From assembly GCF_002072955.1 (NCBI RefSeq), contig NZ_LPUF01000001.1, positions 2,812,896-2,876,895 of the forward strand: 64,000 nt of DNA. The letters are read 5' to 3'. This stretch comes from Methyloprofundus sedimenti. Its GTDB lineage: Bacteria > Pseudomonadota > Gammaproteobacteria > Methylococcales > Methylomonadaceae. Position 1 is the first letter of the stretch, and every line of letters starts with the position of its first letter. Below are positions 1 to 64,000 of the stretch, one piece after another. The position numbers were made by a program, and so were the translations under genes. The notes under the pieces are model-generated. The model was not told the origin of the DNA. It was given only the letters and a program-made list of their open reading frames with translations, and did no database searches.

Positions 1-907
1 CAGCCCTGATGCGGTCAAACAGACGCTGAATAATTACCTGGCCGGAACCATCACCACGCAAATACAGGAAGGTCCCAAGATGGTTAATCTGCGTGTCTGG
101 ATACCTGAAAACGAACGCTCCACGATGAATGCTATGCAACACTTACGCATTAGAGCGCCAGATGGACATTGGGTGCCACTAAAACGGATTGCAGAAATTA
201 CGCCAGAAAACGGGCAAGCGCAAATTTCCCGTGATAATTTAAAACGCATGGTAGCTGTTACCGCGCGTATCAGTGGTCGGGATATGGGCTCTACTGTTGC
301 TGATGTGATTACAACACTGGATCAACCTGGCATGTTAACGCACGATGTCTATTATGTATTAGGGGGATTATACGAACAACAACGCATCGCCTTTCATGAT
401 CTGATGATCGTCTTTATTGCTGCAATAGCACTGGTGTTTATTTTGTTACTCTATTTATATGAACATTTTCATGTTGCGCTGTCTATGATGCTAACAACGC
501 TATCCGCAGTCGCAGCTGTATTTATCGGTCTCTGGCTGAGTAATATAGAGTTAAATATCACCGCGATGATGGGGATGACTATGGTTATCGGTATCGTCAC
601 CGAGGTGAGTATTTTTTATTATTCCGAGTATCAAAGTCTAGCTGATTCAGAAACAGGCATTCAACGCATGATTACCGCAGGTAATAACCGTATGCGTCCC
701 ATTGCCATGACGACGGTAGCAGCCATTCTGGCACTTATGCCGCTGGCAGTGGGTATTGGTGCGGGCTCTGAAATGTTGCAACCTCTCGCTGTTGCCATTG
801 TTTCCGGGCTGATTGTGCAGATGCCATTGGTGCTTATTTTATTGCCGGCACTGCTGAGAATCTTTTCTAATATGATAGGAGAGTCCAATGTAATACTTGA
901 ACAGTAA
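1..907 (+). CDS. RND-type efflux permease, C-terminal part (5' end outside window)
   Basis: This is the C-terminal third of a resistance-nodulation-division inner-membrane pump, which exports substrates across the envelope using proton uptake. The reading frame is already open at base 2 and runs to the stop at 905-907, so the start lies outside the window. The visible part begins with periplasmic porter-domain sequence and then has the closing block of hydrophobic helices, including the glycine- and methionine-rich stretch MMGMTMVIGI and the RMRPIAMTT segment typical of RND permeases. Substrate class (metal, drug or lipid-like) cannot be decided from this part. No partner gene of the pump follows; the next gene starts 190 bases later. 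Confidence 0.85.
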   Translation, partial: SPDAVKQTLNNYLAGTITTQIQEGPKMVNLRVWIPENERSTMNAMQHLRIRAPDGHWVPLKRIAEITPENGQAQISRDNLKRMVAVTARISGRDMGSTVADVITTLDQPGMLTHDVYYVLGGLYEQQRIAFHDLMIVFIAAIALVFILLLYLYEHFHVALSMMLTTLSAVAAVFIGLWLSNIELNITAMMGMTMVIGIVTEVSIFYYSEYQSLADSETGIQRMITAGNNRMRPIAMTTVAAILALMPLAVGIGAGSEMLQPLAVAIVSGLIVQMPLVLILLPALLRIFSNMIGESNVILEQ

Positions 908-1097
908 AAAAGAAAATAAAAGTTCAGTTAGGAATATACACGAAATAACTTGAGCAAAATGGGGCGCAGAACTTTAGTCTGCCTTTTAAAATGCAGGCTA
1001 CTAACTTAAAACGGAACATTACCTATTGTAGTGTTTAGTGTCTTGCATAAAGTAGTAGTCCATAAGCGTTTAATATCATCAATCAACAGGAAAAATC

Positions 1098-1577
1098 ATG
1101 TACAAGAAACTATTCATCACAACATGTGCCGCTTTAACTTTTTCAGTCGCTGTTTTTGCCGAAGAAAGCAGTGAAATAAGTTTTGAAAAACTTCCACAGA
1201 AGGTTCAGGAATCCGCTTTGAAACACTTGGTGCGCAGTAGTATCAACAAGGTCGAAGCAATTAAGGATGAGGGTATTACTAAATATGAAATAGAAAGTAA
1301 AAATGACGGTATCAGTAAGGATATTACCTTTGCAGACAATGGACAGATAATGGAAATTGAACAGCTTATGCAGTTCGAACAATTACCGCTTGCGGCACAA
1401 AATGCGATTAAGAAAGATTATCCTAAAATCAAGATAACCGAAATAGAAAGCGTACAGGCTTTCTATTTTGATATAGAGGGTGATGTGGATGGTAAATCTG
1501 TTGAGTTTAAAGTATTGGCATCCGGCGATATAGAAGATGAAGACGAAGATGACAAAGCATCCGATAAAAAAGACTGA
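1098..1577 (+). CDS. Secreted PepSY-like protein
   Basis: A 159-residue exported protein. Residues 1-21 form a signal peptide (two lysines, hydrophobic core, VFA cleavage motif). The mature part holds two similar units of about 55 residues: FEKLPQKVQES at about residues 29-39 and FEQLPLAAQNAI at about 93-104, each followed by a beta-rich stretch. This is the pattern of PepSY-like periplasmic proteins. The C-terminus is strongly acidic (a run of D and E) and ends in lysines. A possible ribosome binding site (aacagga) precedes the ATG. PepSY-like proteins are often linked to two-component or metal-responsive systems, but no such gene is adjacent, so the role is open. Confidence 0.7.
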   Translation: MYKKLFITTCAALTFSVAVFAEESSEISFEKLPQKVQESALKHLVRSSINKVEAIKDEGITKYEIESKNDGISKDITFADNGQIMEIEQLMQFEQLPLAAQNAIKKDYPKIKITEIESVQAFYFDIEGDVDGKSVEFKVLASGDIEDEDEDDKASDKKD

Positions 1578-1890
1578 ACCTGGTTTTGGCGATTGACGTT
1601 GATATTTTTGACATTATACCAATCTCAAACGACTCACTCTCTAATATAAAAACTTCGCTATTCCTGTTGTTTTTAGCAGAAATATCTCCTGCACTCATAG
1701 ATATAGATTCATGGGACAAGCTTTCGGGAATGGTGCTTTTAGAGTATTTAGAGTTCATGTGCTGTGCAACAAAGCACAATATTTTGTGTGTTTTGTTGCA
1801 ACTTTAACTTAATTTTTGAATAAAAATATCACTTAGGAATGAGTATTTATTAACTTCGACATTTGATAAGGAGTGCAATAACTTTAGAGA
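1578..1890. other. Intergenic stretch without a supported gene
   Basis: Short open frames exist on both strands (1586-1807 plus, 1507-1779 minus), but they overlap each other, lack recognisable domains and have no convincing ribosome binding site. The stretch ends at the left boundary of the IS1182-like element. Confidence 0.4.
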
Positions 1891-1927
1891 CTGTGAAAGT
1901 ATTCACTTACTTTAATGCGATATAATA

Positions 1928-3028
1928 CGCGAATTCAAGCAATTAATGCAACACCCTGTGATTTATTTATATCAACCCCCGTTATTTGGCAAAATACTTC
2001 CCATGGAGTTCTGTAATTTAACCCTTTTCTTGGACGATGATTAAGTGCTGTAATGGCACTATCAACCTCATCTTGAGTTACCTTATCCAAAGGTTCTTTT
2101 TTAGGGAAGTATTGCCTTAATAAGCCATTGTGGTTTTCATTTAAACCTCGTTGCCACGAATGATACGGTTTGGCAAAATAAGTGCCGCAGTCAAGTGTTT
2201 TTGCAATGGCTTCATGCCCACAAAACTCACGTCCATTATCAAAGGTAATCGTGTGAACCCAACGTTTAAAAGGCTCAAGAGCATTGATAATCGCCTCTTT
2301 CGTTAATTCAGATTCTTTACGCTCAATTGAGATGGCGAAGTTGAGCTTTGAGACCCGTTCAGTCAGCGTCACCAATACGCCTTTATGTCCTTTACCGATA
2401 ACAGTATCTGCTTCCCAATCACCTAAACGCGTTTTATCATCAACCACTTGTGGTCGCTCATCAATATCAACACGGCTGGGTATCGTTCCGCGATAATCAT
2501 TTTTTCCATATCGCTTACGATAAGGTTTGGCTTGATGCCTCAAATAAGTATACAAATCGCCACCGGCTGCTTTGTTAGCTAAAATATAACGGTAAATAGT
2601 CTCATGACTGACGGAGTCCTTACCTTGTTGTTTTAAGCGTCCTGAAATACAGTCAGGGCTCCATTTCTCTTTGATTAAAGGCGTTATTATCTGTTGTAAC
2701 TCAGCCGTCATCTTGATGTTTTTGGGCTTATCAATATGGCGTTGTTTAGCTATTCTCTCAGCTTGCTTGTAACGATAACCACACTGACCTTGACCTGTAT
2801 TACGCGTAATTTCACGTCCAATAGTCGATTTATGACGCCCCAATGTGATGGCTATTTGATTCTTAGAAACGCCTTGTTTTAGTTGCGTATAAATGTAAAA
2901 TCTTTCCTCTTGGGTTAGATGGTTAAACGTGTTCATTGAGCACCTCTTTTTAGTTTCAGGTTTTAGTCGACGGAAACTATACCATCTAACCCTTTAAAGA
3001 GGTGTTGCAGTTATTATATGAATTCGGG
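1928..3028 (-). mobile_element. IS30-family element, copy A (complete)
   Basis: An 1101-bp element with imperfect terminal inverted repeats: the left end begins cgcgaattca and the right end, read in reverse, begins cccgaattca; both arms end in tgcaacacc. It is flanked by a direct repeat ata (1925-1927 and 3029-3031), the 2-3 bp target duplication usual for IS30. It is almost identical to the copy at 29404-30498 and differs by an extra 6 bp inside the transposase gene. It is inserted in the upstream region of the IS1182-like element, so it arrived later. Confidence 0.93.
1935..2936 (-). CDS. IS30-family transposase, copy A
   Basis: A 333-residue DDE transposase that cuts and joins the ends of its IS30 element. 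The N-terminus has an HTH of IS30 type (LTQEERFYIYTQLKQGVSKN), followed by the catalytic core: D in GDWEADTVIGKG, D in ITFDNGREF and E in RGLNENHNGLLRQ. The gene fills the element and its length is normal for the family, so it appears intact. It has two residues more (GQGQ instead of GQ near residue 50) than the copy at 29411-30406, from a 6-bp tandem duplication or loss. The start ATG lies 92 bp inside the right terminal repeat. Confidence 0.95.
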   Translation of the reverse strand: MNTFNHLTQEERFYIYTQLKQGVSKNQIAITLGRHKSTIGREITRNTGQGQCGYRYKQAERIAKQRHIDKPKNIKMTAELQQIITPLIKEKWSPDCISGRLKQQGKDSVSHETIYRYILANKAAGGDLYTYLRHQAKPYRKRYGKNDYRGTIPSRVDIDERPQVVDDKTRLGDWEADTVIGKGHKGVLVTLTERVSKLNFAISIERKESELTKEAIINALEPFKRWVHTITFDNGREFCGHEAIAKTLDCGTYFAKPYHSWQRGLNENHNGLLRQYFPKKEPLDKVTQDEVDSAITALNHRPRKGLNYRTPWEVFCQITGVDINKSQGVALIA

Positions 3029-3064
3029 ATATTAGAATCATTAAATAGATCTAAAACTGAAATA

Positions 3065-4566
3065 ATGACTACTCGTCGCTACCAATCCAGCCTCAATCGT
3101 CAGCAAGAAATGTTACTGCCTTCGCGTGTTGAGGATTATGTCAGTCAAAATAATACTGTGCGTGCGATTGACGCTTATGTCAATACATTAGATGTTAAGG
3201 AACTAGGATTTCAGCACACCGAAACTATTATCACTTCAGGACAACCGCCTTTTAATCCTGCTGCTTTATTAAAACTCTATTTATATGGTTATTTGCAGGG
3301 GATTCGCAGCAGTCGCAAATTGGAAAGTGAGACTCGACGTAATTTGGAGGTGATGTGGCTAGTTGAAGGATTGTTACCCACATACAAAACGATTGCCGAT
3401 TTTCGCAAAAGCAATAGTACGGCATTGAAAGCGGCTAATCGTGACTTTTTGTTGCTATGTAAAGAACTGTCCTTATTTGGTGGAGAGACAGTCGCGGTGG
3501 ATGGGAGTTTTTTTAAAGGCGACGTCAGTAAGCAAGGTATTTACACCGAGGATAAGCTTAAAAAACAGCTTGAGGCATTGGAAAAGAAAATCACCCAATA
3601 TCAAGATGAACTAGATAAACAGGATACTGCCGATAATAAATTAGATCAAGACTCGTTAAATGAAGGTAACAACTTGGTTGAAAAGCTGGCGATAATCAAA
3701 CAGAAAAAGGCAGAAAAAGAAGCGTTGCAGCAACAGTTAAAAGACCGTGGTGAAAAGCAAATTTCTACAGTTGATGAAGATGCGCGGCTTTTGACCAAAC
3801 GCGGAGAAACGGTGGCGGGCTATAACGTTCAAATCGCTGTTGATAACAAACACCGTTTGATTGTTGCCGAGGACGTGGTGCAAGACGGTAATGACATGCA
3901 GCAGCTTGCGCCGATGCTGGAAAAGGCTCAGAGCATTTTGCAATCAGAAAATCTTGATGGCCTGGGGGACTCAGGTTATTTCAATGGAAGCCAAATAAAA
4001 GCCTGTGAAGATCAAAATATCACGGTTTATGTCCCTGTCCCTGATAAGTCTAGGCGCATGGCTGAAAAAGGACGATTAACCCGTGAACAATTTGAATATG
4101 ATACTGAGCAAGATTGCTATGTTTGCCCTCAAGATGAAAAACTGACTCGACGAGGCAAGCCTTTGCAAAAAGGTGGCAAAAACTATATTCGTTACAAAAG
4201 CGATGCCGCTGTTTGTGCGGAATGTCCTTTGCAAAAAAAATGTCTGAGTGAAAAACAAAATCAAAACAAATAGAGCGTTGGGGGCATGAAGAAGTCGTTG
4301 ACCACCACAAGCAACGTATGGTAAAAAATCCCAATAAAATGCGTCAGCGAGCGGCATTAGCTGAACACCCTTTTGGTACATTAAAACACCGAGCAGGCAT
4401 AAATCACTTTTTGATGCGTGGATTAGAAAAATGCGGTGGTGAATTTGGTTTAATGGTCTTAGGTTATAACTTTGTCCGCGTAATAAACCTGCTCGGCGTC
4501 GATTTTCTAAGGGATTATTGCGTCCAACGACAAAAAAATAAATTAAAAAACAGCCAATATGCTTAA
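3065..4566 (+). pseudogene. IS1182-family transposase, frameshifted
   Basis: The first part (3065-4273) starts MTTRRYQSSLNRQQ and shows the IS1182 architecture: an N-terminal DUF772-like domain, a first catalytic aspartate in TVAVDGSFFKGD, a central charged coiled-coil insert (about residues 165-235) and a cysteine-rich segment near the end (CPQDE, CAECPLQKKC). The frame then stops at 4271. The missing C-terminal part continues in another frame from about 4255: RWGHEEVVDHH and then EHPFGTLKHRAGINHF with the catalytic glutamate, ending at 4566. The break lies in an A-rich tract (about 4249-4272) and is equivalent to a -1 shift. It does not match a canonical slippery heptamer, so I read it as an inactivating indel rather than programmed frameshifting. 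Confidence 0.85.
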
Positions 4567-4715
4567 AAATAGTGGGAAAAAGGACTTTTTTCTAAGAAAA
4601 AACGCCATTTTTAGAAATATATACTTTAAAAGCTTGCAAAATAGGCCCTGTTTTAAAAAAATGGGGATTTAGTGATGAATACTTTCATAGCTTCTTTAGC
4701 TATTGCTGTGTATGA

Positions 4716-4738
4716 CGAAAAAAGCTAAAGCTTTTTTA
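4716..4738. terminator. Hairpin with T-tract, possible terminator
   Basis: The arms AAAAAAGCT and AGCTTTTTT are complementary and separated by two bases, giving a short symmetrical hairpin with T-tracts in both directions. It lies just beyond the right end of the IS1182-like element and downstream of the minus-strand LOG-family remnant. It could end transcription of either. Confidence 0.45.
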
Positions 4739-4768
4739 CTCCTGTTCAAGTTATAAACGTCTTTTTCC

Positions 4769-5003
4769 TTATTTACTGCAGTCAGGATACAGCAACTCAC
4801 CGTTTGTGTGATACCAGTTTAAAATATCATCCCAGATTTCCTGTGCCGTTTCTGCGTACCAGAATAAGTCCCTGTCTTCAATATCAATCACGCCTTCAGC
4901 AACCAAAATCGACATCAAAAGCCTTACGCCAATACTCTTCGCCTACCAGGACGAAAGGTAGCGGTTTGATGGTTCGTGTTTGAATTAGTGTGAGCAAAAG
5001 TCA
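4769..5003 (-). pseudogene. LOG-family (TIGR00730-like) Rossmann protein remnant, C-terminal end
   Basis: Reading the minus strand from about 5003 gives TLIQTRTIKPLPFVLVGEEYW, followed one frame away by LVAEGVIDIEDRDLFWYAETAQEI and a stop at 4769. This order (a leucine- and threonine-rich helix, a lysine-proline strand, a tyrosine-tryptophan pair, then an 'EG.I...D.DLF' segment) matches the C-terminal half of LOG-family nucleotide 5'-monophosphate phosphoribohydrolase-like proteins. A frameshift lies near 4915 and the N-terminal half with the PGGxGT motif is absent. Upstream sequence passes directly into the P-type ATPase remnant on the other strand, so a deletion or rearrangement probably joined the two. 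Confidence 0.6.
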
Positions 5004-5435
5004 CTGTGTTGATATCAAAATGGTCACTGGGGATAATATTGCGATTGCCAAACAAATAGCTGGAGAGCTGGGTTTGGGACAAAATATTCTACTGGCCGAT
5101 CAGATTATCAAGGCCAAAGATAATGAAGATATTGTGTACACTGTATCGCAGGCTGCTGAGCGTGCCGATGGTTTTGCTCAAGTGTTTCCAGAACATAAAT
5201 ACTGGTTGGTAAAAGATTTTCAGGCTAATAATCACTTAGTCGGCATGACGGGAGATGGCGTCAATGATGCGCCTGCTTTAAAACAGGCCAATGTCGGGAT
5301 TGCCGTTTCCGGTGCGACCGATGCAGCGCGTGCCGCTGCTGACTTAGTATTAACAGGAACTGGCCTGAGTGTGATTATTGATGCGATTGAAGAAGCCAGG
5401 CGTATTTTCGAACGCATGAATGCCTATGCTATTTA

Positions 5436-6426
5436 ACCTGAGTTCGGGATAAGAAAAGGTGGGCAGTCTTTTGAAAATCTGAAAAAATAGAAACAACCAA
5501 GAATTTATTTTTTCTAAGACTGCCCAATGCTAAGTTTAACCCGATTATTTTGTGATGTAGATGATTTTTGTAAAACCTTTTTACCCCACTGGGAGAAAAC
5601 CCAAATAGAAAACGGTGAAAAGAAAAGGCGGAAAAAGCGTTGCATTAGCCCCAGTGAAATAATTACTTTGATTGTTTACTATCATCAGTCAGGGTATGAC
5701 ACATTTAAATGGTTTTATTTACGCTACTTGCCCAAAAACTTATCTAAAGCTTTCCCAAAGGTGCCGAGTTATAACCGTTTCATTGAATTATTGCCCGATA
5801 TTATCGGTCCTTTAACGGCTTTTATGCAAACACGTTGTGGCCGAAGTGAAGGTATTGCATTTGTTGATTCAACACCCCTTTGCGTTTGTAAAAATATTCG
5901 TATTCCGCGCCATAAAACTTTCAAAGATGTGGCCCAACGAGGCAAGTCTTCTACGGGCTAGTTCTATGGGTTTAAATTACACATTATTGTGGATGATCGA
6001 GGGGAAATACTTTCTTTTTCAATCACGAAAGGGAATGTTGATGACCGTAAACCCGTACCAAAATTGGCTAAAAATCTGATTGGAAAGCTTTTTGGCGATA
6101 GAGGATATATTTCTAAAAAACTCACTGAACTTTTAGCAACCGATGATGTTGAGTTAATCACAACTCTCAAGAAAAATATGAAACCACGAGTCATAGCTGC
6201 TTTTGATGCACTTTTATTGAGAAAGCGTAGCATTATTGAAACTATCAATGATCAACTTAAAAATATTTTTCAGCTTGAGCACTCTAGACATCGTTCGCTT
6301 ACGAATTATATGATCAATATTGTTGCTTGTTTAGTTGCTTATTCTTACCAGGAAAAAAAGCCTGCACTCAACTTACGTAGAGAAGATTTATTACCTTTGT
6401 TATGACGTCTTATCCCGAACTCAGGT
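5436..6426 (+). mobile_element. IS982-family element
   Basis: A 991-bp element with inverted repeats starting acctgagttcgggat on the left and ending atcccgaactcaggt on the right, which are perfect complements. The flanks are a 6-bp direct repeat tattta (5430-5435 and 6427-6432). Excising the element and one repeat restores the ATPase reading frame, which independently confirms the ends. The transposase gene inside carries a nonsense codon. Confidence 0.92.
5527..6405 (+). pseudogene. IS982-family transposase with an in-frame amber codon
   Basis: The reading frame encodes about 292 residues typical of IS982 transposases: an N-terminal DVDDFCKTF segment, the first catalytic aspartate in AFVDSTPLCVCKN, the second in LFGDRGYISKKL, and the glutamate-containing KRSIIETINDQLK. 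It is interrupted by TAG at 5959-5961 in the context STG-stop-FYGFKLH. Relatives are expected to have an aromatic residue, usually tryptophan, there, so a TGG to TAG change is the simplest explanation. No other damage is visible, so this copy probably became inactive recently. Confidence 0.88.
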
Positions 6427-7048
6427 TATTTACTGTATCACCGAAACCATTCGGATTATGCTGTTTATGGTGACAGCGATACTGATTTACAACTTTTATC
6501 CTATTACTGCGGTCATGATCATCCTGTTGGCCTTGTTGAATGATTTACCTATTTTAACCATTGCCAAGGATAATACCTGGTTATCACCCACACCTGTACG
6601 CTGGGATATGCGCAAGGTATTGACCATTGCAAGCGTGTTGGGTGTCCTGAGTGTTGCGGAAACTTTTTTATTATTGATTATTGCGCGTAATCATTCTCAT
6701 CTCAGTATTGATCAGTTACAAACCATTATTTTTCTGAAACTTGCTGTTGCTGGTCATCTGACTCTGTTTGTTGCTCGAACACGCAATAGTTTTCTGGTAG
6801 GTCCGTATCCTGCACCGATACTCTTATTTGCCATTATTAGCACGCAAATCATCGCGGCACTCATCGCTGGATTCGGCTGGTTTGTGACACCGACTTCCTG
6901 GGAATATATCGGGTTAATCTGGGCTTACTGTCTATTTTGGGTTTTTATTGACGATGGCTTGAAATTATTGGTTTACCGACATTTGGAGTATAGAATCCAA
7001 CGCCATAGTCGCTTTCTTGGACAGCTTAAAGGTTCCTTGCACAGCTAA

Positions 7049-7375
7049 CTTCATATAAAGTATAAACAAATCGGATGACCGTCATGTGCAAAAAATTAGC
7101 CAAATCGAGAATAGATTAAATAAACATTCAAATTATTTACAGATTTTATTTCTGTCAGGGCCCTGGTCTATGCAGGCTATACTCTGAGCTGCGCAATTAG
7201 ACTTAGAAAGCACGTGGGGAAATTATAATTTGAATATTATTGTTTTCTAATGTATTGTGCACAGTAGCTTGGAAGCTAAGCTTTTCTTGCTATGTTAAGC
7301 GGAAAATCCAAGGCAGTTGACTTGCAATATCAGGCATATGGCTTTCTTTTTGATTAAAAACTACAGGATACGATT
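7049..7375. other. Intergenic stretch before the psiE-like gene
   Basis: This AT-rich 327-bp stretch has no supported gene. It must hold the promoter for the psiE-like gene and possibly for the cyd genes beyond it, but I could not assign -35/-10 boxes with confidence. Confidence 0.3.
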
Positions 7376-7798
7376 ATGCAACTTCAAGAATTTAATTGGC
7401 TGCACAATAAAGTTAAGCAGCTAGCTGACGAGGTGGGTAGTTTATTAATTGAAGTTTTTCATTATCTTGCCTTGTTTGTGATCGGAGCAAGTATTGTCTG
7501 GTCTGCAGTGATCGCTTATGTTGCCATGATTCACCATGGACATGCGACCATCGGTGATATTTTATTATTGTTTATCTATCTTGAACTGGGTGCCATGGTG
7601 GGGATTTATTTTAAAACTAACGCCATGCCAGTGCGTTGTTTGATCTTTATTGCGATTACTGCGTTATCCCGGTTTTTGATTGCTGATATTCAGATACATC
7701 ATCAGGCTGATAAGGAAATTTTATTGATCTCCGCGGCGATTTTGCTCCTGGCAATAGCGACTCGAATTATGCCTAAACCGCCGTCTGATAATGGTTAG
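7376..7798 (+). CDS. PsiE-family small membrane protein
   Basis: A 140-residue protein with four hydrophobic helices (about residues 25-48, 58-78, 83-98 and 113-130) and the motif FIYLELGAMVGIYF typical of the PsiE (phosphate-starvation-inducible E) family. Its biochemical role is not known. It lies about 75 bp upstream of cydP on the same strand. It may be cotranscribed with the cytochrome bd genes, but the spacing also permits a separate promoter. Confidence 0.8.
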   Translation: MQLQEFNWLHNKVKQLADEVGSLLIEVFHYLALFVIGASIVWSAVIAYVAMIHHGHATIGDILLLFIYLELGAMVGIYFKTNAMPVRCLIFIAITALSRFLIADIQIHHQADKEILLISAAILLLAIATRIMPKPPSDNG

Positions 7799-7873
7799 AT
7801 TCAAGGTGGAATCACGTTTTTACAAGAATAATGTACATTTTCCATGCGATTTTTTGTTTGTGCGGAGCGGGTT

Positions 7874-8116
7874 ATGACGGATACCTTAAGTGAAAAAATA
7901 TTACCGAAATCCAGCTTACTACGCTGGCAGATTGGTATGGCCCTGATAATCAAAGTTGTTTTATTAACTGGCTTGTGGTTTCTGATTTTTCGCTGGCAGG
8001 ATAGGCCAGATAAGCCCCCGGATATTGCTCAACACTTCGCTTTACCGTCTGCACCAATAGATAGCTCTACTGGTCTTTCATCTCAACCAAAACAGGAATC
8101 TCAACATGATCGGTGA
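7874..8116 (+). CDS. cydP: CydP-like small subunit of cytochrome bd oxidase locus
   Basis: An 80-residue protein with one transmembrane helix (about residues 21-42, MALIIKVVLLTGLWFLIF), a positively charged flank (RWQDRPDKPPD) and a polar tail. This matches the short CydP family often encoded directly upstream of cydA in gammaproteobacteria. I chose the ATG at 7874 because GGAG precedes it by six bases; an in-frame start 30 bases upstream is less well supported. The gene overlaps cydA by 11 bases, which indicates translational coupling. Confidence 0.75.
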   Translation: MTDTLSEKILPKSSLLRWQIGMALIIKVVLLTGLWFLIFRWQDRPDKPPDIAQHFALPSAPIDSSTGLSSQPKQESQHDR

Positions 8117-9665
8117 AGATATCGTCATGCTGTCCCGGATGCAATTCGGTTTGACAGCACTCTATCATTTTTTATTTGTGCCGCTGACTTTGGGTATGAC
8201 CTTTATTCTCGGTATCATGGAGTCGGTCTATGTCATGACTGGGCGTGAAGTTTATAAGGATATGACCAAATTCTGGGGTAAGTTATTCGGAATTAACTTC
8301 GCGATGGGCGTGACGACCGGTTTAACTCTGGAATTTCAGTTCGGTACTAACTGGGCCTATTATTCGCATTATGTTGGTGACATATTCGGGCCGTTACTGG
8401 CCAGTGAAGGCTGGATGGCATTTTTCCTGGAATCGACCTTTGTGGGTTTGTTTTTCTTTGGTTGGGATAAATTAAGCAAAGTACAACATTTAACGGTGAC
8501 CTGGTTACTGGCCTTAGGTACCAGTCTGTCGGCCTTATGGATTTTAATTGCTAATGGCTGGATGCAACATCCGGTTGGCGCTGAATTTAATTATGAAACG
8601 CTACGCATGGAAATGACCAGTTTCCCTGATGTGTTTTTTAACCCGGTAGCACAGGTTAAATTTGTACATACCGTAGCGGCCGGGTACGTAACTGGTTCCA
8701 TGTTTGTATTGAGTATCAGTTCCTGGTATTTGTTAAATAAGCGCGATATTGGTTTTGCGCGTCGTTCTTTTTCCATTGCCTCAGCCTTTGGTTTGGCCTC
8801 GGTGCTATCGGTGATTGTTCTGGGTGACGAAAGTGGTTACACCGAAGGTGAAGTTCAGAAAATGAAATTGGCGGCTATCGAAGCTGAATGGAAAACTGAA
8901 CCAGCCCCTGCCAGTTTTACTTTGATTGGCTTGCCTAATCAGGCAGAGCAACGCACTGATTACGCCATCAAAGTTCCCTATATACTGGGTTTGATCGCGA
9001 CCCGTTCTATTAGCGAGGAAGTGAAAGGTTTACAGGAATTACGTGTGGAAAGTGTGCAACGTATTAAAAGCGGTATAGTCGCTTACAGCGAATTGCAAAA
9101 TCTGCGTAATGGTGACAAAACAGAACTCACACGGGCACGCTTTGATGAACATAAAGCAGATTTAGGTTATGGCTTGCTATTGAAAAAATATACCGAAAAT
9201 GTGACAGATGCCAATGCAGCGATGATCGAAAAAGCAGCTGACGATACTATTCCCAGTGTTGCACCACTATTCTGGACCTTCCGGATTATGGTCGCCTGCG
9301 GTTTTAGCATGTTGTTTATTTTTGCACTGTCCTTTTATTATTGCGCAACGCGGGTTGCCGATCAAAAACGCTGGTTGCTGCGTATGGCAGTGTGGGCAAT
9401 TCCTTTACCCTGGATTGCAGCCGAAACAGGTTGGTTTGTTGCCGAATTTGGTCGCCAGCCCTGGACGATTTCCGGCGTATTGCCCACGCATCTCAGCGTT
9501 TCCAGTGTCAGTAGTGAACAACTATGGTTCAGTATCGGTGGTTTTGCGCTGTTTTATACCGTGCTATTAGTGATCGAATTGTATCTGATGCTCAAATATG
9601 TGCGCCTTGGGCCAAGCAGTTTGCATACCGGTCGTTATTATTTTGAACAGCAGAACACACTTTAA
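8106..9665 (+). CDS. cydA: Cytochrome bd quinol oxidase subunit I
   Basis: A 519-residue inner-membrane subunit that oxidises quinol and carries hemes b558, b595 and d. The heme ligands are visible: His21 in ALYHFLFVP, the His in KFVHTVAAGY (near residue 188) and the Met in FRIMVACG (near 395). The quinol-binding Q-loop is the long type, and the signature GRQPWTISGVLPT follows it. The length is close to Escherichia coli CydA. Its place in cydP-cydA-unknown-cydB-cydX makes it part of a complete oxidase locus, which supports respiration at low oxygen. Confidence 0.97.
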   Translation: MIGEDIVMLSRMQFGLTALYHFLFVPLTLGMTFILGIMESVYVMTGREVYKDMTKFWGKLFGINFAMGVTTGLTLEFQFGTNWAYYSHYVGDIFGPLLASEGWMAFFLESTFVGLFFFGWDKLSKVQHLTVTWLLALGTSLSALWILIANGWMQHPVGAEFNYETLRMEMTSFPDVFFNPVAQVKFVHTVAAGYVTGSMFVLSISSWYLLNKRDIGFARRSFSIASAFGLASVLSVIVLGDESGYTEGEVQKMKLAAIEAEWKTEPAPASFTLIGLPNQAEQRTDYAIKVPYILGLIATRSISEEVKGLQELRVESVQRIKSGIVAYSELQNLRNGDKTELTRARFDEHKADLGYGLLLKKYTENVTDANAAMIEKAADDTIPSVAPLFWTFRIMVACGFSMLFIFALSFYYCATRVADQKRWLLRMAVWAIPLPWIAAETGWFVAEFGRQPWTISGVLPTHLSVSSVSSEQLWFSIGGFALFYTVLLVIELYLMLKYVRLGPSSLHTGRYYFEQQNTL

Positions 9666-9681
9666 AAATAGGAATGTACAC

Positions 9682-10191
9682 ATGAAAAAAATCAGCTTAA
9701 TTTTGTTGTTGACGCTAAGTACAGCGTTGGCTCATGCTGTTGAAACGCCTGCACCAGATCGATTGAATGAGGTCGCCGAACGGGGCAGTAAAGTCATGCC
9801 GTTTAATCTCGATAAAACGCTGCATATTTTTACTAAAACCGAACAAGGTGGTTTGCAACAAGTGCTTGCCAAGGATGCTAAGGATGTCGAACAAATAGCC
9901 CTGATCCGTAAGCATTTGTCCGAGATTGCTCTGCACTTTTCTCAAGGTGACTTTTCCGGACCCAGGCGGATTCATGGTGATAATATGCCTGGAGTCAAGA
10001 TATTAAGCCAGAATGCAGAACAAATACACTTTGTGTACCGTGAACTTGAGCGAGGCGGTGAAATAGAATATCGCACCAAGGTGCCGAAACTGATTGACGC
10101 AATACATGTTTATTTTGATGCGCAGCTTAGTGATCATGCCCGCCATGCGATGCCCGGTGGACATGCTCAGCATCACAGTCAGCAGCCTTAA
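9682..10191 (+). CDS. Unknown exported protein inside the cyd operon
   Basis: A 169-residue protein placed between cydA and cydB. I chose the ATG at 9682 because it follows an AGGAATGT stretch and begins a clear signal peptide (MKKISLILLLTLSTALAHA). The mature part is predicted periplasmic, with charged helices and a histidine-rich C-terminus (HARHAMPGGHAQHH) that might bind metal. I do not recognise a characterised family. The gaps of 16 bp to cydA and 29 bp to cydB indicate cotranscription, so a role in oxidase assembly, heme handling or oxygen response is possible but unproven. Confidence 0.75.
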   Translation: MKKISLILLLTLSTALAHAVETPAPDRLNEVAERGSKVMPFNLDKTLHIFTKTEQGGLQQVLAKDAKDVEQIALIRKHLSEIALHFSQGDFSGPRRIHGDNMPGVKILSQNAEQIHFVYRELERGGEIEYRTKVPKLIDAIHVYFDAQLSDHARHAMPGGHAQHHSQQP

Positions 10192-10220
10192 CGGCTTCAA
10201 CCTTTAACGAGGAATACTCT

Positions 10221-11360
10221 ATGTTTGATTATGAATCTATCCGCCTGATCTGGTGGGTGTTTATCGGTATTGTCATTATCGCTTTTGCCTTGACTGAAGG
10301 TTTCGATTTTGGCATTGGTACTTTGTTACCATTACTGGGCAAAACCGATATTGAACGGCGCGTAATTATTAACTCTGTCGGTGCAACCTGGGAGGGCAAT
10401 CAGGTCTGGTTTGTGTTACTCGGCGGTGCTATTTTCGCGATCTGGCCACCCGTTTATGCAACCTTATTTTCCGGGTTATATGTAGCCATGCTGTTGCTGT
10501 TGTTTGCATTGTTTTTCAGGCCGGTGGGCTTTGATTACCGTGGCAAGATAGAAAACCCAGTCTGGCGCAATGCCTGGGATTGGGGCTTATTTATAGGTGG
10601 CACTGTGCCACCACTTTTGCTTGGCGTGTTAGTCGGCAATTTAATCCTGGGATTACCGTTTCACCTTGATGCGGATTTACGCTCGTTCTACGAGGGTTCA
10701 TTTCTGGCTTTACTAAGTCCATTTGCCTTGTTGTGCGGAGTGATTGGATTACTGATCACCAGCTTACATGGTGCCCTGTTTCTGAAATGGCGCACCGAAG
10801 GCGTGCTGCATCAGCGTGCTCAGAGTGCTGTTGCAAAAATTGGTCCAGTACTTTTAGTTGCGCTGGCAGCTGCAACAGCCTGGGTTTTTATCGGAATTGA
10901 CCGTCCTGAAATAACGCAGATGGCTGGCACAGCGGCACCGTCTAATCCGCTTAACAAATCTGTGCTTGCCATCGGTTCCGGTTGGGCACAACATTTCCAG
11001 ACGTATCCATGGATGATATTAGCCCCTGTCTTGGCATTCTCCGGTTTGGCTTTAGCCTGGTTACTAGGTAAAAATCAATCGACTAAAGGTGCTTTTTTAT
11101 GCAGTTGCGTGGGTATCATCGGTTTGTTATTGACTGTCGGTTTTGGCTTATTTCCCTTTTTGCTGATTTCTTCTGTCGATCCGCGTTCAAGTTTAACCTT
11201 ATGGGATGCCAGCGCAAGCTACTCTTCGATGCTGTTGTCATTCTGGATTACCGTGATCTTTTTGCCGATTGTGCTTTTGTATACTCGCTGGGTATACAAA
11301 ATCATCTGGGGCAGTATTACCGAAGCGAAAGTAATAAAAGATTCTCATACACTTTATTGA
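10221..11360 (+). CDS. cydB: Cytochrome bd quinol oxidase subunit II
   Basis: A 379-residue membrane subunit with nine or so hydrophobic helices and the CydB signatures ALTEGFDFGIG near the N-terminus and GATWEGNQVWFV at about residues 54-65. It pairs with CydA in the inner membrane. AGGA lies eight bases before the start. The gene is followed 15 bp later by cydX, as in many proteobacterial cyd operons. Confidence 0.96.
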   Translation: MFDYESIRLIWWVFIGIVIIAFALTEGFDFGIGTLLPLLGKTDIERRVIINSVGATWEGNQVWFVLLGGAIFAIWPPVYATLFSGLYVAMLLLLFALFFRPVGFDYRGKIENPVWRNAWDWGLFIGGTVPPLLLGVLVGNLILGLPFHLDADLRSFYEGSFLALLSPFALLCGVIGLLITSLHGALFLKWRTEGVLHQRAQSAVAKIGPVLLVALAAATAWVFIGIDRPEITQMAGTAAPSNPLNKSVLAIGSGWAQHFQTYPWMILAPVLAFSGLALAWLLGKNQSTKGAFLCSCVGIIGLLLTVGFGLFPFLLISSVDPRSSLTLWDASASYSSMLLSFWITVIFLPIVLLYTRWVYKIIWGSITEAKVIKDSHTLY

Positions 11361-11375
11361 TTAAGGAGCAACACA

Positions 11376-11510
11376 ATGTGGTATTTCACCTGGATACTCG
11401 GCGTCGGTTTTGCATCTGCATTTGCCATTATCAACGCAATGTGGCTGGAGTCAGTTTGCGATATCGATACGCATGGTATCGATGAATCCTGCGATAGTCT
11501 GCGTAAATAA
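11376..11510 (+). CDS. cydX: CydX small subunit of cytochrome bd oxidase
   Basis: A 44-residue protein beginning MWYFTWILGVGFASAFA, which matches the conserved CydX N-terminus (MWYF-WILG), followed by AIINAMWLE and a short acidic tail. CydX is a single-helix subunit that stabilises the oxidase. AAGGAG lies six bases upstream of the ATG. Two cysteines in the tail (residues 28 and 39) are a little unusual for this family. Confidence 0.93.
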   Translation: MWYFTWILGVGFASAFAIINAMWLESVCDIDTHGIDESCDSLRK

Positions 11511-11802
11511 ATAGACGTTTACTTGTAGAAAACGCAGCATATTTTTTATATCGTCACTTTTGCATGCAGTGACATCTAAAAGAGAATGCATCCGTTTTTA
11601 TTGTGTGGCTGAAATCCTGTCACCATTGGCTTGATGCAAGGGACAATAAAGGAATCAAAAGGAAATCAAATAGCAATCGATTCTAACCTTTTTGAATATA
11701 TGTTCTATTGTTGAAGAATGTAGAGGTAACAGGAATTATCCTATTACCTCATGCTTGATTACTACAGGTAACAGATTTTTTAATCAGTGCTGTAGTAAAT
11801 AG
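11511..11802. other. Intergenic region after cydX
   Basis: It separates the convergent cyd operon and phosphoesterase gene. It holds one clear hairpin (11723-11750, listed separately) and no supported gene. Confidence 0.3.
11723..11750. terminator. Hairpin between convergent genes, possible terminator
   Basis: The stem gaggtaa/ttacctc continues inward as agga/tcct with one mismatched position. It lies between cydX (plus strand) and the phosphoesterase gene (minus strand). No strong T-tract follows, so intrinsic termination is uncertain. Confidence 0.4.
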
Positions 11803-12897
11803 CTACTGATTGACTGCTTGGTTTAAAATGACCGGCGCAAAAGAAAATACATTTTCACTTGATGGATCAACTGTCATTTCAATCCAGCTATTTTCCTTGC
11901 TACCAAACACTTCAACGCGGGTAAAATTAGCAGTTAAAGTGCCGTCGTCATTAAACATGGCTTTGTCAATTTTGAAATAATGAGAATCTCCATGAACTAA
12001 GAGTACTTGCCCCTCGAAGTTATGTGTTTCAGCAAGCAATGTATTAAAGAAATCTGTATAGCCATTATTTTCGTCTAATTGAGCAAGGAATTCTTCTTGA
12101 TATATTCCATCGCTCAACTCAAATGGAAAGTAGATATCAGCTTGAATCAAAATTACAATAGCAACATTATTATTATCTCTCGCTTGCGCAAATGACTCTG
12201 TTAACCAGGCAATATTTTGTACATTACGGTCAGCGTATTCTGCACTGGCTGCATCGCAAGCTGCTTGATCGCGTAGTGATTTTTTTGTACATTGTTTTTC
12301 AGTAGCAACCAGATTATTGTTACTACCTGGAATATGCAGCGCGACAAACTCAACATTACTTTTTACAAAACGGCTATTTTCGGAGTAGGCCTGGCCTAAT
12401 ACGCCTTGACGGGCAACATCGATAGGGTGATTACCCTGACTTTTATTTGCGCTAAAAAAAGTAGTACGCAGATAAGCAAGACGCTCAAGTGGATCCATCG
12501 AGCCATTGCTTTCGCGATGACAATCAGTCCATTCATTATCGCCTAATGTATATAGGGTTGGTACATCTAGACTATTGAAAATATCCATGGTGTCTTGGCC
12601 AATTGCTTGGTCTGTACATTCTGAGCTGCCATTTTTGGTATCACCGGCAAAAAGTGTAAAGTCAAGATCATGCTTGTTCATTGAATGGATAGTTTGTTCA
12701 ATCTGAATGGATTTTATTTCAGGATCATCGTTATAAAATTCATCACCCCACAAGGCAACTTTTAGCACTCTGTGTTTATGCATGTGAGAATGTCTTTCAG
12801 CATGATCGTCATCGTGTTTGCGATCAGCATAGCTCACAAGAGGGGTGGTCGATGCAATTGATCCAGCAATAAGTGTTATTAATGCAAAGTTCCGCAT
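11803..12897 (-). CDS. Secreted metallophosphoesterase-like protein
   Basis: A 364-residue exported protein with a calcineurin-like metallophosphoesterase fold. I chose the ATG at 12897 because GGAG lies nine bases upstream and a signal peptide follows (MRNFALITLIAGSIAST). Metal-ligand motifs in order: a deviant first motif GDEFYND, then FAGDTKNG, TLGDNEWTD and VHGDSHYF. A histidine-rich stretch directly after the signal peptide (HDDDHAERHSHMHKH) may bind metal. The substrate is unknown. It is monocistronic and transcribed toward the cyd operon. Confidence 0.75.
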   Translation of the reverse strand: MRNFALITLIAGSIASTTPLVSYADRKHDDDHAERHSHMHKHRVLKVALWGDEFYNDDPEIKSIQIEQTIHSMNKHDLDFTLFAGDTKNGSSECTDQAIGQDTMDIFNSLDVPTLYTLGDNEWTDCHRESNGSMDPLERLAYLRTTFFSANKSQGNHPIDVARQGVLGQAYSENSRFVKSNVEFVALHIPGSNNNLVATEKQCTKKSLRDQAACDAASAEYADRNVQNIAWLTESFAQARDNNNVAIVILIQADIYFPFELSDGIYQEEFLAQLDENNGYTDFFNTLLAETHNFEGQVLLVHGDSHYFKIDKAMFNDDGTLTANFTRVEVFGSKENSWIEMTVDPSSENVFSFAPVILNQAVNQ

Positions 12898-13162
12898 GTT
12901 AAATATCTCCGAGTTTATAAGTGTCAATCAAAAGCGCATCAATACAAGATACGCCCTGGAAATATATAGGACTCATATGACGTTCGTATTACAGGTATTT
13001 ATTTAAGCTCGTAATTGCTAATTTGATAATCTGGACTGGATGCATGAAATGTGACAGCCCCTCCTCCAGATTAACGAATTGTTATCGATATAATCTGGAT
13101 TTATCGTCACGTTGGACTTTGAGTTCCATGCAATGTGGAATTTTAGGAGGTGAAAGTACTCA

Positions 13163-13369
13163 GTGCCTATGGATCAATGGTTATCGACCTTGGCTTCTCG
13201 CATTCGCCAGCCCATTACGATTTTGTCAGGCTGGATCAAAGAAAAAACCGGGATAAAATGTACAGGTAAAGTTCAATCTTACAAGGGACTTATGGTTTAT
13301 GTATCTAGAAAATTAGCAGCAGCCAAGTTTTTAGAATTATCTACGCATGAGCGCTTAATTTACTTTTGA
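13163..13369 (+). CDS. Doubtful small ORF, 68 residues
   Basis: A GTG-started frame of 68 residues with AGGAGG 12 bases upstream. The sequence contains QPITILSGWIKEKTGIK and SYKGLMVYVSRKLAAAKF, which looks protein-like, but I do not recognise the family. Its 3' end runs into the decayed RAYT gene, so the original end may be lost. The remainder of 12898-13340 shows no other supported gene. Confidence 0.3.
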   Translation: MPMDQWLSTLASRIRQPITILSGWIKEKTGIKCTGKVQSYKGLMVYVSRKLAAAKFLELSTHERLIYF

Positions 13370-13995
13370 GTGTTTCCTGCTCCCGAGCAAAAGTATCAAA
13401 TTTTTCGATCTGCTCTCTGAATTTATCATTACCAAGTACCCATGCTTTATTGGTCGCATCGCGAATCTCATCAAGCTCTTGTTCACTGAGATGATGTTTA
13501 AATAACGCCCGGTAATGAGTGTATCGCTCCTCATGATCCTTTCCGAGTGCTAAGTAGGCATTATGTGCCACCAGCAGCTTATCTTTTTTACCCAATGCAT
13601 TTGCATTATAGCTGGACCAGGGATAATCTTCCGGTTGATTTACCATACCTGCTCGCACTGGATTTAATTCAATATATCGACTACAGGCCAGCAGACATTG
13701 CTCACTCTCCAGCAGCGTTGCTTTATACCGTCCTGCCCATAATGAACCTGACGATGATATTGATGATTGAAATATTGAACATAATAACGTCCTAACGATT
13801 GCATCACTTTGCTGATGCTGGGCGTGATTAACAAGTGAATATGGTTTGTCATCAATACATAAGCATGTAAATCACACGCGTATTTTTAGCAGGCTGCTTT
13901 CAGAATGCTCAGGTATTACTGATATTCTTCATCTACAACAAACACAGCTGCTCGATTATTGCCGCGCTGAATCACATGCTGAGTCTGACCCTTTG
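13341..13995 (-). pseudogene. RAYT (REP-associated tyrosine transposase), decayed copy A
   Basis: The frame can be followed across breaks by comparison with the better copy at 27320-27646. The N-terminal side has HVIQRGNNRAAVFV, then LHAYVLMTNHIHLLITP with the HUH-type HIH motif, then SLGRYYVQYFNHQYHR, and finally PVRAGMVNQPEDYPWSSY at the C-terminal side. Damage includes two nonsense codons (a TAT-type codon to TAA after EEYQ, and CAA to TAA before KYACDL), a one-base loss near 13757, and loss of the first about 15 residues. The truncated 5' end abuts the stop of the homocysteine methyltransferase gene. Confidence 0.85.
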
Positions 13996-14001
13996 ATTTT
14001 T

Positions 14002-14937
14002 TCAAGCGCAACAAACTACAATTTGTTCTATATGTCGATAATCTGTTCCGCAACACCCACCTATCACATTTATATGTGGAAAATGTGACCGAATATCAGC
14101 AAATTGTTGCCCCAATTCTTGCGGGTTGCCATCATCCAATACTTCCGCTTCATCTAATTCGGCATGACTACAACTGGATGCATTAGCCCTAACCCCTTTA
14201 AGTCGTTTCATGCATTGCTCATCGCTCAAAATATCAGCAAAATGTGTGGGATGTGCGCAATTAATCATGTAATAAACAGGACCATTTTGCGTCGCCTCAT
14301 CTACATTTTTAATCGCCTGCGCCAGCGCCTCACCTGTTGGTAGTCTGCCATCCGTTTCAACAGTAAAAGAAATACATACAGGCAAATTGTATAGCTTTGC
14401 AGCCAACGTGATGCCAATAGCTTCTTCAACATAGTTTAAGGTGTAAGCAGAAACCATGTCAGTATTACATTTCGCAAATGACTCAATTTGAGTTGCATGA
14501 TAAACTTGTGCCACGGACACTGGCATTAATGATTCTGCTTTGTACCCATCACCTCTCGGCCCAATGCATCCACTGATAATAATGGGAGTGTCTTCAGTCT
14601 GAAAATCTTGCTTAATATGCTCAACCAGTTTTACTCCTTGCAAATTAATCTCATGCAGTGATGCTAACGAATCACCTATTTTCTTTCCCCAGTCCCGGTT
14701 TGCTCGCCAAGTAGGTGTTTCCAGAACCAGGCCCAATTTATATTGCTGAGCCAATTCAGCATAGGCTTTATAATAGTTATAAAGCATTTCATAACCTGCC
14801 TGGGTACGCAATAAATCGTATGATGCAAATTCAGGTAAGGTAATATTTCTATTAAAAATTAAGTCTGTTTCCATACCGCCATCAGTAATACAGACTTTGC
14901 CAGATAGCTGTGGTAAATTTGATCGATAAATTGACAT
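14002..14937 (-). CDS. Homocysteine S-methyltransferase family protein
   Basis: A 311-residue protein of the zinc-dependent homocysteine methyltransferase family, which transfers methyl groups from donors such as S-methylmethionine to homocysteine. Motifs: TDGGMETDLIF at the N-terminus, the first zinc cysteine in YYMINCAHPTHF and the last two in IGGCCGTDYRHI near the C-terminus. I chose the ATG at 14937 because GGAGG lies 8 bases upstream. Betaine or S-methylmethionine could be the donor; the sequence does not decide. It is divergent from the TetR gene at 15158, with a shared 220-bp promoter region. Confidence 0.88.
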   Translation of the reverse strand: MSIYRSNLPQLSGKVCITDGGMETDLIFNRNITLPEFASYDLLRTQAGYEMLYNYYKAYAELAQQYKLGLVLETPTWRANRDWGKKIGDSLASLHEINLQGVKLVEHIKQDFQTEDTPIIISGCIGPRGDGYKAESLMPVSVAQVYHATQIESFAKCNTDMVSAYTLNYVEEAIGITLAAKLYNLPVCISFTVETDGRLPTGEALAQAIKNVDEATQNGPVYYMINCAHPTHFADILSDEQCMKRLKGVRANASSCSHAELDEAEVLDDGNPQELGQQFADIRSHFPHINVIGGCCGTDYRHIEQIVVCCA

Positions 14938-15157
14938 TTTTTGAACCTCCGTATGAGTTACGTGCAATACAAAATAGTATTTTTTAAAGACTTCAGTTTA
15001 CTCATCAGGCATAAAATCATCTAGTGAGCGGGAGGTACTTCTTTCTGATTATTTTTATAATCATATTTAATACAATGATTTACCATATTCTTATTGACCG
15101 GAAATGAGAAAAATTAATTTTTAATTCTGGAAAAACTTTACTTGGAGTACAGTAATA

Positions 15158-15769
15158 ATGGCTACCAAAGGGGATGCAACCAAAGAAAGACTTATGGATA
15201 TTGCCGAACGGCATATTCTCTTAAACGGCTTTGCTGCCACTTCTATTGATGTCCTTATTAAAGAAGTTGGAATTACTAAAGGGGGATTTTTTTACCATTT
15301 CGATGGAAAAAATGCCTTGGCCTGTGCCTTAATGCAACGTTACCGAGAACAGGATGCCCTTATATTCAGTAGCCTGTTCAAGCGCGCAGAAGAACTCACC
15401 GACGACCCGTTACAGCAAATGCTGGTATTCGTAAAGCTATTAGCAGAAATGATGGACAATCTGGAAGGCATGCATCCAGGATGCCTTGTCGCTTCCTTTA
15501 CTTATGAATCACATCAGGTTAACGCAGCAGTACGAGCAATTACAGCAGATAGCGTAAAAGACTGGCGAGAATTATTTAAAACACAAATCGAGAAAATCAA
15601 CGCCAGCTACACGCCAAAAGCAGAAACCATCAGCGAAGATCTGGCAGATATGCTCTCCACTATCATTGAAGGGGGTATTATCGTTTCCAGAGCCCTTAAC
15701 GATCCTAAAATTCTGGTTAAACAATTAATGCAATACAGAAGCTATATTCACTTGCTTTACAGCAATTAA
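15158..15769 (+). CDS. TetR/AcrR-family transcriptional regulator
   Basis: A 203-residue DNA-binding repressor-type protein. The N-terminal HTH (about residues 8-54) shows the family pattern ATSIDVLIKEVGITKGGFFYHFDGKNAL. The C-terminal ligand domain contains HPGCLVASFTYE, which resembles the TetR_C subgroup with a cysteine in that position. It is divergent from the homocysteine methyltransferase gene, a common arrangement for a repressor and its target, but no operator was identified. Confidence 0.88.
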   Translation: MATKGDATKERLMDIAERHILLNGFAATSIDVLIKEVGITKGGFFYHFDGKNALACALMQRYREQDALIFSSLFKRAEELTDDPLQQMLVFVKLLAEMMDNLEGMHPGCLVASFTYESHQVNAAVRAITADSVKDWRELFKTQIEKINASYTPKAETISEDLADMLSTIIEGGIIVSRALNDPKILVKQLMQYRSYIHLLYSN

Positions 15770-15882
15770 TCTTAAAATCGAAAATTTGGCTATTTTCTAA
15801 GCACACTGTTTAATGATTTAGCAGTAGCTAAAAACTGAATTTTTGTATAAATACCTAACCCAAATTCGGCCTTGTTATAAAA

Positions 15883-15913
15883 CAAGCCATGCTATTTAAA
15901 ATAACATGGCTTG
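15883..15913. terminator. Bidirectional terminator-like hairpin
   Basis: The arms caagccatg and catggcttg are perfect complements, with a further inner pairing tattt/aaata. It lies between the 3' ends of the convergent TetR (plus) and dienelactone hydrolase (minus) genes, the right position for a shared terminator. T-rich sequence follows on the plus strand. Confidence 0.65.
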
Positions 15914-15920
15914 ATTACTT

Positions 15921-16724
15921 TCATTTTTCAAACACCTGCCTCAAAAACACCTGCATCCGCGCCCAAGAATCTTTATCCGCTGCGGCGTTATAAACCAGCG
16001 GCATATCAAAACGTTTACCGAAGCCATCCGCATCTGGATTGGTGAAGCTGTGTTTAACGCCGGGATAATTCACAAATTCTAAATCCGCTCCTGCCTTGTG
16101 CATTTCCTGCTTAAATACGCCAATCTGTTCTGTAGTCACAAAAGGATCATCAGCACCGTTGAAGACCAATATTTTAGCTTTAACCTGCCCTTTATCAGCC
16201 TGCGTTTTGGTCGCCAACGAACCATGAAAACTAACTACACCGGCCAAATCTGTACCGACTCTTGCCATGTGCAACACCGTACCACCACCAAAGCAGTAGC
16301 CAATGGCGACTATTTTATTAGCTTCGACCGTAGCTTGTTGTTGTAGAAATTGCTTGGCAGCATTAAATCGGGCTTCTGCAACCGTCATATCCGCTAGGGT
16401 AGCTTGCATGAATTTCTGTGCGTCTTCAGGATGTGTTGCCAACTTACCAGCCCCATACATATCTAAGGCAAAGGCTGTGTAACCCAGGCTGGCCAACATA
16501 TCGGCACGCTTTCTGGCATAGGCATTATGTCCCCACCATTCATGAACCACAAGCACACCAGGACGTTTACCTTTAATCGCATTGTCATAGCTCAAGTAGC
16601 CTTGAAACGCTTGCCCCCCAATTTTATAGTTGACGACTTGAGAGCGAATCTCGGCCTGCGCTGTGTTGGTCATATAGATAGCAAAGCCCAAAACCACTAT
16701 GCTTATTTTTACCCATTTTTGCAT
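15921..16724 (-). CDS. Exported dienelactone hydrolase family protein
   Basis: A 267-residue alpha/beta hydrolase with a signal peptide (residues 1-24, ending TAQA). The dienelactone hydrolase triad is visible: the nucleophilic cysteine in AIGYCFGGG, the aspartate in NGADDPFV and the histidine in GVKHSFTNP. The substrate is unknown; periplasmic members act on small esters or lactones. The gene is 38 bp downstream of leuA on the same strand and may be cotranscribed by read-through, although the functions are unrelated. Confidence 0.88.
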   Translation of the reverse strand: MQKWVKISIVVLGFAIYMTNTAQAEIRSQVVNYKIGGQAFQGYLSYDNAIKGKRPGVLVVHEWWGHNAYARKRADMLASLGYTAFALDMYGAGKLATHPEDAQKFMQATLADMTVAEARFNAAKQFLQQQATVEANKIVAIGYCFGGGTVLHMARVGTDLAGVVSFHGSLATKTQADKGQVKAKILVFNGADDPFVTTEQIGVFKQEMHKAGADLEFVNYPGVKHSFTNPDADGFGKRFDMPLVYNAAADKDSWARMQVFLRQVFEK

Positions 16725-16762
16725 CTTACTACTCCTATTTTAACGATAAAATATCACTGTAT

Positions 16763-18418
16763 TTATACTGAAAGACACCTTAACACGGCATTCAACGATG
16801 CACTGACAATATCATTATGACTGGCAATACCCGTGTGCAAAACGCCATTATCCTTTAACTGAATATAACAAACCGCCTGTGCATCTGTGCCTGTCGATAA
16901 GGCATGTTCATCATAATTCACGATGGATATGCTCCTGCCAAAATAAATTTGCAAGGCATTAATAAATGCAGCTAATGCCCCCATTCCCACTCCAGAAATA
17001 CTTATATCACCTGTCGGTGTAGCAAGCCGAGCCTCTAATATATCCTGTTGTTCGCGCTGGATATTAAAACTCAACAAACGATAGCCATTATTCTGATCTA
17101 GATAACGAGTTTTATACAAACCCACTAATTCCACTGGCGAAATTTCACCGCCTTTTTTCTCTGCGCTACGCTGCACAATTTGGCTAAATTCACTTTGTAA
17201 CCAGCGCGGTAAATGCACACCTAAAAATCGTTCCAATACATACGCAACCCCGCCTTTTCCCGATTGACTATTAATGCGCACCACTTCCTGATAATTGCGT
17301 CCAATATCAGTGGGGTTAATCGGTAAATAAGCTACATTCCAAAGCTCATCTGGCTGAGTCATAGCTAAGCATTTTTTAATGGCATCTTGATGACTGCCAG
17401 AAAAAGCACTAAACACAAGATCACCAGCATACGGATGTCTTGGGTGTAGCGTGATTTGATTCAATTCGCTAACGGTTTCAACGATCGTATTCATCGCAGA
17501 AAAGTCCAATTCAGGATCAATGCCCTGACTGTATAGATTCATGGCCATCACTAATAAATCCGCATTACCAGTACGCTCCCCGTTACCTAGCAAAGTACCC
17601 TCTACTCGTTGCGCACCCGCTAATAGTGCCATTTCTGCCGCCGCAATTGCGCAACCGCGATCATTATGGGTATGCACACTTAAAATCACGCCCTCCCGGT
17701 TGTTAATATGCTGACTAAACCATTCAATACGATCAGCATAAACATTAGGCGTCGTATTTTCGACTGTGGAAGGTAGATTAAAAATAACCGGTTTTATAAC
17801 AGTCGGTTGCCAAACTTCACCTACCGCATTACAGATAGCTAATGCGAATTCAGGTTCTGTCGCAGTGAAACTTTCGGGTGAATATTCAAAACACCAGCGT
17901 GTTTCTGTTTGTTCCATGGCACAGCGTTGCATAATCTTTGCGCCATTAACGGCCAAGTCGATCACTTCAGCATTGGTCCTATTAAACACACGTTCGCGCT
18001 GAATTTTGGAGGTGGAATTGTATAAATGCACAATCGCCTGCTTTGCACCTCGCAATGCTTCAAAACTACGCTCTATCAGTGCTTCACGCGCAGGTGTTAA
18101 TACCGAAATAGTTACGTCATCAGGTATCAATCTTTGCTCGATCAATAAGCGTACAAAATCAAAATCTGCTTGTGAAGCAGACGGAAAACCGACCACAATT
18201 TCTTTAAAGCCGATGCTAAGCAATAACTTAAAAAATACTGTTTTTTGCTCAACTGACAAAGGGTTAATTAAGGCCTGATTACCATCACGCAAATCTTCAC
18301 TACACCAGCGCGGGACTTTTGTTATTCTTTGATCAGGCCATTGTCTTTGCGCCATTTCAAAAGCGGGAAAAGCCTGATATTTTCGGTAATCGAACGACGT
18401 TTGTGGAGAAATATTCAT
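16763..18418 (-). CDS. leuA: 2-isopropylmalate synthase
   Basis: A 551-residue enzyme that condenses acetyl-CoA with 2-oxoisovalerate, the first step of leucine synthesis. The HMGL-like TIM barrel contains RWCSEDLRDGNQAL, with the catalytic Arg-Asp pair, and the metal-binding HTHNDRG motif. The C-terminal regulatory LeuA dimer domain is present (GDISISGVGMGALAAF). The length and the PRWCSEDLRDGNQ form indicate the long LeuA type found in Actinobacteria, yeast and some proteobacteria. It is divergent from an Lrp/AsnC-type regulator. Confidence 0.95.
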   Translation of the reverse strand: MNISPQTSFDYRKYQAFPAFEMAQRQWPDQRITKVPRWCSEDLRDGNQALINPLSVEQKTVFFKLLLSIGFKEIVVGFPSASQADFDFVRLLIEQRLIPDDVTISVLTPAREALIERSFEALRGAKQAIVHLYNSTSKIQRERVFNRTNAEVIDLAVNGAKIMQRCAMEQTETRWCFEYSPESFTATEPEFALAICNAVGEVWQPTVIKPVIFNLPSTVENTTPNVYADRIEWFSQHINNREGVILSVHTHNDRGCAIAAAEMALLAGAQRVEGTLLGNGERTGNADLLVMAMNLYSQGIDPELDFSAMNTIVETVSELNQITLHPRHPYAGDLVFSAFSGSHQDAIKKCLAMTQPDELWNVAYLPINPTDIGRNYQEVVRINSQSGKGGVAYVLERFLGVHLPRWLQSEFSQIVQRSAEKKGGEISPVELVGLYKTRYLDQNNGYRLLSFNIQREQQDILEARLATPTGDISISGVGMGALAAFINALQIYFGRSISIVNYDEHALSTGTDAQAVCYIQLKDNGVLHTGIASHNDIVSASLNAVLRCLSV

Positions 18419-18596
18419 AACGATATGCTCACATTAAGCTAATGATTAAGGTCAGGCATAGTATAGAAAAAAAACACGAGTGAATGATTGCTAATGTTTT
18501 TATAAAAACAAGTTAATTAGCAATAATTATCTATAAATAAAGATTAAATACTATAATTATTCTAATTTATTAAAAATAGTGACCATATCTACAAAA

Positions 18597-19058
18597 ATGA
18601 AACTAGATCGTACAGACAAACACATTCTTAATGAAATGCAGCATAATGCCCGTATTTCCAATCTGGAACTGGCTGATAAAATTGGCCTTTCGCCCTCACC
18701 CTGCTCAAGGCGTGTTAAACAACTAGAAGACGCCGGCTTTATCGACAGGCATGTCACTTTATTAAATCCAGATAAATTAGGGTTAAAGCTGATGGCAATG
18801 GTGCAAGTGAGTATGGATAGGCATACGCCAGAACGATTCGACAATTTTGAAGCGCATATCACAACATGGCCTGAAGTACTGGAATGTTATCTCATTACCG
18901 GACAAATGGCGGATTATTTACTTAAAGTGATCGTGCAGGATATGGATGAATATCAGAAATTTCTACTGGGTAAATTAACCCGTATTGATGGTGTAAGCGG
19001 TGTACAGTCAAGCTTTGTGCTGCGCAAGGCCGTGGATAAAACAGTGCTGCCTTTGTAG
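18597..19058 (+). CDS. Lrp/AsnC-family transcriptional regulator
   Basis: A 153-residue amino-acid-responsive regulator. The N-terminal HTH (LDRTDKHILNEMQHNARISNL, then ELADKIGLSPSPCSRRV) is followed by an RAM ligand-binding domain (VLECYLITGQMADYLLKVIV). I chose the ATG at 18597, which gives the usual MKLDRTDKHIL start; a GTG 18 bases upstream is possible. It is divergent from leuA across about 180 bp, so control of leucine synthesis is a reasonable inference. Confidence 0.9.
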   Translation: MKLDRTDKHILNEMQHNARISNLELADKIGLSPSPCSRRVKQLEDAGFIDRHVTLLNPDKLGLKLMAMVQVSMDRHTPERFDNFEAHITTWPEVLECYLITGQMADYLLKVIVQDMDEYQKFLLGKLTRIDGVSGVQSSFVLRKAVDKTVLPL

Positions 19059-19568
19059 CATTTATATTAATCATTATTTCTTTGATTTTATAATTCAAAG
19101 CAGAGAAGCTAGCAAGAACCTTTAAAATCACTTAAAAACGTAAAGGGTCAAAAAACGTAGAGAAACGTCGAGGGTCTACTATAGAGTTATGGAGAGAAAT
19201 GACAAGTGAGTAATAGATATGATGTTTATAGGAAAAGTTATCTATATATTTATATCTGCAAGTGCAAGCCGAATTTTTTTCGATTATTCAACAATCTGAA
19301 ATTCTCTCCAAAGCAAGTGGTGGACATCTTGCCAGGGGTGTAAAATTGAACCTGGTGGGGGTGTGGCTCACGGGGTCCGTCGTACTTTAGGGTAACGGCT
19401 CGAACTTGAAATGCCGCCCCCGCCACTTGCGCCGTCCGAGACGTCTTTATTGGGATGGTGCCGAGTGATTTCATGTGGCTTTTTTTGAGGTCATTTGTGG
19501 CTCTACTAAGTAGACGAGACGCAGGATGGTGTTGTATCCACTGTTAACGTTGACCTATGGAGACCGTC
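19059..19568. other. Leader region of the IS110-family element
   Basis: About 500 bp without a protein gene between the Lrp-like gene and the IS110 transposase. The first half is AT-rich. The second half (about 19300-19560) is markedly more GC-rich, can form several hairpins and is listed separately as a bridge RNA candidate. The left end of the IS element could not be fixed. Confidence 0.45.
19313..19430 (+). ncRNA. Candidate IS110 bridge RNA
   Basis: Upstream of the transposase, gcaagtggtgg (19313-19323) pairs with ccgccacttgc (19420-19430) over 11 positions with one G-U pair. Two hairpins with 14-nt loops sit inside: ccagg/cctgg (19332-19355) and ccgt/acgg (19377-19398). IS110-group elements encode a bridge RNA in the noncoding left end whose two internal loops pair with target and donor DNA, so the position and form fit. 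The loops have not been matched to the element's own ends because those are unknown. Boundaries are those of the stem only. Confidence 0.5.
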
Positions 19569-20789
19569 ATGAACATTCATAATTTAGCCCATTTACAAGT
19601 TGCAGTTGATATCGGTAGTCACGAGCATTATGTGGCTATTGGCCTTTCTGAGGGAGGGATTCTGGACGAATTTTCGATTACGCATACACCAGCAGGGTTT
19701 CAGTATTTTTTTAGCCGTATTGAGCTGCAAGAGCATTTATACAACCGACCTGTAGACGTTGCTATGGAAGGTTACAATGGCTGGGCTCGACCATTGGATA
19801 GCCAGATTCAGAGCCACGGCTATCAGCTTTACAACGTCAACAACCTCAAGCTCGCCCGGTTTAAAGAGATCTTTCCCGCACCCGCAAAATCTGATTTGGT
19901 TGATACTCACAAAATGCTTGAGTTGTTTCAACTTCAGGATCATTTGCCGCTCGCTAAAGGTGTTCTGCAGGCAGTGCTACCGGTACCCGATGCCAATCGT
20001 CGGTTAAAGCGTCTGACACGGCGGCGACGTCAGTTGATCAATGAAAAGGTTGCTCTGCAAAACCGTATACAGCCTGACCTGCAAGCCACCTGCCCGACGC
20101 TTTTGGATATGACAGGAAGTATTGATAATCTATGGTTTCTGCACTTTCTAACTTGTCGCGATGATTTGACAAAATTAATGCGACTACAAACCAAAAGCCT
20201 GCTTGCCATTCAAGGGGTTGGCCGGAAATATCTCAACCTCATTCTTGACTGGCAGAAACAGGCAGAATTTTCTAATGAAATCGAAGAAGTCGGCCCGATG
20301 ATCCAAGAGGATGCACGCCGCTTGTTAGCCTTGATGGCATCAATTAAAACCATGGATGCAAAAATCGACTCACAGATTCAAAAGTCTGCATATGCTCAGC
20401 ACATTGATTCGATTCCTGGCTTTGGTTTGGTCTGTAGTGCCGAATTGGCGGGTGAAATCGGTACTTTAGACCGCTTTCCGAAACAGAGTAGCTTTTCAAT
20501 CTATATCGGCATGGCACCTCTGGACAACCAATCTGGAGGCTACCAAGGAACTAAATCACCTAAACACGTCAATACCCGAGCTCGTAAAGCGATGATGACC
20601 GCAGTTTGTCGTCACATGGCTTATGTGCCTGAATCTCGCGCTTACTATGATAAAAAACGTTCCGAAGGAAAGACGCACAACAAAGCCGTTCGGGCATTGG
20701 GGCGACATATATCACGAGTCATCTGGTCTATGTTGCGTCATGACAGAGATTACATTGAACTTGCGAGTATCAATGAAAAAGCGGCTTAA
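19569..20789 (+). CDS. IS110-family transposase
   Basis: A 406-residue DEDD recombinase. The N-terminal RuvC-like domain shows acidic residues in VAVDIGSHEHYVA, DVAMEGYNG and KSDLVDTHKMLE. The C-terminal transposase_20 domain has IDSIPGFGLVCSAELAGEIG and the serine in APLDNQSGGYQG that fits the IS110 catalytic serine region. I chose the ATG at 19569 because GGAG lies six bases upstream. The frame is intact. IS110 elements usually lack terminal inverted repeats, and none was found here. An RNA-guided mechanism is suggested by the structured leader. Confidence 0.93.
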   Translation: MNIHNLAHLQVAVDIGSHEHYVAIGLSEGGILDEFSITHTPAGFQYFFSRIELQEHLYNRPVDVAMEGYNGWARPLDSQIQSHGYQLYNVNNLKLARFKEIFPAPAKSDLVDTHKMLELFQLQDHLPLAKGVLQAVLPVPDANRRLKRLTRRRRQLINEKVALQNRIQPDLQATCPTLLDMTGSIDNLWFLHFLTCRDDLTKLMRLQTKSLLAIQGVGRKYLNLILDWQKQAEFSNEIEEVGPMIQEDARRLLALMASIKTMDAKIDSQIQKSAYAQHIDSIPGFGLVCSAELAGEIGTLDRFPKQSSFSIYIGMAPLDNQSGGYQGTKSPKHVNTRARKAMMTAVCRHMAYVPESRAYYDKKRSEGKTHNKAVRALGRHISRVIWSMLRHDRDYIELASINEKAA

Positions 20790-21061
20790 CAGTTAATGTG
20801 AGGTGCGCACTTATGCTGACGTGTATGATAATGAGGGTAAGGCATAATTGCCTAAATAATAATTAGAGATACACCAGTATCCTGTTCTATCTTTTACTCA
20901 AATTTTTGTTGAGAGGCGGATAATTGCGTCAAATTTATGAGTTGATTTAGAAAATTAACTTGCAAATTCCAGAGGGATGTTCAGGTCTTTGATTTTTGAA
21001 AAAAAGACAGAAAACTAAGATACCTAAGCTTCAGGGTATACCATTCTTTTTAAAAAATCAT

Positions 21062-22463
21062 GGCTCTTCCCGACTTCGCGGGGTAGTCACTATATGTAGT
21101 ATATTGCTATTTGATTATTTAGGTGCAGGCTGGGTATGATAGCCATCTTTTTAGACGGCAAACTTTAAATAAATGAACCCGATATTGTTACAAATTCCTT
21201 TGGATTTACCCGATGTGCAAATAGAGGCATTTGATACTGAGTCTAAAAAAGGAATTATTATTAAAGTCCAAAGTACATGCAAAGGCACAACTTGTCGGCA
21301 ATGCCATCAGCCTATCGATAAGTTTTATGGCTATGGCAAAGAAATTACGTTACGCCATTTACCGATCTTTGAACAGTCCGTCTGGATTAAGATCAAACCG
21401 AAGCGTTACCAATGCCCTTATTGTGATCAAGGCCCGACAACCACTCAGCGCTGTAGTTGGTATGATCAAAAAAGCCCACATACTAAAGCCTATGAACAGT
21501 GGATATTGCGCGACCTAATCAATAGCACAATAACCGACATCAGTATCAAACGTGGCATTAATGAAGCGGCTGTTGAAGGCATTATTAATCGTTATATTCG
21601 TCAAGAAGTGGATTGGGAGACAATAAAAAGCCTGCCATTACTTGGACTTGATGAGATTGCGTTAAAAAAAGGACATAAAGATTTTGTTGTTATCATTTCA
21701 GGGATCAATGAAGGCGGAGAAAAATGCATTTTGGCCGTATTGCCAAATCGCAAAAAGGAAACAGTAAAAATATTTCTACAAAGCATTCCCGTGGAAATTA
21801 AAAGAACAATACAACGTGCCTGCGTTGATATGTATGACGGCTACAGTAATGCAGTGTATGAGGAACTTCATGGCGTTGAGGTTGTGGTTGATCGATTCCA
21901 TGTGACCAAAAGCTATCGAGCCTGTGCAGACAACGCAAGAATAAAAGAGATGAAAACACTGAAAAAGACGCTTTCTAGTGAGGATTATGCCCAACTGAAA
22001 GGCGTGATGTGGTTATTCCGAAAATCACTCTGGGACTTGAATGAAGAGCAACAAATTAAATTAATACAACTCTTTAATTATGCGCCAGAGCTTAAGCAAA
22101 TTTATATTTATCGGGAAGCATTGACGGGTATTTTTAACCGACCTTTAAGTAAAAGTCAGGCAGAAGCTGAGCTAAATTCATGGGTCGAGCAGGTTAGAAA
22201 TCTGAAGTTGGACTGTTTCAACTCATTTATAGTGACCTTACAAAACTGGCAGCATGAAATCACTAATTATTTTCTTCGCCGTGAAACCAGTGGTTTTGTA
22301 GAAGGACTGAATAACAAAATTAAGGTGATCAAAAGACGTTGCTATGGCATTTATGATATAGGGCGTTTATTTCAGCATATTTGGCTTGATGTCGAAGGCC
22401 GACGTTTATTCGGATATGCTTAACACTATATGTTGTGGTCACCCCGCGAAATCGGGAAGAGCC
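21062..22463 (+). mobile_element. ISL3-family element (complete)
   Basis: A 1402-bp element with inverted repeats: the left end ggctcttcccgacttcgcgg and the right end in reverse ggctcttcccgatttcgcgg, with one mismatch. It is flanked by an 8-bp direct repeat aaaatcat (21054-21061 and 22464-22471), the duplication size typical of ISL3. It is inserted within a copy of the REP-like repeat, and removing it with one duplication restores the repeat sequence seen elsewhere. Confidence 0.95.
21173..22423 (+). CDS. ISL3-family transposase
   Basis: A 416-residue transposase with the ISL3 layout: an N-terminal zinc-finger region (CKGTTCRQCH, then CPYCDQG), an HTH, and a DDE domain with D in LGLDEIALKKGH, D in ACVDMYDGYSN and E in SGFVEGLNNKIKVIKRR. 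The C-terminal GYGI-like segment (RRCYGIYDIGRLFQ) is also typical. The frame is complete, the inverted repeats are well conserved and the target duplication is perfect, so the element may be functional. Confidence 0.95.
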   Translation: MNPILLQIPLDLPDVQIEAFDTESKKGIIIKVQSTCKGTTCRQCHQPIDKFYGYGKEITLRHLPIFEQSVWIKIKPKRYQCPYCDQGPTTTQRCSWYDQKSPHTKAYEQWILRDLINSTITDISIKRGINEAAVEGIINRYIRQEVDWETIKSLPLLGLDEIALKKGHKDFVVIISGINEGGEKCILAVLPNRKKETVKIFLQSIPVEIKRTIQRACVDMYDGYSNAVYEELHGVEVVVDRFHVTKSYRACADNARIKEMKTLKKTLSSEDYAQLKGVMWLFRKSLWDLNEEQQIKLIQLFNYAPELKQIYIYREALTGIFNRPLSKSQAEAELNSWVEQVRNLKLDCFNSFIVTLQNWQHEITNYFLRRETSGFVEGLNNKIKVIKRRCYGIYDIGRLFQHIWLDVEGRRLFGYA

Positions 22464-22547
22464 AAAATCATAGATATAAGACCTGATCTCGTTTCTCTTT
22501 AAAGGGCTCTGCCCCCCGCCCCGTAAATATCAGTATGTTAAAAACAT

Positions 22548-22623
22548 CGTCATTCCCGAAGTCTTATATCGGGAATCTATGCTTAACCTACTAGATTCCT
22601 GCTAGAAACATGCAGGAATGACG
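22548..22623. repeat. Palindromic intergenic repeat (gtcattccc type)
   Basis: The ends cgtcattcc (22548-22556) and ggaatgacg (22615-22623) are perfect complements, with further internal hairpins (cccg/cggg and cctgc/gcagg). Repeats of this gtcattccc...ggaatgac design are common between genes in many proteobacteria. Only one copy is in the window. Confidence 0.55.
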
Positions 22624-22683
22624 AATTATAGCTGAGAGTTGTGGGTAATCAGGAAGTTTTATATATTTTTACTTAGATACAAT

Positions 22684-23421
22684 TCAACCATTCTTTTTAC
22701 CTTTGGCAAACGGAATTAAACCAGGCACTGCTTCCTTATACTTTAAGTATTCATCACCATGGTTTTTTATAAGATCACGCTCTTCAAACTTAACGCCGAT
22801 AAGAATATAGGTAGTAAATATGGCTGCAAGACACAAATGACTCAGCGTCATATATGGGGTCACCCAAAAAAACATCATAAATCCAAACATAAGCGGGTGG
22901 CGTAGATGCTTGTAAAAACCTCTAAGTTGGAATGTCATTTTTTTAGGCTCAGTTCCTTTAAAATAATGCCAAACCTGCTCAAGTCCCAATAACTCAAAGT
23001 GATTGATCATAAAACTTGATAAACAGACCACAGCCCAGCCAAGAATCGAAATAGCGATTAAAATATTCGCTACCATTGCATTTTGTACATCCCATATAAC
23101 GCCGTCTATGGGCTGCCACTGCCAGATCATAACCCAAATTATAATATCGGTAACTAAAACAAAAGTGCTACGTTCAAGAGCTTTGGGAATGTATTTTGTT
23201 ATCCATTGTTTAAAAGCCGGACGCGCCATAATAGTGTGCTGAACTGCAAAAATTGCGACTATCAGACAATTAATGAAAATCGATATGCCAACAGAACTTG
23301 TTGGAACAGAATCAACCGATTTTGGAACGGGGAAATACCCCAAAAAACCTATCATATACACCATCCAGGACATGAACAAAGTATATGCAATTACACCGTA
23401 TATAAAACCTAGTAGTTTCAT
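22684..23421 (-). CDS. Membrane methyltransferase, MddA / isoprenylcysteine methyltransferase-like
   Basis: A 245-residue protein with about six hydrophobic helices and the C-terminal pattern RHPLMFGFMMFFWVTP followed by EERDL...EYLKYKEAVPGLIP. This is the signature of the isoprenylcysteine carboxyl methyltransferase/PEMT superfamily. The N-terminal part (GFLGYFPVPKSVDS) resembles methanethiol S-methyltransferase MddA, which makes dimethyl sulfide. The family is firm; the MddA assignment is a guess from overall similarity. It is monocistronic, with no methionine or methanethiol gene beside it. Confidence 0.65.
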   Translation of the reverse strand: MKLLGFIYGVIAYTLFMSWMVYMIGFLGYFPVPKSVDSVPTSSVGISIFINCLIVAIFAVQHTIMARPAFKQWITKYIPKALERSTFVLVTDIIIWVMIWQWQPIDGVIWDVQNAMVANILIAISILGWAVVCLSSFMINHFELLGLEQVWHYFKGTEPKKMTFQLRGFYKHLRHPLMFGFMMFFWVTPYMTLSHLCLAAIFTTYILIGVKFEERDLIKNHGDEYLKYKEAVPGLIPFAKGKKNG

Positions 23422-23631
23422 TTTTATTCTCCTTTATTTACATTTATTATTATAAGAAGGCTAACGAATCGCTTCTTTTTCTTAAAAAATCACTCATAAA
23501 TCTTCCCTGCTAAATACCTAATAACCTGGTCAGAAATTTTCACTCTTTTACCTAGATCAACACACCTGACGACCCCCACTTTTAGATATTTGTTTTGCAT
23601 TTAAACATGGCGTTCTCCTTTTTATGCCACT

Positions 23632-24192
23632 TTATGCTCTATTCCAGGAACCCCATGCATACTCTGCAAATTCATCATCCAGCGGAATACCAATGACGTT
23701 ATTGGCGAAGTTGCTAAATGTTTTGACGCAAATACCTAGAATGACTTCAATAACATGCGCAGGTGTATAGCCAACATCAAGGAATTTTTGCACTTCATTA
23801 TCAGAAACCATGCCTTTGTTACGGACCAATAAACGCGTGAATTGATTGAGTGCTTCCAGTTTTGTGTCGGCGATAGGCTGGTTACTGCGTAGTGCATTTA
23901 TAATCTCAGGTGATACATTCTGCATTTCAGCAAATGCAGTGTGACCTGCTACACAATAGTTACATTGATTTTCCGCACTTACCACAATTTGTATGATTTC
24001 ACGCGAAGTTGGATTAAAGGCTGATTCTGCAAACTGTTCATTAAGCTCTATAAAAGATTTTAATGCGGGAGCCGATTCCGCTATCACTGCGAATACGTTC
24101 GGCACAAAGCCTAAATTATTGTCTATATCTGCCAATAAATTATTTGCAGGATATTTTGCGTTGTCTGAATTATAAATTTTGAATGCTTTCAT
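23632..24192 (-). CDS. Carboxymuconolactone decarboxylase / AhpD-like protein
   Basis: A 186-residue protein of the AhpD-like family. The redox motif is visible in SAENQCNYCVAGHTAFAE: a CxxC pair with the following histidine (EX..CxxCxxxH). Such proteins act as peroxidases or thiol reductants. The gene is divergent from an HxlR regulator, and two tandem operator dyads lie between them (24288-24326). The simplest reading is that the HxlR protein controls this gene in response to electrophile or oxidative stress. Confidence 0.87.
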   Translation of the reverse strand: MKAFKIYNSDNAKYPANNLLADIDNNLGFVPNVFAVIAESAPALKSFIELNEQFAESAFNPTSREIIQIVVSAENQCNYCVAGHTAFAEMQNVSPEIINALRSNQPIADTKLEALNQFTRLLVRNKGMVSDNEVQKFLDVGYTPAHVIEVILGICVKTFSNFANNVIGIPLDDEFAEYAWGSWNRA

Positions 24193-24287
24193 GGGACACC
24201 TCTTTTAGCTGTTAATTGACGTAGAATAAATATTGCTACGATGTAAAAATTATAGAGATGAGAGCATTTAAAATATACTCTAAACAA

Positions 24288-24326
24288 TGTAGTATTTAAC
24301 TACACAAACTGTAGTAACTAACTACA
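24288..24326. promoter_or_regulatory. Two tandem operator dyads, probable HxlR-family binding sites
   Basis: TGTAGTATTTAACTACA (24288-24304) and TGTAGTAACTAACTACA (24310-24326) share the arms TGTAGT/ACTACA with a 5-bp centre. The dyad centres are 22 bp apart, about two helical turns. They lie between the divergent AhpD-like and HxlR genes, 33 bp before the latter's ATG. Confidence 0.75.
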
Positions 24327-24358
24327 CTTTTTTAAGACTAACCAAGGCGTTATTATTT

Positions 24359-25042
24359 ATGGAATACGGTCAGTTTTGTCCAATAGCCAAAGCCACAGAA
24401 ATCATAGGTGAAAAATGGACTTTGCTAATTATTCGTGAATTATTGATGGGAGGTTCCCGCTTTAATGAATTACAACGAGGTTTAAGTCTAATTTCGCCAA
24501 CTATTCTTTCAAAACGCTTAGAGACCTTATCCGAACAAGGCCTGGTGTTGAAAAAAAAGATTCCCGACCAAAAAGGTTTTGAATATTTTCCCACCGAATC
24601 CTGTCGGCAATTATTACCTATTATCCGCTCACTTGGCGACTGGGGTATGTGCTGGGCACGATCAAATCTAACAGAAAAAGACTATGATGTAGAACTATTG
24701 ATGCTGTATTTAAAGCGCAGTATTGTTCCTGACAATCTCATCGGTGATGAAACAGTCATCCGTTTTATGTTTACAGATATAGAAAAATACCGCAATTGGT
24801 GGTTAGTAGTTATAAACGATGAAATTGATTTGTGTGTAAAAGACCCTGGGAAGAATATTGATATTTACTTTACCTCTACCGTTAAAACGATGGCAGATAT
24901 ATGGATGGGTGATTACACTTATAAAAAAGCAATTAAAGAAGGTTCTTTGAAATTGGTTGGCGATAAAATTATGAAAAATAGCATCACAGCCTGGATGAGT
25001 AATAGCATATTTACTGACATTCCACCTGCAAGTGAAATCTAG
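24359..25042 (+). CDS. HxlR-family transcriptional regulator with C-terminal SCP2-like domain
   Basis: A 227-residue regulator. Residues 1-95 form an HxlR-type winged helix: CPIAKATEIIGEKWTLLIIRELLMG with the conserved cysteine (Cys7), then RFNELQRGLSLISPTILSKRL. The second half (about 115-220) resembles the sterol-carrier-like C-terminal domain found in longer HxlR proteins. The N-terminal cysteine often senses reactive electrophiles in this family. It is divergent from the AhpD-like gene and faces two tandem dyads, so autoregulation is likely. Confidence 0.87.
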   Translation: MEYGQFCPIAKATEIIGEKWTLLIIRELLMGGSRFNELQRGLSLISPTILSKRLETLSEQGLVLKKKIPDQKGFEYFPTESCRQLLPIIRSLGDWGMCWARSNLTEKDYDVELLMLYLKRSIVPDNLIGDETVIRFMFTDIEKYRNWWLVVINDEIDLCVKDPGKNIDIYFTSTVKTMADIWMGDYTYKKAIKEGSLKLVGDKIMKNSITAWMSNSIFTDIPPASEI

Positions 25043-25183
25043 ACTATGAGCCGCTGCTCATCCAAATTAATGGAGTTATTAGTCGACCTTTTCTGCAGCA
25101 AAAATTATGTACGATAGCTGGTTTGAGGAAATTATAAGCTATAAATCCTTCCATGATTATTAGACCATTACTGAGCCAAGTAG

Positions 25184-25615
25184 TTATAAGCTCATAATGT
25201 AGCTAGCAGCCGTTTCTCCTTCAACATTAAAGCCATACTTTTCATATAAACGTTTTGCCTCAGTATTAATTTTAAAGACTTCTAAAGCAATACTTTTGGA
25301 TTGCTCTTTAGCAGAGGCAATAAGTGATTCCAGTAATTTCGTTCCAATGCCATTTCTTTGCTGGTCAGGATGAATAGCTATCATCCGTAGGTATAGCTGT
25401 TCATCCTTAATTTCAATATGGGAATAAGCGACGAGTTCACTTTCTTTATAAACTAAGGTTATTCCTTCTGGATTAAAGTGTGTAGAAAAATCGTTTGTTT
25501 GCCAGTCTTCATTCCAGCCCCATATGTGAGAAATGTAATCACTCATAACCACGCGATACAATTCAAAAATGGCTTGTTTTTCTAATGTGGATGCTTGTCT
25601 GTATAGGTAGGTCAT
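25184..25615 (-). CDS. GNAT-family N-acetyltransferase
   Basis: A 143-residue acetyltransferase. The acetyl-CoA binding motif A is seen in LRMIAIHPDQQRNGIGTKLLESLI, followed by the C-terminal LEVFKINTEAKRLYEKYGF segment. I chose the ATG at 25615; the longer frame begins at a TTG 30 bases upstream without a better ribosome site. The substrate is unknown. The GST gene on the same strand ends 34 bp upstream of this start, so the two may be cotranscribed. Confidence 0.85.
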   Translation of the reverse strand: MTYLYRQASTLEKQAIFELYRVVMSDYISHIWGWNEDWQTNDFSTHFNPEGITLVYKESELVAYSHIEIKDEQLYLRMIAIHPDQQRNGIGTKLLESLIASAKEQSKSIALEVFKINTEAKRLYEKYGFNVEGETAASYIMSL

Positions 25616-25648
25616 GATGATTCTGGTTGTAAGATGAATTGACAAATT

Positions 25649-26254
25649 TTACACCTGTGATTTTATAGAAATATAATTTTTCTGACTCTCAACTCTCTCA
25701 AACCAAGCGTTAATCCTTTTATACCCAGATAAATCAAACTTACCTTCTTCGGCTACATGTGTATAAGCATACAAGGCAATATCAGCGATGCTGTATTGAT
25801 TGGTAACAAAATAATCATGGTTTTGTAAATGCTGCTCCATCACATCTAGCGCCGCATAGCCCTGCGATATTTTTGCTTTCAGGGCTTCTTTATATTCATC
25901 TTCCTCATTTAAAATAGAAATCCAATAACGCGCTGTGGCGATATTGGGCTCATGACTGAATTGCTCAAAAAACATCCATTGTAAAACCTGCGCTTGTTCA
26001 TAATTACCTTTAGGAATGAAATCCGTATGCGCGGCCAGATACCATAAAATGGCATTGGATTCGGCTAGATATTTTCCATCATGACACAATACAGGTGTGC
26101 GCCCATTCGGATTGATTTTAAGAAATTCAGGCGTACGTGATTCTTTGTTTAAAATATCAACATTGATTCTTTCATAAGAGATACCCAATTGATTCAGCAA
26201 TAGACGAATTTTATAGCAATTGCCCGAGGGTGAAAAATCGTAAAGTGTGTACAT
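25649..26254 (-). CDS. Glutathione S-transferase
   Basis: A 201-residue GST with an N-terminal thioredoxin-like domain (MYTLYDFSPSGNCYKIRLLL, catalytic serine or cysteine region at residues 8-13) containing the cis-proline motif NGRTPVL and the ESNAILWYLA segment, and a C-terminal helical domain with the N-capping box YSIADIALYAYTHV. It conjugates glutathione to electrophiles. The neighbouring GFA-type genes suggest a small glutathione/aldehyde cluster. Confidence 0.92.
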   Translation of the reverse strand: MYTLYDFSPSGNCYKIRLLLNQLGISYERINVDILNKESRTPEFLKINPNGRTPVLCHDGKYLAESNAILWYLAAHTDFIPKGNYEQAQVLQWMFFEQFSHEPNIATARYWISILNEEDEYKEALKAKISQGYAALDVMEQHLQNHDYFVTNQYSIADIALYAYTHVAEEGKFDLSGYKRINAWFERVESQKNYISIKSQV

Positions 26255-26291
26255 GTTTAGGTTTCCTTATGGATAAATAACGCGTGTTTTT

Positions 26292-26705
26292 TTATTCAGA
26301 AAAACCAGCACATTTAGGCGCAGCTATGCCGGATTCATACCATGAGGCTTTATCTGCCCAAAAAATATTATGATTGGGCTTGATATTGGGTGCATGATCC
26401 AGTGAATCAGCGGGAATAACCAACGCGTTGGCTTGTTTGTTAAGATAAGGCATTCCCGAGCCACAGTGAGTACAGAACACTTTGGTGAATATTCTTTCAC
26501 CTGGGTAATCAAAGCGTTTTAGCCATTCAAAACCAGAAATCCAATTTACTTCTGCGGACTTGGTCAAAATATTTGATGCAAATGCAGAACCCGTAATTTT
26601 CCGGCATTGCTCACAATGACAAAAATAAAAAGCATCAATATGCGTTGCAACTGTGTATTTCACTTTACCGCAAAGACAACTTCCCGAAAATACGCTAGTT
26701 TCCAT
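26292..26705 (-). CDS. GFA-family zinc protein (glutathione-dependent formaldehyde-activating enzyme-like), copy 1
   Basis: A 137-residue GFA-fold protein. Zinc ligands are visible as CLCGKVKYTV, CHCEQCRKITGSA and CTHCGSGMPY. The founding member was described as promoting formation of S-hydroxymethylglutathione from formaldehyde and glutathione, but many homologues have unknown roles. It lies 37 bp upstream of the GST gene on the same strand and next to a second GFA gene. In a methylotroph this would fit formaldehyde handling, which is inference. Confidence 0.87.
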   Translation of the reverse strand: METSVFSGSCLCGKVKYTVATHIDAFYFCHCEQCRKITGSAFASNILTKSAEVNWISGFEWLKRFDYPGERIFTKVFCTHCGSGMPYLNKQANALVIPADSLDHAPNIKPNHNIFWADKASWYESGIAAPKCAGFSE

Positions 26706-26776
26706 TAGTTTTTCCTTATTTTATGACAGTCACACACGCTCAAAGGGTAAATAACTGTTTTATTGACAACGCTTGA

Positions 26777-27160
26777 TTAAACCTCTTCACTTTTATGTCT
26801 AAGAGTATGTGCATTGTCTTCCCAGTTTTGCCCATCAAATTTAATAATACGCATCGACTTTGCTGGAGTGTCAAGGCAACGCACGTTGATATCAATACCG
26901 TCTGGATTGGAACGAGGCGTGTAAAATGCCTTAATCCCACACACTTTACAAAATGTATGTTTCGCAATCCCAGTATTAAATGTATAGGTTTCAAGGTGCT
27001 CGCCTCCAGATAATAAATTAAATTTATTCAAGGGGACAATTAAATGCAGAAACCCAGATTTTGCACAAATAGAGCAATTACACTCGTCAACCTCAATATC
27101 TTCGGGGGCTTCAACTTCAAATTTTACAGCACCGCAATGACAACTACCTTTGTAATTCAT
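26777..27160 (-). CDS. GFA-family zinc protein, copy 2
   Basis: A 127-residue GFA-fold protein with zinc-binding CHCGAVKFEV, CNCSICAKSGF and CKVCGIKAFY motifs, the usual three-cluster order. It diverges clearly from the neighbouring copy at 26292, so it is an old paralogue rather than a recent duplication. It is probably cotranscribed with that gene and the GST. Confidence 0.87.
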   Translation of the reverse strand: MNYKGSCHCGAVKFEVEAPEDIEVDECNCSICAKSGFLHLIVPLNKFNLLSGGEHLETYTFNTGIAKHTFCKVCGIKAFYTPRSNPDGIDINVRCLDTPAKSMRIIKFDGQNWEDNAHTLRHKSEEV

Positions 27161-27319
27161 CTTATTTTCCTTTTAATATATCGCTTATAGCATTCCCCGA
27201 GGGATATACATTTTTGCACTTAACAATAACTAGGGTAAGGGAGTCAGGGGGCCAGGGTAAACTTAAAATTTCTGTTATATTAGCTTTATTTAATCACTTT
27301 AGGCAGACTAAATGGCGAG

Positions 27320-27646
27320 GTTATGCCACCAGCAAGCTTTGCTTTATACGGCCCTTCCCATAATGAACCTGTACGATGATATTGATGATTGAACATAACA
27401 ACGCCCTAATGACTGCATCACTTTGCTGATGCTATTTTCTGCATGCGGCGTGATTAACAAGTGAATATGGTTTGTCATCAACATATAGGCATGTAAATCA
27501 CACGCGTATTTTTGGCAGGCTGCTTTCAGGATACTCAGATAATACTGATAATCTTCATCTGCAACAAACACAGCTGCTCGATTATTGCCTCGCTGAATAA
27601 CAAGCTGAGGCTGACCGGGTATGACAAATCGAGAAAGACGAGCCAT
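27320..27646 (-). pseudogene. RAYT transposase, N-terminal fragment (copy B)
   Basis: It starts MARLSRFVIPGQPQLVIQRGNNR and keeps the HUH motif in MLMTNHIHLLITPH, followed by SISKVMQSLGRCYV. After this a small deletion shifts the frame; the other frame continues NHQYHRTGSLWEGPYKAK, after which similarity ends near 27320. The C-terminal third is missing. It is the best preserved N-terminus of the three RAYT remnants in the window. Confidence 0.87.
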
Positions 27647-27722
27647 AATTTAAAAAACCTAAATTTAAATAATTTAAATAATTTGAAGAATTAAAGAAAC
27701 CGGTTCTTACCCGGTAAGGTTT

Positions 27723-28017
27723 TTATTCTCTATCTGACCAATAATCTGGTAAGCGATGTAAATGAGAAACAGCCACAATTAGGATTTCTTCTTTGTTCCA
27801 TATACTGATAAATAATGCCATAGGGAAACCTATGAACCAAGCACCTACGAGAATATCTACCTATCTCTTTGTATAAAAAAGGGAAATTCTGAATTCTTGC
27901 TTTAGAGAGCTCAACTTCAGTTAAAAAACGAAAACCTAAGCCGTTCTGCACGGATTCATAATATTCAAAAGCATCATCTAGCTCTGTTGCTGCTATTTTA
28001 AGAAAAGTTACTTTCAC
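27723..28017 (-). pseudogene. ParE/RelE-type toxin, frameshifted near the C-terminus
   Basis: The first 77 residues are a normal ParE-like toxin (VTFLKIAATELDDAFEYYES, then SRRCLVHRFPYGIIYQYME). The continuation in the current frame is nonsense-like, whereas one frame away the sequence reads EEILIVAVSHLHRLPDYWSDRE and stops at 27723, which is the expected C-terminal strand of the family. One extra base near 27805 (or two missing) explains this. The C-terminal strand normally carries active or packing residues, so the toxin should be inactive. Confidence 0.8.
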
Positions 28018-28235
28018 CTTTTATAATACTTAGCAAAGACCTCCTCGCTAGGTATAGCTTCAATTTCACCTTTATTGTATGCCTCAACACGGGAACCTGC
28101 CTCTTTTGCCCAAACAGCATCAATTTTTGAGTCTGGACTATCAAGACTAAAAAGTAGTTTCTCCGCAACAATTGCACGCTCTGTTGCACTTAGCTCAAGA
28201 GCTTGGTCTAAAATCGTATTTGCTGTATTTATCAT
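28014..28235 (-). CDS. Addiction-module antitoxin (TIGR02574-like)
   Basis: A 73-residue acidic helical protein (ILDQALELSATERAIVAEKLLFSLD, then VWAKEAGSRVEAYNKGEIEAIPSEEVFAKY), typical of the putative addiction-module component family found upstream of ParE-type toxins. Its last four bases overlap the toxin start, indicating coupling. The antitoxin frame is intact although the toxin is frameshifted. Confidence 0.85.
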   Translation of the reverse strand: MINTANTILDQALELSATERAIVAEKLLFSLDSPDSKIDAVWAKEAGSRVEAYNKGEIEAIPSEEVFAKYYKR

Positions 28236-28271
28236 AATATTTAATCCTCTAAAAAAAATTTAGAGCATATT

Positions 28272-28620
28272 TCAATTTTTTTTATAATTTGTTGATTTCC
28301 TATCGCCACCTTTTGATTTTGGACTCGCTTGTCGTCCCGTTAATTTTTCGATCTGCTCTCTGAATTTATCATTACCAAACACCCATGCTTTATTAGTCGC
28401 CTCGCGAATTTCATCAAGCTCTTGTTCACTGGGATGATGTTTAAATAACGCCCGGTAATGAGTGTATCGTTCTTCATGATCCTTTCCGAGTACCTGATAA
28501 GCATTATGTGCCACCAGCATCTTATCTTCTTTACCCAATGCATTTGCATGATAGCTTGACCAGGGATAATCTTCCGGTTGATATACCATACCTGCTCGTA
28601 CTGAACGTACAGGGTCCAAA
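28272..28620 (-). pseudogene. RAYT transposase, C-terminal fragment (copy C)
   Basis: It holds only the C-terminal third: VRAGMVYQPEDYPWSSYHANALGK, then AYQVLGKDHEERYTHYRALF and a basic tail ending STNYKKN. The HUH and catalytic tyrosine region are absent. It cannot be the missing part of copy B, because on the minus strand it lies before, not after, that N-terminus. Its upstream edge abuts a copy of the REP-like repeat. Confidence 0.85.
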
Positions 28621-28621
28621 C

Positions 28622-28753
28622 GTACGGGGTTAGGTCTTTGACTTATGAAAAAAGACTGAAAACTAAGATACCTAAGCTTCAGGGTATACCATTTTTAAAA
28701 AAATCATAGACATAAGACATGATCCCGTCTATTTTTAAAGGGCTCTGACCCCT
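28622..28753 (+). repeat. REP-like dispersed repeat, copy 2
   Basis: It runs from gtacggggttaggtctttga to aaagggctctgacccc and is the same family as copies 1 and 3. The outermost arms ggggttag and ctgacccc pair perfectly. The preceding aaacgtac is shared with copy 3. It directly adjoins RAYT copy C on one side and a truncated IS3-family gene on the other. Confidence 0.8.
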
Positions 28754-29403
28754 TTCCATGCCACCGTAAGCATGCAAACAAGGCAGATCCTGAGCGAGAC
28801 AGGTTAAAATCCAAGGTTATTGCGTTACATGAAGCGAGCCGCAGTTCAGCGGGGAGTCGTACCCTTTCTGCTCAATTAAAACAGCAAGGTGAATCTGTTG
28901 GACGCTTCAAAACACGGAGTTTAATGCAAGAAGCGGAGCTGACAAGTAAACAGCCAGGCGCACATCGTTACAAGGTGGCTGAAAAGCCATCAAACATAGC
29001 GGATAACCACTTAAACCGTGAATTTTCTACCGAACTGGCTAATCAAGTTTGGTGTGGTGATGTCACCTATATTTGGTCGGGTACAGGCTGGATATATTTA
29101 GCATTGGTGATTGATTTAAATGCGCGCCGTATCGTGGGGTGGGCTTGCTCAACTAGTCCTGACTCAGTATTGACTACACGAGCGTTAAAATTAGCTTATG
29201 CGGCTAGAGGAGAGCCCAAGAACTTGATGTTTCATTCTGATCAGGGGTGCCATTACACCAGTAAGGTATTCCAGCAGCAATTGTCGGAATATGAGATCAA
29301 GCAAAGCATGAGTCGGCGTGGTAACTGTTGGGATAATGCACCGATGGAGCGTTGTTTTAGAAGCTTTAAATCTGAATGGATGCCTAAGACTTTTTATTCA
29401 TCT

Positions 29404-30498
29404 CGCGAATTCAAGCAATTAATGCAACACCCTGTGATTTATTTATATCAACCCCCGTTATTTGGCAAAATACTTCCCATGGAGTTCTGTAATTTAACCC
29501 TTTTCTTGGACGATGATTAAGTGCTGTAATGGCACTATCAACCTCATCTTGAGTTACCTTATCCAAAGGTTCTTTTTTAGGGAAGTATTGCCTTAATAAG
29601 CCATTGTGGTTTTCATTTAAACCTCGTTGCCACGAATGATACGGTTTGGCAAAATAAGTGCCGCAGTCAAGTGTTTTTGCAATGGCTTCATGCCCACAAA
29701 ACTCACGTCCATTATCAAAGGTAATCGTGTGAACCCAACGTTTAAAAGGCTCAAGAGCATTGATAATCGCCTCTTTCGTTAATTCAGATTCTTTACGCTC
29801 AATTGAGATGGCGAAGTTGAGCTTTGAGACCCGTTCAGTCAGCGTCACCAATACGCCTTTATGTCCTTTACCGATAACAGTATCTGCTTCCCAATCACCT
29901 AAACGCGTTTTATCATCAACCACTTGTGGTCGCTCATCAATATCAACACGGCTGGGTATCGTTCCGCGATAATCATTTTTTCCATATCGCTTACGATAAG
30001 GTTTGGCTTGATGCCTCAAATAAGTATACAAATCGCCACCGGCTGCTTTGTTAGCTAAAATATAACGGTAAATAGTCTCATGACTGACGGAGTCCTTACC
30101 TTGTTGTTTTAAGCGTCCTGAAATACAGTCAGGGCTCCATTTCTCTTTGATTAAAGGCGTTATTATCTGTTGTAACTCAGCCGTCATCTTGATGTTTTTG
30201 GGCTTATCAATATGGCGTTGTTTAGCTATTCTCTCAGCTTGCTTGTAACGATAACCACACTGACCTGTATTACGCGTAATTTCACGTCCAATAGTCGATT
30301 TATGACGCCCCAATGTGATGGCTATTTGATTCTTAGAAACGCCTTGTTTTAGTTGCGTATAAATGTAAAATCTTTCCTCTTGGGTTAGATGGTTAAACGT
30401 GTTCATTGAGCACCTCTTTTTAGTTTCAGGTTTTAGTCGACGGAAACTATACCATCTAACCCTTTAAAGAGGTGTTGCAGTTATTATATGAATTCGGG
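29404..30498 (-). mobile_element. IS30-family element, copy B (complete)
   Basis: A 1095-bp element with the same terminal repeats as copy A, flanked by the 3-bp duplication tct (29401-29403 and 30499-30501). The disrupted IS3 gene proves both ends, because excision restores its frame. It is nearly identical to copy A apart from 6 bp, so the two copies diverged very recently. Confidence 0.95.
29411..30406 (-). CDS. IS30-family transposase, copy B
   Basis: A 331-residue DDE transposase with the same sequence as copy A except that GQGQ is GQ near residue 48. The catalytic residues (GDWEADTVIGKG, ITFDNGREF, RGLNENHNGLLRQ) and N-terminal HTH are intact. It lies antisense to the IS3 gene it interrupts. 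Confidence 0.95.
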   Translation of the reverse strand: MNTFNHLTQEERFYIYTQLKQGVSKNQIAITLGRHKSTIGREITRNTGQCGYRYKQAERIAKQRHIDKPKNIKMTAELQQIITPLIKEKWSPDCISGRLKQQGKDSVSHETIYRYILANKAAGGDLYTYLRHQAKPYRKRYGKNDYRGTIPSRVDIDERPQVVDDKTRLGDWEADTVIGKGHKGVLVTLTERVSKLNFAISIERKESELTKEAIINALEPFKRWVHTITFDNGREFCGHEAIAKTLDCGTYFAKPYHSWQRGLNENHNGLLRQYFPKKEPLDKVTQDEVDSAITALNHRPRKGLNYRTPWEVFCQITGVDINKSQGVALIA

Positions 30499-30663
30499 TC
30501 TTATGAACAGGCAGAGAAAGATATTATGCAATACATCAAGTATTACAATAGTTTCCGTGTACATAGTTATAACAATTATTTAACCCCAATCCAAGCGGAG
30601 AAAGAAGCCGCTTAAAAAACCGATCGTTATGTACGAATTTACTTGACCACTACAAATGCCCCC

Positions 30664-30735
30664 TTTGGTTTCTTTGGTTTCTTTGGTTTCTTTGGTTTCT
30701 TTGGTTTCTTTGGTTTCTTTGGTTTCTTTGGTTTT
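30664..30735. repeat. 9-bp tandem repeat, eight units
   Basis: Seven perfect units of tttggtttc are followed by an eighth ending in t. The array lies just after the stop of the methyltransferase gene (minus strand) and is not in frame with it before the stop. Such an array can change length by slippage. It might once have been coding, since the minus strand reads ETKETK in one frame. Confidence 0.9.
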
Positions 30736-30753
30736 TACCTTTGGTTTTGTTCG

Positions 30754-31737
30754 TTAGATATTTTTGGCAATAAGTCTAATGGAATCATACTTATACGTCT
30801 TAGATGAAAACATAGATTTAAGTAAAAGCTTCCAAGCTCGCAATTTGAAGTTCGGTTTAGAATTTACGTCTGCACTGCATGTTTTAAAGGAATGCCATAT
30901 TTCTTCCTCGTTTTTCAACCATGAATTAGAAAACTGCCGACAAAACCCACGATATTTCGTTGAAATCACATTGAAGCCATGCTTCGAAAGAATTGAATTG
31001 AGACTAGAGTTTGTAAAGAAATTCAAATGCCGAGGAATATCAGACCATGGCCATGCAGCTTTATAGTCTTTAAAACCATGAGACATACAGTTGGGTGTTT
31101 CAACAATAAAAACACCATTAGTTTTCAAAATACTTTTAACATTGGAAATTGCGGTATTTACGTCGAGACAATGCTCAAGAACATGGGACATAAGAACGAC
31201 ATCGTATTTGCTATTTAAGATGACTTTAGGCAATTCTTCAGCTGTTCCGTCAAAAACATTCAAACCAGCTTTCTTTGAGGCTTTCCTAGCTTCTGGATCA
31301 GGCTCTACTCCAGTTGCAGAAAATCCTTTCTCAATAAACTTCAGTAAATTACCACCACTTCCACAGCCTATTTCTAATATTGTGAGAGAATCTCCTTGTA
31401 ACAAAGACATAGCATCATGTGGCATTAAGTCTTCTCCCCTGTCAATACGCCAAGACACATGTGTGCGTAATTTATCAAAAAACGACACTTTTTCTTCAAG
31501 TTTACCAACATTTATTGCGCTATCCTGATGTGTGTAATAGCTATCAAGTTCGTAAAAACTTGATACTTTTTCCTTTGTCGGTCGTTCCCAAACCTGTCCG
31601 TAGTCACATACGTCACACCAATAAACTTCATATAATTCAGATTTAATTGGCTTTCTATAATCACAAGGTGCTGAAAACAATATATATGTTTGATGACCAC
31701 AAATCGGACATCCTTCCAAGTTATTTTTAACTTCCAT
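30754..31737 (-). CDS. Class I SAM-dependent methyltransferase with N-terminal zinc ribbon
   Basis: A 327-residue protein. The N-terminus has a CPICG...CDVCDYG zinc ribbon, and the middle has the SAM-binding motif LTILEIGCGSGGNLL followed by the acidic residue in TGVEPDPEA and VLMSHVLEHC. This zinc-ribbon plus methyltransferase layout is common in surface-glycan and secondary-metabolite clusters, but the substrate here is unknown. I chose the ATG at 31737 because GGAGA lies five bases upstream. The start is 17 bp from an attC-like site (31754-31847), so it may be an integron cassette. Confidence 0.85.
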   Translation of the reverse strand: MEVKNNLEGCPICGHQTYILFSAPCDYRKPIKSELYEVYWCDVCDYGQVWERPTKEKVSSFYELDSYYTHQDSAINVGKLEEKVSFFDKLRTHVSWRIDRGEDLMPHDAMSLLQGDSLTILEIGCGSGGNLLKFIEKGFSATGVEPDPEARKASKKAGLNVFDGTAEELPKVILNSKYDVVLMSHVLEHCLDVNTAISNVKSILKTNGVFIVETPNCMSHGFKDYKAAWPWSDIPRHLNFFTNSSLNSILSKHGFNVISTKYRGFCRQFSNSWLKNEEEIWHSFKTCSADVNSKPNFKLRAWKLLLKSMFSSKTYKYDSIRLIAKNI

Positions 31738-31753
31738 ACTTTCTCCTAATGAC

Positions 31754-31847
31754 ATCTAATGCCGAGTTGAGGCGCCAGTTTGCCCTATAATCAGCCTGGC
31801 GGGATGTATTATCGGGCAAACTGGTCGCCTCGAACGGTTTGTTATCG
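31754..31847 (-). other. Integron attC-like recombination site
   Basis: On the minus strand the site begins CGATAACAAACCGTTCGAGG and ends CGCCTCAACTCGGCATTAGA, T. The inner arms accagtttgccc and gggcaaactgg pair, with unpaired extra bases on one side as in attC extrahelical bases. The edges resemble the aadA-type attC edges (TAACAA...GTTC and CAACTC..GC.TTAGAT). The 3' core is ATTAGAT instead of GTTAGAT, so the invariant G is lost. A methyltransferase gene starts 17 bp beyond, the usual spacing of a cassette gene. Confidence 0.6.
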
Positions 31848-31947
31848 GCTCCCGGAGCTTGCGTAGGGTGGTGTTGACTGGCATGATAGTCAGCTAGCTG
31901 GTGAAAGTCCAGCCTTTGCCCTGTGAGAAGGGAAAAAGTAGGCGAAA
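31848..31947 (+). other. Possible group II intron 5' fragment
   Basis: The sequence contains gactggcatgatagtcagc and ctggtgaaagtccag, close to conserved features of bacterial group II intron domain I (the gtgaaagtcc segment within a stem). It directly follows the attC-like site, and class C group II introns are known to insert beside attC sites. No intron-encoded reverse transcriptase or domain V was found; the sequence is cut off by the REP-like repeat at about 31948. Confidence 0.4.
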
Positions 31948-32098
31948 GAAACGTACAGGGTTAGGTCTTTGATTTATGAAAAAAAGACTAAAAATTAAGA
32001 TACCTAAGCTTCAGGGTATACCATTCTTTTTAAAAATCATAGAGATAAGACCTGATCCCGTCTCAAAGGGCTCTGACCCTGAAGTACTGACCCTGAAG
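31948..32098 (+). repeat. REP-like dispersed repeat, copy 3
   Basis: It runs from aaacgtacagggttaggtct to ctctgaccctgaagta and has the same internal landmarks as copies 1 and 2. The outer arms agggttag and ctgaccct pair, matching the changed base in copy 2 (g to a compensated by c to t). The right end contains a short direct duplication gaccctgaagta. Confidence 0.8.
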
Positions 32099-32103
32099 TA
32101 TCA

Positions 32104-32490
32104 TTAAGGTAAAAATTGTAAGAACATGAGGAAAAGACCAATTGTAAAAATAAAACAAATAATAACAGCTAACAACATAAATCTTGTAAGTGCTTTAAGT
32201 TCTGGAAAATCTTTAAGCCCTATAGCATGAGCACTTTTTGTCACTTTCCGCGCATTATATTGAATAGCCTTATCACTTTTAAAGAAAAGAACAACAATAA
32301 ATAAATTTGGTATCATAGCTAATAATAGACCATAAGCTAATTGTGGGCTTTCACCTATATTTTTAATACAATATGATGCAAGTGCGGATGCAAAAGTTAT
32401 AGTCACAAAAACTAAGTTCCGAGCAAAATTCCAATTAAATTTATACAACTCTGTAAAATATTCTAGCTTTTTCCAACCATCCTCATCCAT
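32104..32490 (-). CDS. Hypothetical small membrane protein
   Basis: A 128-residue protein with three hydrophobic helices (about residues 21-42, 51-68 and 103-126) separated by a basic loop (KSDKAIQYNARKVTKSAHA). AAGGA lies seven bases upstream of the start. I do not recognise a family. It sits in accessory debris near an attC-like site and a REP repeat, and orphan membrane proteins of this size are typical of gene cassettes, but no attC adjoins it directly. Confidence 0.6.
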   Translation of the reverse strand: MDEDGWKKLEYFTELYKFNWNFARNLVFVTITFASALASYCIKNIGESPQLAYGLLLAMIPNLFIVVLFFKSDKAIQYNARKVTKSAHAIGLKDFPELKALTRFMLLAVIICFIFTIGLFLMFLQFLP

Positions 32491-32753
32491 TTTATTATCC
32501 TTTTTTCAGCCTTATTCGTAATTAATTGTAAAGCATAACAGTATTATTCTCAGGGCGCTTCGCTGACGCACATTCACCCAGAAATTACATGATATTCACC
32601 GACAAATCAGGCACATCTGCCTGCTGTTCAATTTATCCTGATAATTGATACTAACCGCTTAATCGGATATTCGAATAAATTAACGTCCAACATAGTTCTT
32701 TTCAATTACCACGTCAACTCAAGTTTTACACTACAAAATAACCCGGTCCTTTT

Positions 32754-33575
32754 TCAGTAATCCGCAGGCGAAGCATTCAACAAAATTACTTCAATTTCTT
32801 CGGTGATTTCCTCTTGCCGGTATATCTGACTCTTTTTGTGTAATTTTTCGGTGGCTTCATCCAGATGCCTGACGGCATTATCCAGATGTTGTAAGCGTTG
32901 ATTGTTTTCTGCCGCCAACGAAGTATATAAAATATCCTGTAGAGCGCTAAGCACATACTGATCAACCAGTTCGAGCAAAAACTGCGACGGTTGTAGATTT
33001 AACAATGGCTCATTTTTATACTCTGAACTTCGCTTAATATCCTTAAACGGCGGTAATAATGTTTTCAGCGTTATATTCAAATGTTCATCCTGATGAAATA
33101 ACACCGATAAGTTGAATAACTCGTATTGATTATGCAGCTGGCTGATAGCATCGCTCACGCTGTTTAATACCTGACTAATTTCATCACTGCTATTTGCGCC
33201 GGATAGCTCTGTAAAGGCGATATTGGTGTTTTGCAATCGAGCACATAATCGGCTCCCCACGGCAATAACACTATCAGCTGATGCTTGTGTCAGTTGTTCA
33301 ATCAAGCTTTCATTAAGATTACCGCAAAATCCTCGTTCGGAACCGATAATAATCACGATTAATGGCGTACTGATTTTTAGCTCTGGCAAACCCGGATAAA
33401 ACTGTAGAAAATCTGCTGCGACGGTTTCAATATGCTGTACGACCAGGCTTTGTGCCTGACGCAGTCTAATCAGTTTATGCATATCCATAAACGCCATATT
33501 TTTCAGCGAATGCAGGATGCTGCGAATTTCCGTCAGGTGCGCAATATGCTGTTGCAGTGCGCGACTTTGGCTCAT
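32754..33575 (-). CDS. atpG: N-type ATPase gamma subunit
   Basis: A 273-residue central-stalk subunit that couples rotation of the membrane rotor to the catalytic head. The N-terminal helix ([23 protein letters not shown]) and the C-terminal helix ([21 protein letters not shown]) form the predicted coiled coil, and the core has [18 protein letters not shown]. It is the last gene of the operon and overlaps the atpA stop by four bases. Sequence divergence from housekeeping gamma subunits fits the N-ATPase type. Confidence 0.93.
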
Positions 33576-35071
33576 GCTGCGTTTGCTTGTTTATCAGACA
33601 GGACATTAATCAGCAATTGTCGCCATTCCTGTAAGTCGCTGTTTAATGCTAAAGGCGATTCTTTTACTGTCTGTTTTAAGCGTACCAACTCGCCAGCTAT
33701 TTGAGCCGGTTGCAAAGTATCAAGTAAGCCGTCGTTATAGGCAATCAGCCAGGCGAGTTGAAATTCACTGCTTTCCGGCGCTAACCGATCCTGTTTTAAC
33801 AGTTCGCGTAGCAAACGGCCGCGTTTGATCCGCGCTTCCATTGATGCTTCCAGTTTTTGCCCGAAACGGGAAAAGCTTTCCAGTTCCAGAAACTGCAAAT
33901 ATTCCAGTTTGATTTTGCCCGCTTGATCACGAATTGCCGGGTGCTGGGTTTTACCGCCTATTCGGGACACCGACTTACTAATGTCTATAGCTGGCCGAAA
34001 GCCGGAAGCAAACAAGTCGCTATCCAGATAAATCTGTCCGTCGGTAATGGAAATCAGATTAGTTGGAATATAGGCGGCTATTTCGCCCTGTTTAGTCTCG
34101 ACAATAGGCAATGCGGTCATGCTGCCACCACCATGATCGGCATTCAATCGGGTCGAACGTTCAAGTAATCGGGAATGCACGAAAAATATATCCCCCGGAT
34201 AAGCTTCGCGGCCCGGAGGGCGGCGTAATAATAAGGATAATTCACGATAAGTGCGTGCATGCGTTGCCAGATCATCATAAACAATCAACGTATCACGGCC
34301 TTGTTGCATCCAGTATTCGGCCAACGCACAACCGGCAAATGGGGCGATATATTGCAGACCCGGCAAAGCGGTTGCTTCGGCAACCACACAAACGGTGTAA
34401 TCCAGTGCATCATGCTGGCGTAGCAGCTCGATAGTATTGACGATAGCCGAGCGTTTTTGACCAATCAATACATAGATGCAAAAGACATTTTTACCTTTCT
34501 GATTGATCACGGTATCTATCGCCAAAGCACTGCGCCCCGTGCCTTCATCACCGACCAGTAACTGCCTCTGGCCTTTTCCAATCGGAATCAGCGTATCAAT
34601 AATTTTAATGCCGGTGTACAGTGGTTCACGGACAAATTCGCGCGCGATAATCGGCGGCGAGGCTTGCTCCAGATTACCACGTACGACATAAGCGGGCTTA
34701 TTTTGTCCATCCAACGGCGCACCTAGCGGATCTATGACTCGGCCTAAAAAGGTATCGCCAACCGGTACACTCAATGCATTCCGGGCAAGATGAACCAAAG
34801 TGCCTGCGGTGAGTGCTTCAGTTTGATAGAACAAAATGGCACCAATCAGTTCGCGGTTAAGATCGAAAACCATTGCGCGACTGCCATCGGCAAACATCAG
34901 CATATCTTCAATAGCCGCCGACGGCAGCCCCTTGATCCAGGTAATACCATCGCCCACAGACACTACTATACCCTGCTCTTTAACGTGTAATCTGGGCTGA
35001 TAGCGATTTAGCCATGCATGCTGTTTTTTTAATAACGCACTGTCAGCATATAAACCCGCGTCAGAAATCAT
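33572..35071 (-). CDS. atpA: N-type ATPase alpha subunit
   Basis: A 499-residue non-catalytic nucleotide-binding subunit of the head. The P-loop reads [14 protein letters not shown], so the usual lysine of GDRQTGKT is arginine. Other signatures are intact: [41 protein letters not shown] and [11 protein letters not shown] chose the ATG at 35071 because GGAG lies seven bases upstream; the longer frame begins at TTG. The start overlaps atpF by 11 bases. The N-terminal crown region and length are normal. Confidence 0.95.
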
Positions 35072-35807
35072 CAGCAAACTCCGCAAAACCGCTTAATTCA
35101 TACTGCAGATTGGCATGCAATACCCAGGCATCTTTATCAATTTTGAGTCCGGCAATAAGTGCCGGATCCAGGCTGTATTGAAACTTTAAGGGTTTATCGA
35201 TTAATGCAGTAAACTTACTTTCCAGTTGCTGTACCTGTCTTTCACTGAGCGGATAAACGCTGCTAACATGAATAGTCAGTGTGGCGTCGTTTTCCGTGGT
35301 TTGCAAAATTGATTGGCAGGCTTTTGGAAGTTGCTTTAACTGGCTCAGCAAGACGTCAAACAGACGCGATTCCAATTCCGGCCCGGCCGTTTGTTGCAGT
35401 AATAAGGTCGCAAAACGCGCACCATTTTGCAGCGCTAAAGTTTGCTGATGGCGCTGTAATTCCTGTTGTTGCCGTTGCAAGGCCGCCTGATTTTTACTGC
35501 GCTCCTGCTCCAGTTCTTTGTGTAATATTAATAAATGATGCTGCCGTTCTGTTTCCATTTGCTGATGCAATTGGGTCATGGCACTTTGCTTTTCCAGATT
35601 CCATTCCTGTAAACGATTGCCGTAACTTTTCTTCAGTTCTTCGGCTTCCTGACGCATTTTTGCAGCTTCGGCTAAAGATTGATCAATATGCTCTTTGCGT
35701 TGGGCAATAATATTACGCACAGGCTTGTAAAACAAACGCTGTAGTATCCAGACCAGAATCAGAAAATTGATGATTTCCAGTGAAAAAGTGGACAGATTAA
35801 ATTCCAT
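35061..35807 (-). CDS. atpF: N-type ATPase b subunit with delta-like C-terminal part
   Basis: A 248-residue peripheral-stalk subunit. A membrane helix (residues 4-28) is followed by a long coiled coil rich in Q, E and K (about 40-140). The C-terminal 80 residues ([19 protein letters not shown], then [21 protein letters not shown]) resemble the C-terminal domain of the delta subunit. No separate atpH is present, so this protein probably supplies both functions, as expected for N-ATPases. Confidence 0.92.
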
Positions 35808-35822
35808 CGTGAGCCGTCCTGA

Positions 35823-36092
35823 TTAATGAATGATATAAGCGAGCAAGGGGTTTTTAAACAACACGATCAAGATAATGACCAAACAATAAATCGCCAGTGA
35901 CTCAATCATCGCCAGACCAATAAACAGCGTACGCATAATTGAGCGCTCTGACTCAGGCTGTCGAGCTAATGCCTCCAGCGCACTGCTAATAGCTTTGCCC
36001 ATTGCCAGGGCAGGCCCTAATACACCAATAGCAATGCCAATGACAGCGGCAACAGTTGAACCTAATACTATCAAGGTAATTTCGTTCATCAT
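35823..36092 (-). CDS. atpE: N-type ATPase c subunit
   Basis: An 89-residue rotor-ring hairpin with two membrane helices. Helix 1 has GVLGPALAMGKA and the loop has ARQPE; helix 2 has the ion-binding glutamate in LAMIESLAIY. In many N-ATPase and Na+ type c subunits a glutamate or glutamine stands in helix 1 where this protein has methionine (the M of ALAMGKA), and a threonine follows the ES pair where this one has leucine. The ES...Y part is kept, so the coupling ion cannot be settled from the sequence. Confidence 0.94.
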   Translation of the reverse strand: MMNEITLIVLGSTVAAVIGIAIGVLGPALAMGKAISSALEALARQPESERSIMRTLFIGLAMIESLAIYCLVIILIVLFKNPLLAYIIH

Positions 36093-36757
36093 TATTCCTC
36101 TGAATTGATTTGTTGGGATTGCATTGCGCTGGCCAGATAAATTAAGGCCAACATGCCGAAAATATAGGCCTGTACTAAAGCTTCAATAATGTGCAGCATT
36201 AAAATAGGAATCGGCGCCAGAAAACCAGCCACTAAGACAATCAGCATCGCTGCCATTTCCAGACTCATGACATTGCCGAACAAACGAATGGCCAGCGCCA
36301 GTGTGCGTGTGAATTCACTGATAATATGAAATGGCAATAGCATCGGTGTTGGCTGTAGATAATGATGCAGATATTTTTTTAAGCCCTGAGTACGAATACC
36401 AAACCAGTGCACTGAGAGAAACACCAGTATCGCTAGTGCTGAAGTCACCGATAAATCAGCCGTTGGTGAGTGCAGTCCGGGGATCAGTCCCACCATATTG
36501 GCAATAATAAGAAACACCCAAAAAGTTGAAATAAACGGCATAATGATCCGCCCATGCTTTGGTGTAACTTCTAAAACCGCCTGTTCCATCGCTTCGAAAA
36601 TTCCTTCGATCACGGTTTGCATGCCACTGGGCAACATCTGCATATGCCTGGTTGCCAGCCAGACCAGGCTGATAATAAACAGCATCACGCACCAGGTTGA
36701 AATGATCGAGGCATGAATCGTTAGCGCCCCCAGCATAAGAGAATAACCTTCATCCAT
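36092..36757 (-). CDS. atpB: N-type ATPase a subunit
   Basis: A 221-residue stator subunit forming the ion half-channels beside the c ring. It has about five membrane helices and the essential arginine in FTRTLALAIRLFGNVMSLEMAAM. The last helix contains EALVQAYIFGMLALIYL. It overlaps atpE by one base and lies four bases after atpQ, so the operon is tightly packed here and there is no room for atpR between atpQ and atpB. Confidence 0.95.
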   Translation of the reverse strand: MDEGYSLMLGALTIHASIISTWCVMLFIISLVWLATRHMQMLPSGMQTVIEGIFEAMEQAVLEVTPKHGRIIMPFISTFWVFLIIANMVGLIPGLHSPTADLSVTSALAILVFLSVHWFGIRTQGLKKYLHHYLQPTPMLLPFHIISEFTRTLALAIRLFGNVMSLEMAAMLIVLVAGFLAPIPILMLHIIEALVQAYIFGMLALIYLASAMQSQQINSEE

Positions 36758-36761
36758 ACAC

Positions 36762-37037
36762 TTAATCCTGTTCTTTGATTAATAGATAAACATTTATTGC
36801 GCCAATAAACACACCTAATATCAATAAGTTCAGCGTCCAGCTCATCGAATAACCCGTCGCCAGGCTATCCAGCCAGGCACCCAGATAAGCGCCACCCACA
36901 ATGGGTAATACCATTACCAGACCGAGTGTTCCCAGATACAGTGTTTGTGCCAGAATACTCGACTGTTCTCTATGCGCCTTTTTTATGCGCTTGACCTGAT
37001 GATCAACCTGCCTTTGTAAGCGTTGCTTTTTATTCAT
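36762..37037 (-). CDS. atpQ: N-type ATPase AtpQ (AtpI-like) protein
   Basis: A 91-residue protein with a basic N-terminal helix (QRLQRQVDHQVKRIKKAHREQ) and two membrane helices. The second half has GGAYLGAWLDSLATGYSMSWTL and GAINVYLLI, the pattern of the ATPase_gene1/AtpI family. In N-ATPase operons this protein is called AtpQ and is thought to assist assembly or Mg2+ supply. AtpR normally follows but is absent. Confidence 0.82.
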   Translation of the reverse strand: MNKKQRLQRQVDHQVKRIKKAHREQSSILAQTLYLGTLGLVMVLPIVGGAYLGAWLDSLATGYSMSWTLNLLILGVFIGAINVYLLIKEQD

Positions 37038-37174
37038 ATTACACGCCCTGTATGAATGCCATCATGTTTTAATATTAGGGTATGCTGACGTACGTTTTTA
37101 ACATGATGCATTTTGTACCTCAGCAGCATCCTATTGCATTTTTACTCTGGTTTTCACTAAGTAAGGGGGGAATA
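37038..37174. other. Unusual 137-bp gap inside the ATPase operon
   Basis: All other junctions of the operon overlap or are under 25 bp. This gap between atpC and atpQ has no supported gene. It could hold an internal promoter or processing site; I see no convincing motif. Confidence 0.4.
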
Positions 37175-38985
<1,811 letters not shown>

Positions 38986-39321
38986 TTATTCTAAACGACG
39001 CATAAAAAAGAAACCCGCTAAAGCTCCCCAAACAAGCATAAGCAGATCATGAATTATCATTTCAAAGCTAAAATTATCAATATTCCGAATGTAATCAAAA
39101 ATATCATCAGACACCAGAAAAACGAGAATAATATACAGAGCAATTTTTATTTCTAATTTTTGTTCATACCACACCCATATGCCTAGAATGGCGAAACCGG
39201 AAAAAAAACGTACCAGGTTATGGGTTATCATTTCTAAGCTAAAACTATCTACATGGAATGCAATATCCACAAAGTAAAAGACAATAAGACCTATAAATAA
39301 AACGGCGTAAAGTGATTTCAT
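38986..39321 (-). CDS. Unknown four-helix membrane protein with internal duplication, upstream of atpD
   Basis: A 111-residue hydrophobic protein placed 21 bp upstream of atpD on the same strand. It consists of two similar halves: DSFSLEMITHNLVRFFSGFA (about residues 25-44) and DNFSFEMIIHDLLMLVWGAL (about 82-101), each preceded by a membrane helix and an aspartate-rich turn. The conserved glutamate and histidine in EMIxH within or near the membrane stand out. I do not recognise a family. Its position suggests an N-ATPase accessory protein, which is inference. Confidence 0.65.
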   Translation of the reverse strand: MKSLYAVLFIGLIVFYFVDIAFHVDSFSLEMITHNLVRFFSGFAILGIWVWYEQKLEIKIALYIILVFLVSDDIFDYIRNIDNFSFEMIIHDLLMLVWGALAGFFFMRRLE

Positions 39322-39344
39322 CGTGTTTTAAACTCTCTTTTATA

Positions 39345-39480
39345 TTAATCAAACTTCAAATGATGCTTCAGCACCCGGTAACGTAAGTTTTTCCGCGTCG
39401 ACTCTAACATTGCTGCAATTGCAGTCACGTTATAACCGGACAATTGCAATACTTTTTGTAAAAAAATAGCCGCTATAAGT
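39345..39480 (-). pseudogene. Fis-type HTH remnant of a sigma-54-dependent regulator
   Basis: The minus strand reads AAIFLQKVLQLSGYNVTAIA, then AMLESTRKNLRYRVLKHHLKFD and a stop. This is the Fis-like DNA-binding tail of an NtrC-type activator: N followed by TAIAAML and the RKNLRYRVLKH recognition helix. No AAA+ domain precedes it. It is a C-terminal fragment left after deletion. The rest of 39322-39735 shows no supported gene. Confidence 0.6.
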
Positions 39481-39735
39481 AAAAGATAATCCAAAAGTTG
39501 TACAACCCTCTAATTATTTTTATTTTAAAAAAATGGAGGGTTGGGTCAATAATCCGAAATGTGCTTGCAGTACAGGAAAGGTAAGAATTTATCAGGCATG
39601 TTCAGGAATGAGAATTGAATAATCCTTGTTCCTTAGCCCTTAGAGTCACTGGTTGAAGCGTTAACTATGGTATGTAACTGTCAAATATCGAGAGGAAATA
39701 TCGGAGCAAAAGCTTCCTCTGCGTGCAGAAGCTAA

Positions 39736-39999
39736 TTATCTCCTGCTCGATTTGGCAGTTTCAAACCCGACTCTTAATGAATTCCCATTAAAATCTTTAC
39801 CATTAAGCCCGGCAATAGCAGCGCGCGCCTCATGCCCTTCCATTCCGATAAAACCAAAGCCTTTGCACTGGTCAGTAAAGATGTCTGTTATTAGTTTTGA
39901 TGAACGCACAGTACCAAATTGAGCGAATAAGTTCAGTAAGTCGTTTTCGGTTGTGCTCGCAGGTAAATTACCAACAAATAGTTTTTTTAGATTTTTCAA
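39736..39999 (-). CDS. RRM-type RNA-binding protein
   Basis: An 87-residue single RNA-recognition-motif protein with RNP2 KLFVGNL and RNP1 CKGFGFIGM in the correct order and spacing. Short bacterial RRM proteins of this kind are often cold-induced and bind RNA. The C-terminus is basic (AKSSRR). It is monocistronic. Confidence 0.92.
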   Translation of the reverse strand: MKNLKKLFVGNLPASTTENDLLNLFAQFGTVRSSKLITDIFTDQCKGFGFIGMEGHEARAAIAGLNGKDFNGNSLRVGFETAKSSRR

Positions 40000-40207
40000 T
40001 TTAACTCTCTTTTTAAATATACAGGGTTGTTATATTGTGCCAGAACTCATCCCGGCTCAATATTTTATGGGTCTGCTAGTACTTCCGTCTAATTAATTTA
40101 GGTTTTCTGTAGCTTAGAATTTATACATACATTCTGCCAAAGCACTTATTTTCGTGACGAATAGTAATAACAAACAGCTTTAATCTTATTTCTTTTTACT
40201 TCTAACT

Positions 40208-40381
40208 CTACTCAACTACCCTTCTTTTATCCAATACTGTGGCATGCTGTTCAATATACTCTCGAATTAAACGGCGAATAACTTGTGATGAAGTCATGTC
40301 CTGATTTGCACAAATCTGTTCAAAAGCTCTTTTTTTATCTGGATCTATTAATAATGTTACGCGAGTGGTATTGGCTGCCAT
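40208..40381 (-). CDS. Ribbon-helix-helix (CopG-like) protein
   Basis: A 57-residue protein beginning MAANTTRVTLLIDPDKKRAFEQ: a beta strand, then a helix, then ICANQDMTSSQVIRRLIREYI. This is the ribbon-helix-helix DNA-binding fold used by many antitoxins. No toxin gene is recognisable on either side, so it may be an orphan antitoxin or a free regulator. No strong ribosome binding site is seen. Confidence 0.7.
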   Translation of the reverse strand: MAANTTRVTLLIDPDKKRAFEQICANQDMTSSQVIRRLIREYIEQHATVLDKRRVVE

Positions 40382-40963
40382 AGTGAATCAAGTTAATTAA
40401 TATAGATTAGCATTCAATACTAACATGATTAGCATCAAATGTTAATCATGTTAACATTAAGAGCGATAATAATTTAAGTATTTCAAAAGCCTGGTCACTT
40501 TTATTGTTGAACTTGCTGGATTTGCATATGAGAATAATGAATTTGTCACTCTATTTTGGATGCAATCATTTTGGCAGAGGTATAAATTCATTCGTTGAAA
40601 ATCAGGGAAACGTAGCCTAAGTGAAGTAATGACCCTTAGTCCCTGGAGGCGATAGAAGTCGCGAAATTTCCTGAGGTAGCATGGCGCTATCCTGCGGACA
40701 AACCAAACCGGGTGTTGTAGCAAAAAGCCGCCATATTAAGGAACTCTCTTCAGACACTTGACACCTGGATCAAATCGTCCAGACATGAGGGAGCATAATT
40801 TAACCAGAATATCTGCTGCTCCTTAACACTTTATATTATCAGTAGTAAATGCAGTGGCAGGCACACAACGATCATGGTCCCCTATTTTTGATGCAAAGAC
40901 TGAAATACGCGCAGGAGAAAATTGAATTTTCTAGCTATTTTTAGTCATCTAAACGTCTGATTT
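40382..40963. other. 582-bp intergenic region without a supported gene
   Basis: One frame (40457-40723, minus) encodes an 88-residue protein with no recognisable domain and is probably spurious. Short palindromic stretches are present, but no repeat family seen elsewhere in the window. Nothing else can be supported. Confidence 0.4.
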
Positions 40964-41326
40964 TTAATTTGTATGCTTGGCAATACTACGCGGCAAAGTC
41001 TTGGGCGCTTTAATACGCAATTGTTTATTAATATTCATGCGCCCAAACACCACCTCAATATCCTTGGTAGTCACACCAAACTCTTTAGCCAAAAAACGCA
41101 CCATATAATCTGTCGCTTTGCCAGCAACAGGATGAGCCGTGACACTAATCTTCAACTGATTGCCCTTAGGCTTTCCGATAGTATCGCGTTTAGCACCAGG
41201 CGTACCCAAAACATTCAAAACCAAAGTATCACCATCCCAGGCGTAAAAAGACTTCATTCTTTTACAATCAAAGATTGAATTTTCAGCATCTTGCTGAATT
41301 GTAACTGACTTTTTCTTTTTAGCCAT
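40964..41326 (-). CDS. DUF167 / YggU-family protein
   Basis: A 120-residue protein with the DUF167 core: LVLNVLGTPGAKRDTI near residues 32-47, LKISVTAHPVAGKATDYMVRFLAK and VVFGRMNINKQLRIKAP. The function of this conserved small family is not known. It lies 85 bp downstream of the hydrogenase-like operon on the same strand and may be separate from it. Confidence 0.88.
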   Translation of the reverse strand: MAKKKKSVTIQQDAENSIFDCKRMKSFYAWDGDTLVLNVLGTPGAKRDTIGKPKGNQLKISVTAHPVAGKATDYMVRFLAKEFGVTTKDIEVVFGRMNINKQLRIKAPKTLPRSIAKHTN

Positions 41327-41411
41327 TGAATCAGATTTTTTCCATTTTCTGGGTTAGCGTATCTACCATAGCTGAATAAACAAGCTATATCAATTTTTTG
41401 TAAACAGATAA

Positions 41412-41921
41412 CTATTTTTTCATCAAGCTCAGTAATCCCTTAACCAAGGTTTCCGGTGTGGGTGGACAACCGGGGATCACAATATCAACAGGAATGACAT
41501 TAGCAACAGCACCGCAACTGGCATAAGAAACACCAAATTCGCCACCGCAGGCCGCGCAATCACCCACAGCAATCACCCATTTTGGATTTGGCGTGGCTTC
41601 ATAGGTACGCAATAATGCCGTTTGCATATGTCGCGAAACCGGCCCTGTGACTAATAGCACATCCGCATGGCGCGGTGAGGCAACAAAGTGAATTCCATAG
41701 CGTTCGACATCATAAAACGGGTTATTTAAGGCATGAATTTCCAGTTCACAGCCATTACATGAACCCGCATCAATCGCACGAATCGCAATACTACCAGAAA
41801 AATATTTATCAACCTGACGCTTTACTTCTATACCCAATGTTTCTAATTCAGCCGCGTCAGGTCGTTTTATACGTTCCGTAACAACGCCTGTTTTTAAAAT
41901 TTTAGCAAAAAGTCTTAACAT
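41412..41921 (-). CDS. hyfI: Hydrogenase-4/NuoB-like Fe-S subunit (HyfI-like)
   Basis: A 169-residue subunit that would carry one [4Fe-4S] cluster next to the large subunit and the membrane arm. The four cluster ligands are visible: the pair in AGSCNGCELEI, one in AVGDCAACGG and one in VIPGCPPTPE. It is the last gene of the operon, nine bases after hyfG. It is shorter than E. coli HyfI, as is usual for the NuoB core. Confidence 0.9.
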   Translation of the reverse strand: MLRLFAKILKTGVVTERIKRPDAAELETLGIEVKRQVDKYFSGSIAIRAIDAGSCNGCELEIHALNNPFYDVERYGIHFVASPRHADVLLVTGPVSRHMQTALLRTYEATPNPKWVIAVGDCAACGGEFGVSYASCGAVANVIPVDIVIPGCPPTPETLVKGLLSLMKK

Positions 41922-41930
41922 TGTAATGTC

Positions 41931-43517
41931 CTATAGATCATTTCCGGAATAAGAAGGGTTGACTGATTTATTACAGACTGGAAAATCCGGTACTATATTA
42001 TTCAGGACGATTTTTTCCAAAGCCAGAAAACCAAAATTACTAGGGTCTCGAGTATAAAAGCGACGAATTGTATTGTCGCTATTAAAGCGGACATAGGTAA
42101 CAATTTCACCGCGCCAGCCTTCGATCATCGCCAAACCCTCGTTGTATTCCATAGGTACTTGCCATGCCGTGACTAACTCACCTTCAGGTAACTGGTCCAA
42201 CATCTGGATTAATAACTTGATAGAGGCAAATATTTCTTTTACTCGAATCCAGACTCTCGATGCAACATCGCCCTGCTCTTCCACTTCCACTTCCACTTTA
42301 ACCTTCAACTGATCATAAGGAGCATAAGGATAGTCACGGCGCACGTCAAAATCCTGACCACTGGCACGACCTACATAACCAAGAGCACCAAATGCTTCAG
42401 CGGTTGCAGGTGATAAATAACCTGAGGTAAATAAACGGTCTTCCAAAGACGAATTCAAATCCAACGCAGGTATTAACTCATTCAGTTCTTTACGTAAATC
42501 TGTTAATTCTTGCAATAAAGAACCAAAATCTGCAGCTGATAAATCTACTTTAACGCCTCCAGGAATGAGCCTGTCCATTAGCAGGCGATGACCAAAAATT
42601 TTAGCCTGAGTCCGTTGCCATTGCTCCCGCAAACGACTGAATTGCATTTGTGCAAAAGCAAAGCCGACATCATTACAAATTGCACCTATATCGCCTAAAT
42701 GATTAGCGATACGTTCGCGCTCACACAATATGCCACGTATAAACGCCGCCCGAGGGGGAATAGTTATGCCCGCGGCTTGCTCCATGGCACAGCATGCTGC
42801 CCAAGTATGTGCCACGGTGCTATCACCGGAAATACGTCCGGCCAAACGGGCTAATTCTTCGGGCTTGCGGCCTTCAGCAAGCTTCTCGATACCTTTATGC
42901 ACATAGCCCAAACGTTCTTCCAGATTTAACACGGTTTCACCTACTGCCTGAAAACGAAAATGTCCCGGCTCAATAATTCCTGCATGTACCGGACCTACGG
43001 GGATTTCATACACGCCCGCGCCTCTGGCTTTGACAAACTGATAATCCGTATCCGGCGGAGTAATGGCTTCAGGATGACCTTGCAGAGCAAAGTCCTTGCG
43101 TAATGGATAGTCATGTTTCCCCCAGGCCTGATGGCGTATCCACGCTCTGGAATCCGGATGATCAACAAAATGAATACCGAACATGTCCTGAGTGTGGCGT
43201 TCACTGCGACTGGCAGCGGGATAGATTGTTGCCTGTGAGGGTAGCTCTGCTTTCTCGGGATTTAATGAGGCAGACAGGCATATATACTCACCTCGCCAGG
43301 CAAAACAAGCGTTGACCAGGAAAGACTCAGGACATTGCTCTGCCCACCCCGCGGCCCAACGCATTTTTTGCTGGTGTGCCAATTCAGCAAAGCGCAACCA
43401 ATGTTCAGCCGCAATAGTCCATTGCTCTGGATGCGTAGCAGAAATATCAATCTGGATTGCCTCAGCCGCCAGATCTGCCTGTAATGCAATGCGCCAATCG
43501 GATAGATTCTCACTCAT
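41931..43517 (-). CDS. hyfG: Hydrogenase-large-subunit-like protein lacking Ni ligands (HyfG/NuoCD-like)
   Basis: A 528-residue fusion of a NuoC-like domain (residues about 40-140, with HTQDMFGIHF and HDYPLRKDF) and a NuoD/NiFe-large-subunit-like domain (from about 160). The N-terminal CxxC region of hydrogenases reads GRISGDSTVAHTW, with serine and threonine positions instead of cysteines. The C-terminal DPCxxC reads RDPSNFGFLALE. The NiFe centre therefore cannot form. The protein ends NPSYSGNDL. It fits the energy-converting hydrogenase-related (Ehr) proteins. Confidence 0.9.
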   Translation of the reverse strand: MSENLSDWRIALQADLAAEAIQIDISATHPEQWTIAAEHWLRFAELAHQQKMRWAAGWAEQCPESFLVNACFAWRGEYICLSASLNPEKAELPSQATIYPAASRSERHTQDMFGIHFVDHPDSRAWIRHQAWGKHDYPLRKDFALQGHPEAITPPDTDYQFVKARGAGVYEIPVGPVHAGIIEPGHFRFQAVGETVLNLEERLGYVHKGIEKLAEGRKPEELARLAGRISGDSTVAHTWAACCAMEQAAGITIPPRAAFIRGILCERERIANHLGDIGAICNDVGFAFAQMQFSRLREQWQRTQAKIFGHRLLMDRLIPGGVKVDLSAADFGSLLQELTDLRKELNELIPALDLNSSLEDRLFTSGYLSPATAEAFGALGYVGRASGQDFDVRRDYPYAPYDQLKVKVEVEVEEQGDVASRVWIRVKEIFASIKLLIQMLDQLPEGELVTAWQVPMEYNEGLAMIEGWRGEIVTYVRFNSDNTIRRFYTRDPSNFGFLALEKIVLNNIVPDFPVCNKSVNPSYSGNDL

Positions 43518-44977
43518 AACGGAGCACTCCCTGAAATTAAAATGGTGGCTTGAGTAAACCAGTCAGCCAGAAAATTGGGGATCGCAAGTCCCAGCCACAA
43601 GACGATAACCAGATGAATCATTACCGGCCATAAATTGGCTTGTACTGCTTGTTTTCCTTCAGGACGCTCGCCATATACCATCGGTTGAACATTTCTAAAC
43701 AATCCTGCACAGGCAATCCCGATACCTAATAATAAAAAGGGTGTGAGCCAGGGAAAGCTCTGCATAGTTGCTAGTAAGACCAAAAACTCACTGGTAAACA
43801 CACCGAAAGGTGGGAAACCTGCAATCGCCAGCGTACCAATTAAAAGTCCCCAGCCGACTTTCGGCTGAGTTTTAATTAAGCCACGAATTTTCTCAATACT
43901 TTGCGTGCCTGATATTTGTGCCGCATGTCCAACGGTAACGAAAATGGCAGATTTGGTGAGTGAATGTACAGTCATATGCAATAATGCTGCAAAAGTCGCA
44001 AACGGTGTACCGATACCAAAGGCAAAGGTCATTAAACCCATATGTTCAATGGAGGAATAGCTAAACAGACGTTTAATATCTTTTTGCCTATGTAGAAAAA
44101 AGGCCGCAACTAAAAATGACAACAGACCAAAACCCATCATTAAATAACCTGCAATATGACTATCGGTAGCACCATCGATTAACATTTTATTACGTACAAC
44201 TGCATACAGCGCATCATTTAATAATAAACCTGAGAGCACCGCCGACATAGGAGTCGGACCTTCCGAGTGCGCATCCGGCAACCAGTTATGCAAGGGCACC
44301 AGACCAATCTTGGTACCATAACCTATGAGCATAAAGACGAATGCAATTTCCAGAATTTCAGGATTTAAAAGCTTGGCATTTTCATATAAAACCGACCACA
44401 TCAAGGCATTTTCAGCATCGCTAAATTGTGTTGCCGCGTAATATAATAAAATAGTACCGAATAAAGCCTGCGCAATCCCCACACCACACAGAATAAAATA
44501 TTTCCACGCCGCTTCGATCGATTCAGGCGTGCGGTATAAACTCACCAACAGAACCGTTGCCAGAGTTGCAGCTTCCATTGCAACCCACATTACGCCCATA
44601 TTATTAGTCGTTAATACCAGATACATGGCAAACATAAAACCCTGGTACATTGAGTAATACAATCTCAATCGCTTATCCGTCAATTTACCTATGTCTTTTT
44701 CATGCGCCATATAAGGCGCAGAAAAAATAGAGGTGGTAAAGCCGACAAAAGCGGTTAATACGATCAAATACACATTAAAGGAATCGACAATAAAATACTC
44801 TTCAGCCGACAACAGAGTGCCTGAGTTAAACACATTAACCGCTAACCATAAGGACAAGAACAAGGTCACAGCATTAAAGCGTATATTTTGTCGGCCCACA
44901 TCTTCTTGATGCCCAAACAAGGCAAAATAAAAAATACCGAGCAACGGCAATAATAATAACAAATAGGCTGGAATCAT
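43514..44977 (-). CDS. hyfF: Hydrogenase-4 subunit F-like antiporter-type membrane protein
   Basis: A 487-residue NuoL/M/N-type protein with about 14 membrane helices, probably a proton- or sodium-translocating unit. Conserved features: the glutamate in MWVAMEAATLATVLL, the lysine and histidine region in GYGTKIGLVPLHNWLPDAHSEGP, and the broken helix with HMTVHSLTKSAIFVTVGH. It overlaps hyfG and hyfE by four bases each, indicating translational coupling. Confidence 0.93.
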   Translation of the reverse strand: MIPAYLLLLLPLLGIFYFALFGHQEDVGRQNIRFNAVTLFLSLWLAVNVFNSGTLLSAEEYFIVDSFNVYLIVLTAFVGFTTSIFSAPYMAHEKDIGKLTDKRLRLYYSMYQGFMFAMYLVLTTNNMGVMWVAMEAATLATVLLVSLYRTPESIEAAWKYFILCGVGIAQALFGTILLYYAATQFSDAENALMWSVLYENAKLLNPEILEIAFVFMLIGYGTKIGLVPLHNWLPDAHSEGPTPMSAVLSGLLLNDALYAVVRNKMLIDGATDSHIAGYLMMGFGLLSFLVAAFFLHRQKDIKRLFSYSSIEHMGLMTFAFGIGTPFATFAALLHMTVHSLTKSAIFVTVGHAAQISGTQSIEKIRGLIKTQPKVGWGLLIGTLAIAGFPPFGVFTSEFLVLLATMQSFPWLTPFLLLGIGIACAGLFRNVQPMVYGERPEGKQAVQANLWPVMIHLVIVLWLGLAIPNFLADWFTQATILISGSAPL

Positions 44978-45651
44978 TGATCCACCTCATTTAAACGATT
45001 CATCTTATCCACATCAAGAGAATCTATACTGCTACTGATATGCAGAAAAAAGATGCCGAATAATACCGCTGCCACTAACACATCAAAGGCAACCCCTAAT
45101 TCCACAACCATCGGCATGCCGTTAGTGGAAACCGTTGCTGCAAAAAATAAACCATTTTCGATAGACATAAAACCGACCACATGGGCAATTGCCTGATGAT
45201 GCGAAATCATCAGTAACATACCTAATAAAATAACCGCAAGACTCAAAGACAGCGCATTTAATAAAATCATCGATGAGTTTTGCATAATGGGATGCAGTAC
45301 GTAATAACTAAACACCACCAGACTCGCCCCACCTAACATCACCGAGGTTTTATTACTCAGTGCTTCCACATCGCGGTGCATATCTAATTTTAAAATATGC
45401 CGCCTGAGCATCCAGGGAATAAACAGCACCTTTAATGCCATGGTAATCGCGGCAGAAATATACAGGTGAGGATTATCAAAACTGTAAGCAGCAATGGTTG
45501 TTGCAAGTACCAACATAAACCCCTGTAAAGCAAAGACAAATACCAAACGTAATAAGCGCCCCTGAGCCAGCATAATAAATGAGGTCAAAGTCACTAATGC
45601 TGCCAGGGACAGGATGAGTTGCGAATAATGATCCAGATTTTCAATATCCAT
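44974..45651 (-). CDS. hyfE: Hydrogenase-4 subunit E-like (NuoK-like) membrane protein
   Basis: A 225-residue membrane protein with about seven helices. It contains the HyfE/NuoK-type segment MSIENGLFFAATVSTNGMPMVVELGVAFDVLVA with a membrane glutamate. I chose the ATG at 45651, which forms a TAATG overlap with the hyfC stop. The longer open frame reaching 45924 overlaps hyfC and is not a protein of this family. Confidence 0.93.
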   Translation of the reverse strand: MDIENLDHYSQLILSLAALVTLTSFIMLAQGRLLRLVFVFALQGFMLVLATTIAAYSFDNPHLYISAAITMALKVLFIPWMLRRHILKLDMHRDVEALSNKTSVMLGGASLVVFSYYVLHPIMQNSSMILLNALSLSLAVILLGMLLMISHHQAIAHVVGFMSIENGLFFAATVSTNGMPMVVELGVAFDVLVAAVLFGIFFLHISSSIDSLDVDKMNRLNEVDQ

Positions 45652-46595
45652 TAGCGTGATGCCTCCAAAATAATATGACTGAGCATGCCAAGTAAGCCGA
45701 GTAGATAAGCAAAACTCAAAAATTCCTGCACGCGAAATAAGCGCATTTTGGCTAATAATGTTTCTGATATTGCCAGTATTACAGCTAATAGAGCCAGCTT
45801 GCCCATAATGACCATTAAACCATTGCCTAAGGCCGCAAGTGTGAAGGACTCTGCAATTCCCCAGGGAAAGAAAATATTGGCAATCAATACACCATACAGC
45901 ATCAGCTTTAACTGACTTGCCCATTCAATCAAGGCTAAATGACGGCCACTGTATTCCAGAATCATGGCTTCATGGATCATCGTCAATTCAAGGTGAGTTG
46001 CAGGATTATCTACCGGAATACGTCCGGTTTCTGCAACTGCCACCAGGATCAGTGCAAATAAAGCAAAAATAAACGAAGGTCTTAATACCAGGCCTTCTCC
46101 CAGAACATGCTGTATAGCAAATGATAAATTGGTGGTTGATGCCGTCATGGTCAACGTAAAAACTGCCATTAACATTGCAGGTTCTGCCATCGATGAAATA
46201 GTCATTTCCCGTGAAGAGCCCATACCTCCGAATGCCGTACCTACATCCAGGCCCGCTAAGGCCAGAAAAAAGCGTGCAAAGGCTAAAAAACCGACCAGCA
46301 CAATCACATCAGCACTCGCGGCAGTCGGTAACTCCACCGCAATAAAAGGAATCACGGTAATCGCTAGGGCAGTCGCAGAAAAAATAATATACGGCGAAAT
46401 TACAAATAACCAGGAGGCGTCTTTAGACACGACCGGTTGTTTATGGGTTAATTTGATCAAATCACGATAAGGCTGTATCAGCGAAGGTGCTTTACGATTT
46501 TGTAAATAACACTTACAGCATTTCACCCAGCCTGCTAACAAGGGCGCCAAGGTTATAAAAAGCAATGTTTGCAAAACAGCTATTAAAATACTCAT
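45651..46595 (-). CDS. hyfC: Hydrogenase-4 subunit C-like (NuoH-like) membrane protein
   Basis: A 314-residue membrane subunit linking the Fe-S arm to the ion-translocating part. Signatures are QNRKAPSLIQPYRDLIKL on the cytoplasmic loop, AFGGMGSSREMTIS and AETGRIPVDNPATHLELTMIHEAMILEYSG, all standard for HyfC/NuoH. It is the third gene of the operon and overlaps both neighbours by one base. Confidence 0.94.
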   Translation of the reverse strand: MSILIAVLQTLLFITLAPLLAGWVKCCKCYLQNRKAPSLIQPYRDLIKLTHKQPVVSKDASWLFVISPYIIFSATALAITVIPFIAVELPTAASADVIVLVGFLAFARFFLALAGLDVGTAFGGMGSSREMTISSMAEPAMLMAVFTLTMTASTTNLSFAIQHVLGEGLVLRPSFIFALFALILVAVAETGRIPVDNPATHLELTMIHEAMILEYSGRHLALIEWASQLKLMLYGVLIANIFFPWGIAESFTLAALGNGLMVIMGKLALLAVILAISETLLAKMRLFRVQEFLSFAYLLGLLGMLSHIILEASR

Positions 46596-48712
46596 TAGCT
46601 AATCACCCACAACAAGAAGATCAATGTAAAAAACGAATAGCTTAAATAAACCCGGATATTCCCTGTTTGCATACGGCTCACCGAGCGCGCAATACGATTC
46701 ACTGCCTGTTCTATGGGCTGATATATTTTAGGCCAGCTATGGTCTTCAATATGGAGTTCATAGCGAATATCGGTGACTTGCTGAGGCATAGCCCCTGCTT
46801 GTTTGTCAATTTTTTCATCTATCTGCCAGACTTGGGAGAATATGCGTCGAAATGGCATAGTAAAAGCGCTACTGGTATATTGCATACGTGGCGTCAAACC
46901 ACCAAAGCCACAATCCCAGGTGTCTGATTGACGTAATTTAACGGCCGGGTCACGGCGCAGATAATGAAAACTAATACCGCCGGCAATCAGAGTCAGAATT
47001 AATATCACTGGAGCAGCATAGGACGCCTGTTGCATAGACACAGGAGCCAGCCACAACCAACCTGCAGCCGATTCATCAGGAAGGCCATGTCCCAGCGTTT
47101 GCAGGGCAACATTGTCCAGCAACAAAATCATTAATCCCGGGAAAATACCGAATAAAAAGCATAAACCTGCCAGCAAACTCAAGCTCGCCAGCATCCCTTT
47201 GTCTTGTGTTTCTTCTGCTTTTGCTGCATGTCGTGTACGTGGCAGGCCTAAAAACATCATGCCAAATAATTTAACAAAGCACGCTGCGGCCAGTGCTGCA
47301 GTTAAAGCTAATGCTGCGGCAATCACCGGAATCAAACTGCGTAACACCGCGTCATCCAGCACATCGACTTGCAGCGCCACTTGAAAGGCAAGCCATTCAG
47401 AAACAAAGCCATTAAATAATGGCAAAGATGAAATACTCATACAGGCAATCAGAAACAATTTACTGGTATGTGGCATGCGTTTAATTAAACCACCCATATC
47501 ATCTATGTTCAGACTATGCACCTGGTGCTGAATAACCCCCGCTCCCAGAAACAGCAAATTTTTAAACAATGCATGATTAAAGGCATGAAACAGCGCTGCC
47601 ACAAAAGCTAATGCGGCAAGACCCGCATGCCCTTTAGCAAGAAAAATCATTGATAAGCCCAATACCATAAAAATAATACCGATATTTTCCACTGAACTGT
47701 AGGCTAGTAAGCGTTTCAAATTCGGTTGCATCATGGCGTATAAAATGCCGCCTAATGCAGAAATAGCACCGAGAATCATCAGGGCCACACCCCATTGCCA
47801 ATGAATATCACCGAGCAAATCAAAGCTAAAGCGAATTAATCCGTATATTGCGACTTTTAACATCACGCCACTCATCAACGCAGAAATATGCGACGGAGCT
47901 ACCGGATGCGCCTCAGGCAACCAGACATGTAGCGGAACCAGGCCCGCTTTCATACCAAAACCAATTAAGGCCAAAACAAATGCGATACTCGCCCAGGTAT
48001 TGGATAACTGAGCATCCCGCAAGGCATCAAAAGTAAAGGTGCCACCTTCCGAAAAACTAGCCAGGACACCAAAGGCCAGAATTATAGCCAGTGCCCCCAC
48101 CTCAGCCATAATTAAATAAATAAAAGCTGCACGGCGATTGGCCGATTGTTCATGTTGAAAAGCGACTAAAAAATAACTGGCTACCGACATCATCTCCCAG
48201 GCAATCATAAAGAAGAAAGCATCATCGGCCAGTAACACCATAAACATACCGCAAATAAATAAGCCGCTGAATAAGCCTAACATTGCAAAAGGATGCTCCT
48301 GTTCATTATTGCCTTTCACATAACCAGGGCCATAGCAACTGACTGCAAAAATAGCGATACCTATAATAAGATAAAATAACGCGGATAAACTATCAAAACG
48401 TACATGCCAGGGTAGCCAGGGCAAGCCTAGCGGCAGTTGCGCAGTAATAGCTTGCTCACTGATTAAACCGCCTAAACCAGCAATGATGGCCCATACTCCA
48501 GCCACACCCAGGAGCATAAAGCTCATCTGTTGCACACGTTGTGGATAAATACTTTCTTCCAGCCAGATATCCAGATGCTGCTGCCATTCAGGCCGCCTGC
48601 TGCAACAATAAAGCAGCAAGCCTGTTACGCTACGTCGCTGCCGCATCAGCAATGCCAGTATGCCTGACAAAAAGCTGAACAGCACCGCCGCATAAGCTAA
48701 AGATAGAATCAT
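46595..48712 (-). CDS. hyfB: Hydrogenase-4 subunit B-like antiporter-type membrane protein
   Basis: A 705-residue NuoL-like protein with about 16 helices. Key elements: ending of helix 5 with FFFMIAWEMMSVASYFLVA, the GMKAGLVPLHVWLPEAHPVAP loop with its lysine and histidine, and HAFNHALFKNLLFLGAGV. The C-terminal extension (CGFGGLTPRMQYTSSAFTMP) is characteristic of HyfB. Together with HyfF it gives two antiporter-type modules in one complex. Confidence 0.94.
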   Translation of the reverse strand: MILSLAYAAVLFSFLSGILALLMRQRRSVTGLLLYCCSRRPEWQQHLDIWLEESIYPQRVQQMSFMLLGVAGVWAIIAGLGGLISEQAITAQLPLGLPWLPWHVRFDSLSALFYLIIGIAIFAVSCYGPGYVKGNNEQEHPFAMLGLFSGLFICGMFMVLLADDAFFFMIAWEMMSVASYFLVAFQHEQSANRRAAFIYLIMAEVGALAIILAFGVLASFSEGGTFTFDALRDAQLSNTWASIAFVLALIGFGMKAGLVPLHVWLPEAHPVAPSHISALMSGVMLKVAIYGLIRFSFDLLGDIHWQWGVALMILGAISALGGILYAMMQPNLKRLLAYSSVENIGIIFMVLGLSMIFLAKGHAGLAALAFVAALFHAFNHALFKNLLFLGAGVIQHQVHSLNIDDMGGLIKRMPHTSKLFLIACMSISSLPLFNGFVSEWLAFQVALQVDVLDDAVLRSLIPVIAAALALTAALAAACFVKLFGMMFLGLPRTRHAAKAEETQDKGMLASLSLLAGLCFLFGIFPGLMILLLDNVALQTLGHGLPDESAAGWLWLAPVSMQQASYAAPVILILTLIAGGISFHYLRRDPAVKLRQSDTWDCGFGGLTPRMQYTSSAFTMPFRRIFSQVWQIDEKIDKQAGAMPQQVTDIRYELHIEDHSWPKIYQPIEQAVNRIARSVSRMQTGNIRVYLSYSFFTLIFLLWVIS

Positions 48713-48749
48713 ACGATGTCTCTTCTAATTAAAAGGAATGATACAGATA

Positions 48750-50423
48750 TTATGCATGAGTTTTCTTACGCGCATCATGGGTCATAATGCGTGCAGCCAG
48801 ATCATGGTCTGAGAAAGTATGAATGGCATCACCAATTTGCTGACATTTGCCCCCATGACTTGCATAATCATGCATAAAATCATGCAAATATTCCAAAACC
48901 GTATGATCAACCAGGTAAGCATTAGAAAGATCTAAAGTGACATTTTTACCTGCAGGAAGCACGTCCAACGCTTTTTTAAGCGGCAAGAAGTTGGAAAAAA
49001 TAGCAGAGCCATCAAGCCTCACTATAATCTTATCCTTCTCAGCCTCGTTGATGCTGAAATAAATTTTAAATAAATTTTTCCACCAGACACCACGCGCTAT
49101 ATGCACAACAAATTTAACCAAGATACCAATAGCCACACCCACCAATAAATCGGTCGCTAAAACGCCAATAATGGTGACAATAAACATAAAAAACTGCTCT
49201 GTACCAACCTGTAATACCCTGGCAAACTCAGAGGGAGACGCCAGCTTAAAACCCGTATAGACGAGTAATGCAGCCAGTGCTGACAATGGGATACTATGAA
49301 TAACCTGTGGAAATAAGACCACAAATAACAACATGATCAGACCATGAAAGAAATTTGCCCAGCCCGTTTTAGCACCGTTATTAATGTTGGCTGAACTCCG
49401 CACCACTTCGGAAATCATGGCGGTTCCACCAATCAAGCCAGCGAGAGTATTTCCTGCTCCAATTCCCATAATATCTTTATCCAGGTCAGAGCGGCGTTTA
49501 TAAGGATCAAGCTTATCAACCGCTACTGTTGTCAACAGACTTTCCAAACTGCCAACCAGACAAATGCTAACTACCGCTTCCCAAAATTCTATAGTTAAGG
49601 CTTTACTAAAATCAGGAAAATAAAAGCTGGATATAAAATGGTCAGAAATAGCGACCAGATATTTAGGCCCGACCTGATCTCCATGTACTAAATGTCCCGT
49701 CAGCATATCGAGTTGGTGTGGAATATGATAAATATGCATATGCTCCAGATCAAAATATAGACCTAAACCAATACCCAATATTACCACAATAATGGGGGCG
49801 GGGATTTTACTCAATATAGGCTGCTGTAATTTACTCCAAAAAATCATAATTAGCAGACCGGTAATTCCAATCAGGGCAATTTCTCCATTCATGCTCATAA
49901 AACTGTGTGGTATCTGGGCCATGGAGGAAAATAAACTGCCCGGATCTGGTGTAGCACCAACCATAACGTGAATTTGTTTGGTGATAATAATAATACCAAT
50001 CGCTGCTAACATACCATGAACCACTGAAGTGGGAAAAAATGAACTCAAGGTTCCCGCTTTAAAAAAGCCCAGACAGATTTGCAATAACCCCGCGACCACA
50101 ATAGCGGCCAGTGTATATCGATAACCGGCCACAGGGTCGCCCGCCCCCATACTTTGCACTGCATCCAGTATGACCACGATTAAACCTGCGGCCGGTCCTG
50201 CGATAGTGACAAAAGAACCATTAATACGTGATACAAACATACCACCAACAATGGCACTGAGAATACCTGCCATAGGCGGTAATCCTGAAGCCATAGCAAT
50301 ACCCAGACTCAAGGGCAGCGCAATTAGAAAAACCAGAAAACCAGACATCAGGTCTTCGTGCCAGTATTTTTTTAAACCAGCGATACCCGTTTCAGGCATG
50401 CTTTGTATAGAAGAATTGTTCAA
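48750..50423 (-). CDS. SulP-family anion transporter with STAS domain
   Basis: A 557-residue transporter with about 12 helices. Landmarks are FLIALPLSLGIAMASGLPP near the start, GPAAGLIVVI, SLESLLTTVAVDKLDPYKRRSDLDKD and IGGTAMISEVVRSSANINNGAKT. The C-terminal STAS domain (IIVRLDGSAIFSNFLPLK, then NVTLDLSNAYLVDHTV) is present. SulP proteins carry sulfate, bicarbonate or other anions. I chose a TTG at 50423 with GGAGG eight bases upstream; an ATG 66 bases earlier gives a longer, poorly fitting N-terminus. It is 37 bp upstream of hyfB and probably heads that operon. Confidence 0.87.
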   Translation of the reverse strand: MNNSSIQSMPETGIAGLKKYWHEDLMSGFLVFLIALPLSLGIAMASGLPPMAGILSAIVGGMFVSRINGSFVTIAGPAAGLIVVILDAVQSMGAGDPVAGYRYTLAAIVVAGLLQICLGFFKAGTLSSFFPTSVVHGMLAAIGIIIITKQIHVMVGATPDPGSLFSSMAQIPHSFMSMNGEIALIGITGLLIMIFWSKLQQPILSKIPAPIIVVILGIGLGLYFDLEHMHIYHIPHQLDMLTGHLVHGDQVGPKYLVAISDHFISSFYFPDFSKALTIEFWEAVVSICLVGSLESLLTTVAVDKLDPYKRRSDLDKDIMGIGAGNTLAGLIGGTAMISEVVRSSANINNGAKTGWANFFHGLIMLLFVVLFPQVIHSIPLSALAALLVYTGFKLASPSEFARVLQVGTEQFFMFIVTIIGVLATDLLVGVAIGILVKFVVHIARGVWWKNLFKIYFSINEAEKDKIIVRLDGSAIFSNFLPLKKALDVLPAGKNVTLDLSNAYLVDHTVLEYLHDFMHDYASHGGKCQQIGDAIHTFSDHDLAARIMTHDARKKTHA

Positions 50424-50558
50424 AATTTTGTCCTCCAGAATTAAATATAAGATAAGTAATGCAAGCTGCATGCCATAACCTAATATCACCCCAAGGTATT
50501 GATTATAAAATTGTTTTTTTTTACAAATGGTTTTATTTTTAGAGAGACAAGTCTAGTT

Positions 50559-50620
50559 GGTTTATTTAAACCAGGTTGTAGTGGTTTATTTAAACCAGGT
50601 TGTAGTGGTTTATTTAAACC
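50559..50620. promoter_or_regulatory. Three iterated operator-like dyads upstream of the SulP-hyf operon
   Basis: GGTTTATTTAAACC occurs at 50559-50572, 50583-50596 and 50607-50620, exactly 24 bp apart, joined by the spacer aggttgtagt. Each is a dyad with arms GGTTTA/TAAACC. The array lies about 135-200 bp before the chosen start of the SulP gene, on the upstream side. The identity of the binding protein is unknown. Confidence 0.7.
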
Positions 50621-51011
50621 GCAGGAAAATATTTTTATATGCTTCCATCTGCGTCTAAAACAGTCTTAAGTTAAAAATATATTTATATAATACATATAGT
50701 TATATAACATATATGTTAGCTTATATAAACTCTGGCATGGTTAATGTATTGCTCTTTATCGATAATTAATCGACTAAGCGTTTACCCAAAGATAAAAGCT
50801 TCACCTCCTTGATCTGACACAGAACATTGGAACGAGATATATCTAGGTGTTCTTTTTAAATTAATAGCCAAAACAACCAAACAACAACACTATCATTCCT
50901 GAAATTCATTTCGCTAATCCTTTATTTTAAGTCCTGGATTACTGTCAAATGAATTACTGGAATGAAGTACTGAAGATTCGCCATCTATACACATATAATA
51001 AGGTCATATAC
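50621..51011. other. AT-rich intergenic region between divergent transcription units
   Basis: It contains a run of atatat-type sequence (about 50670-50730) and no supported gene. It must contain the promoter of the outer-membrane protein gene at 51012. Confidence 0.3.
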
Positions 51012-51719
51012 ATGAATAAACTTTACCGCAGGATGATTTTAATGACATTACTAGCAATGCCCGTATCTGGTTTTGCTGCAGGTGTGAATAATATGTTCGG
51101 TTTTTGGGGCTCGGTTACGCTACAAGGTGATTTCAAAGCACTATCACCTAAACTCGATAAATTTAACTGGCTTATCATGAACCAAACGCGTACCCGTGAT
51201 GATTCTCCTGCAGGTTCAAGATTTTCTGAAAATCTATTATTCAGTCAGATCGGCTACAATTTCAATGAACATGCATCGCTTTGGATGGGCTATACCCATG
51301 ACACGCTTGCCCCTTTAGATAAGCCATTTGCCCAGGAAAACCGTGCCTATCAGGATTTTGTCTGGAAACAATCTGTTGGTGATTTTAATTTTATAAGTCG
51401 AACTCGTATGGATGAACGTTTTCTGGAAGGCACAAATGATGCGGGCTATCGTCCACGTCAACTATTAATGGTTAAGCATCCTATTCCCTATTTAGATGGC
51501 TTAAGTGCCTATGTCGGTGATGAAGTTATGTTTTATGTGAATAAAAATGTATTTGGTAAACAAGGATTTTCTGAAAACCGTATTTTTTCAGGATTAAGCT
51601 ATCAAATTACTCATCATATTGGTGTGGATTTAGGTTATATGGGACAGTATATAGACACTACTTCTGGTAATAATATTTTTACCCATAATTTACAGGTAAA
51701 TTTTGGCTATAAATTTTGA
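51012..51719 (+). CDS. DUF2490-family outer-membrane beta-barrel protein
   Basis: A 235-residue exported protein. Residues 1-22 form a signal peptide (ending GFAAG). The rest alternates in beta strands and ends with a terminal phenylalanine (NFGYKF), as outer-membrane barrels do. Internal features FWGSVTLQGDF and ASLWMGYTHD match the DUF2490 type. I chose the ATG at 51012, which gives a proper signal peptide; the longer frame does not. The substrate is unknown. Confidence 0.75.
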   Translation: MNKLYRRMILMTLLAMPVSGFAAGVNNMFGFWGSVTLQGDFKALSPKLDKFNWLIMNQTRTRDDSPAGSRFSENLLFSQIGYNFNEHASLWMGYTHDTLAPLDKPFAQENRAYQDFVWKQSVGDFNFISRTRMDERFLEGTNDAGYRPRQLLMVKHPIPYLDGLSAYVGDEVMFYVNKNVFGKQGFSENRIFSGLSYQITHHIGVDLGYMGQYIDTTSGNNIFTHNLQVNFGYKF

Positions 51720-51816
51720 TCTAAAAAAACTGCCTCTAATAATCTTATGCCTGCCATTATTTAAGATAATAGCCTTAACGTTAAAATATTATGTATTTCG
51801 TTTCGTTGGAGGAACA

Positions 51817-52392
51817 ATGCAAAACAAGAACTATTACATAACATCGAAACTGACCACGTTAGTCAATAAATTCGCGGTTTTTTTAATGCTACTTTTATCG
51901 ATAGGATGTTCACAAAATTACGAAATCACCACCTGGAATGAGTGGTGTAATCACCTGACCGATCATACATTAAATAAACTCTATAACCTGCCCAAAATTC
52001 GTGAAGATTTTATTAAGGAATATAATGAGATTTTAGTAGAGGAAGTAGTAAGCAATCACTTTTGGGATTCGACTATTCATACAAACGTGGGGGTAGAAAA
52101 GCTCATTGAAGAGCGTAAACTTGGTTTCTGGGTGCAAGGGAATCACTTACATTTTTCCAATACGCATCTTTCCCATGCAAGCTTTGAAGGGGATGTAGAA
52201 AGGTTTAAAAAGTTCTTGTCCTATGATGTTTTAAAAGACAACCGCTATCATTTAAATAATTTTCAATTATGTATCTATAAAGCCATCGACTCTATGTTTG
52301 ATACCTTTACGATTCATACTAAAGAAGAAACTACAACGATAACACTGGATTTTTCCTATAAAGATTTTTTTACCGAGACTGCTCGTAAGTAA
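51817..52392 (+). CDS. Unknown lipoprotein
   Basis: A 191-residue protein with a lipoprotein signal: a hydrophobic stretch (FAVFLMLLLSIGC) ending in the lipobox SIGC at about residues 28-31. The mature part is rich in aromatic residues and asparagine (YEITTWNEWCNHLT, FWVQGNHLHFSN). I do not recognise a family. I chose the ATG at 51817 because GGAGG lies four bases upstream. It follows the barrel gene by 97 bp on the same strand. Confidence 0.7.
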   Translation: MQNKNYYITSKLTTLVNKFAVFLMLLLSIGCSQNYEITTWNEWCNHLTDHTLNKLYNLPKIREDFIKEYNEILVEEVVSNHFWDSTIHTNVGVEKLIEERKLGFWVQGNHLHFSNTHLSHASFEGDVERFKKFLSYDVLKDNRYHLNNFQLCIYKAIDSMFDTFTIHTKEETTTITLDFSYKDFFTETARK

Positions 52393-53000
52393 GCAGAAAT
52401 CTGTTATGCAATGCAACACATCGTAATCAATAAGCCTTTCAGCTGGGTTACTATAGAGACGGAAACATTACATAGACTATTTTTTCATCTGCTACAGAGC
52501 TTACTTAAATAACAAAAATAATTAATATCTCAATTACTTTCCTGATTACCCATAAGCTTCAGCTAGCTTTAAAAAATACGTATAAATCTAATGTAGCCCG
52601 TATGAAGTTTACGAAATGCGGGGAATAGGTGTCATGAATAACCCGGATTCCACTAGCGACATAACGGGCTACCAGGAATTTTAGTGATAGGCTGAAAGCT
52701 ATACTTAATCAGCATTACTTATGTATTATTAAAGCAGATTAGTGATAAGTTGTTTTACTCGAGTATGTAAAAATAGCGTTTATTGGATGCATATACTTGA
52801 GCACTATTGCAAGGTACTGCATCAATTTATCAGCACACAACACCCGCTAGAAACCCTATTGTGTTTACATAAAGTATTTAAAATTTTACATGCCTTTAAC
52901 TCAATAGACCCTCTCTTCCTGAATTATGCAAAAAAATGATTAACCACTATAATGTGAGCATATTCTCAATATATTTTATATTAGTTTAATTCAATTAATT
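52393..53000. other. 608-bp intergenic region with one palindromic repeat
   Basis: It holds the repeat at 52593-52672 and one 65-residue frame (52742-52939) without domain or ribosome site, which I regard as spurious. The remainder is AT-rich. Confidence 0.35.
52593..52672. repeat. Palindromic intergenic repeat (gtagcccg type)
   Basis: The ends gtagcccg and cgggctac are perfect complements 64 bp apart, with inner sequence acgaaatgcgggg and acccggattcc. This is the common gammaproteobacterial repeat style with GTAGCCCG ends. It is the only copy in the window. Confidence 0.6.
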
Positions 53001-54326
53001 ATGTGGCAAAAATTTTGGTCCTTGTTCAGAAAAAAAAAGAAAAAGGAGAAAAAGAAAAAAAAGGAGAGTGATCGTGTTAATGCTAACGAGCTCGTTGCTA
53101 CGCGTGTTGAAGACCTTGTGCATGGTATGTATGTTTCTAAATTAGACATACCCTGGTTAGAGTCTCCCTTTAAGTTTCAGGGATTTAACATTGAAACTAA
53201 CCACGATTTAGATACCCTCAGAGAAGTTTGTGACTATGTCTATATAGACGTAAATAAACAAAAAAAATGGCAACATGGAAAAAACAGAACTGCTAGTAAA
53301 GACTCTTCTGATCTTATTTTTACTATAGGAAGCCCTCCTGAACAATTGAGTACCTTTGCCAAAGAAATTGCCCGAGCCGAAAGTAATTATAAGGAAGCCA
53401 GGGCTCTGGTTACTGAATTCATGAATCATGTGGCAAACGGTGACGCCATAGATGGAACGCAGGCCAAAGAGGCCGTCTCAGCATGTGTTAATAGTGTGCT
53501 GCACTCTCCTGATGCTTTTTTGTGGTTAAGCCAATTAAAAAATAAGGATAAATATACTGCGCAACATAGTCTAAATGTTTGTGTATTGTCTATATTACTC
53601 GGCCGGCATATAGGCTTATCTGAACTACAACTTAATCAAGTCGGCCTATGTGGCATGATGCATGACATGGGCAAAATGTTAGTTCCGCTAGCTATATTGA
53701 ATAAGCCCGCACACCTTGAACCAGGTGAGTTAGTGATCATGAAAAGCCACACAACTCTTGGTTATGAACTACTTAAATCCAGTACAGATATGTTCTCAGG
53801 TGCAATTGAAACAGCACTAACTCATCATGAACAACTTAACGGAAAAGGGTACCCTAGACATCTCAAGGGCAAACAATTGTCACATTATTCAAGAATTGTT
53901 GCCATTGTGGACATGTATGACGCAATAACTAGTGACAGGGTTTACCAGAAAGGAAGGACGCATCACCAGGCAACAAAAATATTGCTGGATAATTCTGATA
54001 GTCATCTGGACTATCAATTAACAGTTAAATTCATTGAAAGTCTTGGTGTATATCCTGCTGGTTGTTTTGTCGAACTCAGTGATGGAAAGATAGCGCAGGT
54101 GATAGAAGGACAACAGAAGTATAAACTTCGGCCTAAAATATTACTCATTATGGATAAGTCTAAAAATTTGGTTGATAACAAAATTATTGATCTTTCAAGT
54201 AGTGCATTTAATACTCCGAATAACCAATTGTCTATTCGCGCAATTATTCATCCTGAAGATTACAAAATTGATAGTAAAAAATATTATAAGCAAGGTGTAG
54301 TTCCTGATTTAATGGCAACACATTAG
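53001..54326 (+). CDS. HD-GYP domain cyclic-di-GMP phosphodiesterase-like protein
   Basis: A 441-residue protein. The N-terminus is unusual, with a lysine-rich run (about residues 10-24) before a DUF3391-like domain (NELVATRVEDLVHGMYVSKLDIPW, about 27-95). The HD-GYP domain follows: CGMMHDMGKMLVP with the HD pair, ALTHHEQLNGKGYPRHLKG with the GYP motif, and AIVDMYDAITSDRVYQKG. All expected motifs are present, so it should hydrolyse cyclic di-GMP. It is monocistronic. Confidence 0.93.
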   Translation: MWQKFWSLFRKKKKKEKKKKKESDRVNANELVATRVEDLVHGMYVSKLDIPWLESPFKFQGFNIETNHDLDTLREVCDYVYIDVNKQKKWQHGKNRTASKDSSDLIFTIGSPPEQLSTFAKEIARAESNYKEARALVTEFMNHVANGDAIDGTQAKEAVSACVNSVLHSPDAFLWLSQLKNKDKYTAQHSLNVCVLSILLGRHIGLSELQLNQVGLCGMMHDMGKMLVPLAILNKPAHLEPGELVIMKSHTTLGYELLKSSTDMFSGAIETALTHHEQLNGKGYPRHLKGKQLSHYSRIVAIVDMYDAITSDRVYQKGRTHHQATKILLDNSDSHLDYQLTVKFIESLGVYPAGCFVELSDGKIAQVIEGQQKYKLRPKILLIMDKSKNLVDNKIIDLSSSAFNTPNNQLSIRAIIHPEDYKIDSKKYYKQGVVPDLMATH

Positions 54327-54598
54327 CTCAAAATATCTAAACCATAAATCACATTTTCTGTTAACTCCCCCCCTACTACTTATATCGCCTTTTCCACATT
54401 TTGCAACGCTACTAAATCTTGAAATTTAACATAAAAAAGTAACGACTGCTTTTAATTTAGCATTATCTATAATGGGCATCGCTAAAAATTTTTTTACCCT
54501 ATCATTAGTTATATTTTCACTTATTGGCATGTCACCAATAATTTGCACTCCGGTCAACCAGACCTGGCCAATAATAGGAACACGCCTGTCAATCTATT

Positions 54599-54964
54599 TT
54601 ATAGTGATAAAGTCACATGCTTATCAGAGAGATAGATATTACCTTCACTTTCAAGTAATTTTATCGCTTGTAGTTTTTGCCCAGCACACACAGGACTAAG
54701 ACATTCTCCAGTCGTTGGTTCGAAGACAAAACCATGCATAGAGCAACTTAACAATTTTCCACTGACATGAAAAATAGTCTCTTTTTCACAGTCCAGGCGG
54801 CGCTGCATATGCATACAGTAATTCACAAAAGCATAAACCTTAGCCTCATAATAATAAATAATCGCTGTCCGACGCTGATGTTTATATTCTATATCACGCA
54901 CTAGATAGTCAACTTTATCTAAATCATGAACACTGCAAATGAATTTTAATTTTGACTTATCCAT
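54599..54964 (-). CDS. Rieske-type [2Fe-2S] protein
   Basis: A 121-residue small Rieske ferredoxin-like protein. The two ligand pairs are FVNYCMHMQ (C-x-H) and LLSCSMHGFVFEP (C-x-x-H), about 25 residues apart. I chose the ATG at 54964 because GAGG lies eight bases upstream. Such proteins carry electrons for oxygenases or nif-related functions. It is the last gene of the eight-gene nif accessory cluster, 72 bp after the GNAT gene. Confidence 0.82.
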   Translation of the reverse strand: MDKSKLKFICSVHDLDKVDYLVRDIEYKHQRRTAIIYYYEAKVYAFVNYCMHMQRRLDCEKETIFHVSGKLLSCSMHGFVFEPTTGECLSPVCAGQKLQAIKLLESEGNIYLSDKHVTLSL

Positions 54965-55036
54965 TTTAAGAACCTCTGTTGCATTGGCTAAGCGCAAATA
55001 CCCAAGTTAGTTTGATCAACAATCCATTCCAGGATC

Positions 55037-55489
55037 TTAAAGTAAACTCTTTCTTAGAGCGACCAGATCTGTGTTGTGCCATGCCTGTTGCAAATAGAAA
55101 TCAAGCGCGGCCTTATTACCTTTATCAGCCAGTAATTGTATTCGCGACAAGCCCTGGTTTTGTGCCCAATTCTCTATAGCCAAAAGTAACTGACGACCAA
55201 TACCGTGACGACGATAACGCTCATGCACAATCAAATCTTCGATTAATCCCACTTGCCCTCCTTCAGCCGTAGAAAATAAAACTTGTATCGAACACATACC
55301 AATCACTAACTGGTCTATCTCTGCAACAAAAATACAGCAAGTCTGCTTCTCTTCAAGCATAAGTTCGAGGCCGTTGCGGTGCTTCTCTGCATTAAAAGTA
55401 AAGTCACTTTCGATCTCAAATAAAGCGCGTAGTAACTCACACATGGCATCAATATCCATTTTTTCGGCATGGCTGATAACTGCATTCAT
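55037..55489 (-). CDS. GNAT-family N-acetyltransferase in the nif accessory cluster
   Basis: A 150-residue acetyltransferase. Motif A is seen in GLIEDLIVHERYRRHGIGRQLLLAIENWA, with the R-x-x-G-x-G/A acetyl-CoA loop, and the end has RIQLLADKGNKAALDFYLQQAW. The substrate is unknown. It is 51 bp from clpP and on the same strand; GNAT proteins are sometimes found in nif regions. Confidence 0.87.
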   Translation of the reverse strand: MNAVISHAEKMDIDAMCELLRALFEIESDFTFNAEKHRNGLELMLEEKQTCCIFVAEIDQLVIGMCSIQVLFSTAEGGQVGLIEDLIVHERYRRHGIGRQLLLAIENWAQNQGLSRIQLLADKGNKAALDFYLQQAWHNTDLVALRKSLL

Positions 55490-55540
55490 AAGGCTACAGC
55501 TCGCTAACTACTGATTTGGTACTGGTGCATAACTATTATT

Positions 55541-56188
55541 TTACTCAGCTTCTGCATCAGCGGGCCCCCCTCTACTGGTCAAAACTTGATCTATAAGTCC
55601 ATAATCAAGTGCATCTTGTGAACTTAAAAAATTATCTCTATCAGTATCTTTTTCAATTTTTTCCAACGGTTGACCGGTATGACCTGCCAGCACTTTATTC
55701 AACTTTTCACGAATACTCAAAATTTCTTTAGCATGAATTGCAATATCCGATGCCTGCCCTTGAAAGCCACCCAAGGGCTGGTGAATCATAACTCTTGAAT
55801 GCGGCAAACTGTAACGCTTGCCTTTAGCGCCACCTGTGAGCAATAAGGCCCCCATGCTTGCCGCCTGGCCAATACACATAGTACTGACATCTGCTTTAAT
55901 AAACTGCATGGTATCGTAAATTGCCATCCCCGCTGTAACTGAACCACCGGGTGAATTAATATACAGATGTATATCCTTGTCAGGATTTTCCGACTCTAAA
56001 AATAACAACTGAGCAACCACCAAATTAGCCATATGGTCATGAACCTGGCCGACCAGAAAAATAACCCGCTCCTTAAGTAAACGCGAATAAATATCGTAAG
56101 ATCGCTCACCTCTGGCTGTCTGCTCAACAACCATTGGGACTAAACCGCTCGCCTGCGGCTCCATAAACTGACTCTGAAAATCATGCAT
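55541..56188 (-). CDS. clpP: ClpP protease subunit (nif-cluster paralogue)
   Basis: A 215-residue serine protease of the ClpP family, which forms the double-ring barrel that degrades proteins delivered by ClpX or ClpA. The catalytic serine is in [16 protein letters not shown], the histidine in [12 protein letters not shown], and the aspartate in [14 protein letters not shown]. No clpX is adjacent, although housekeeping clpP is normally followed by clpX. Its location in a NifA-controlled cluster suggests a nitrogen-fixation-specific copy. The C-terminus ends in an acidic tail (ADAEAE). Confidence 0.93.
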
Positions 56189-56211
56189 ACTATCGCCCTT
56201 TTAGTCCTGTT

Positions 56212-56925
56212 TCAGTCTTCTTGATCATAATTAAAACGTTTACGCTCTTCTGGAGAAATACCTAAGATTTTTGCAAACCAGGGAGGTGGTGCATCGAATA
56301 CTGACTGGAATTCAGTTAATTTATCAGTAGCTGCTATGACTTCAGGTACCTTAATTGGATATATATCTGCGCGTACAATTTTCGCAGCGGCTGGACCACC
56401 GACTGATTGCATAAAAGCCACATGACAATCTTTAATGAGATTCACACGAAATAAATTACGATCATCGGAATCATCTGCTTCAATTGATGAGCGGATATCG
56501 ACTAAACGCATATCATCTTTGGATAACTGATAAATCAAAAACCGCAGACAAAAACCAAAATGTCCATCGAGTAATGCGCCCGTATTAGAACAAACAGCGA
56601 CTCTAATAGAATTTAGCAAATCGCCTTCTTGATAGACCTGAATTTCAGGAATATTTTCGTCCTCACTTTCTTCGCCCCAAAGATAGCGGACTGCAAGCTT
56701 AATATTCTCCAGGCCTATCGCTATATCTTCACCATCTTCTTCACCATCATGACTGCCAATACCGGTCTTTAAATTAGTGACCGTCACTGACTTCAGTTTT
56801 TCATCAGTTAACGGCGCACCCACTCGCGCATGTAAAAGCCCGACTAAATCACCCACCTCTACACCGGGTAGAATACGTGACGCTAACGCAATGCGTAAAG
56901 CAAGGTTACGATCTAACTGTTGCAT
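56212..56925 (-). CDS. nafY: NafY-like FeMo-cofactor-binding protein
   Basis: A 237-residue protein resembling NafY, the gamma protein that holds FeMo-co and apo-dinitrogenase. The N-terminal domain (LALRIALASRILPGVEVGDLVGLL, then LTDEKLKSVTVTNLKTGI) matches the NafY-specific part. The C-terminal NifX/NifY-like domain has RVAVCSNTGALLDGHFGFCLRF, with the histidine that is a cofactor ligand in NafY. It could also be called NifX- or NifY-like; the N-terminal domain favours NafY. Confidence 0.82.
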   Translation of the reverse strand: MQQLDRNLALRIALASRILPGVEVGDLVGLLHARVGAPLTDEKLKSVTVTNLKTGIGSHDGEEDGEDIAIGLENIKLAVRYLWGEESEDENIPEIQVYQEGDLLNSIRVAVCSNTGALLDGHFGFCLRFLIYQLSKDDMRLVDIRSSIEADDSDDRNLFRVNLIKDCHVAFMQSVGGPAAAKIVRADIYPIKVPEVIAATDKLTEFQSVFDAPPPWFAKILGISPEERKRFNYDQED

Positions 56926-56973
56926 AATAAAACCTATAATTTATGAATTGAAGATAAAAAGCCGCTGACAGTA

Positions 56974-57435
56974 TTATCGGGTGGCGGCACGTAAAAATTT
57001 CAGAGTGGGCAATGTTGTTGCCAAATCTATTGCCGTCATACCCTCTTGATTCTCTAAAAACAGATCTGCGCCTGACATTACAAGTAATTGCACAATATGA
57101 TCCTTACCACAAGATGCGGCATAAGTTAATGCCGTATTACCTGTTAGATTTTGATGATTAATAAAACAGCCATTTTCTATAAGAAATCGACAACACGCTT
57201 CACTCTCGGCATAACAAGCTGCCCATAATGCATTATTACCGTATTGATCAAGGCGATTCATATCAACGCCATGCGCCGCCAGGTAATGCAAAATATCTTC
57301 TCGACCTTGCTGGCTGGCAAGAATCAACGCGGATTCTCCTTTATAATTAAGACAATTCAATTCCAGCTCATTTATGCCATATTCTCTAAACCAGTTATTA
57401 ATATCTACCAACATAGCTATTCCACAAAATGACAT
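56974..57435 (-). CDS. Ankyrin-repeat protein in the nif accessory cluster
   Basis: A 153-residue protein made mostly of four ankyrin repeats: YKGESALILASQQGREDILH, YGNNALWAACYAES, LTGNTALTYAASCGKDHIVQ and QEGMTAIDLAT. Ankyrin repeats mediate protein binding. Small ankyrin proteins occur in several diazotroph nif clusters, but the partner here is unknown. Confidence 0.88.
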   Translation of the reverse strand: MSFCGIAMLVDINNWFREYGINELELNCLNYKGESALILASQQGREDILHYLAAHGVDMNRLDQYGNNALWAACYAESEACCRFLIENGCFINHQNLTGNTALTYAASCGKDHIVQLLVMSGADLFLENQEGMTAIDLATTLPTLKFLRAATR

Positions 57436-57467
57436 CGTATAGACCGCATCATAATTAATGTGCCTTA

Positions 57468-57779
57468 TTAACTTGCCGTTAGGCTTTGTTTCCAGCTTGC
57501 AAAACCGCCTTCTAAACTAAAAACATGTTTAAAGCCAAAATCAGTAAACTGCTCAGCTAAATGTTCACTCGCATGTCCGTAATAGCAATAAATAATAATT
57601 TTCTCTTCTTTATTGCCTTTCTTAAGCATCGTTTCCTTTAACTGCTCATGCAAGCACATAGCATTTTCTATATGCGCTATCCGATAATCTTTTAGTTCAC
57701 GACAGTCAAGCAACTTAGCAGAATTATCTTCCAGGAGTACCTGCATTTCAGCGACTGAAATTGTTTGGAATTTTTTCAT
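57468..57779 (-). CDS. Single-domain rhodanese (GlpE-like)
   Basis: A 103-residue rhodanese. It has the substrate-site loop IIYCYYGHASEHLAEQF with the catalytic cysteine, the N-terminal LLDCRELKDYRIAHIENAM and the C-terminal FSLEGGFASWKQSL. It would transfer sulfane sulfur from thiosulfate or similar donors. Rhodaneses in nif clusters, such as RhdN of Azotobacter, are thought to serve Fe-S or molybdenum cofactor assembly. Confidence 0.9.
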   Translation of the reverse strand: MKKFQTISVAEMQVLLEDNSAKLLDCRELKDYRIAHIENAMCLHEQLKETMLKKGNKEEKIIIYCYYGHASEHLAEQFTDFGFKHVFSLEGGFASWKQSLTAS

Positions 57780-57808
57780 AGCGAATACCTATTGATGCTT
57801 TACTCAAA

Positions 57809-58378
57809 TTAAATAGCGCCAACTGACGAACTTTTCTTAACCACAATAGTTTTTTCTAAAGCAGCCTCTAAACTAATCACCTCTTTTTTAATAGCAAAAC
57901 TTTTTGCTTCATCAAAAACAGTAATCACTTTATCTTCAGCCGACTGGCCTTTCAAATCACTCTTTTCTATATAAAGTAGCTCTAACAATTCATTCCAGAT
58001 CATCCCTTGATCATAGGCTACTAGCTGAAAGGTTGATCCTTCATATTCAACCTTAATATTTTCAGCAATATTTCCGACATAAAAAAGGAAAACAGTCTCT
58101 GGTGTTATATCCGACTTATATTCATCAAGAAATATTTTCAGGGTACTTAATTCCGTCAACAGGCCACTGACGAAAATCAACTTGTCGTCTGATTCCAGAA
58201 TAATGGCCTGCTGAATAACATACTCAGGGGGCTTACGATCAACATCAGATCCTTCTCTGAACCCCCCTTTTTTTAAGGTTAAATCGCCACGAAAAGCAAA
58301 TTTACCGGCTTCTGATGTTTCACCCAAGACTGAAATAATAGATAAAAAGCCATTCTTGTTATAACCTTCAAGTAACAT
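57809..58378 (-). CDS. Unknown protein 2 of the nif accessory operon
   Basis: A 189-residue acidic protein without a signal peptide or membrane segment. The sequence is soluble alpha/beta, with a strand-rich middle (VIQQAIILESDDKLIFVSG, then TVFLFYVGNIAENIKVEYEG) and a helical C-terminal half ending VVKKSSSVGAI. I do not recognise a family. It lies 21 bp after unknown protein 1 and 29 bp before the rhodanese gene, so it belongs to the NifA-controlled operon. Confidence 0.7.
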   Translation of the reverse strand: MLLEGYNKNGFLSIISVLGETSEAGKFAFRGDLTLKKGGFREGSDVDRKPPEYVIQQAIILESDDKLIFVSGLLTELSTLKIFLDEYKSDITPETVFLFYVGNIAENIKVEYEGSTFQLVAYDQGMIWNELLELLYIEKSDLKGQSAEDKVITVFDEAKSFAIKKEVISLEAALEKTIVVKKSSSVGAI

Positions 58379-58399
58379 TGTTATTCCTCTGATTTAAAT

Positions 58400-58816
58400 T
58401 TAATGTATTGCCGCACTTGCGTCAGCACTTAATGTTTCTATCAAATAATGATATTGATCATGCTGAAAATCTATATTCTGTTCCTCAAAAAAAACCTGCG
58501 CTCCTTCGACTGCATCTTGCATCACAGCAACGACATAACGCTTGGCATGCACTGATTGAAGTATATTTCGAGGCACAGAAGATTCAATTTTCAACGTATT
58601 AGATTTAATATCAAATGAATGGAAGCGCATCCCTTCAAACTCCGGCTTCTCTCCTGCACCTGACATTAGAAAATACAGATCCAGATTAGGCTTACTCGTT
58701 TGCACGGGATGCTTCCTGTATTGCGCCAGATCGATTGCCACTTTGGTCAGGGCCTGATAAAAGGGGGTTTCGTCAAGTTGACGGTCTGGTAAAAATGCAC
58801 TAATAAATAAAGCCAT
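58400..58816 (-). CDS. Unknown protein 1, first gene of the nif accessory operon
   Basis: A 138-residue soluble protein. Noticeable segments are MALFISAFLPDRQLDETPFYQ, PNLDLYFLMSGAGEKPEFEGM and VVAVMQDAVEGAQVFFEEQN. I do not recognise a family. AAGGTGA lies six bases before the ATG. Its start is 34 bp from the -12 element of a sigma-54 promoter, so it is the first gene of the transcript. Confidence 0.72.
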   Translation of the reverse strand: MALFISAFLPDRQLDETPFYQALTKVAIDLAQYRKHPVQTSKPNLDLYFLMSGAGEKPEFEGMRFHSFDIKSNTLKIESSVPRNILQSVHAKRYVVAVMQDAVEGAQVFFEEQNIDFQHDQYHYLIETLSADASAAIH

Positions 58817-58849
58817 ATCGTCACCTTTTTTATGAATTCATTTATATTT

Positions 58850-58865
58850 AGCAAAACGCTTGCCA
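58850..58865 (-). promoter_or_regulatory. Sigma-54 (RpoN) promoter of the nif accessory operon
   Basis: TGGCAAGCGTTTTGCT on the minus strand matches the sigma-54 consensus TGGCACG-N4-TTGCW at all but one position, with correct GG and GC spacing. Transcription would start near 58839, about 23 bases before the ATG of unknown protein 1. Confidence 0.88.
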
Positions 58866-58991
58866 TCAATGATGTTTTTTATTGCCTTTCTCGATTTAAA
58901 AAAATATTACTTACTTATTAATAACTTAATATAAAAATACAACAAAGTGTTTACTCAGATTATCGCGCCATTAAATTTCCCGGCATTAATT

Positions 58992-59007
58992 TGTAGCAAA
59001 CCCTACA
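58992..59007. promoter_or_regulatory. NifA upstream activator sequence
   Basis: TGTAGCAAACCCTACA fits the NifA binding pattern TGT-N10-ACA exactly. It is about 127 bp upstream of the -24 element of the sigma-54 promoter, a normal distance for DNA-looping activation by NifA. Confidence 0.83.
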
Positions 59008-59129
59008 ATAACAAAAAGAAGATTTGCAGCTTTAGTGATAAAACTACAAAAGCATCACAGCATTAAATATCTCATAAATACCAGCCTCTGATAACTGTTA
59101 CGAATATAAGAGGGAGCAGTTTGTAACTC

Positions 59130-59200
59130 GTAGGGTGGGCAATCTTTTCTGCCCACCGTGGTGCAGCCTTTATGGTGGGCAAAAAAACTGCCCACCCTAC
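59130..59200. repeat. Palindromic intergenic repeat (gtagggtgggca type)
   Basis: The ends gtagggtgggca and tgcccaccctac are perfect complements, with an inner tctgcccacc/ggtgggca second pairing. This is a common intergenic repeat style in gammaproteobacteria. One copy lies in the window, beyond the NifA site. Confidence 0.6.
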
Positions 59201-59375
59201 ATATTTTCATAAGGGGCTACCCCGAATTAAGTTTTCAGCCTTGATAACTCCCATAGGCTGAACCGTATAATCTTTCATAAAGTCATCATTTAATCGACAT
59301 CACTTATGTTGGCATAAACTCTGCTAACTATTTATAAAAATCAATTCAAGAAATGTGTAAAAAGCAGTTGAAATT

Positions 59376-59926
59376 ATGAATACAGACAAAAAATCCAAGC
59401 TAATCGTACTGGGATATGAGGCTATCGATAACGACCATGAAGAATTTATTAAGCTAATCGCCCAACTAGAAGTCTCCACCAATAATGAATACCCAGCCTC
59501 GTTTCAACAGCTATTCGTACACACCGTGCAGCATTTTGAACATGAGAATCAACTCATGGATGAATACTCTTTTCCTGCAACAGCCGAACATAAAGGCGAA
59601 CATATGCGTGTACTGAGTGAATTTAAGGAGTTTAAAAAACGCACATACTTCGCGCGGTGACGGTTGCGGATTTTATAACGAGTCAATTTTTGTTGAGAGC
59701 AAGGCGCTGAAACAGGCGCATAGCTAGCTACGCAACTGTTTCAGCAACGCAGCTATCGGCAAAAATCTGCCGCTAGAAAACCGCAACCGTGGCTGTGCGA
59801 AGTATAAATAAAGGTTTGATTGCATTTGGACGCTCATTTGCTCAAGAACGCTTACCGCAATGGTTTGATCTGCATATCACCACCTTGGACAGCGCTTTGG
59901 TGGCACATATTAATGCACAACTATAG
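59376..59926 (+). pseudogene. Bacteriohemerythrin, broken by a palindromic mini-element
   Basis: The N-terminal part has the diiron ligands of hemerythrin: the histidine and glutamate in DNDHEEFIKLI, the histidines in HTVQHFEHENQLMDEY and HKGEHMRVL. The frame then runs into an inserted palindrome (59644-59804) and stops. After the insertion the original continues INKGLIAFGRSFAQERLPQWFDLHITTLDSALV and ends at 59926. The last-helix H-x-x-x-x-D ligands (LHITTLD) lie in this separated part, so the truncated product lacks two iron ligands. Free bacterial hemerythrins bind oxygen. Confidence 0.85.
59644..59804. mobile_element. MITE-like palindromic insertion (about 161 bp)
   Basis: The outer arms cttcgc and gcgaag enclose further complementary blocks: gacggttgcgg near the left and ccgcaaccgt near the right, caatttttg/caaaaat and the central ctgaaacag/ctgtttcag. 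The whole insert can fold into one long hairpin. It has no coding capacity. The flanks leave uncertain duplications (a TA is present on both sides). It is the only copy in the window. Confidence 0.75.
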
Positions 59927-59945
59927 CCATGTATTGGAGACTCTT

Positions 59946-60557
59946 ATGAATACTGATTGCTGCCCTGAATTAAAGCTATTTGAAGGTTTTTATGACGCTA
60001 TTGAAAGTGATCGACTTTATCAGCGATTATTTGAAGAGCAGGACTGGCCGGACAATCACTATAGCGTTGCCGGCCGTCAACTTACTTTGCCCAGATTACA
60101 AACCTGGCATGCCGATACAGGCATCGTCTATAGTTACAGCGATAATTTACTGCAGACACGAGACTGGTCGCCACTACTATCGTCGATCAAGACACAGATT
60201 GAGTCTTACTTAAATTACCGCTTTAATTCAGTCCTGGTTAACTTATACAGAAGTGGCGAAGATTATGTGGGCTGGCATTCTGATAATGAGCCGGAGTTAG
60301 GTGAACAACCTTATATTGCCTCATTAACCCTAGGCGCTGCCCGACGCTTTGCATTACGCCACAAGAAAACCTCAGAGATTAATGATTTAGTACTGGCTAA
60401 CGGCGATTTATTGGTCATGGAGCCGAATTTTCAACATCACTGGCAACATAGCGTGCCACTCGACAACAGCGTCACAGGCGGACGAATTAATCTAACCTTC
60501 CGTAACGTTATCCCAGCCAAAAATAATATTCAGCGTAATAAAAGGCGTCAGGATTGA
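59946..60557 (+). CDS. alkB: AlkB-family 2-oxoglutarate/Fe(II) dioxygenase
   Basis: A 203-residue DNA or RNA repair-type dioxygenase that removes alkyl groups by oxidation. The iron ligands are the H and D in YVGWHSDNEPEL and the second histidine in NFQHHWQHSVP, and 2-oxoglutarate is bound by the arginines in GRINLTFRNV. I chose the ATG at 59946, which gives the usual family start; the longer frame runs back through the hemerythrin remnant. It is the short AlkB type. Confidence 0.92.
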   Translation: MNTDCCPELKLFEGFYDAIESDRLYQRLFEEQDWPDNHYSVAGRQLTLPRLQTWHADTGIVYSYSDNLLQTRDWSPLLSSIKTQIESYLNYRFNSVLVNLYRSGEDYVGWHSDNEPELGEQPYIASLTLGAARRFALRHKKTSEINDLVLANGDLLVMEPNFQHHWQHSVPLDNSVTGGRINLTFRNVIPAKNNIQRNKRRQD

Positions 60558-60572
60558 AGTTAAGCTGACGCC
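60544..60572 (+). terminator. Terminator-like hairpin overlapping the alkB stop codon
   Basis: The arms ggcgtcag and ctgacgcc are perfect complements with a 13-base loop that contains the alkB stop. A moderately T-rich stretch follows. It can end alkB transcription. Confidence 0.6.
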
Positions 60573-60713
60573 TGTTATTCACTTCATTTGGTTATTGTTA
60601 AAGATAACTGGCCAAACGCTCAGTATATAAGATGTACCGACGAAGGAGGCATAGCATTTGTAATTTTGGTAACGTAACAATACTTCAATATTGAAAAAGC
60701 TCTTCTCCTGGCA

Positions 60714-61784
60714 TCAAACAACCTTCAGCGCTTTGCCATCTGCAGCAAAATACTTCAGCAACTCTGAGGAAAATTCAAGACCGATTTTCTGCTGCTCCTT
60801 AATACTGCTATCTTGCGTGGACACAATAATTAATTCATCGGAAGCATTAATTTTAATATGCAGTAAATGCTCATCTCCCAGTCGTTCAACCAGAACAACC
60901 TCTCCCGACACATTGCCTTCTTCACTGATCTGAATATGTCTGGGACGAATACCCAGGGTAAAACTCTCATCCTGTTGGGTCTCAAAAGCAGCTCTGGAGA
61001 CCACTTCTCCACTGCTTAAAACAACTGCATCTTTTTCCATGTGAGCAGGTAACATATTCATTTTTGGTGTACCTATAAACTCGGCAACATACCGATTGAT
61101 GGGATTGTTAAATAACGCCTGAGGTGTGCCGATTTGTTCCACACCGTTGGTACTGAATAAAACAATTCGATCTGCCAAAGTCATCGCCTCTACCTGGTCA
61201 TGCGTCACATAGAGCATGGTTGCATCAAGCTTTCGGTGCAGATTGAGTAATTCAATGCGCATATGATTACGTAAACCGGCATCCAGATTCGATAAAGGCT
61301 CATCAAATAAAAATGCTTTCGGGTGGCGCACTATCGCCCTGCCGATAGCAACTCGCTGTCTTTGTCCCCCGGAAAGCTCTTTAGGTTTGCGTGTCAGTAA
61401 ATGCTCGATGCGCAGTAATGCTGCCGCTTCATACACCTGATCCTTTATTTGCGACCTGGATACCCTGGCGAGTTTTAGTGCGAAACCCATATTTTCAGCG
61501 ACGGTCATATTGGGATAGAGGGCATAATTCTGAAACACCATAGCCAAACCGCGTTTAGTTGGCGGACTCTGATCAACCCTTTCATCACCTATCCATATTT
61601 CACCCTGCGCAATTGACTCCAGTCCGGCAATTGCCCTTAATACTGTAGACTTTCCCGAACCGGAAGGACCCACAAACACAATAAATTCACCTTCCGCAAT
61701 ATCTATGCTAATCCCATGGATTGCAAAGGCTTTATCACCGGAACCCAGCTCTATACCTACATTCTTCAACGTTATATTTGCCAT
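60714..61784 (-). CDS. ABC transporter ATP-binding protein (MalK/UgpC-type)
   Basis: A 356-residue ATPase of a sugar-type ABC importer. Walker A is FVGPSGSGKSTVLRAIAG, the signature LSGGQRQRVAIGRAIV, Walker B AFLFDEPLSNLDA, and the switch histidine is in MLYVTHDQVEAMTLADRI. The C-terminal part has the TOBE domain typical of MalK/UgpC (TLGIRPRHIQISEEG). It is divergent from the solute-binding protein gene, so the transporter is encoded by two opposite units. Confidence 0.93.
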   Translation of the reverse strand: MANITLKNVGIELGSGDKAFAIHGISIDIAEGEFIVFVGPSGSGKSTVLRAIAGLESIAQGEIWIGDERVDQSPPTKRGLAMVFQNYALYPNMTVAENMGFALKLARVSRSQIKDQVYEAAALLRIEHLLTRKPKELSGGQRQRVAIGRAIVRHPKAFLFDEPLSNLDAGLRNHMRIELLNLHRKLDATMLYVTHDQVEAMTLADRIVLFSTNGVEQIGTPQALFNNPINRYVAEFIGTPKMNMLPAHMEKDAVVLSSGEVVSRAAFETQQDESFTLGIRPRHIQISEEGNVSGEVVLVERLGDEHLLHIKINASDELIIVSTQDSSIKEQQKIGLEFSSELLKYFAADGKALKVV

Positions 61785-62296
61785 TATTAATGTCCTGACC
61801 CGACTCTGATTTTCATGAATTTATGCTGTTTTACTTATCAAGTTGCCATACAGATTGCAAATAATGAACTTTCACCAAATCCAGACCTACATCACCCTCT
61901 TTGCTATAAAGGTGTACACCAAGCAAAGGAGTTACAGGAAATATCCGGCTGCTCAAACCAAGCTGTGCACGATGAGCAAAAACGTCAACGTAAGACTGAT
62001 GCAGAAAAATGCTAAACTGCAAATGCTCGTCTACGCTTATTAAAGGAGCAGAAACGCGTCCCTGAATGATATCATCTTCTGCATAATGAACGGGGTTTGT
62101 TCAATCAACCAGGAGCGCATTTTTTCGGTAAAAAACAAATGCATCACGTCGCATCATTTGAATTCAAAAATTCAAGCTCAAACGCCAGTAACGGGTGTTG
62201 CATAGTTACCCAACGTGCTCTACCCGGAGGCGACCCTGAACAGATAATTCTGCTATGTAAAGTAGTATCCAGGCAAACAGTAAAGGAGCTTTAGTT
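61785..62296. other. Intergenic region between divergent ABC transporter units
   Basis: About 510 bp with several short frames on both strands (for example 61831-62022 minus and 62097-62294 plus) that I cannot connect to any family. The last of these ends two bases before the solute-binding protein start. Promoters for both transcription units must lie here, but none is clear. Confidence 0.35.
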
Positions 62297-63574
62297 ATGC
62301 TTAACCCGTTACACCCTGTCATCAAGATTTCACTTATGCTCTTTTTCCTGCTATTTGTTAAAGCAATTTACGCCGCTCCGGTAATACTTAAACTGTGGCG
62401 ACATGAGACAGGCGACCAGGAACTGAATGCCAGTATTCAAGCCATTAAACGCTTTAATGCAGCACAAAACCAGTGGCATATAAATTACGCAACCTTGCCT
62501 CAGAGCTCGTATACAGAATCAATTACTGCCGCTGCTCTGGCAAAGCAATTACCCTGTATTCTGGATGTCGATCAACCCACCGTTGCAAACTTTGCCTGGG
62601 CAGGACATTTGCTGCCACTGGACAAGCTGATAGATAAAAAGACACTCAACAAGTTGACACAGGGGGCAAAAAGTTTTTATCAAGGTCAGCTCTACAGTAT
62701 TGGTCAATTTGATGTGGTACTCACATTATTCGCTCGAAAATCTATTCTGCAAAAGCTGGACATCCGGATTGCAGACATGAATCAGCCCTACTCAGCCGAT
62801 GAATTTTTGCACATATTACGTAAGCTTAAAAATGACAATGTTGTCACCTATCCTCTGGATATTAACACCCTTTCAAAAGGAGAATGGATCGCTTATGGAT
62901 TCAGTCCATGGCTACAAAGTGCAGGAGGAGATTTGATAAACCGCAAGAATTTTATCCAGGCTGAAGGCATTCTTAATGGCCCGAAATCGATGCAGGCAAT
63001 CCACTGGTATAAGACCCTGTTTACAGAGAAACTTGTAGAAAGACAAACGGTTGATGATCAGGGCTTTCTTCAGGGCAGAGTCATCTTTCATTACACCGGA
63101 TCCTGGTCGGCAAAAGATTACACAGATGCCTTTAAAGATGATCTGCTTATTATTCCACCCATCGATTTCGGCAACGGTCCTAAAGTGGGTTCCGGTTCCT
63201 GGCAATGGGGCATAAGTCGAAGCTGTAAACACCAGGAAGCCGCCGCAGCATTCCTCAATTTTTTATTAAAACCGGAAGAAATTGCAAAATTTTCTGATGC
63301 AACAGGCTTAGTCCCTGTTTCTGATGAAGCAGCAGCATTGACCCAAAATTACAGGCAAGGCGATAAATGGCGCAAGTTTTATGAATACAGCAAAAGATAT
63401 TCAGTCGCACGACCAGAGACACCCGCCTACCCTATCATATCCTCCAGCTTTGAAAAGGCCATGCTGGATATTCGCAATGGAAAAGATGAACTGGATGCCA
63501 TCGATGCAGCTGTAGATGATATTGAATATAACATTCTACGCAATCGCGGCTATGGATTTACCACCGGAGAGTAA
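62297..63574 (+). CDS. ABC transporter extracellular solute-binding protein
   Basis: A 425-residue periplasmic sugar-type binding protein. Residues 1-29 are a signal peptide (ending IYAAP). The mature part has a two-lobed binding protein pattern: ILDVDQPTVANFAWAGHLLPLDKLI, YSIGQFDVVLTLFARKSIL and SGSWQWGISRSCKHQEAAAAFLNFLL. AAGGAG lies eight bases before the ATG. The substrate is a sugar or glycerol-phosphate-like compound by analogy only. Confidence 0.9.
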   Translation: MLNPLHPVIKISLMLFFLLFVKAIYAAPVILKLWRHETGDQELNASIQAIKRFNAAQNQWHINYATLPQSSYTESITAAALAKQLPCILDVDQPTVANFAWAGHLLPLDKLIDKKTLNKLTQGAKSFYQGQLYSIGQFDVVLTLFARKSILQKLDIRIADMNQPYSADEFLHILRKLKNDNVVTYPLDINTLSKGEWIAYGFSPWLQSAGGDLINRKNFIQAEGILNGPKSMQAIHWYKTLFTEKLVERQTVDDQGFLQGRVIFHYTGSWSAKDYTDAFKDDLLIIPPIDFGNGPKVGSGSWQWGISRSCKHQEAAAAFLNFLLKPEEIAKFSDATGLVPVSDEAAALTQNYRQGDKWRKFYEYSKRYSVARPETPAYPIISSSFEKAMLDIRNGKDELDAIDAAVDDIEYNILRNRGYGFTTGE

Positions 63575-63576
63575 TC

Positions 63577-64000
63577 ATGGCTTGTAAACCCGAATCACCC
63601 AATCTAGCCGGAATAATGTTGTGCTCTCCAGCAATGCTGTTGCTGATGTTTTCCGTCATTGTGCCATTTTTTATAGCCATCGGTATTACCTTTACTAATC
63701 AGCGATTACTGAGCCCTTACCCGACAGAATTTGACGGACTGAATAATTACACACGATTATTTTCTTTAAACATAGTCCAGGTACCAGTAAAAACAGGATC
63801 CGATGGCATACCGTTGGTAGCAGAGTCAGGTCAACCCGTTTACCAGCGCTTGCGCACCGTGCTAAGAGCTGACCCAAAATATCGAGGATACAGACAACTC
63901 AGCGAATTCAATCTTTTCGATAATAAATACTCACTCGTTGCCAGAGACCCCGTTTTTTATAAATCATTACTCAACACCTTCAAGTTTGTTGCCCTGGTCG
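63577..64000 (+). CDS. ABC transporter permease, N-terminal part (continues beyond window)
   Basis: The first 141 residues of a MalF/UgpA-type permease. A membrane helix (about residues 13-39) is followed by FTNQRLLSPYPTEFDGLNNYTRLF, typical of sugar permeases. A longer than usual extracytoplasmic insert (about 60-125) separates this from the next helix (FYKSLLNTFKFVALV), as in MalF-like proteins. The start is two bases after the stop of the binding-protein gene. The stop lies outside the window. Confidence 0.88.
   Translation, partial: MACKPESPNLAGIMLCSPAMLLLMFSVIVPFFIAIGITFTNQRLLSPYPTEFDGLNNYTRLFSLNIVQVPVKTGSDGIPLVAESGQPVYQRLRTVLRADPKYRGYRQLSEFNLFDNKYSLVARDPVFYKSLLNTFKFVALV

Follow-up and report, generated by a model that had tools for sequence, protein, structure and literature searches.

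Eight minus-strand open reading frames (ORFs) of Methyloprofundus sedimenti form one tandem set behind a sigma-54-type promoter motif and a candidate NifA upstream activator site (Table 1). They lie in a 64,000-nucleotide stretch of the genome that was analysed as a whole and is referred to here as the window. The sequence-only reading of this DNA had described eight same-strand genes including nafY, clpP, a rhodanese, an ankyrin protein, a GNAT and a Rieske protein, and the ORFs and Pfam assignments agree with that description. The intergenic gaps across the set are 21–51 bases, or 72 before the Rieske gene if ATG 54964 is its start, and an AGG, AGGT or GGG stretch lies ahead of most of the eight gene starts. 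A single weak terminator-like site was seen at 55442–55425, within the GNAT gene.

Table 1 Features of the eight-gene locus and its upstream region.
Feature	Position (strand)	Basis and remarks
Tandem set of eight ORFs	54599–58816 (-)	ORF list
orf1, 138 aa, unnamed	58400–58816 (-)	ORF; homologues in nifH-bearing genomes only (two sets searched)
orf2, 189 aa, unnamed family	57809–58378 (-)	ORF; restricted to nifH-carrying genomes (G021: nifH fragment), two sets
Single-domain rhodanese (GlpE-like sulfurtransferase)	57468–57779 (-)	Pfam
Ankyrin-repeat protein, 153 aa	56974–57435 (-)	Pfam; equal position in L031, L032 and L034
nafY-type FeMo-co carrier (DIMCO_N + Nitro_FeMo-Co)	56212–56925 (-)	Pfam; PDB 1p90, 2kic
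clpP2, second ClpP copy	55541–56188 (-)	Pfam, TIGR00493; 84% identity to the clpX-adjacent copy
GNAT acetyltransferase	55037–55489 (-)	Pfam
Rieske 2Fe-2S ferredoxin-like protein	54599–54997 (-)	Pfam; start TTG 54997 or ATG 54964
Sigma-54 -24/-12 promoter TGGCAAGCGTTTTGCT (GG-N10-GC)	58850–58865 (-)	Motif; predicted start near 58839
Candidate NifA upstream activator site TGTAGGGTTTGCTACA (TGT-N10-ACA)	58992–59007 (-)	Motif; plus-strand reading TGTAGCAAACCCTACA

The nafY product matched DIMCO_N (113 bits) and Nitro_FeMo-Co (47 bits), both above cut-off, and scored 89 bits against the nifX model TIGR02663, under its cut-off of 112. Among PDB entries it matched 1p90 (E 2.8e-43) and 2kic (E 7.6e-18), which we take to be pieces of NafY. 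Searches of Pfam and NCBIfam gave zero matches for orf1 and orf2. A scan of genome contigs found one relative, a Filomicrobium MAG (L010), and a structure model of orf2 from an alignment of the window and L010 sequences only reached a pLDDT of 60; orf1, modelled alone, reached 42. An McrC fold for orf2 was rejected (best Foldseek match 6hz4_N, E 9e-3, query TM 0.25, 0 matches at E ≤ 0.001), as was a Pfam identity based on 15 family members, for which the best match, ACT_3 in 5 of the 15, was too weak (best E 1.1e-3).

Promoter and activator motifs

Both motifs lie at the positions given by the sequence-only reading, the promoter before the first gene; the 34 bp reported between promoter motif and gene is offset, with 33 bases counted to the orf1 ATG at 58816, and the "about 127 bp" to the NifA-type site was counted as 126 bases. 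The intervening stretch is AT-rich and contains IHF-like matches with 1–2 mismatches each. Activator sites of the TGT-N10-ACA type usually lie ~80–150 bases upstream, and the present one agrees with this by its distance from the promoter motif. Its centre, at about -160 from the predicted start, is slightly past that range, and its 126-base spacing is the longest among the nif-type promoters seen in the genome (others 44–109), which counts against assignment to NifA.

The exact pattern TGGCAN5TTTGC occurs once in the window, at the promoter site, and 16 times with up to one mismatch, compared with a shuffle mean of 9.6. By itself, TGT-N10-ACA shows no enrichment (12 sites versus 18.7 expected). 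When a motif pair was defined as a sigma-54-like site matching at least 10/11 positions with a NifA-type site 60–200 bases upstream, one pair was found in the window and at least one in 13 of 100 shuffled windows; at 9/11 or better, the single pair in the window compares with a shuffle mean of 0.95, which is chance level. Both results weigh against the NifA assignment. Taken alone, the two motifs are weak, suggestive evidence, and it is the comparative evidence that makes the case for a NifA-controlled operon.

Within the genome, the refined NifA-site word TGTNNNNTTTGCTACA has five exact matches. At four of these, a sigma-54-like site lies 44–126 bases further along and a nif-type operon comes next, namely the eight-gene operon, nifE, rnf and an FeS-protein/AAA-ATPase operon. 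The TTTGCTACA half of the activator site is common to the nifE, rnf and C3:161591 sites. Against the NifA assignment, tolerance of one mismatch gave 37 matches to the word versus 25 for a reversed control, which is little excess. Among relatives, an identical copy of the sigma-54 16-mer stands ahead of orf2 in L038, and copies with one mismatch were found in L035 (orf2) and L082 (orf1). The motif pair precedes orf2 homologues at 7 of 18 loci, compared with 210 of 10,800 random stretches. The other 11 loci carry no pair within 420 bases, which argues against the NifA-operon reading; at some of these, orf2 sits behind other same-strand genes.

The sigma-54 promoter might instead answer to another activator, such as NtrC, the NifA-like site being a chance palindrome or a derivative of a REP-like repeat. 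A REP-like inverted repeat that begins with the same TGTAGGGT as the NifA-like site is indeed present nearby, at 59130–59200, with one arm reading TGTAGGGTGGGC, and the motif pair by itself is not significant. However, TGTAGGGT is all that the repeat and the site have in common, the other half matches the nifE and rnf sites, and TGT-N10-ACA sites are found again ahead of orf2 in relatives. The orf2 homologue of Paraburkholderia phymatum is also strongly NifA-dependent: Bphy_7752 showed a log2FC of -11.54 in nifA-mutant nodules, the most negative fold-change printed in the table, and its ankyrin neighbour -7.11 (PMC8305402). Upstream of Bphy_7752 we found a sigma-54-like site and no exact TGT-N10-ACA in 430 bases, which speaks against NifA. 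On balance, control by a different activator is very unlikely.

Nitrogen-fixation genes and the distribution of orf1 and orf2

The sequence-only reading had taken the locus for a nitrogen-fixation regulon module and pointed to the sequence beyond the window for nifHDK and nifA. Both are present on contig C3, where nifH, nifD, nifK, nifE, nifN, nifA, nifL, nifS and nifM score above curated cut-offs (nifA: TIGR01817, 640 bits, cut-off 529), so the genome is not one that lacks nif genes. The regulon proposal also gains support from the presence of the NifA-site word ahead of nifE, rnf and the FeS/AAA genes, and from relatives, in which both the promoter and the gene content are found again together with nif; in 9 of 11 family relatives, orf2 is followed by rhodanese and nafY. 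The eight-gene operon is on contig C1, with its promoter end ~24 kb before the contig end, and the nif genes begin ~22 kb from the start of C3; the distance between them could be as little as ~46 kb plus the gap.

Homologues of orf2 were found in 17 of 61 genomes, M. sedimenti included. These comprise all 16 genomes with nifH over cut-off and one with a nifH fragment (G021); the remaining 44 have none. In the class set of 369 genomes, 32 were scored as nifH-positive (nifH at E ≤ 1e-100), and orf2 was present in 11 of these and in 0 of the 337 others (Fisher 3e-13). The 21 nifH-positive genomes without orf2 count against the NifA-operon reading. orf1 was found in seven class-set genomes, every one nifH-positive, and no homologue was found among plasmids. 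By their distribution, orf1 and orf2 thus appear to be nif-tied families.

Alternatively, the operon could be what is left, decayed or silent, of a nif island from another lineage. It lies away from the main nif cluster, transposase copies are present in the window, and none of 17 congeners searched, several with incomplete assemblies, has orf2 or nifH over cut-off; nif may therefore have been gained in M. sedimenti. Against decay, all eight frames are open, the catalytic triad of ClpP2 is kept and both promoter motifs are intact, which makes a relic extremely unlikely.

A further alternative confines the nif regulon to the front part, orf1 through nafY, with clpP, GNAT and Rieske genes read from an internal promoter or present as chance neighbours. 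Across the 16 stretches around orf2 in relatives, no ORF matches the clpP, GNAT or Rieske products. No second ClpP copy was seen in the 11 nif-positive relatives searched in family f1 (10 have a single match and G021 none), and Rieske matches of lower strength (E 1e-6 to 1e-12) were obtained from 12 further genomes, of which 11 have no nifH over cut-off. On the other hand, nafY, clpP, GNAT and Rieske genes share one strand with gaps of 23, 51 and 39–72 bases in that order, and sigma-70-like matches are no more frequent than expected by chance (17 versus 19.5 in shuffles). Strong Rieske matches (E ≤ 1e-20) are confined to 9 of the 61 genomes, all orf2-positive, and a nif-linked clpP with clpX is present in G054 and on the plasmid of Methylococcus sp. 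EFPC2. We regard a split of this kind as unlikely. The eight genes very probably constitute one NifA/sigma-54-dependent nitrogenase accessory operon, apart from the main nif cluster.

Second ClpP and ClpX copies and comparison with known systems

ClpP2 scored 349 bits against TIGR00493 (cut-off 309), and in the alignment it retains a Ser-His-Asp triad, at what we presume to be the catalytic positions of ClpP. A housekeeping clpP-clpX locus exists besides clpP2 and clpX2. The second ClpX (C3:81.9-kb) is over the ClpX cut-off and has zinc-binding cysteines, Walker A and an IGF motif, which we take as ClpX hallmarks. Its gene sits after nifM in the nifU operon, which is headed by a sigma-54/NifA-type pair; nifU, nifS, nifM and clpX2 lie in one gene row, with nifV, cysE, nifW and nifZ recognised by eye. 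In a ClpP tree of 23 rows, the housekeeping copy joins two congeners (96/92) and ClpP2 falls outside this group, which disfavours an origin of ClpP2 by recent duplication of the housekeeping gene. However, 14 of the tree's 20 inner branches are open, and the four copies linked to nif are not united in a single clade. From the second clpP copy together with a second clpX in a NifA-type nifU operon, we infer that ClpX2-ClpP2 may be a dedicated, nif-induced protease.

In the proposed pathway, NifL would let go of NifA under low fixed nitrogen and low oxygen. NifA would then bind its upstream site and, by looping of the ~126 AT-rich bases, contact sigma-54 RNA polymerase at the promoter, with transcription from near 58839 through all eight genes. 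NafY would likely hold FeMo-cofactor or apo-dinitrogenase, the rhodanese would likely mobilise sulfur, and the Rieske protein would likely carry electrons or clusters. orf1 and orf2 would be nif-specific helpers, and these helpers and the spare protease probably serve nitrogenase assembly and turnover, with ClpP2 and the nif-linked ClpX2 likely removing cofactor-assembly proteins. A more specific proposal, possible but somewhat doubtful, is that NifA makes a second ClpXP, with ClpX2 from the nifU operon and ClpP2 from this one, which together with the nif-exclusive orf1 and orf2 sets the lifetime of cofactor-assembly proteins (NafY, NifB, NifEN), orf2 representing an unnamed nif family of alpha-, beta- and gammaproteobacteria. 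The nif regulon of M. sedimenti very probably reaches beyond the nif cluster. The locus also yields two nif-tied protein families that neither Pfam nor NCBIfam names, and it raises the idea that proteins of nitrogenase assembly are subject to targeted proteolysis. Accessory genes of this kind matter for moving nitrogenase into other hosts.

Searches of the available literature found no paper treating NafY, clpP and nif together, and none joining nifHDK, ankyrin, NifA and a hypothetical protein; the available parts of PMC5715403, PMC9554594, PMC5748707 and PMC12727197 hold nothing bearing on the eight-gene operon itself. The closest arrangements are in other nif clusters. In P. phymatum, Bphy_7752-7750 lie beside nifHDK, and there the ankyrin gene (32% over 134 aa) comes after the orf2 homologue (27% over 170 aa). 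That unit is short and includes a zinc-ribbon gene, and no nafY, rhodanese or clpP is listed in the 14.5-kb stretch. The 89.6-kb EFPC2 plasmid carries an orf2 homologue (29%) with nifHDKENX and shares the annotations Rieske, GlpE, ankyrin, ClpP and ClpX, in favour of the NifA-operon reading. Its gene order differs, all of these genes being inside the nif cluster with clpP beside clpX. No orf1 homologue was found in the EFPC2 genome. The weak similarity between its Rieske protein and that of M. sedimenti (27% over 55 residues) argues against the NifA-operon reading.

The gene order nifUSV-cysE-nifWZM-clpX is that of Azotobacter vinelandii, and the nifU, nifS, nifM, clpX2 row of M. sedimenti resembles the accessory genes of A. 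vinelandii and Pseudomonas stutzeri. In the nif island of P. stutzeri A1501, glpE, nifY2 and a Clp protease gene after nifM are described in the available text of PMC2820453. Unlike in these two organisms, nafY and the rhodanese gene here belong to the same operon as clpP, orf1, orf2 and the ankyrin, GNAT and Rieske genes, and nifHDK is on another contig. As far as the available text of PMC3916325 goes, NifA control is reported for clpX and clpP of Azoarcus BH72 (azo2070/2071), and A. vinelandii ClpX2 (Martinez-Noel 2011, cited therein) places a Clp gene within the nitrogen-fixation response. The M. sedimenti locus belongs to a known type of operon and has an unusual combination of genes, and it differs from both of these Clp systems in having the second ClpP and the second ClpX in two separate NifA-type operons.

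Promoter motifs and layout of the operon

The eight minus-strand ORFs of the operon encode, in order, orf1 (138 aa), orf2 (189 aa), a rhodanese, an ankyrin protein, a NafY-type protein, ClpP, a GNAT protein and a Rieske protein. Gaps between them are 21-51 bases, with 72 ahead of the last gene if an internal ATG is its start. On the minus strand, 126 bases separate the NifA-type site from the sigma-54-like site, and 33 bases lie between the latter and the ATG at 58816. The sequence-only reading had described both sites and the eight genes as a nitrogen-fixation regulon module: sites and ORFs are real, Pfam and NCBIfam bear out its nafY, clpP, rhodanese, ankyrin, GNAT and Rieske assignments, and the regulon reading proved correct, the predicted regulation by NifA and sigma-54 being well supported by comparison across genomes. 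No match to orf1 or orf2 was found in Pfam or NCBIfam. Across the operon region, sigma-70-like matches were at chance level (17 versus 19.5), and the single terminator-like match on the operon strand was weak and lay within the GNAT gene. Downstream, an HD-domain gene on the plus strand ends at 54326.

Features of the window
Feature	Position	Strand
NifA-type site TGTAGGGTTTGCTACA (TGT-N10-ACA)	59007-58992	minus
Sigma-54-like site TGGCAAGCGTTTTGCT	58865-58850	minus
orf1	58400-58816	minus
orf2	57809-58378	minus
REP-like inverted repeat	59130-59200	
Sigma-54-like site TGGCATAAACTCTGCT	59310	plus
Hemerythrin-like ORF	59376-59660	plus
RAYT-like transposase ORF	27344-27646	
Transposase ORF	1935-2936	minus
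Transposase ORF	29411-30406	minus
ATP synthase-like cluster	32754-38964	minus

Sigma-54-like sites were scored out of 11 against a general consensus. The window contains 1 pair, defined as a site scoring at least 10/11 with TGT-N10-ACA 60-200 bases upstream, and at least one such pair turned up in 13 of the 100 dinucleotide shuffles; at a score of at least 9/11, the window has 1 pair versus a shuffle average of 0.95. Because the pair is frequent in the shuffled window, it is not decisive alone. The nif region of contig C3 (C3:1-80,000) contains 3 pairs (score at least 10, 40-200 bases) versus a mean of 0.24 and a maximum of 2 in 50 shuffles.

Divergent from the operon lies a hemerythrin-like, oxygen-binding ORF of 94 aa, preceded by TGGCATAAACTCTGCT (score 10/11), which a terminator-like stem overlaps. 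Since the NifA-type site is palindromic and ~300 bases upstream of TGGCATAAACTCTGCT, a two-way promoter region shared by the operon and this ORF is conceivable. The REP-like repeat (19-nt arms, 89% complementary) lies in the same intergenic region, just upstream of the NifA-type site; the RAYT-like ORF was recognized by eye. The ATP synthase-like cluster has an unusual gene order and was assigned by eye to the N-type ATPases.

nif genes and NifA-type sites elsewhere in the genome

The 4.29-Mb genome comprises 6 contigs, the window being C1:2812896-2876895. The nifHDK and nifA genes that the sequence-only reading suggested looking for beyond the window were found on C3, which is a different contig from that of the operon and holds nifH, nifD, nifK, nifE, nifN, nifA, nifL, nifS and nifM, all above curated cut-offs. 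nifU, in a row with nifS and nifM, is clear by Pfam; rnf and further nif names were assigned by eye. Past the operon's promoter end, C1 (2,895,801 bases) continues for ~24 kb before it stops, and on C3 ~22 kb of sequence precede the first nif-type ORFs. The end of C1 and the start of C3 may adjoin in the chromosome, and the distance from operon to nif genes could be as small as ~46 kb plus the gap.

The word TGTNNNNTTTGCTACA was selected after inspection of the window, nifE and rnf sites, and its matches there are thus not independent. Genome-wide, it matches exactly at 5 places and with up to 1 mismatch at 37, versus 25 for the reversed control. Four of the 5 are followed by a sigma-54-like site and then by a nif-type operon (nifE, rnf, the operon in the window and C3:161 kb), and the fifth falls within a coding region. 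The NifA-type operon at C3:157-161 kb (L128:4991-9490) encodes an Fe-S protein, a SelO-like protein (by eye) and an AAA ATPase. nifU is preceded by a 1-mismatch TGTNNNNTTTGCTACA site and a sigma-54-like site; at nifH, the promoter has a different TGT-N10-ACA 109 bases upstream.

Divergent from nifH is a SIR2-like ORF (L007:7050-7955; C3:47050-47955) with a sub-threshold Pfam match, which may be a relative of PnfA from P. stutzeri; a similar ORF occupies the corresponding place in the relative's locus L035. The two transposase ORFs of the window and a third close to the NifA-type operon on C3 (L128:11361-12356) are 331-333 aa long and very alike, their starts compared by eye.

Association of orf1 and orf2 with nitrogen fixation

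The relatives set counts 61 genomes, this one among them; orf2 is present in 17 and absent from the remaining 44. All 16 genomes with nifH over the cut-off carry it; the 17th, G021, is 77% complete and has a nifH fragment of 41 residues (E 8e-18). None of 17 congeners (G001-G017), several incomplete, has orf2 or nifH over the cut-off, so this genome may either have gained nif or be the only one to have kept it. In the class set, which overlaps the relatives set by a few genomes, the orf2 profile matches 11 of 369 genomes, all within the 32 with nifH at E<=1e-100 (31 of which exceed the cut-off), and none of the other 337 (Fisher 3e-13). As 21 nifH-positive class genomes are without orf2, nitrogen fixation does not in general depend on it.

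orf1 is rarer (3/61 and 7/369, own included in both) and in both sets occurs only with nifH over the cut-off. In L091 and L092 it adjoins a flavodoxin-type gene, and these stretches also hold nifEN-like ORFs (by eye); the orf1 match in L093 lies just past nifD and nifK (by eye). Rieske matches at E<=1e-3 occur in 21/61 genomes. Nine of these, all orf2-positive, have strong matches (E<=1e-20); the other 12 have weaker matches, and 11 of those 12 lack a nifH over the cut-off. Two related-looking small ORFs of ~120 aa near sigma-54-like sites (L010:7396-7770 and L092:10724-11089) have KILDGKCKM in common and are a possible further unnamed nif-linked protein.

For relatives, the pair was defined as a sigma-54-like site of at least 9/11 with TGT-N10-ACA upstream, within 420 bases. 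It precedes orf2 at 7 of 18 loci, the window left out (L029, L030, L031, L035, L036, L038, L091), and was not found within 420 bases at the other 11; random 426-base stretches from the same loci contain it in 210 of 10,800 cases, giving a binomial chance of 3e-8. The 16-mer TGGCAAGCGTTTTGCT is identical in L038, with one-base variants in L035 and, ahead of orf1, in L082. Among 8 orf1 loci, L081, L091 and L092 have the pair, L082 and L094 a sigma-54-like site without its TGT-N10-ACA partner, and L093 and L095 neither site at a score of at least 9/11; L090 offers just 87 bases of upstream sequence.

Rhodanese and nafY genes follow orf2 in 9 of the 11 family f1 relatives (L028-L038; L037 is interrupted by a contig end), with an ankyrin gene between them in 3, and NifN-like ORFs (by eye) lie upstream of orf2 on the same strand in 5. 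No match to clpP, GNAT, Rieske or orf1 was found within these stretches. In 5 of the 11, an ORF of 563-578 aa between orf2 and the rhodanese gene appears, judged by its start, to be a relative of the AAA ATPase, whereas here the AAA gene is in the separate NifA-type operon on C3 and the other genes are in the operon of the window. L035 has the AAA gene in broken pieces.

Predicted roles and comparison with known systems

Besides the ClpP encoded directly upstream of the housekeeping clpX, the genome has the operon's ClpP, a second copy with 84% identity to it. A second ClpX (ClpX2), 52% identical to the first and carrying zinc-binding cysteines, Walker A and the IGF motif, is encoded directly after nifM, in the row of genes that runs from nifU through nifS to nifM. 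Among nif-positive relatives, second ClpP matches were found only in family f4 (G039, G054, G057; fragments in G051). In G054 and G057, clpP and clpX form a pair close to nifEN, and G039 has a clpP match (one TGA within the matched span) and clpX at the corresponding place. The nif-linked ClpX of G039, G054 and G057 is not the same as ClpX2, because it is 74-75% identical to the housekeeping ClpX of our genome. In A. vinelandii and Azoarcus, ClpXP is reported in nif protein turnover (PMC3916325).

In the proposed scheme, NifL-NifA would sense oxygen and nitrogen status, and NifA would activate sigma-54 polymerase at the operon promoter, as at nifH. Judging from family membership, NafY would provide cofactor carriage, the rhodanese sulfur, and the Rieske protein electrons or clusters; the operon's ClpP would be a peptidase that may join ClpX2, and orf1 and orf2 would be nif-specific helpers.

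As a further NifA operon, it belongs to a known kind. Its gene set is unusual, and it includes two protein families nameless in Pfam and NCBIfam, orf1 and orf2. Methylococcus sp. EFPC2 has an annotated nif cluster on an 89.6-kb plasmid (L190, NZ_CP070492.1) that includes orf2, Rieske, GlpE, ankyrin and clpP-clpX together with nifHDK, nifENX, nifQ, rnf-type genes and lon; its Rieske protein has just 27% identity to ours over 55 residues. In EFPC2 the motif pair stands before the response-regulator gene that heads the unit, with orf2 located two genes further downstream; on a Bradyrhizobium plasmid it stands ahead of the orf2 homologue, which adjoins nifS/nifB. The orf2 homologue of P. phymatum, Bphy_7752 (27% identity over 170 residues), adjoins nifHDK on pBPHY02 and has a sigma-54-like site but no exact TGT-N10-ACA in the 430 bases searched. 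Table 1 of a study of P. phymatum nifA-mutant nodules (PMC8305402) lists 142 changed plasmid genes, 11 of them given as NA for zero reads in the mutant; the most negative log2FC printed is that of Bphy_7752 (-11.54), alongside -10.05 for nifD, -7.40 for nifH and -7.11 for the ankyrin gene adjoining Bphy_7752.
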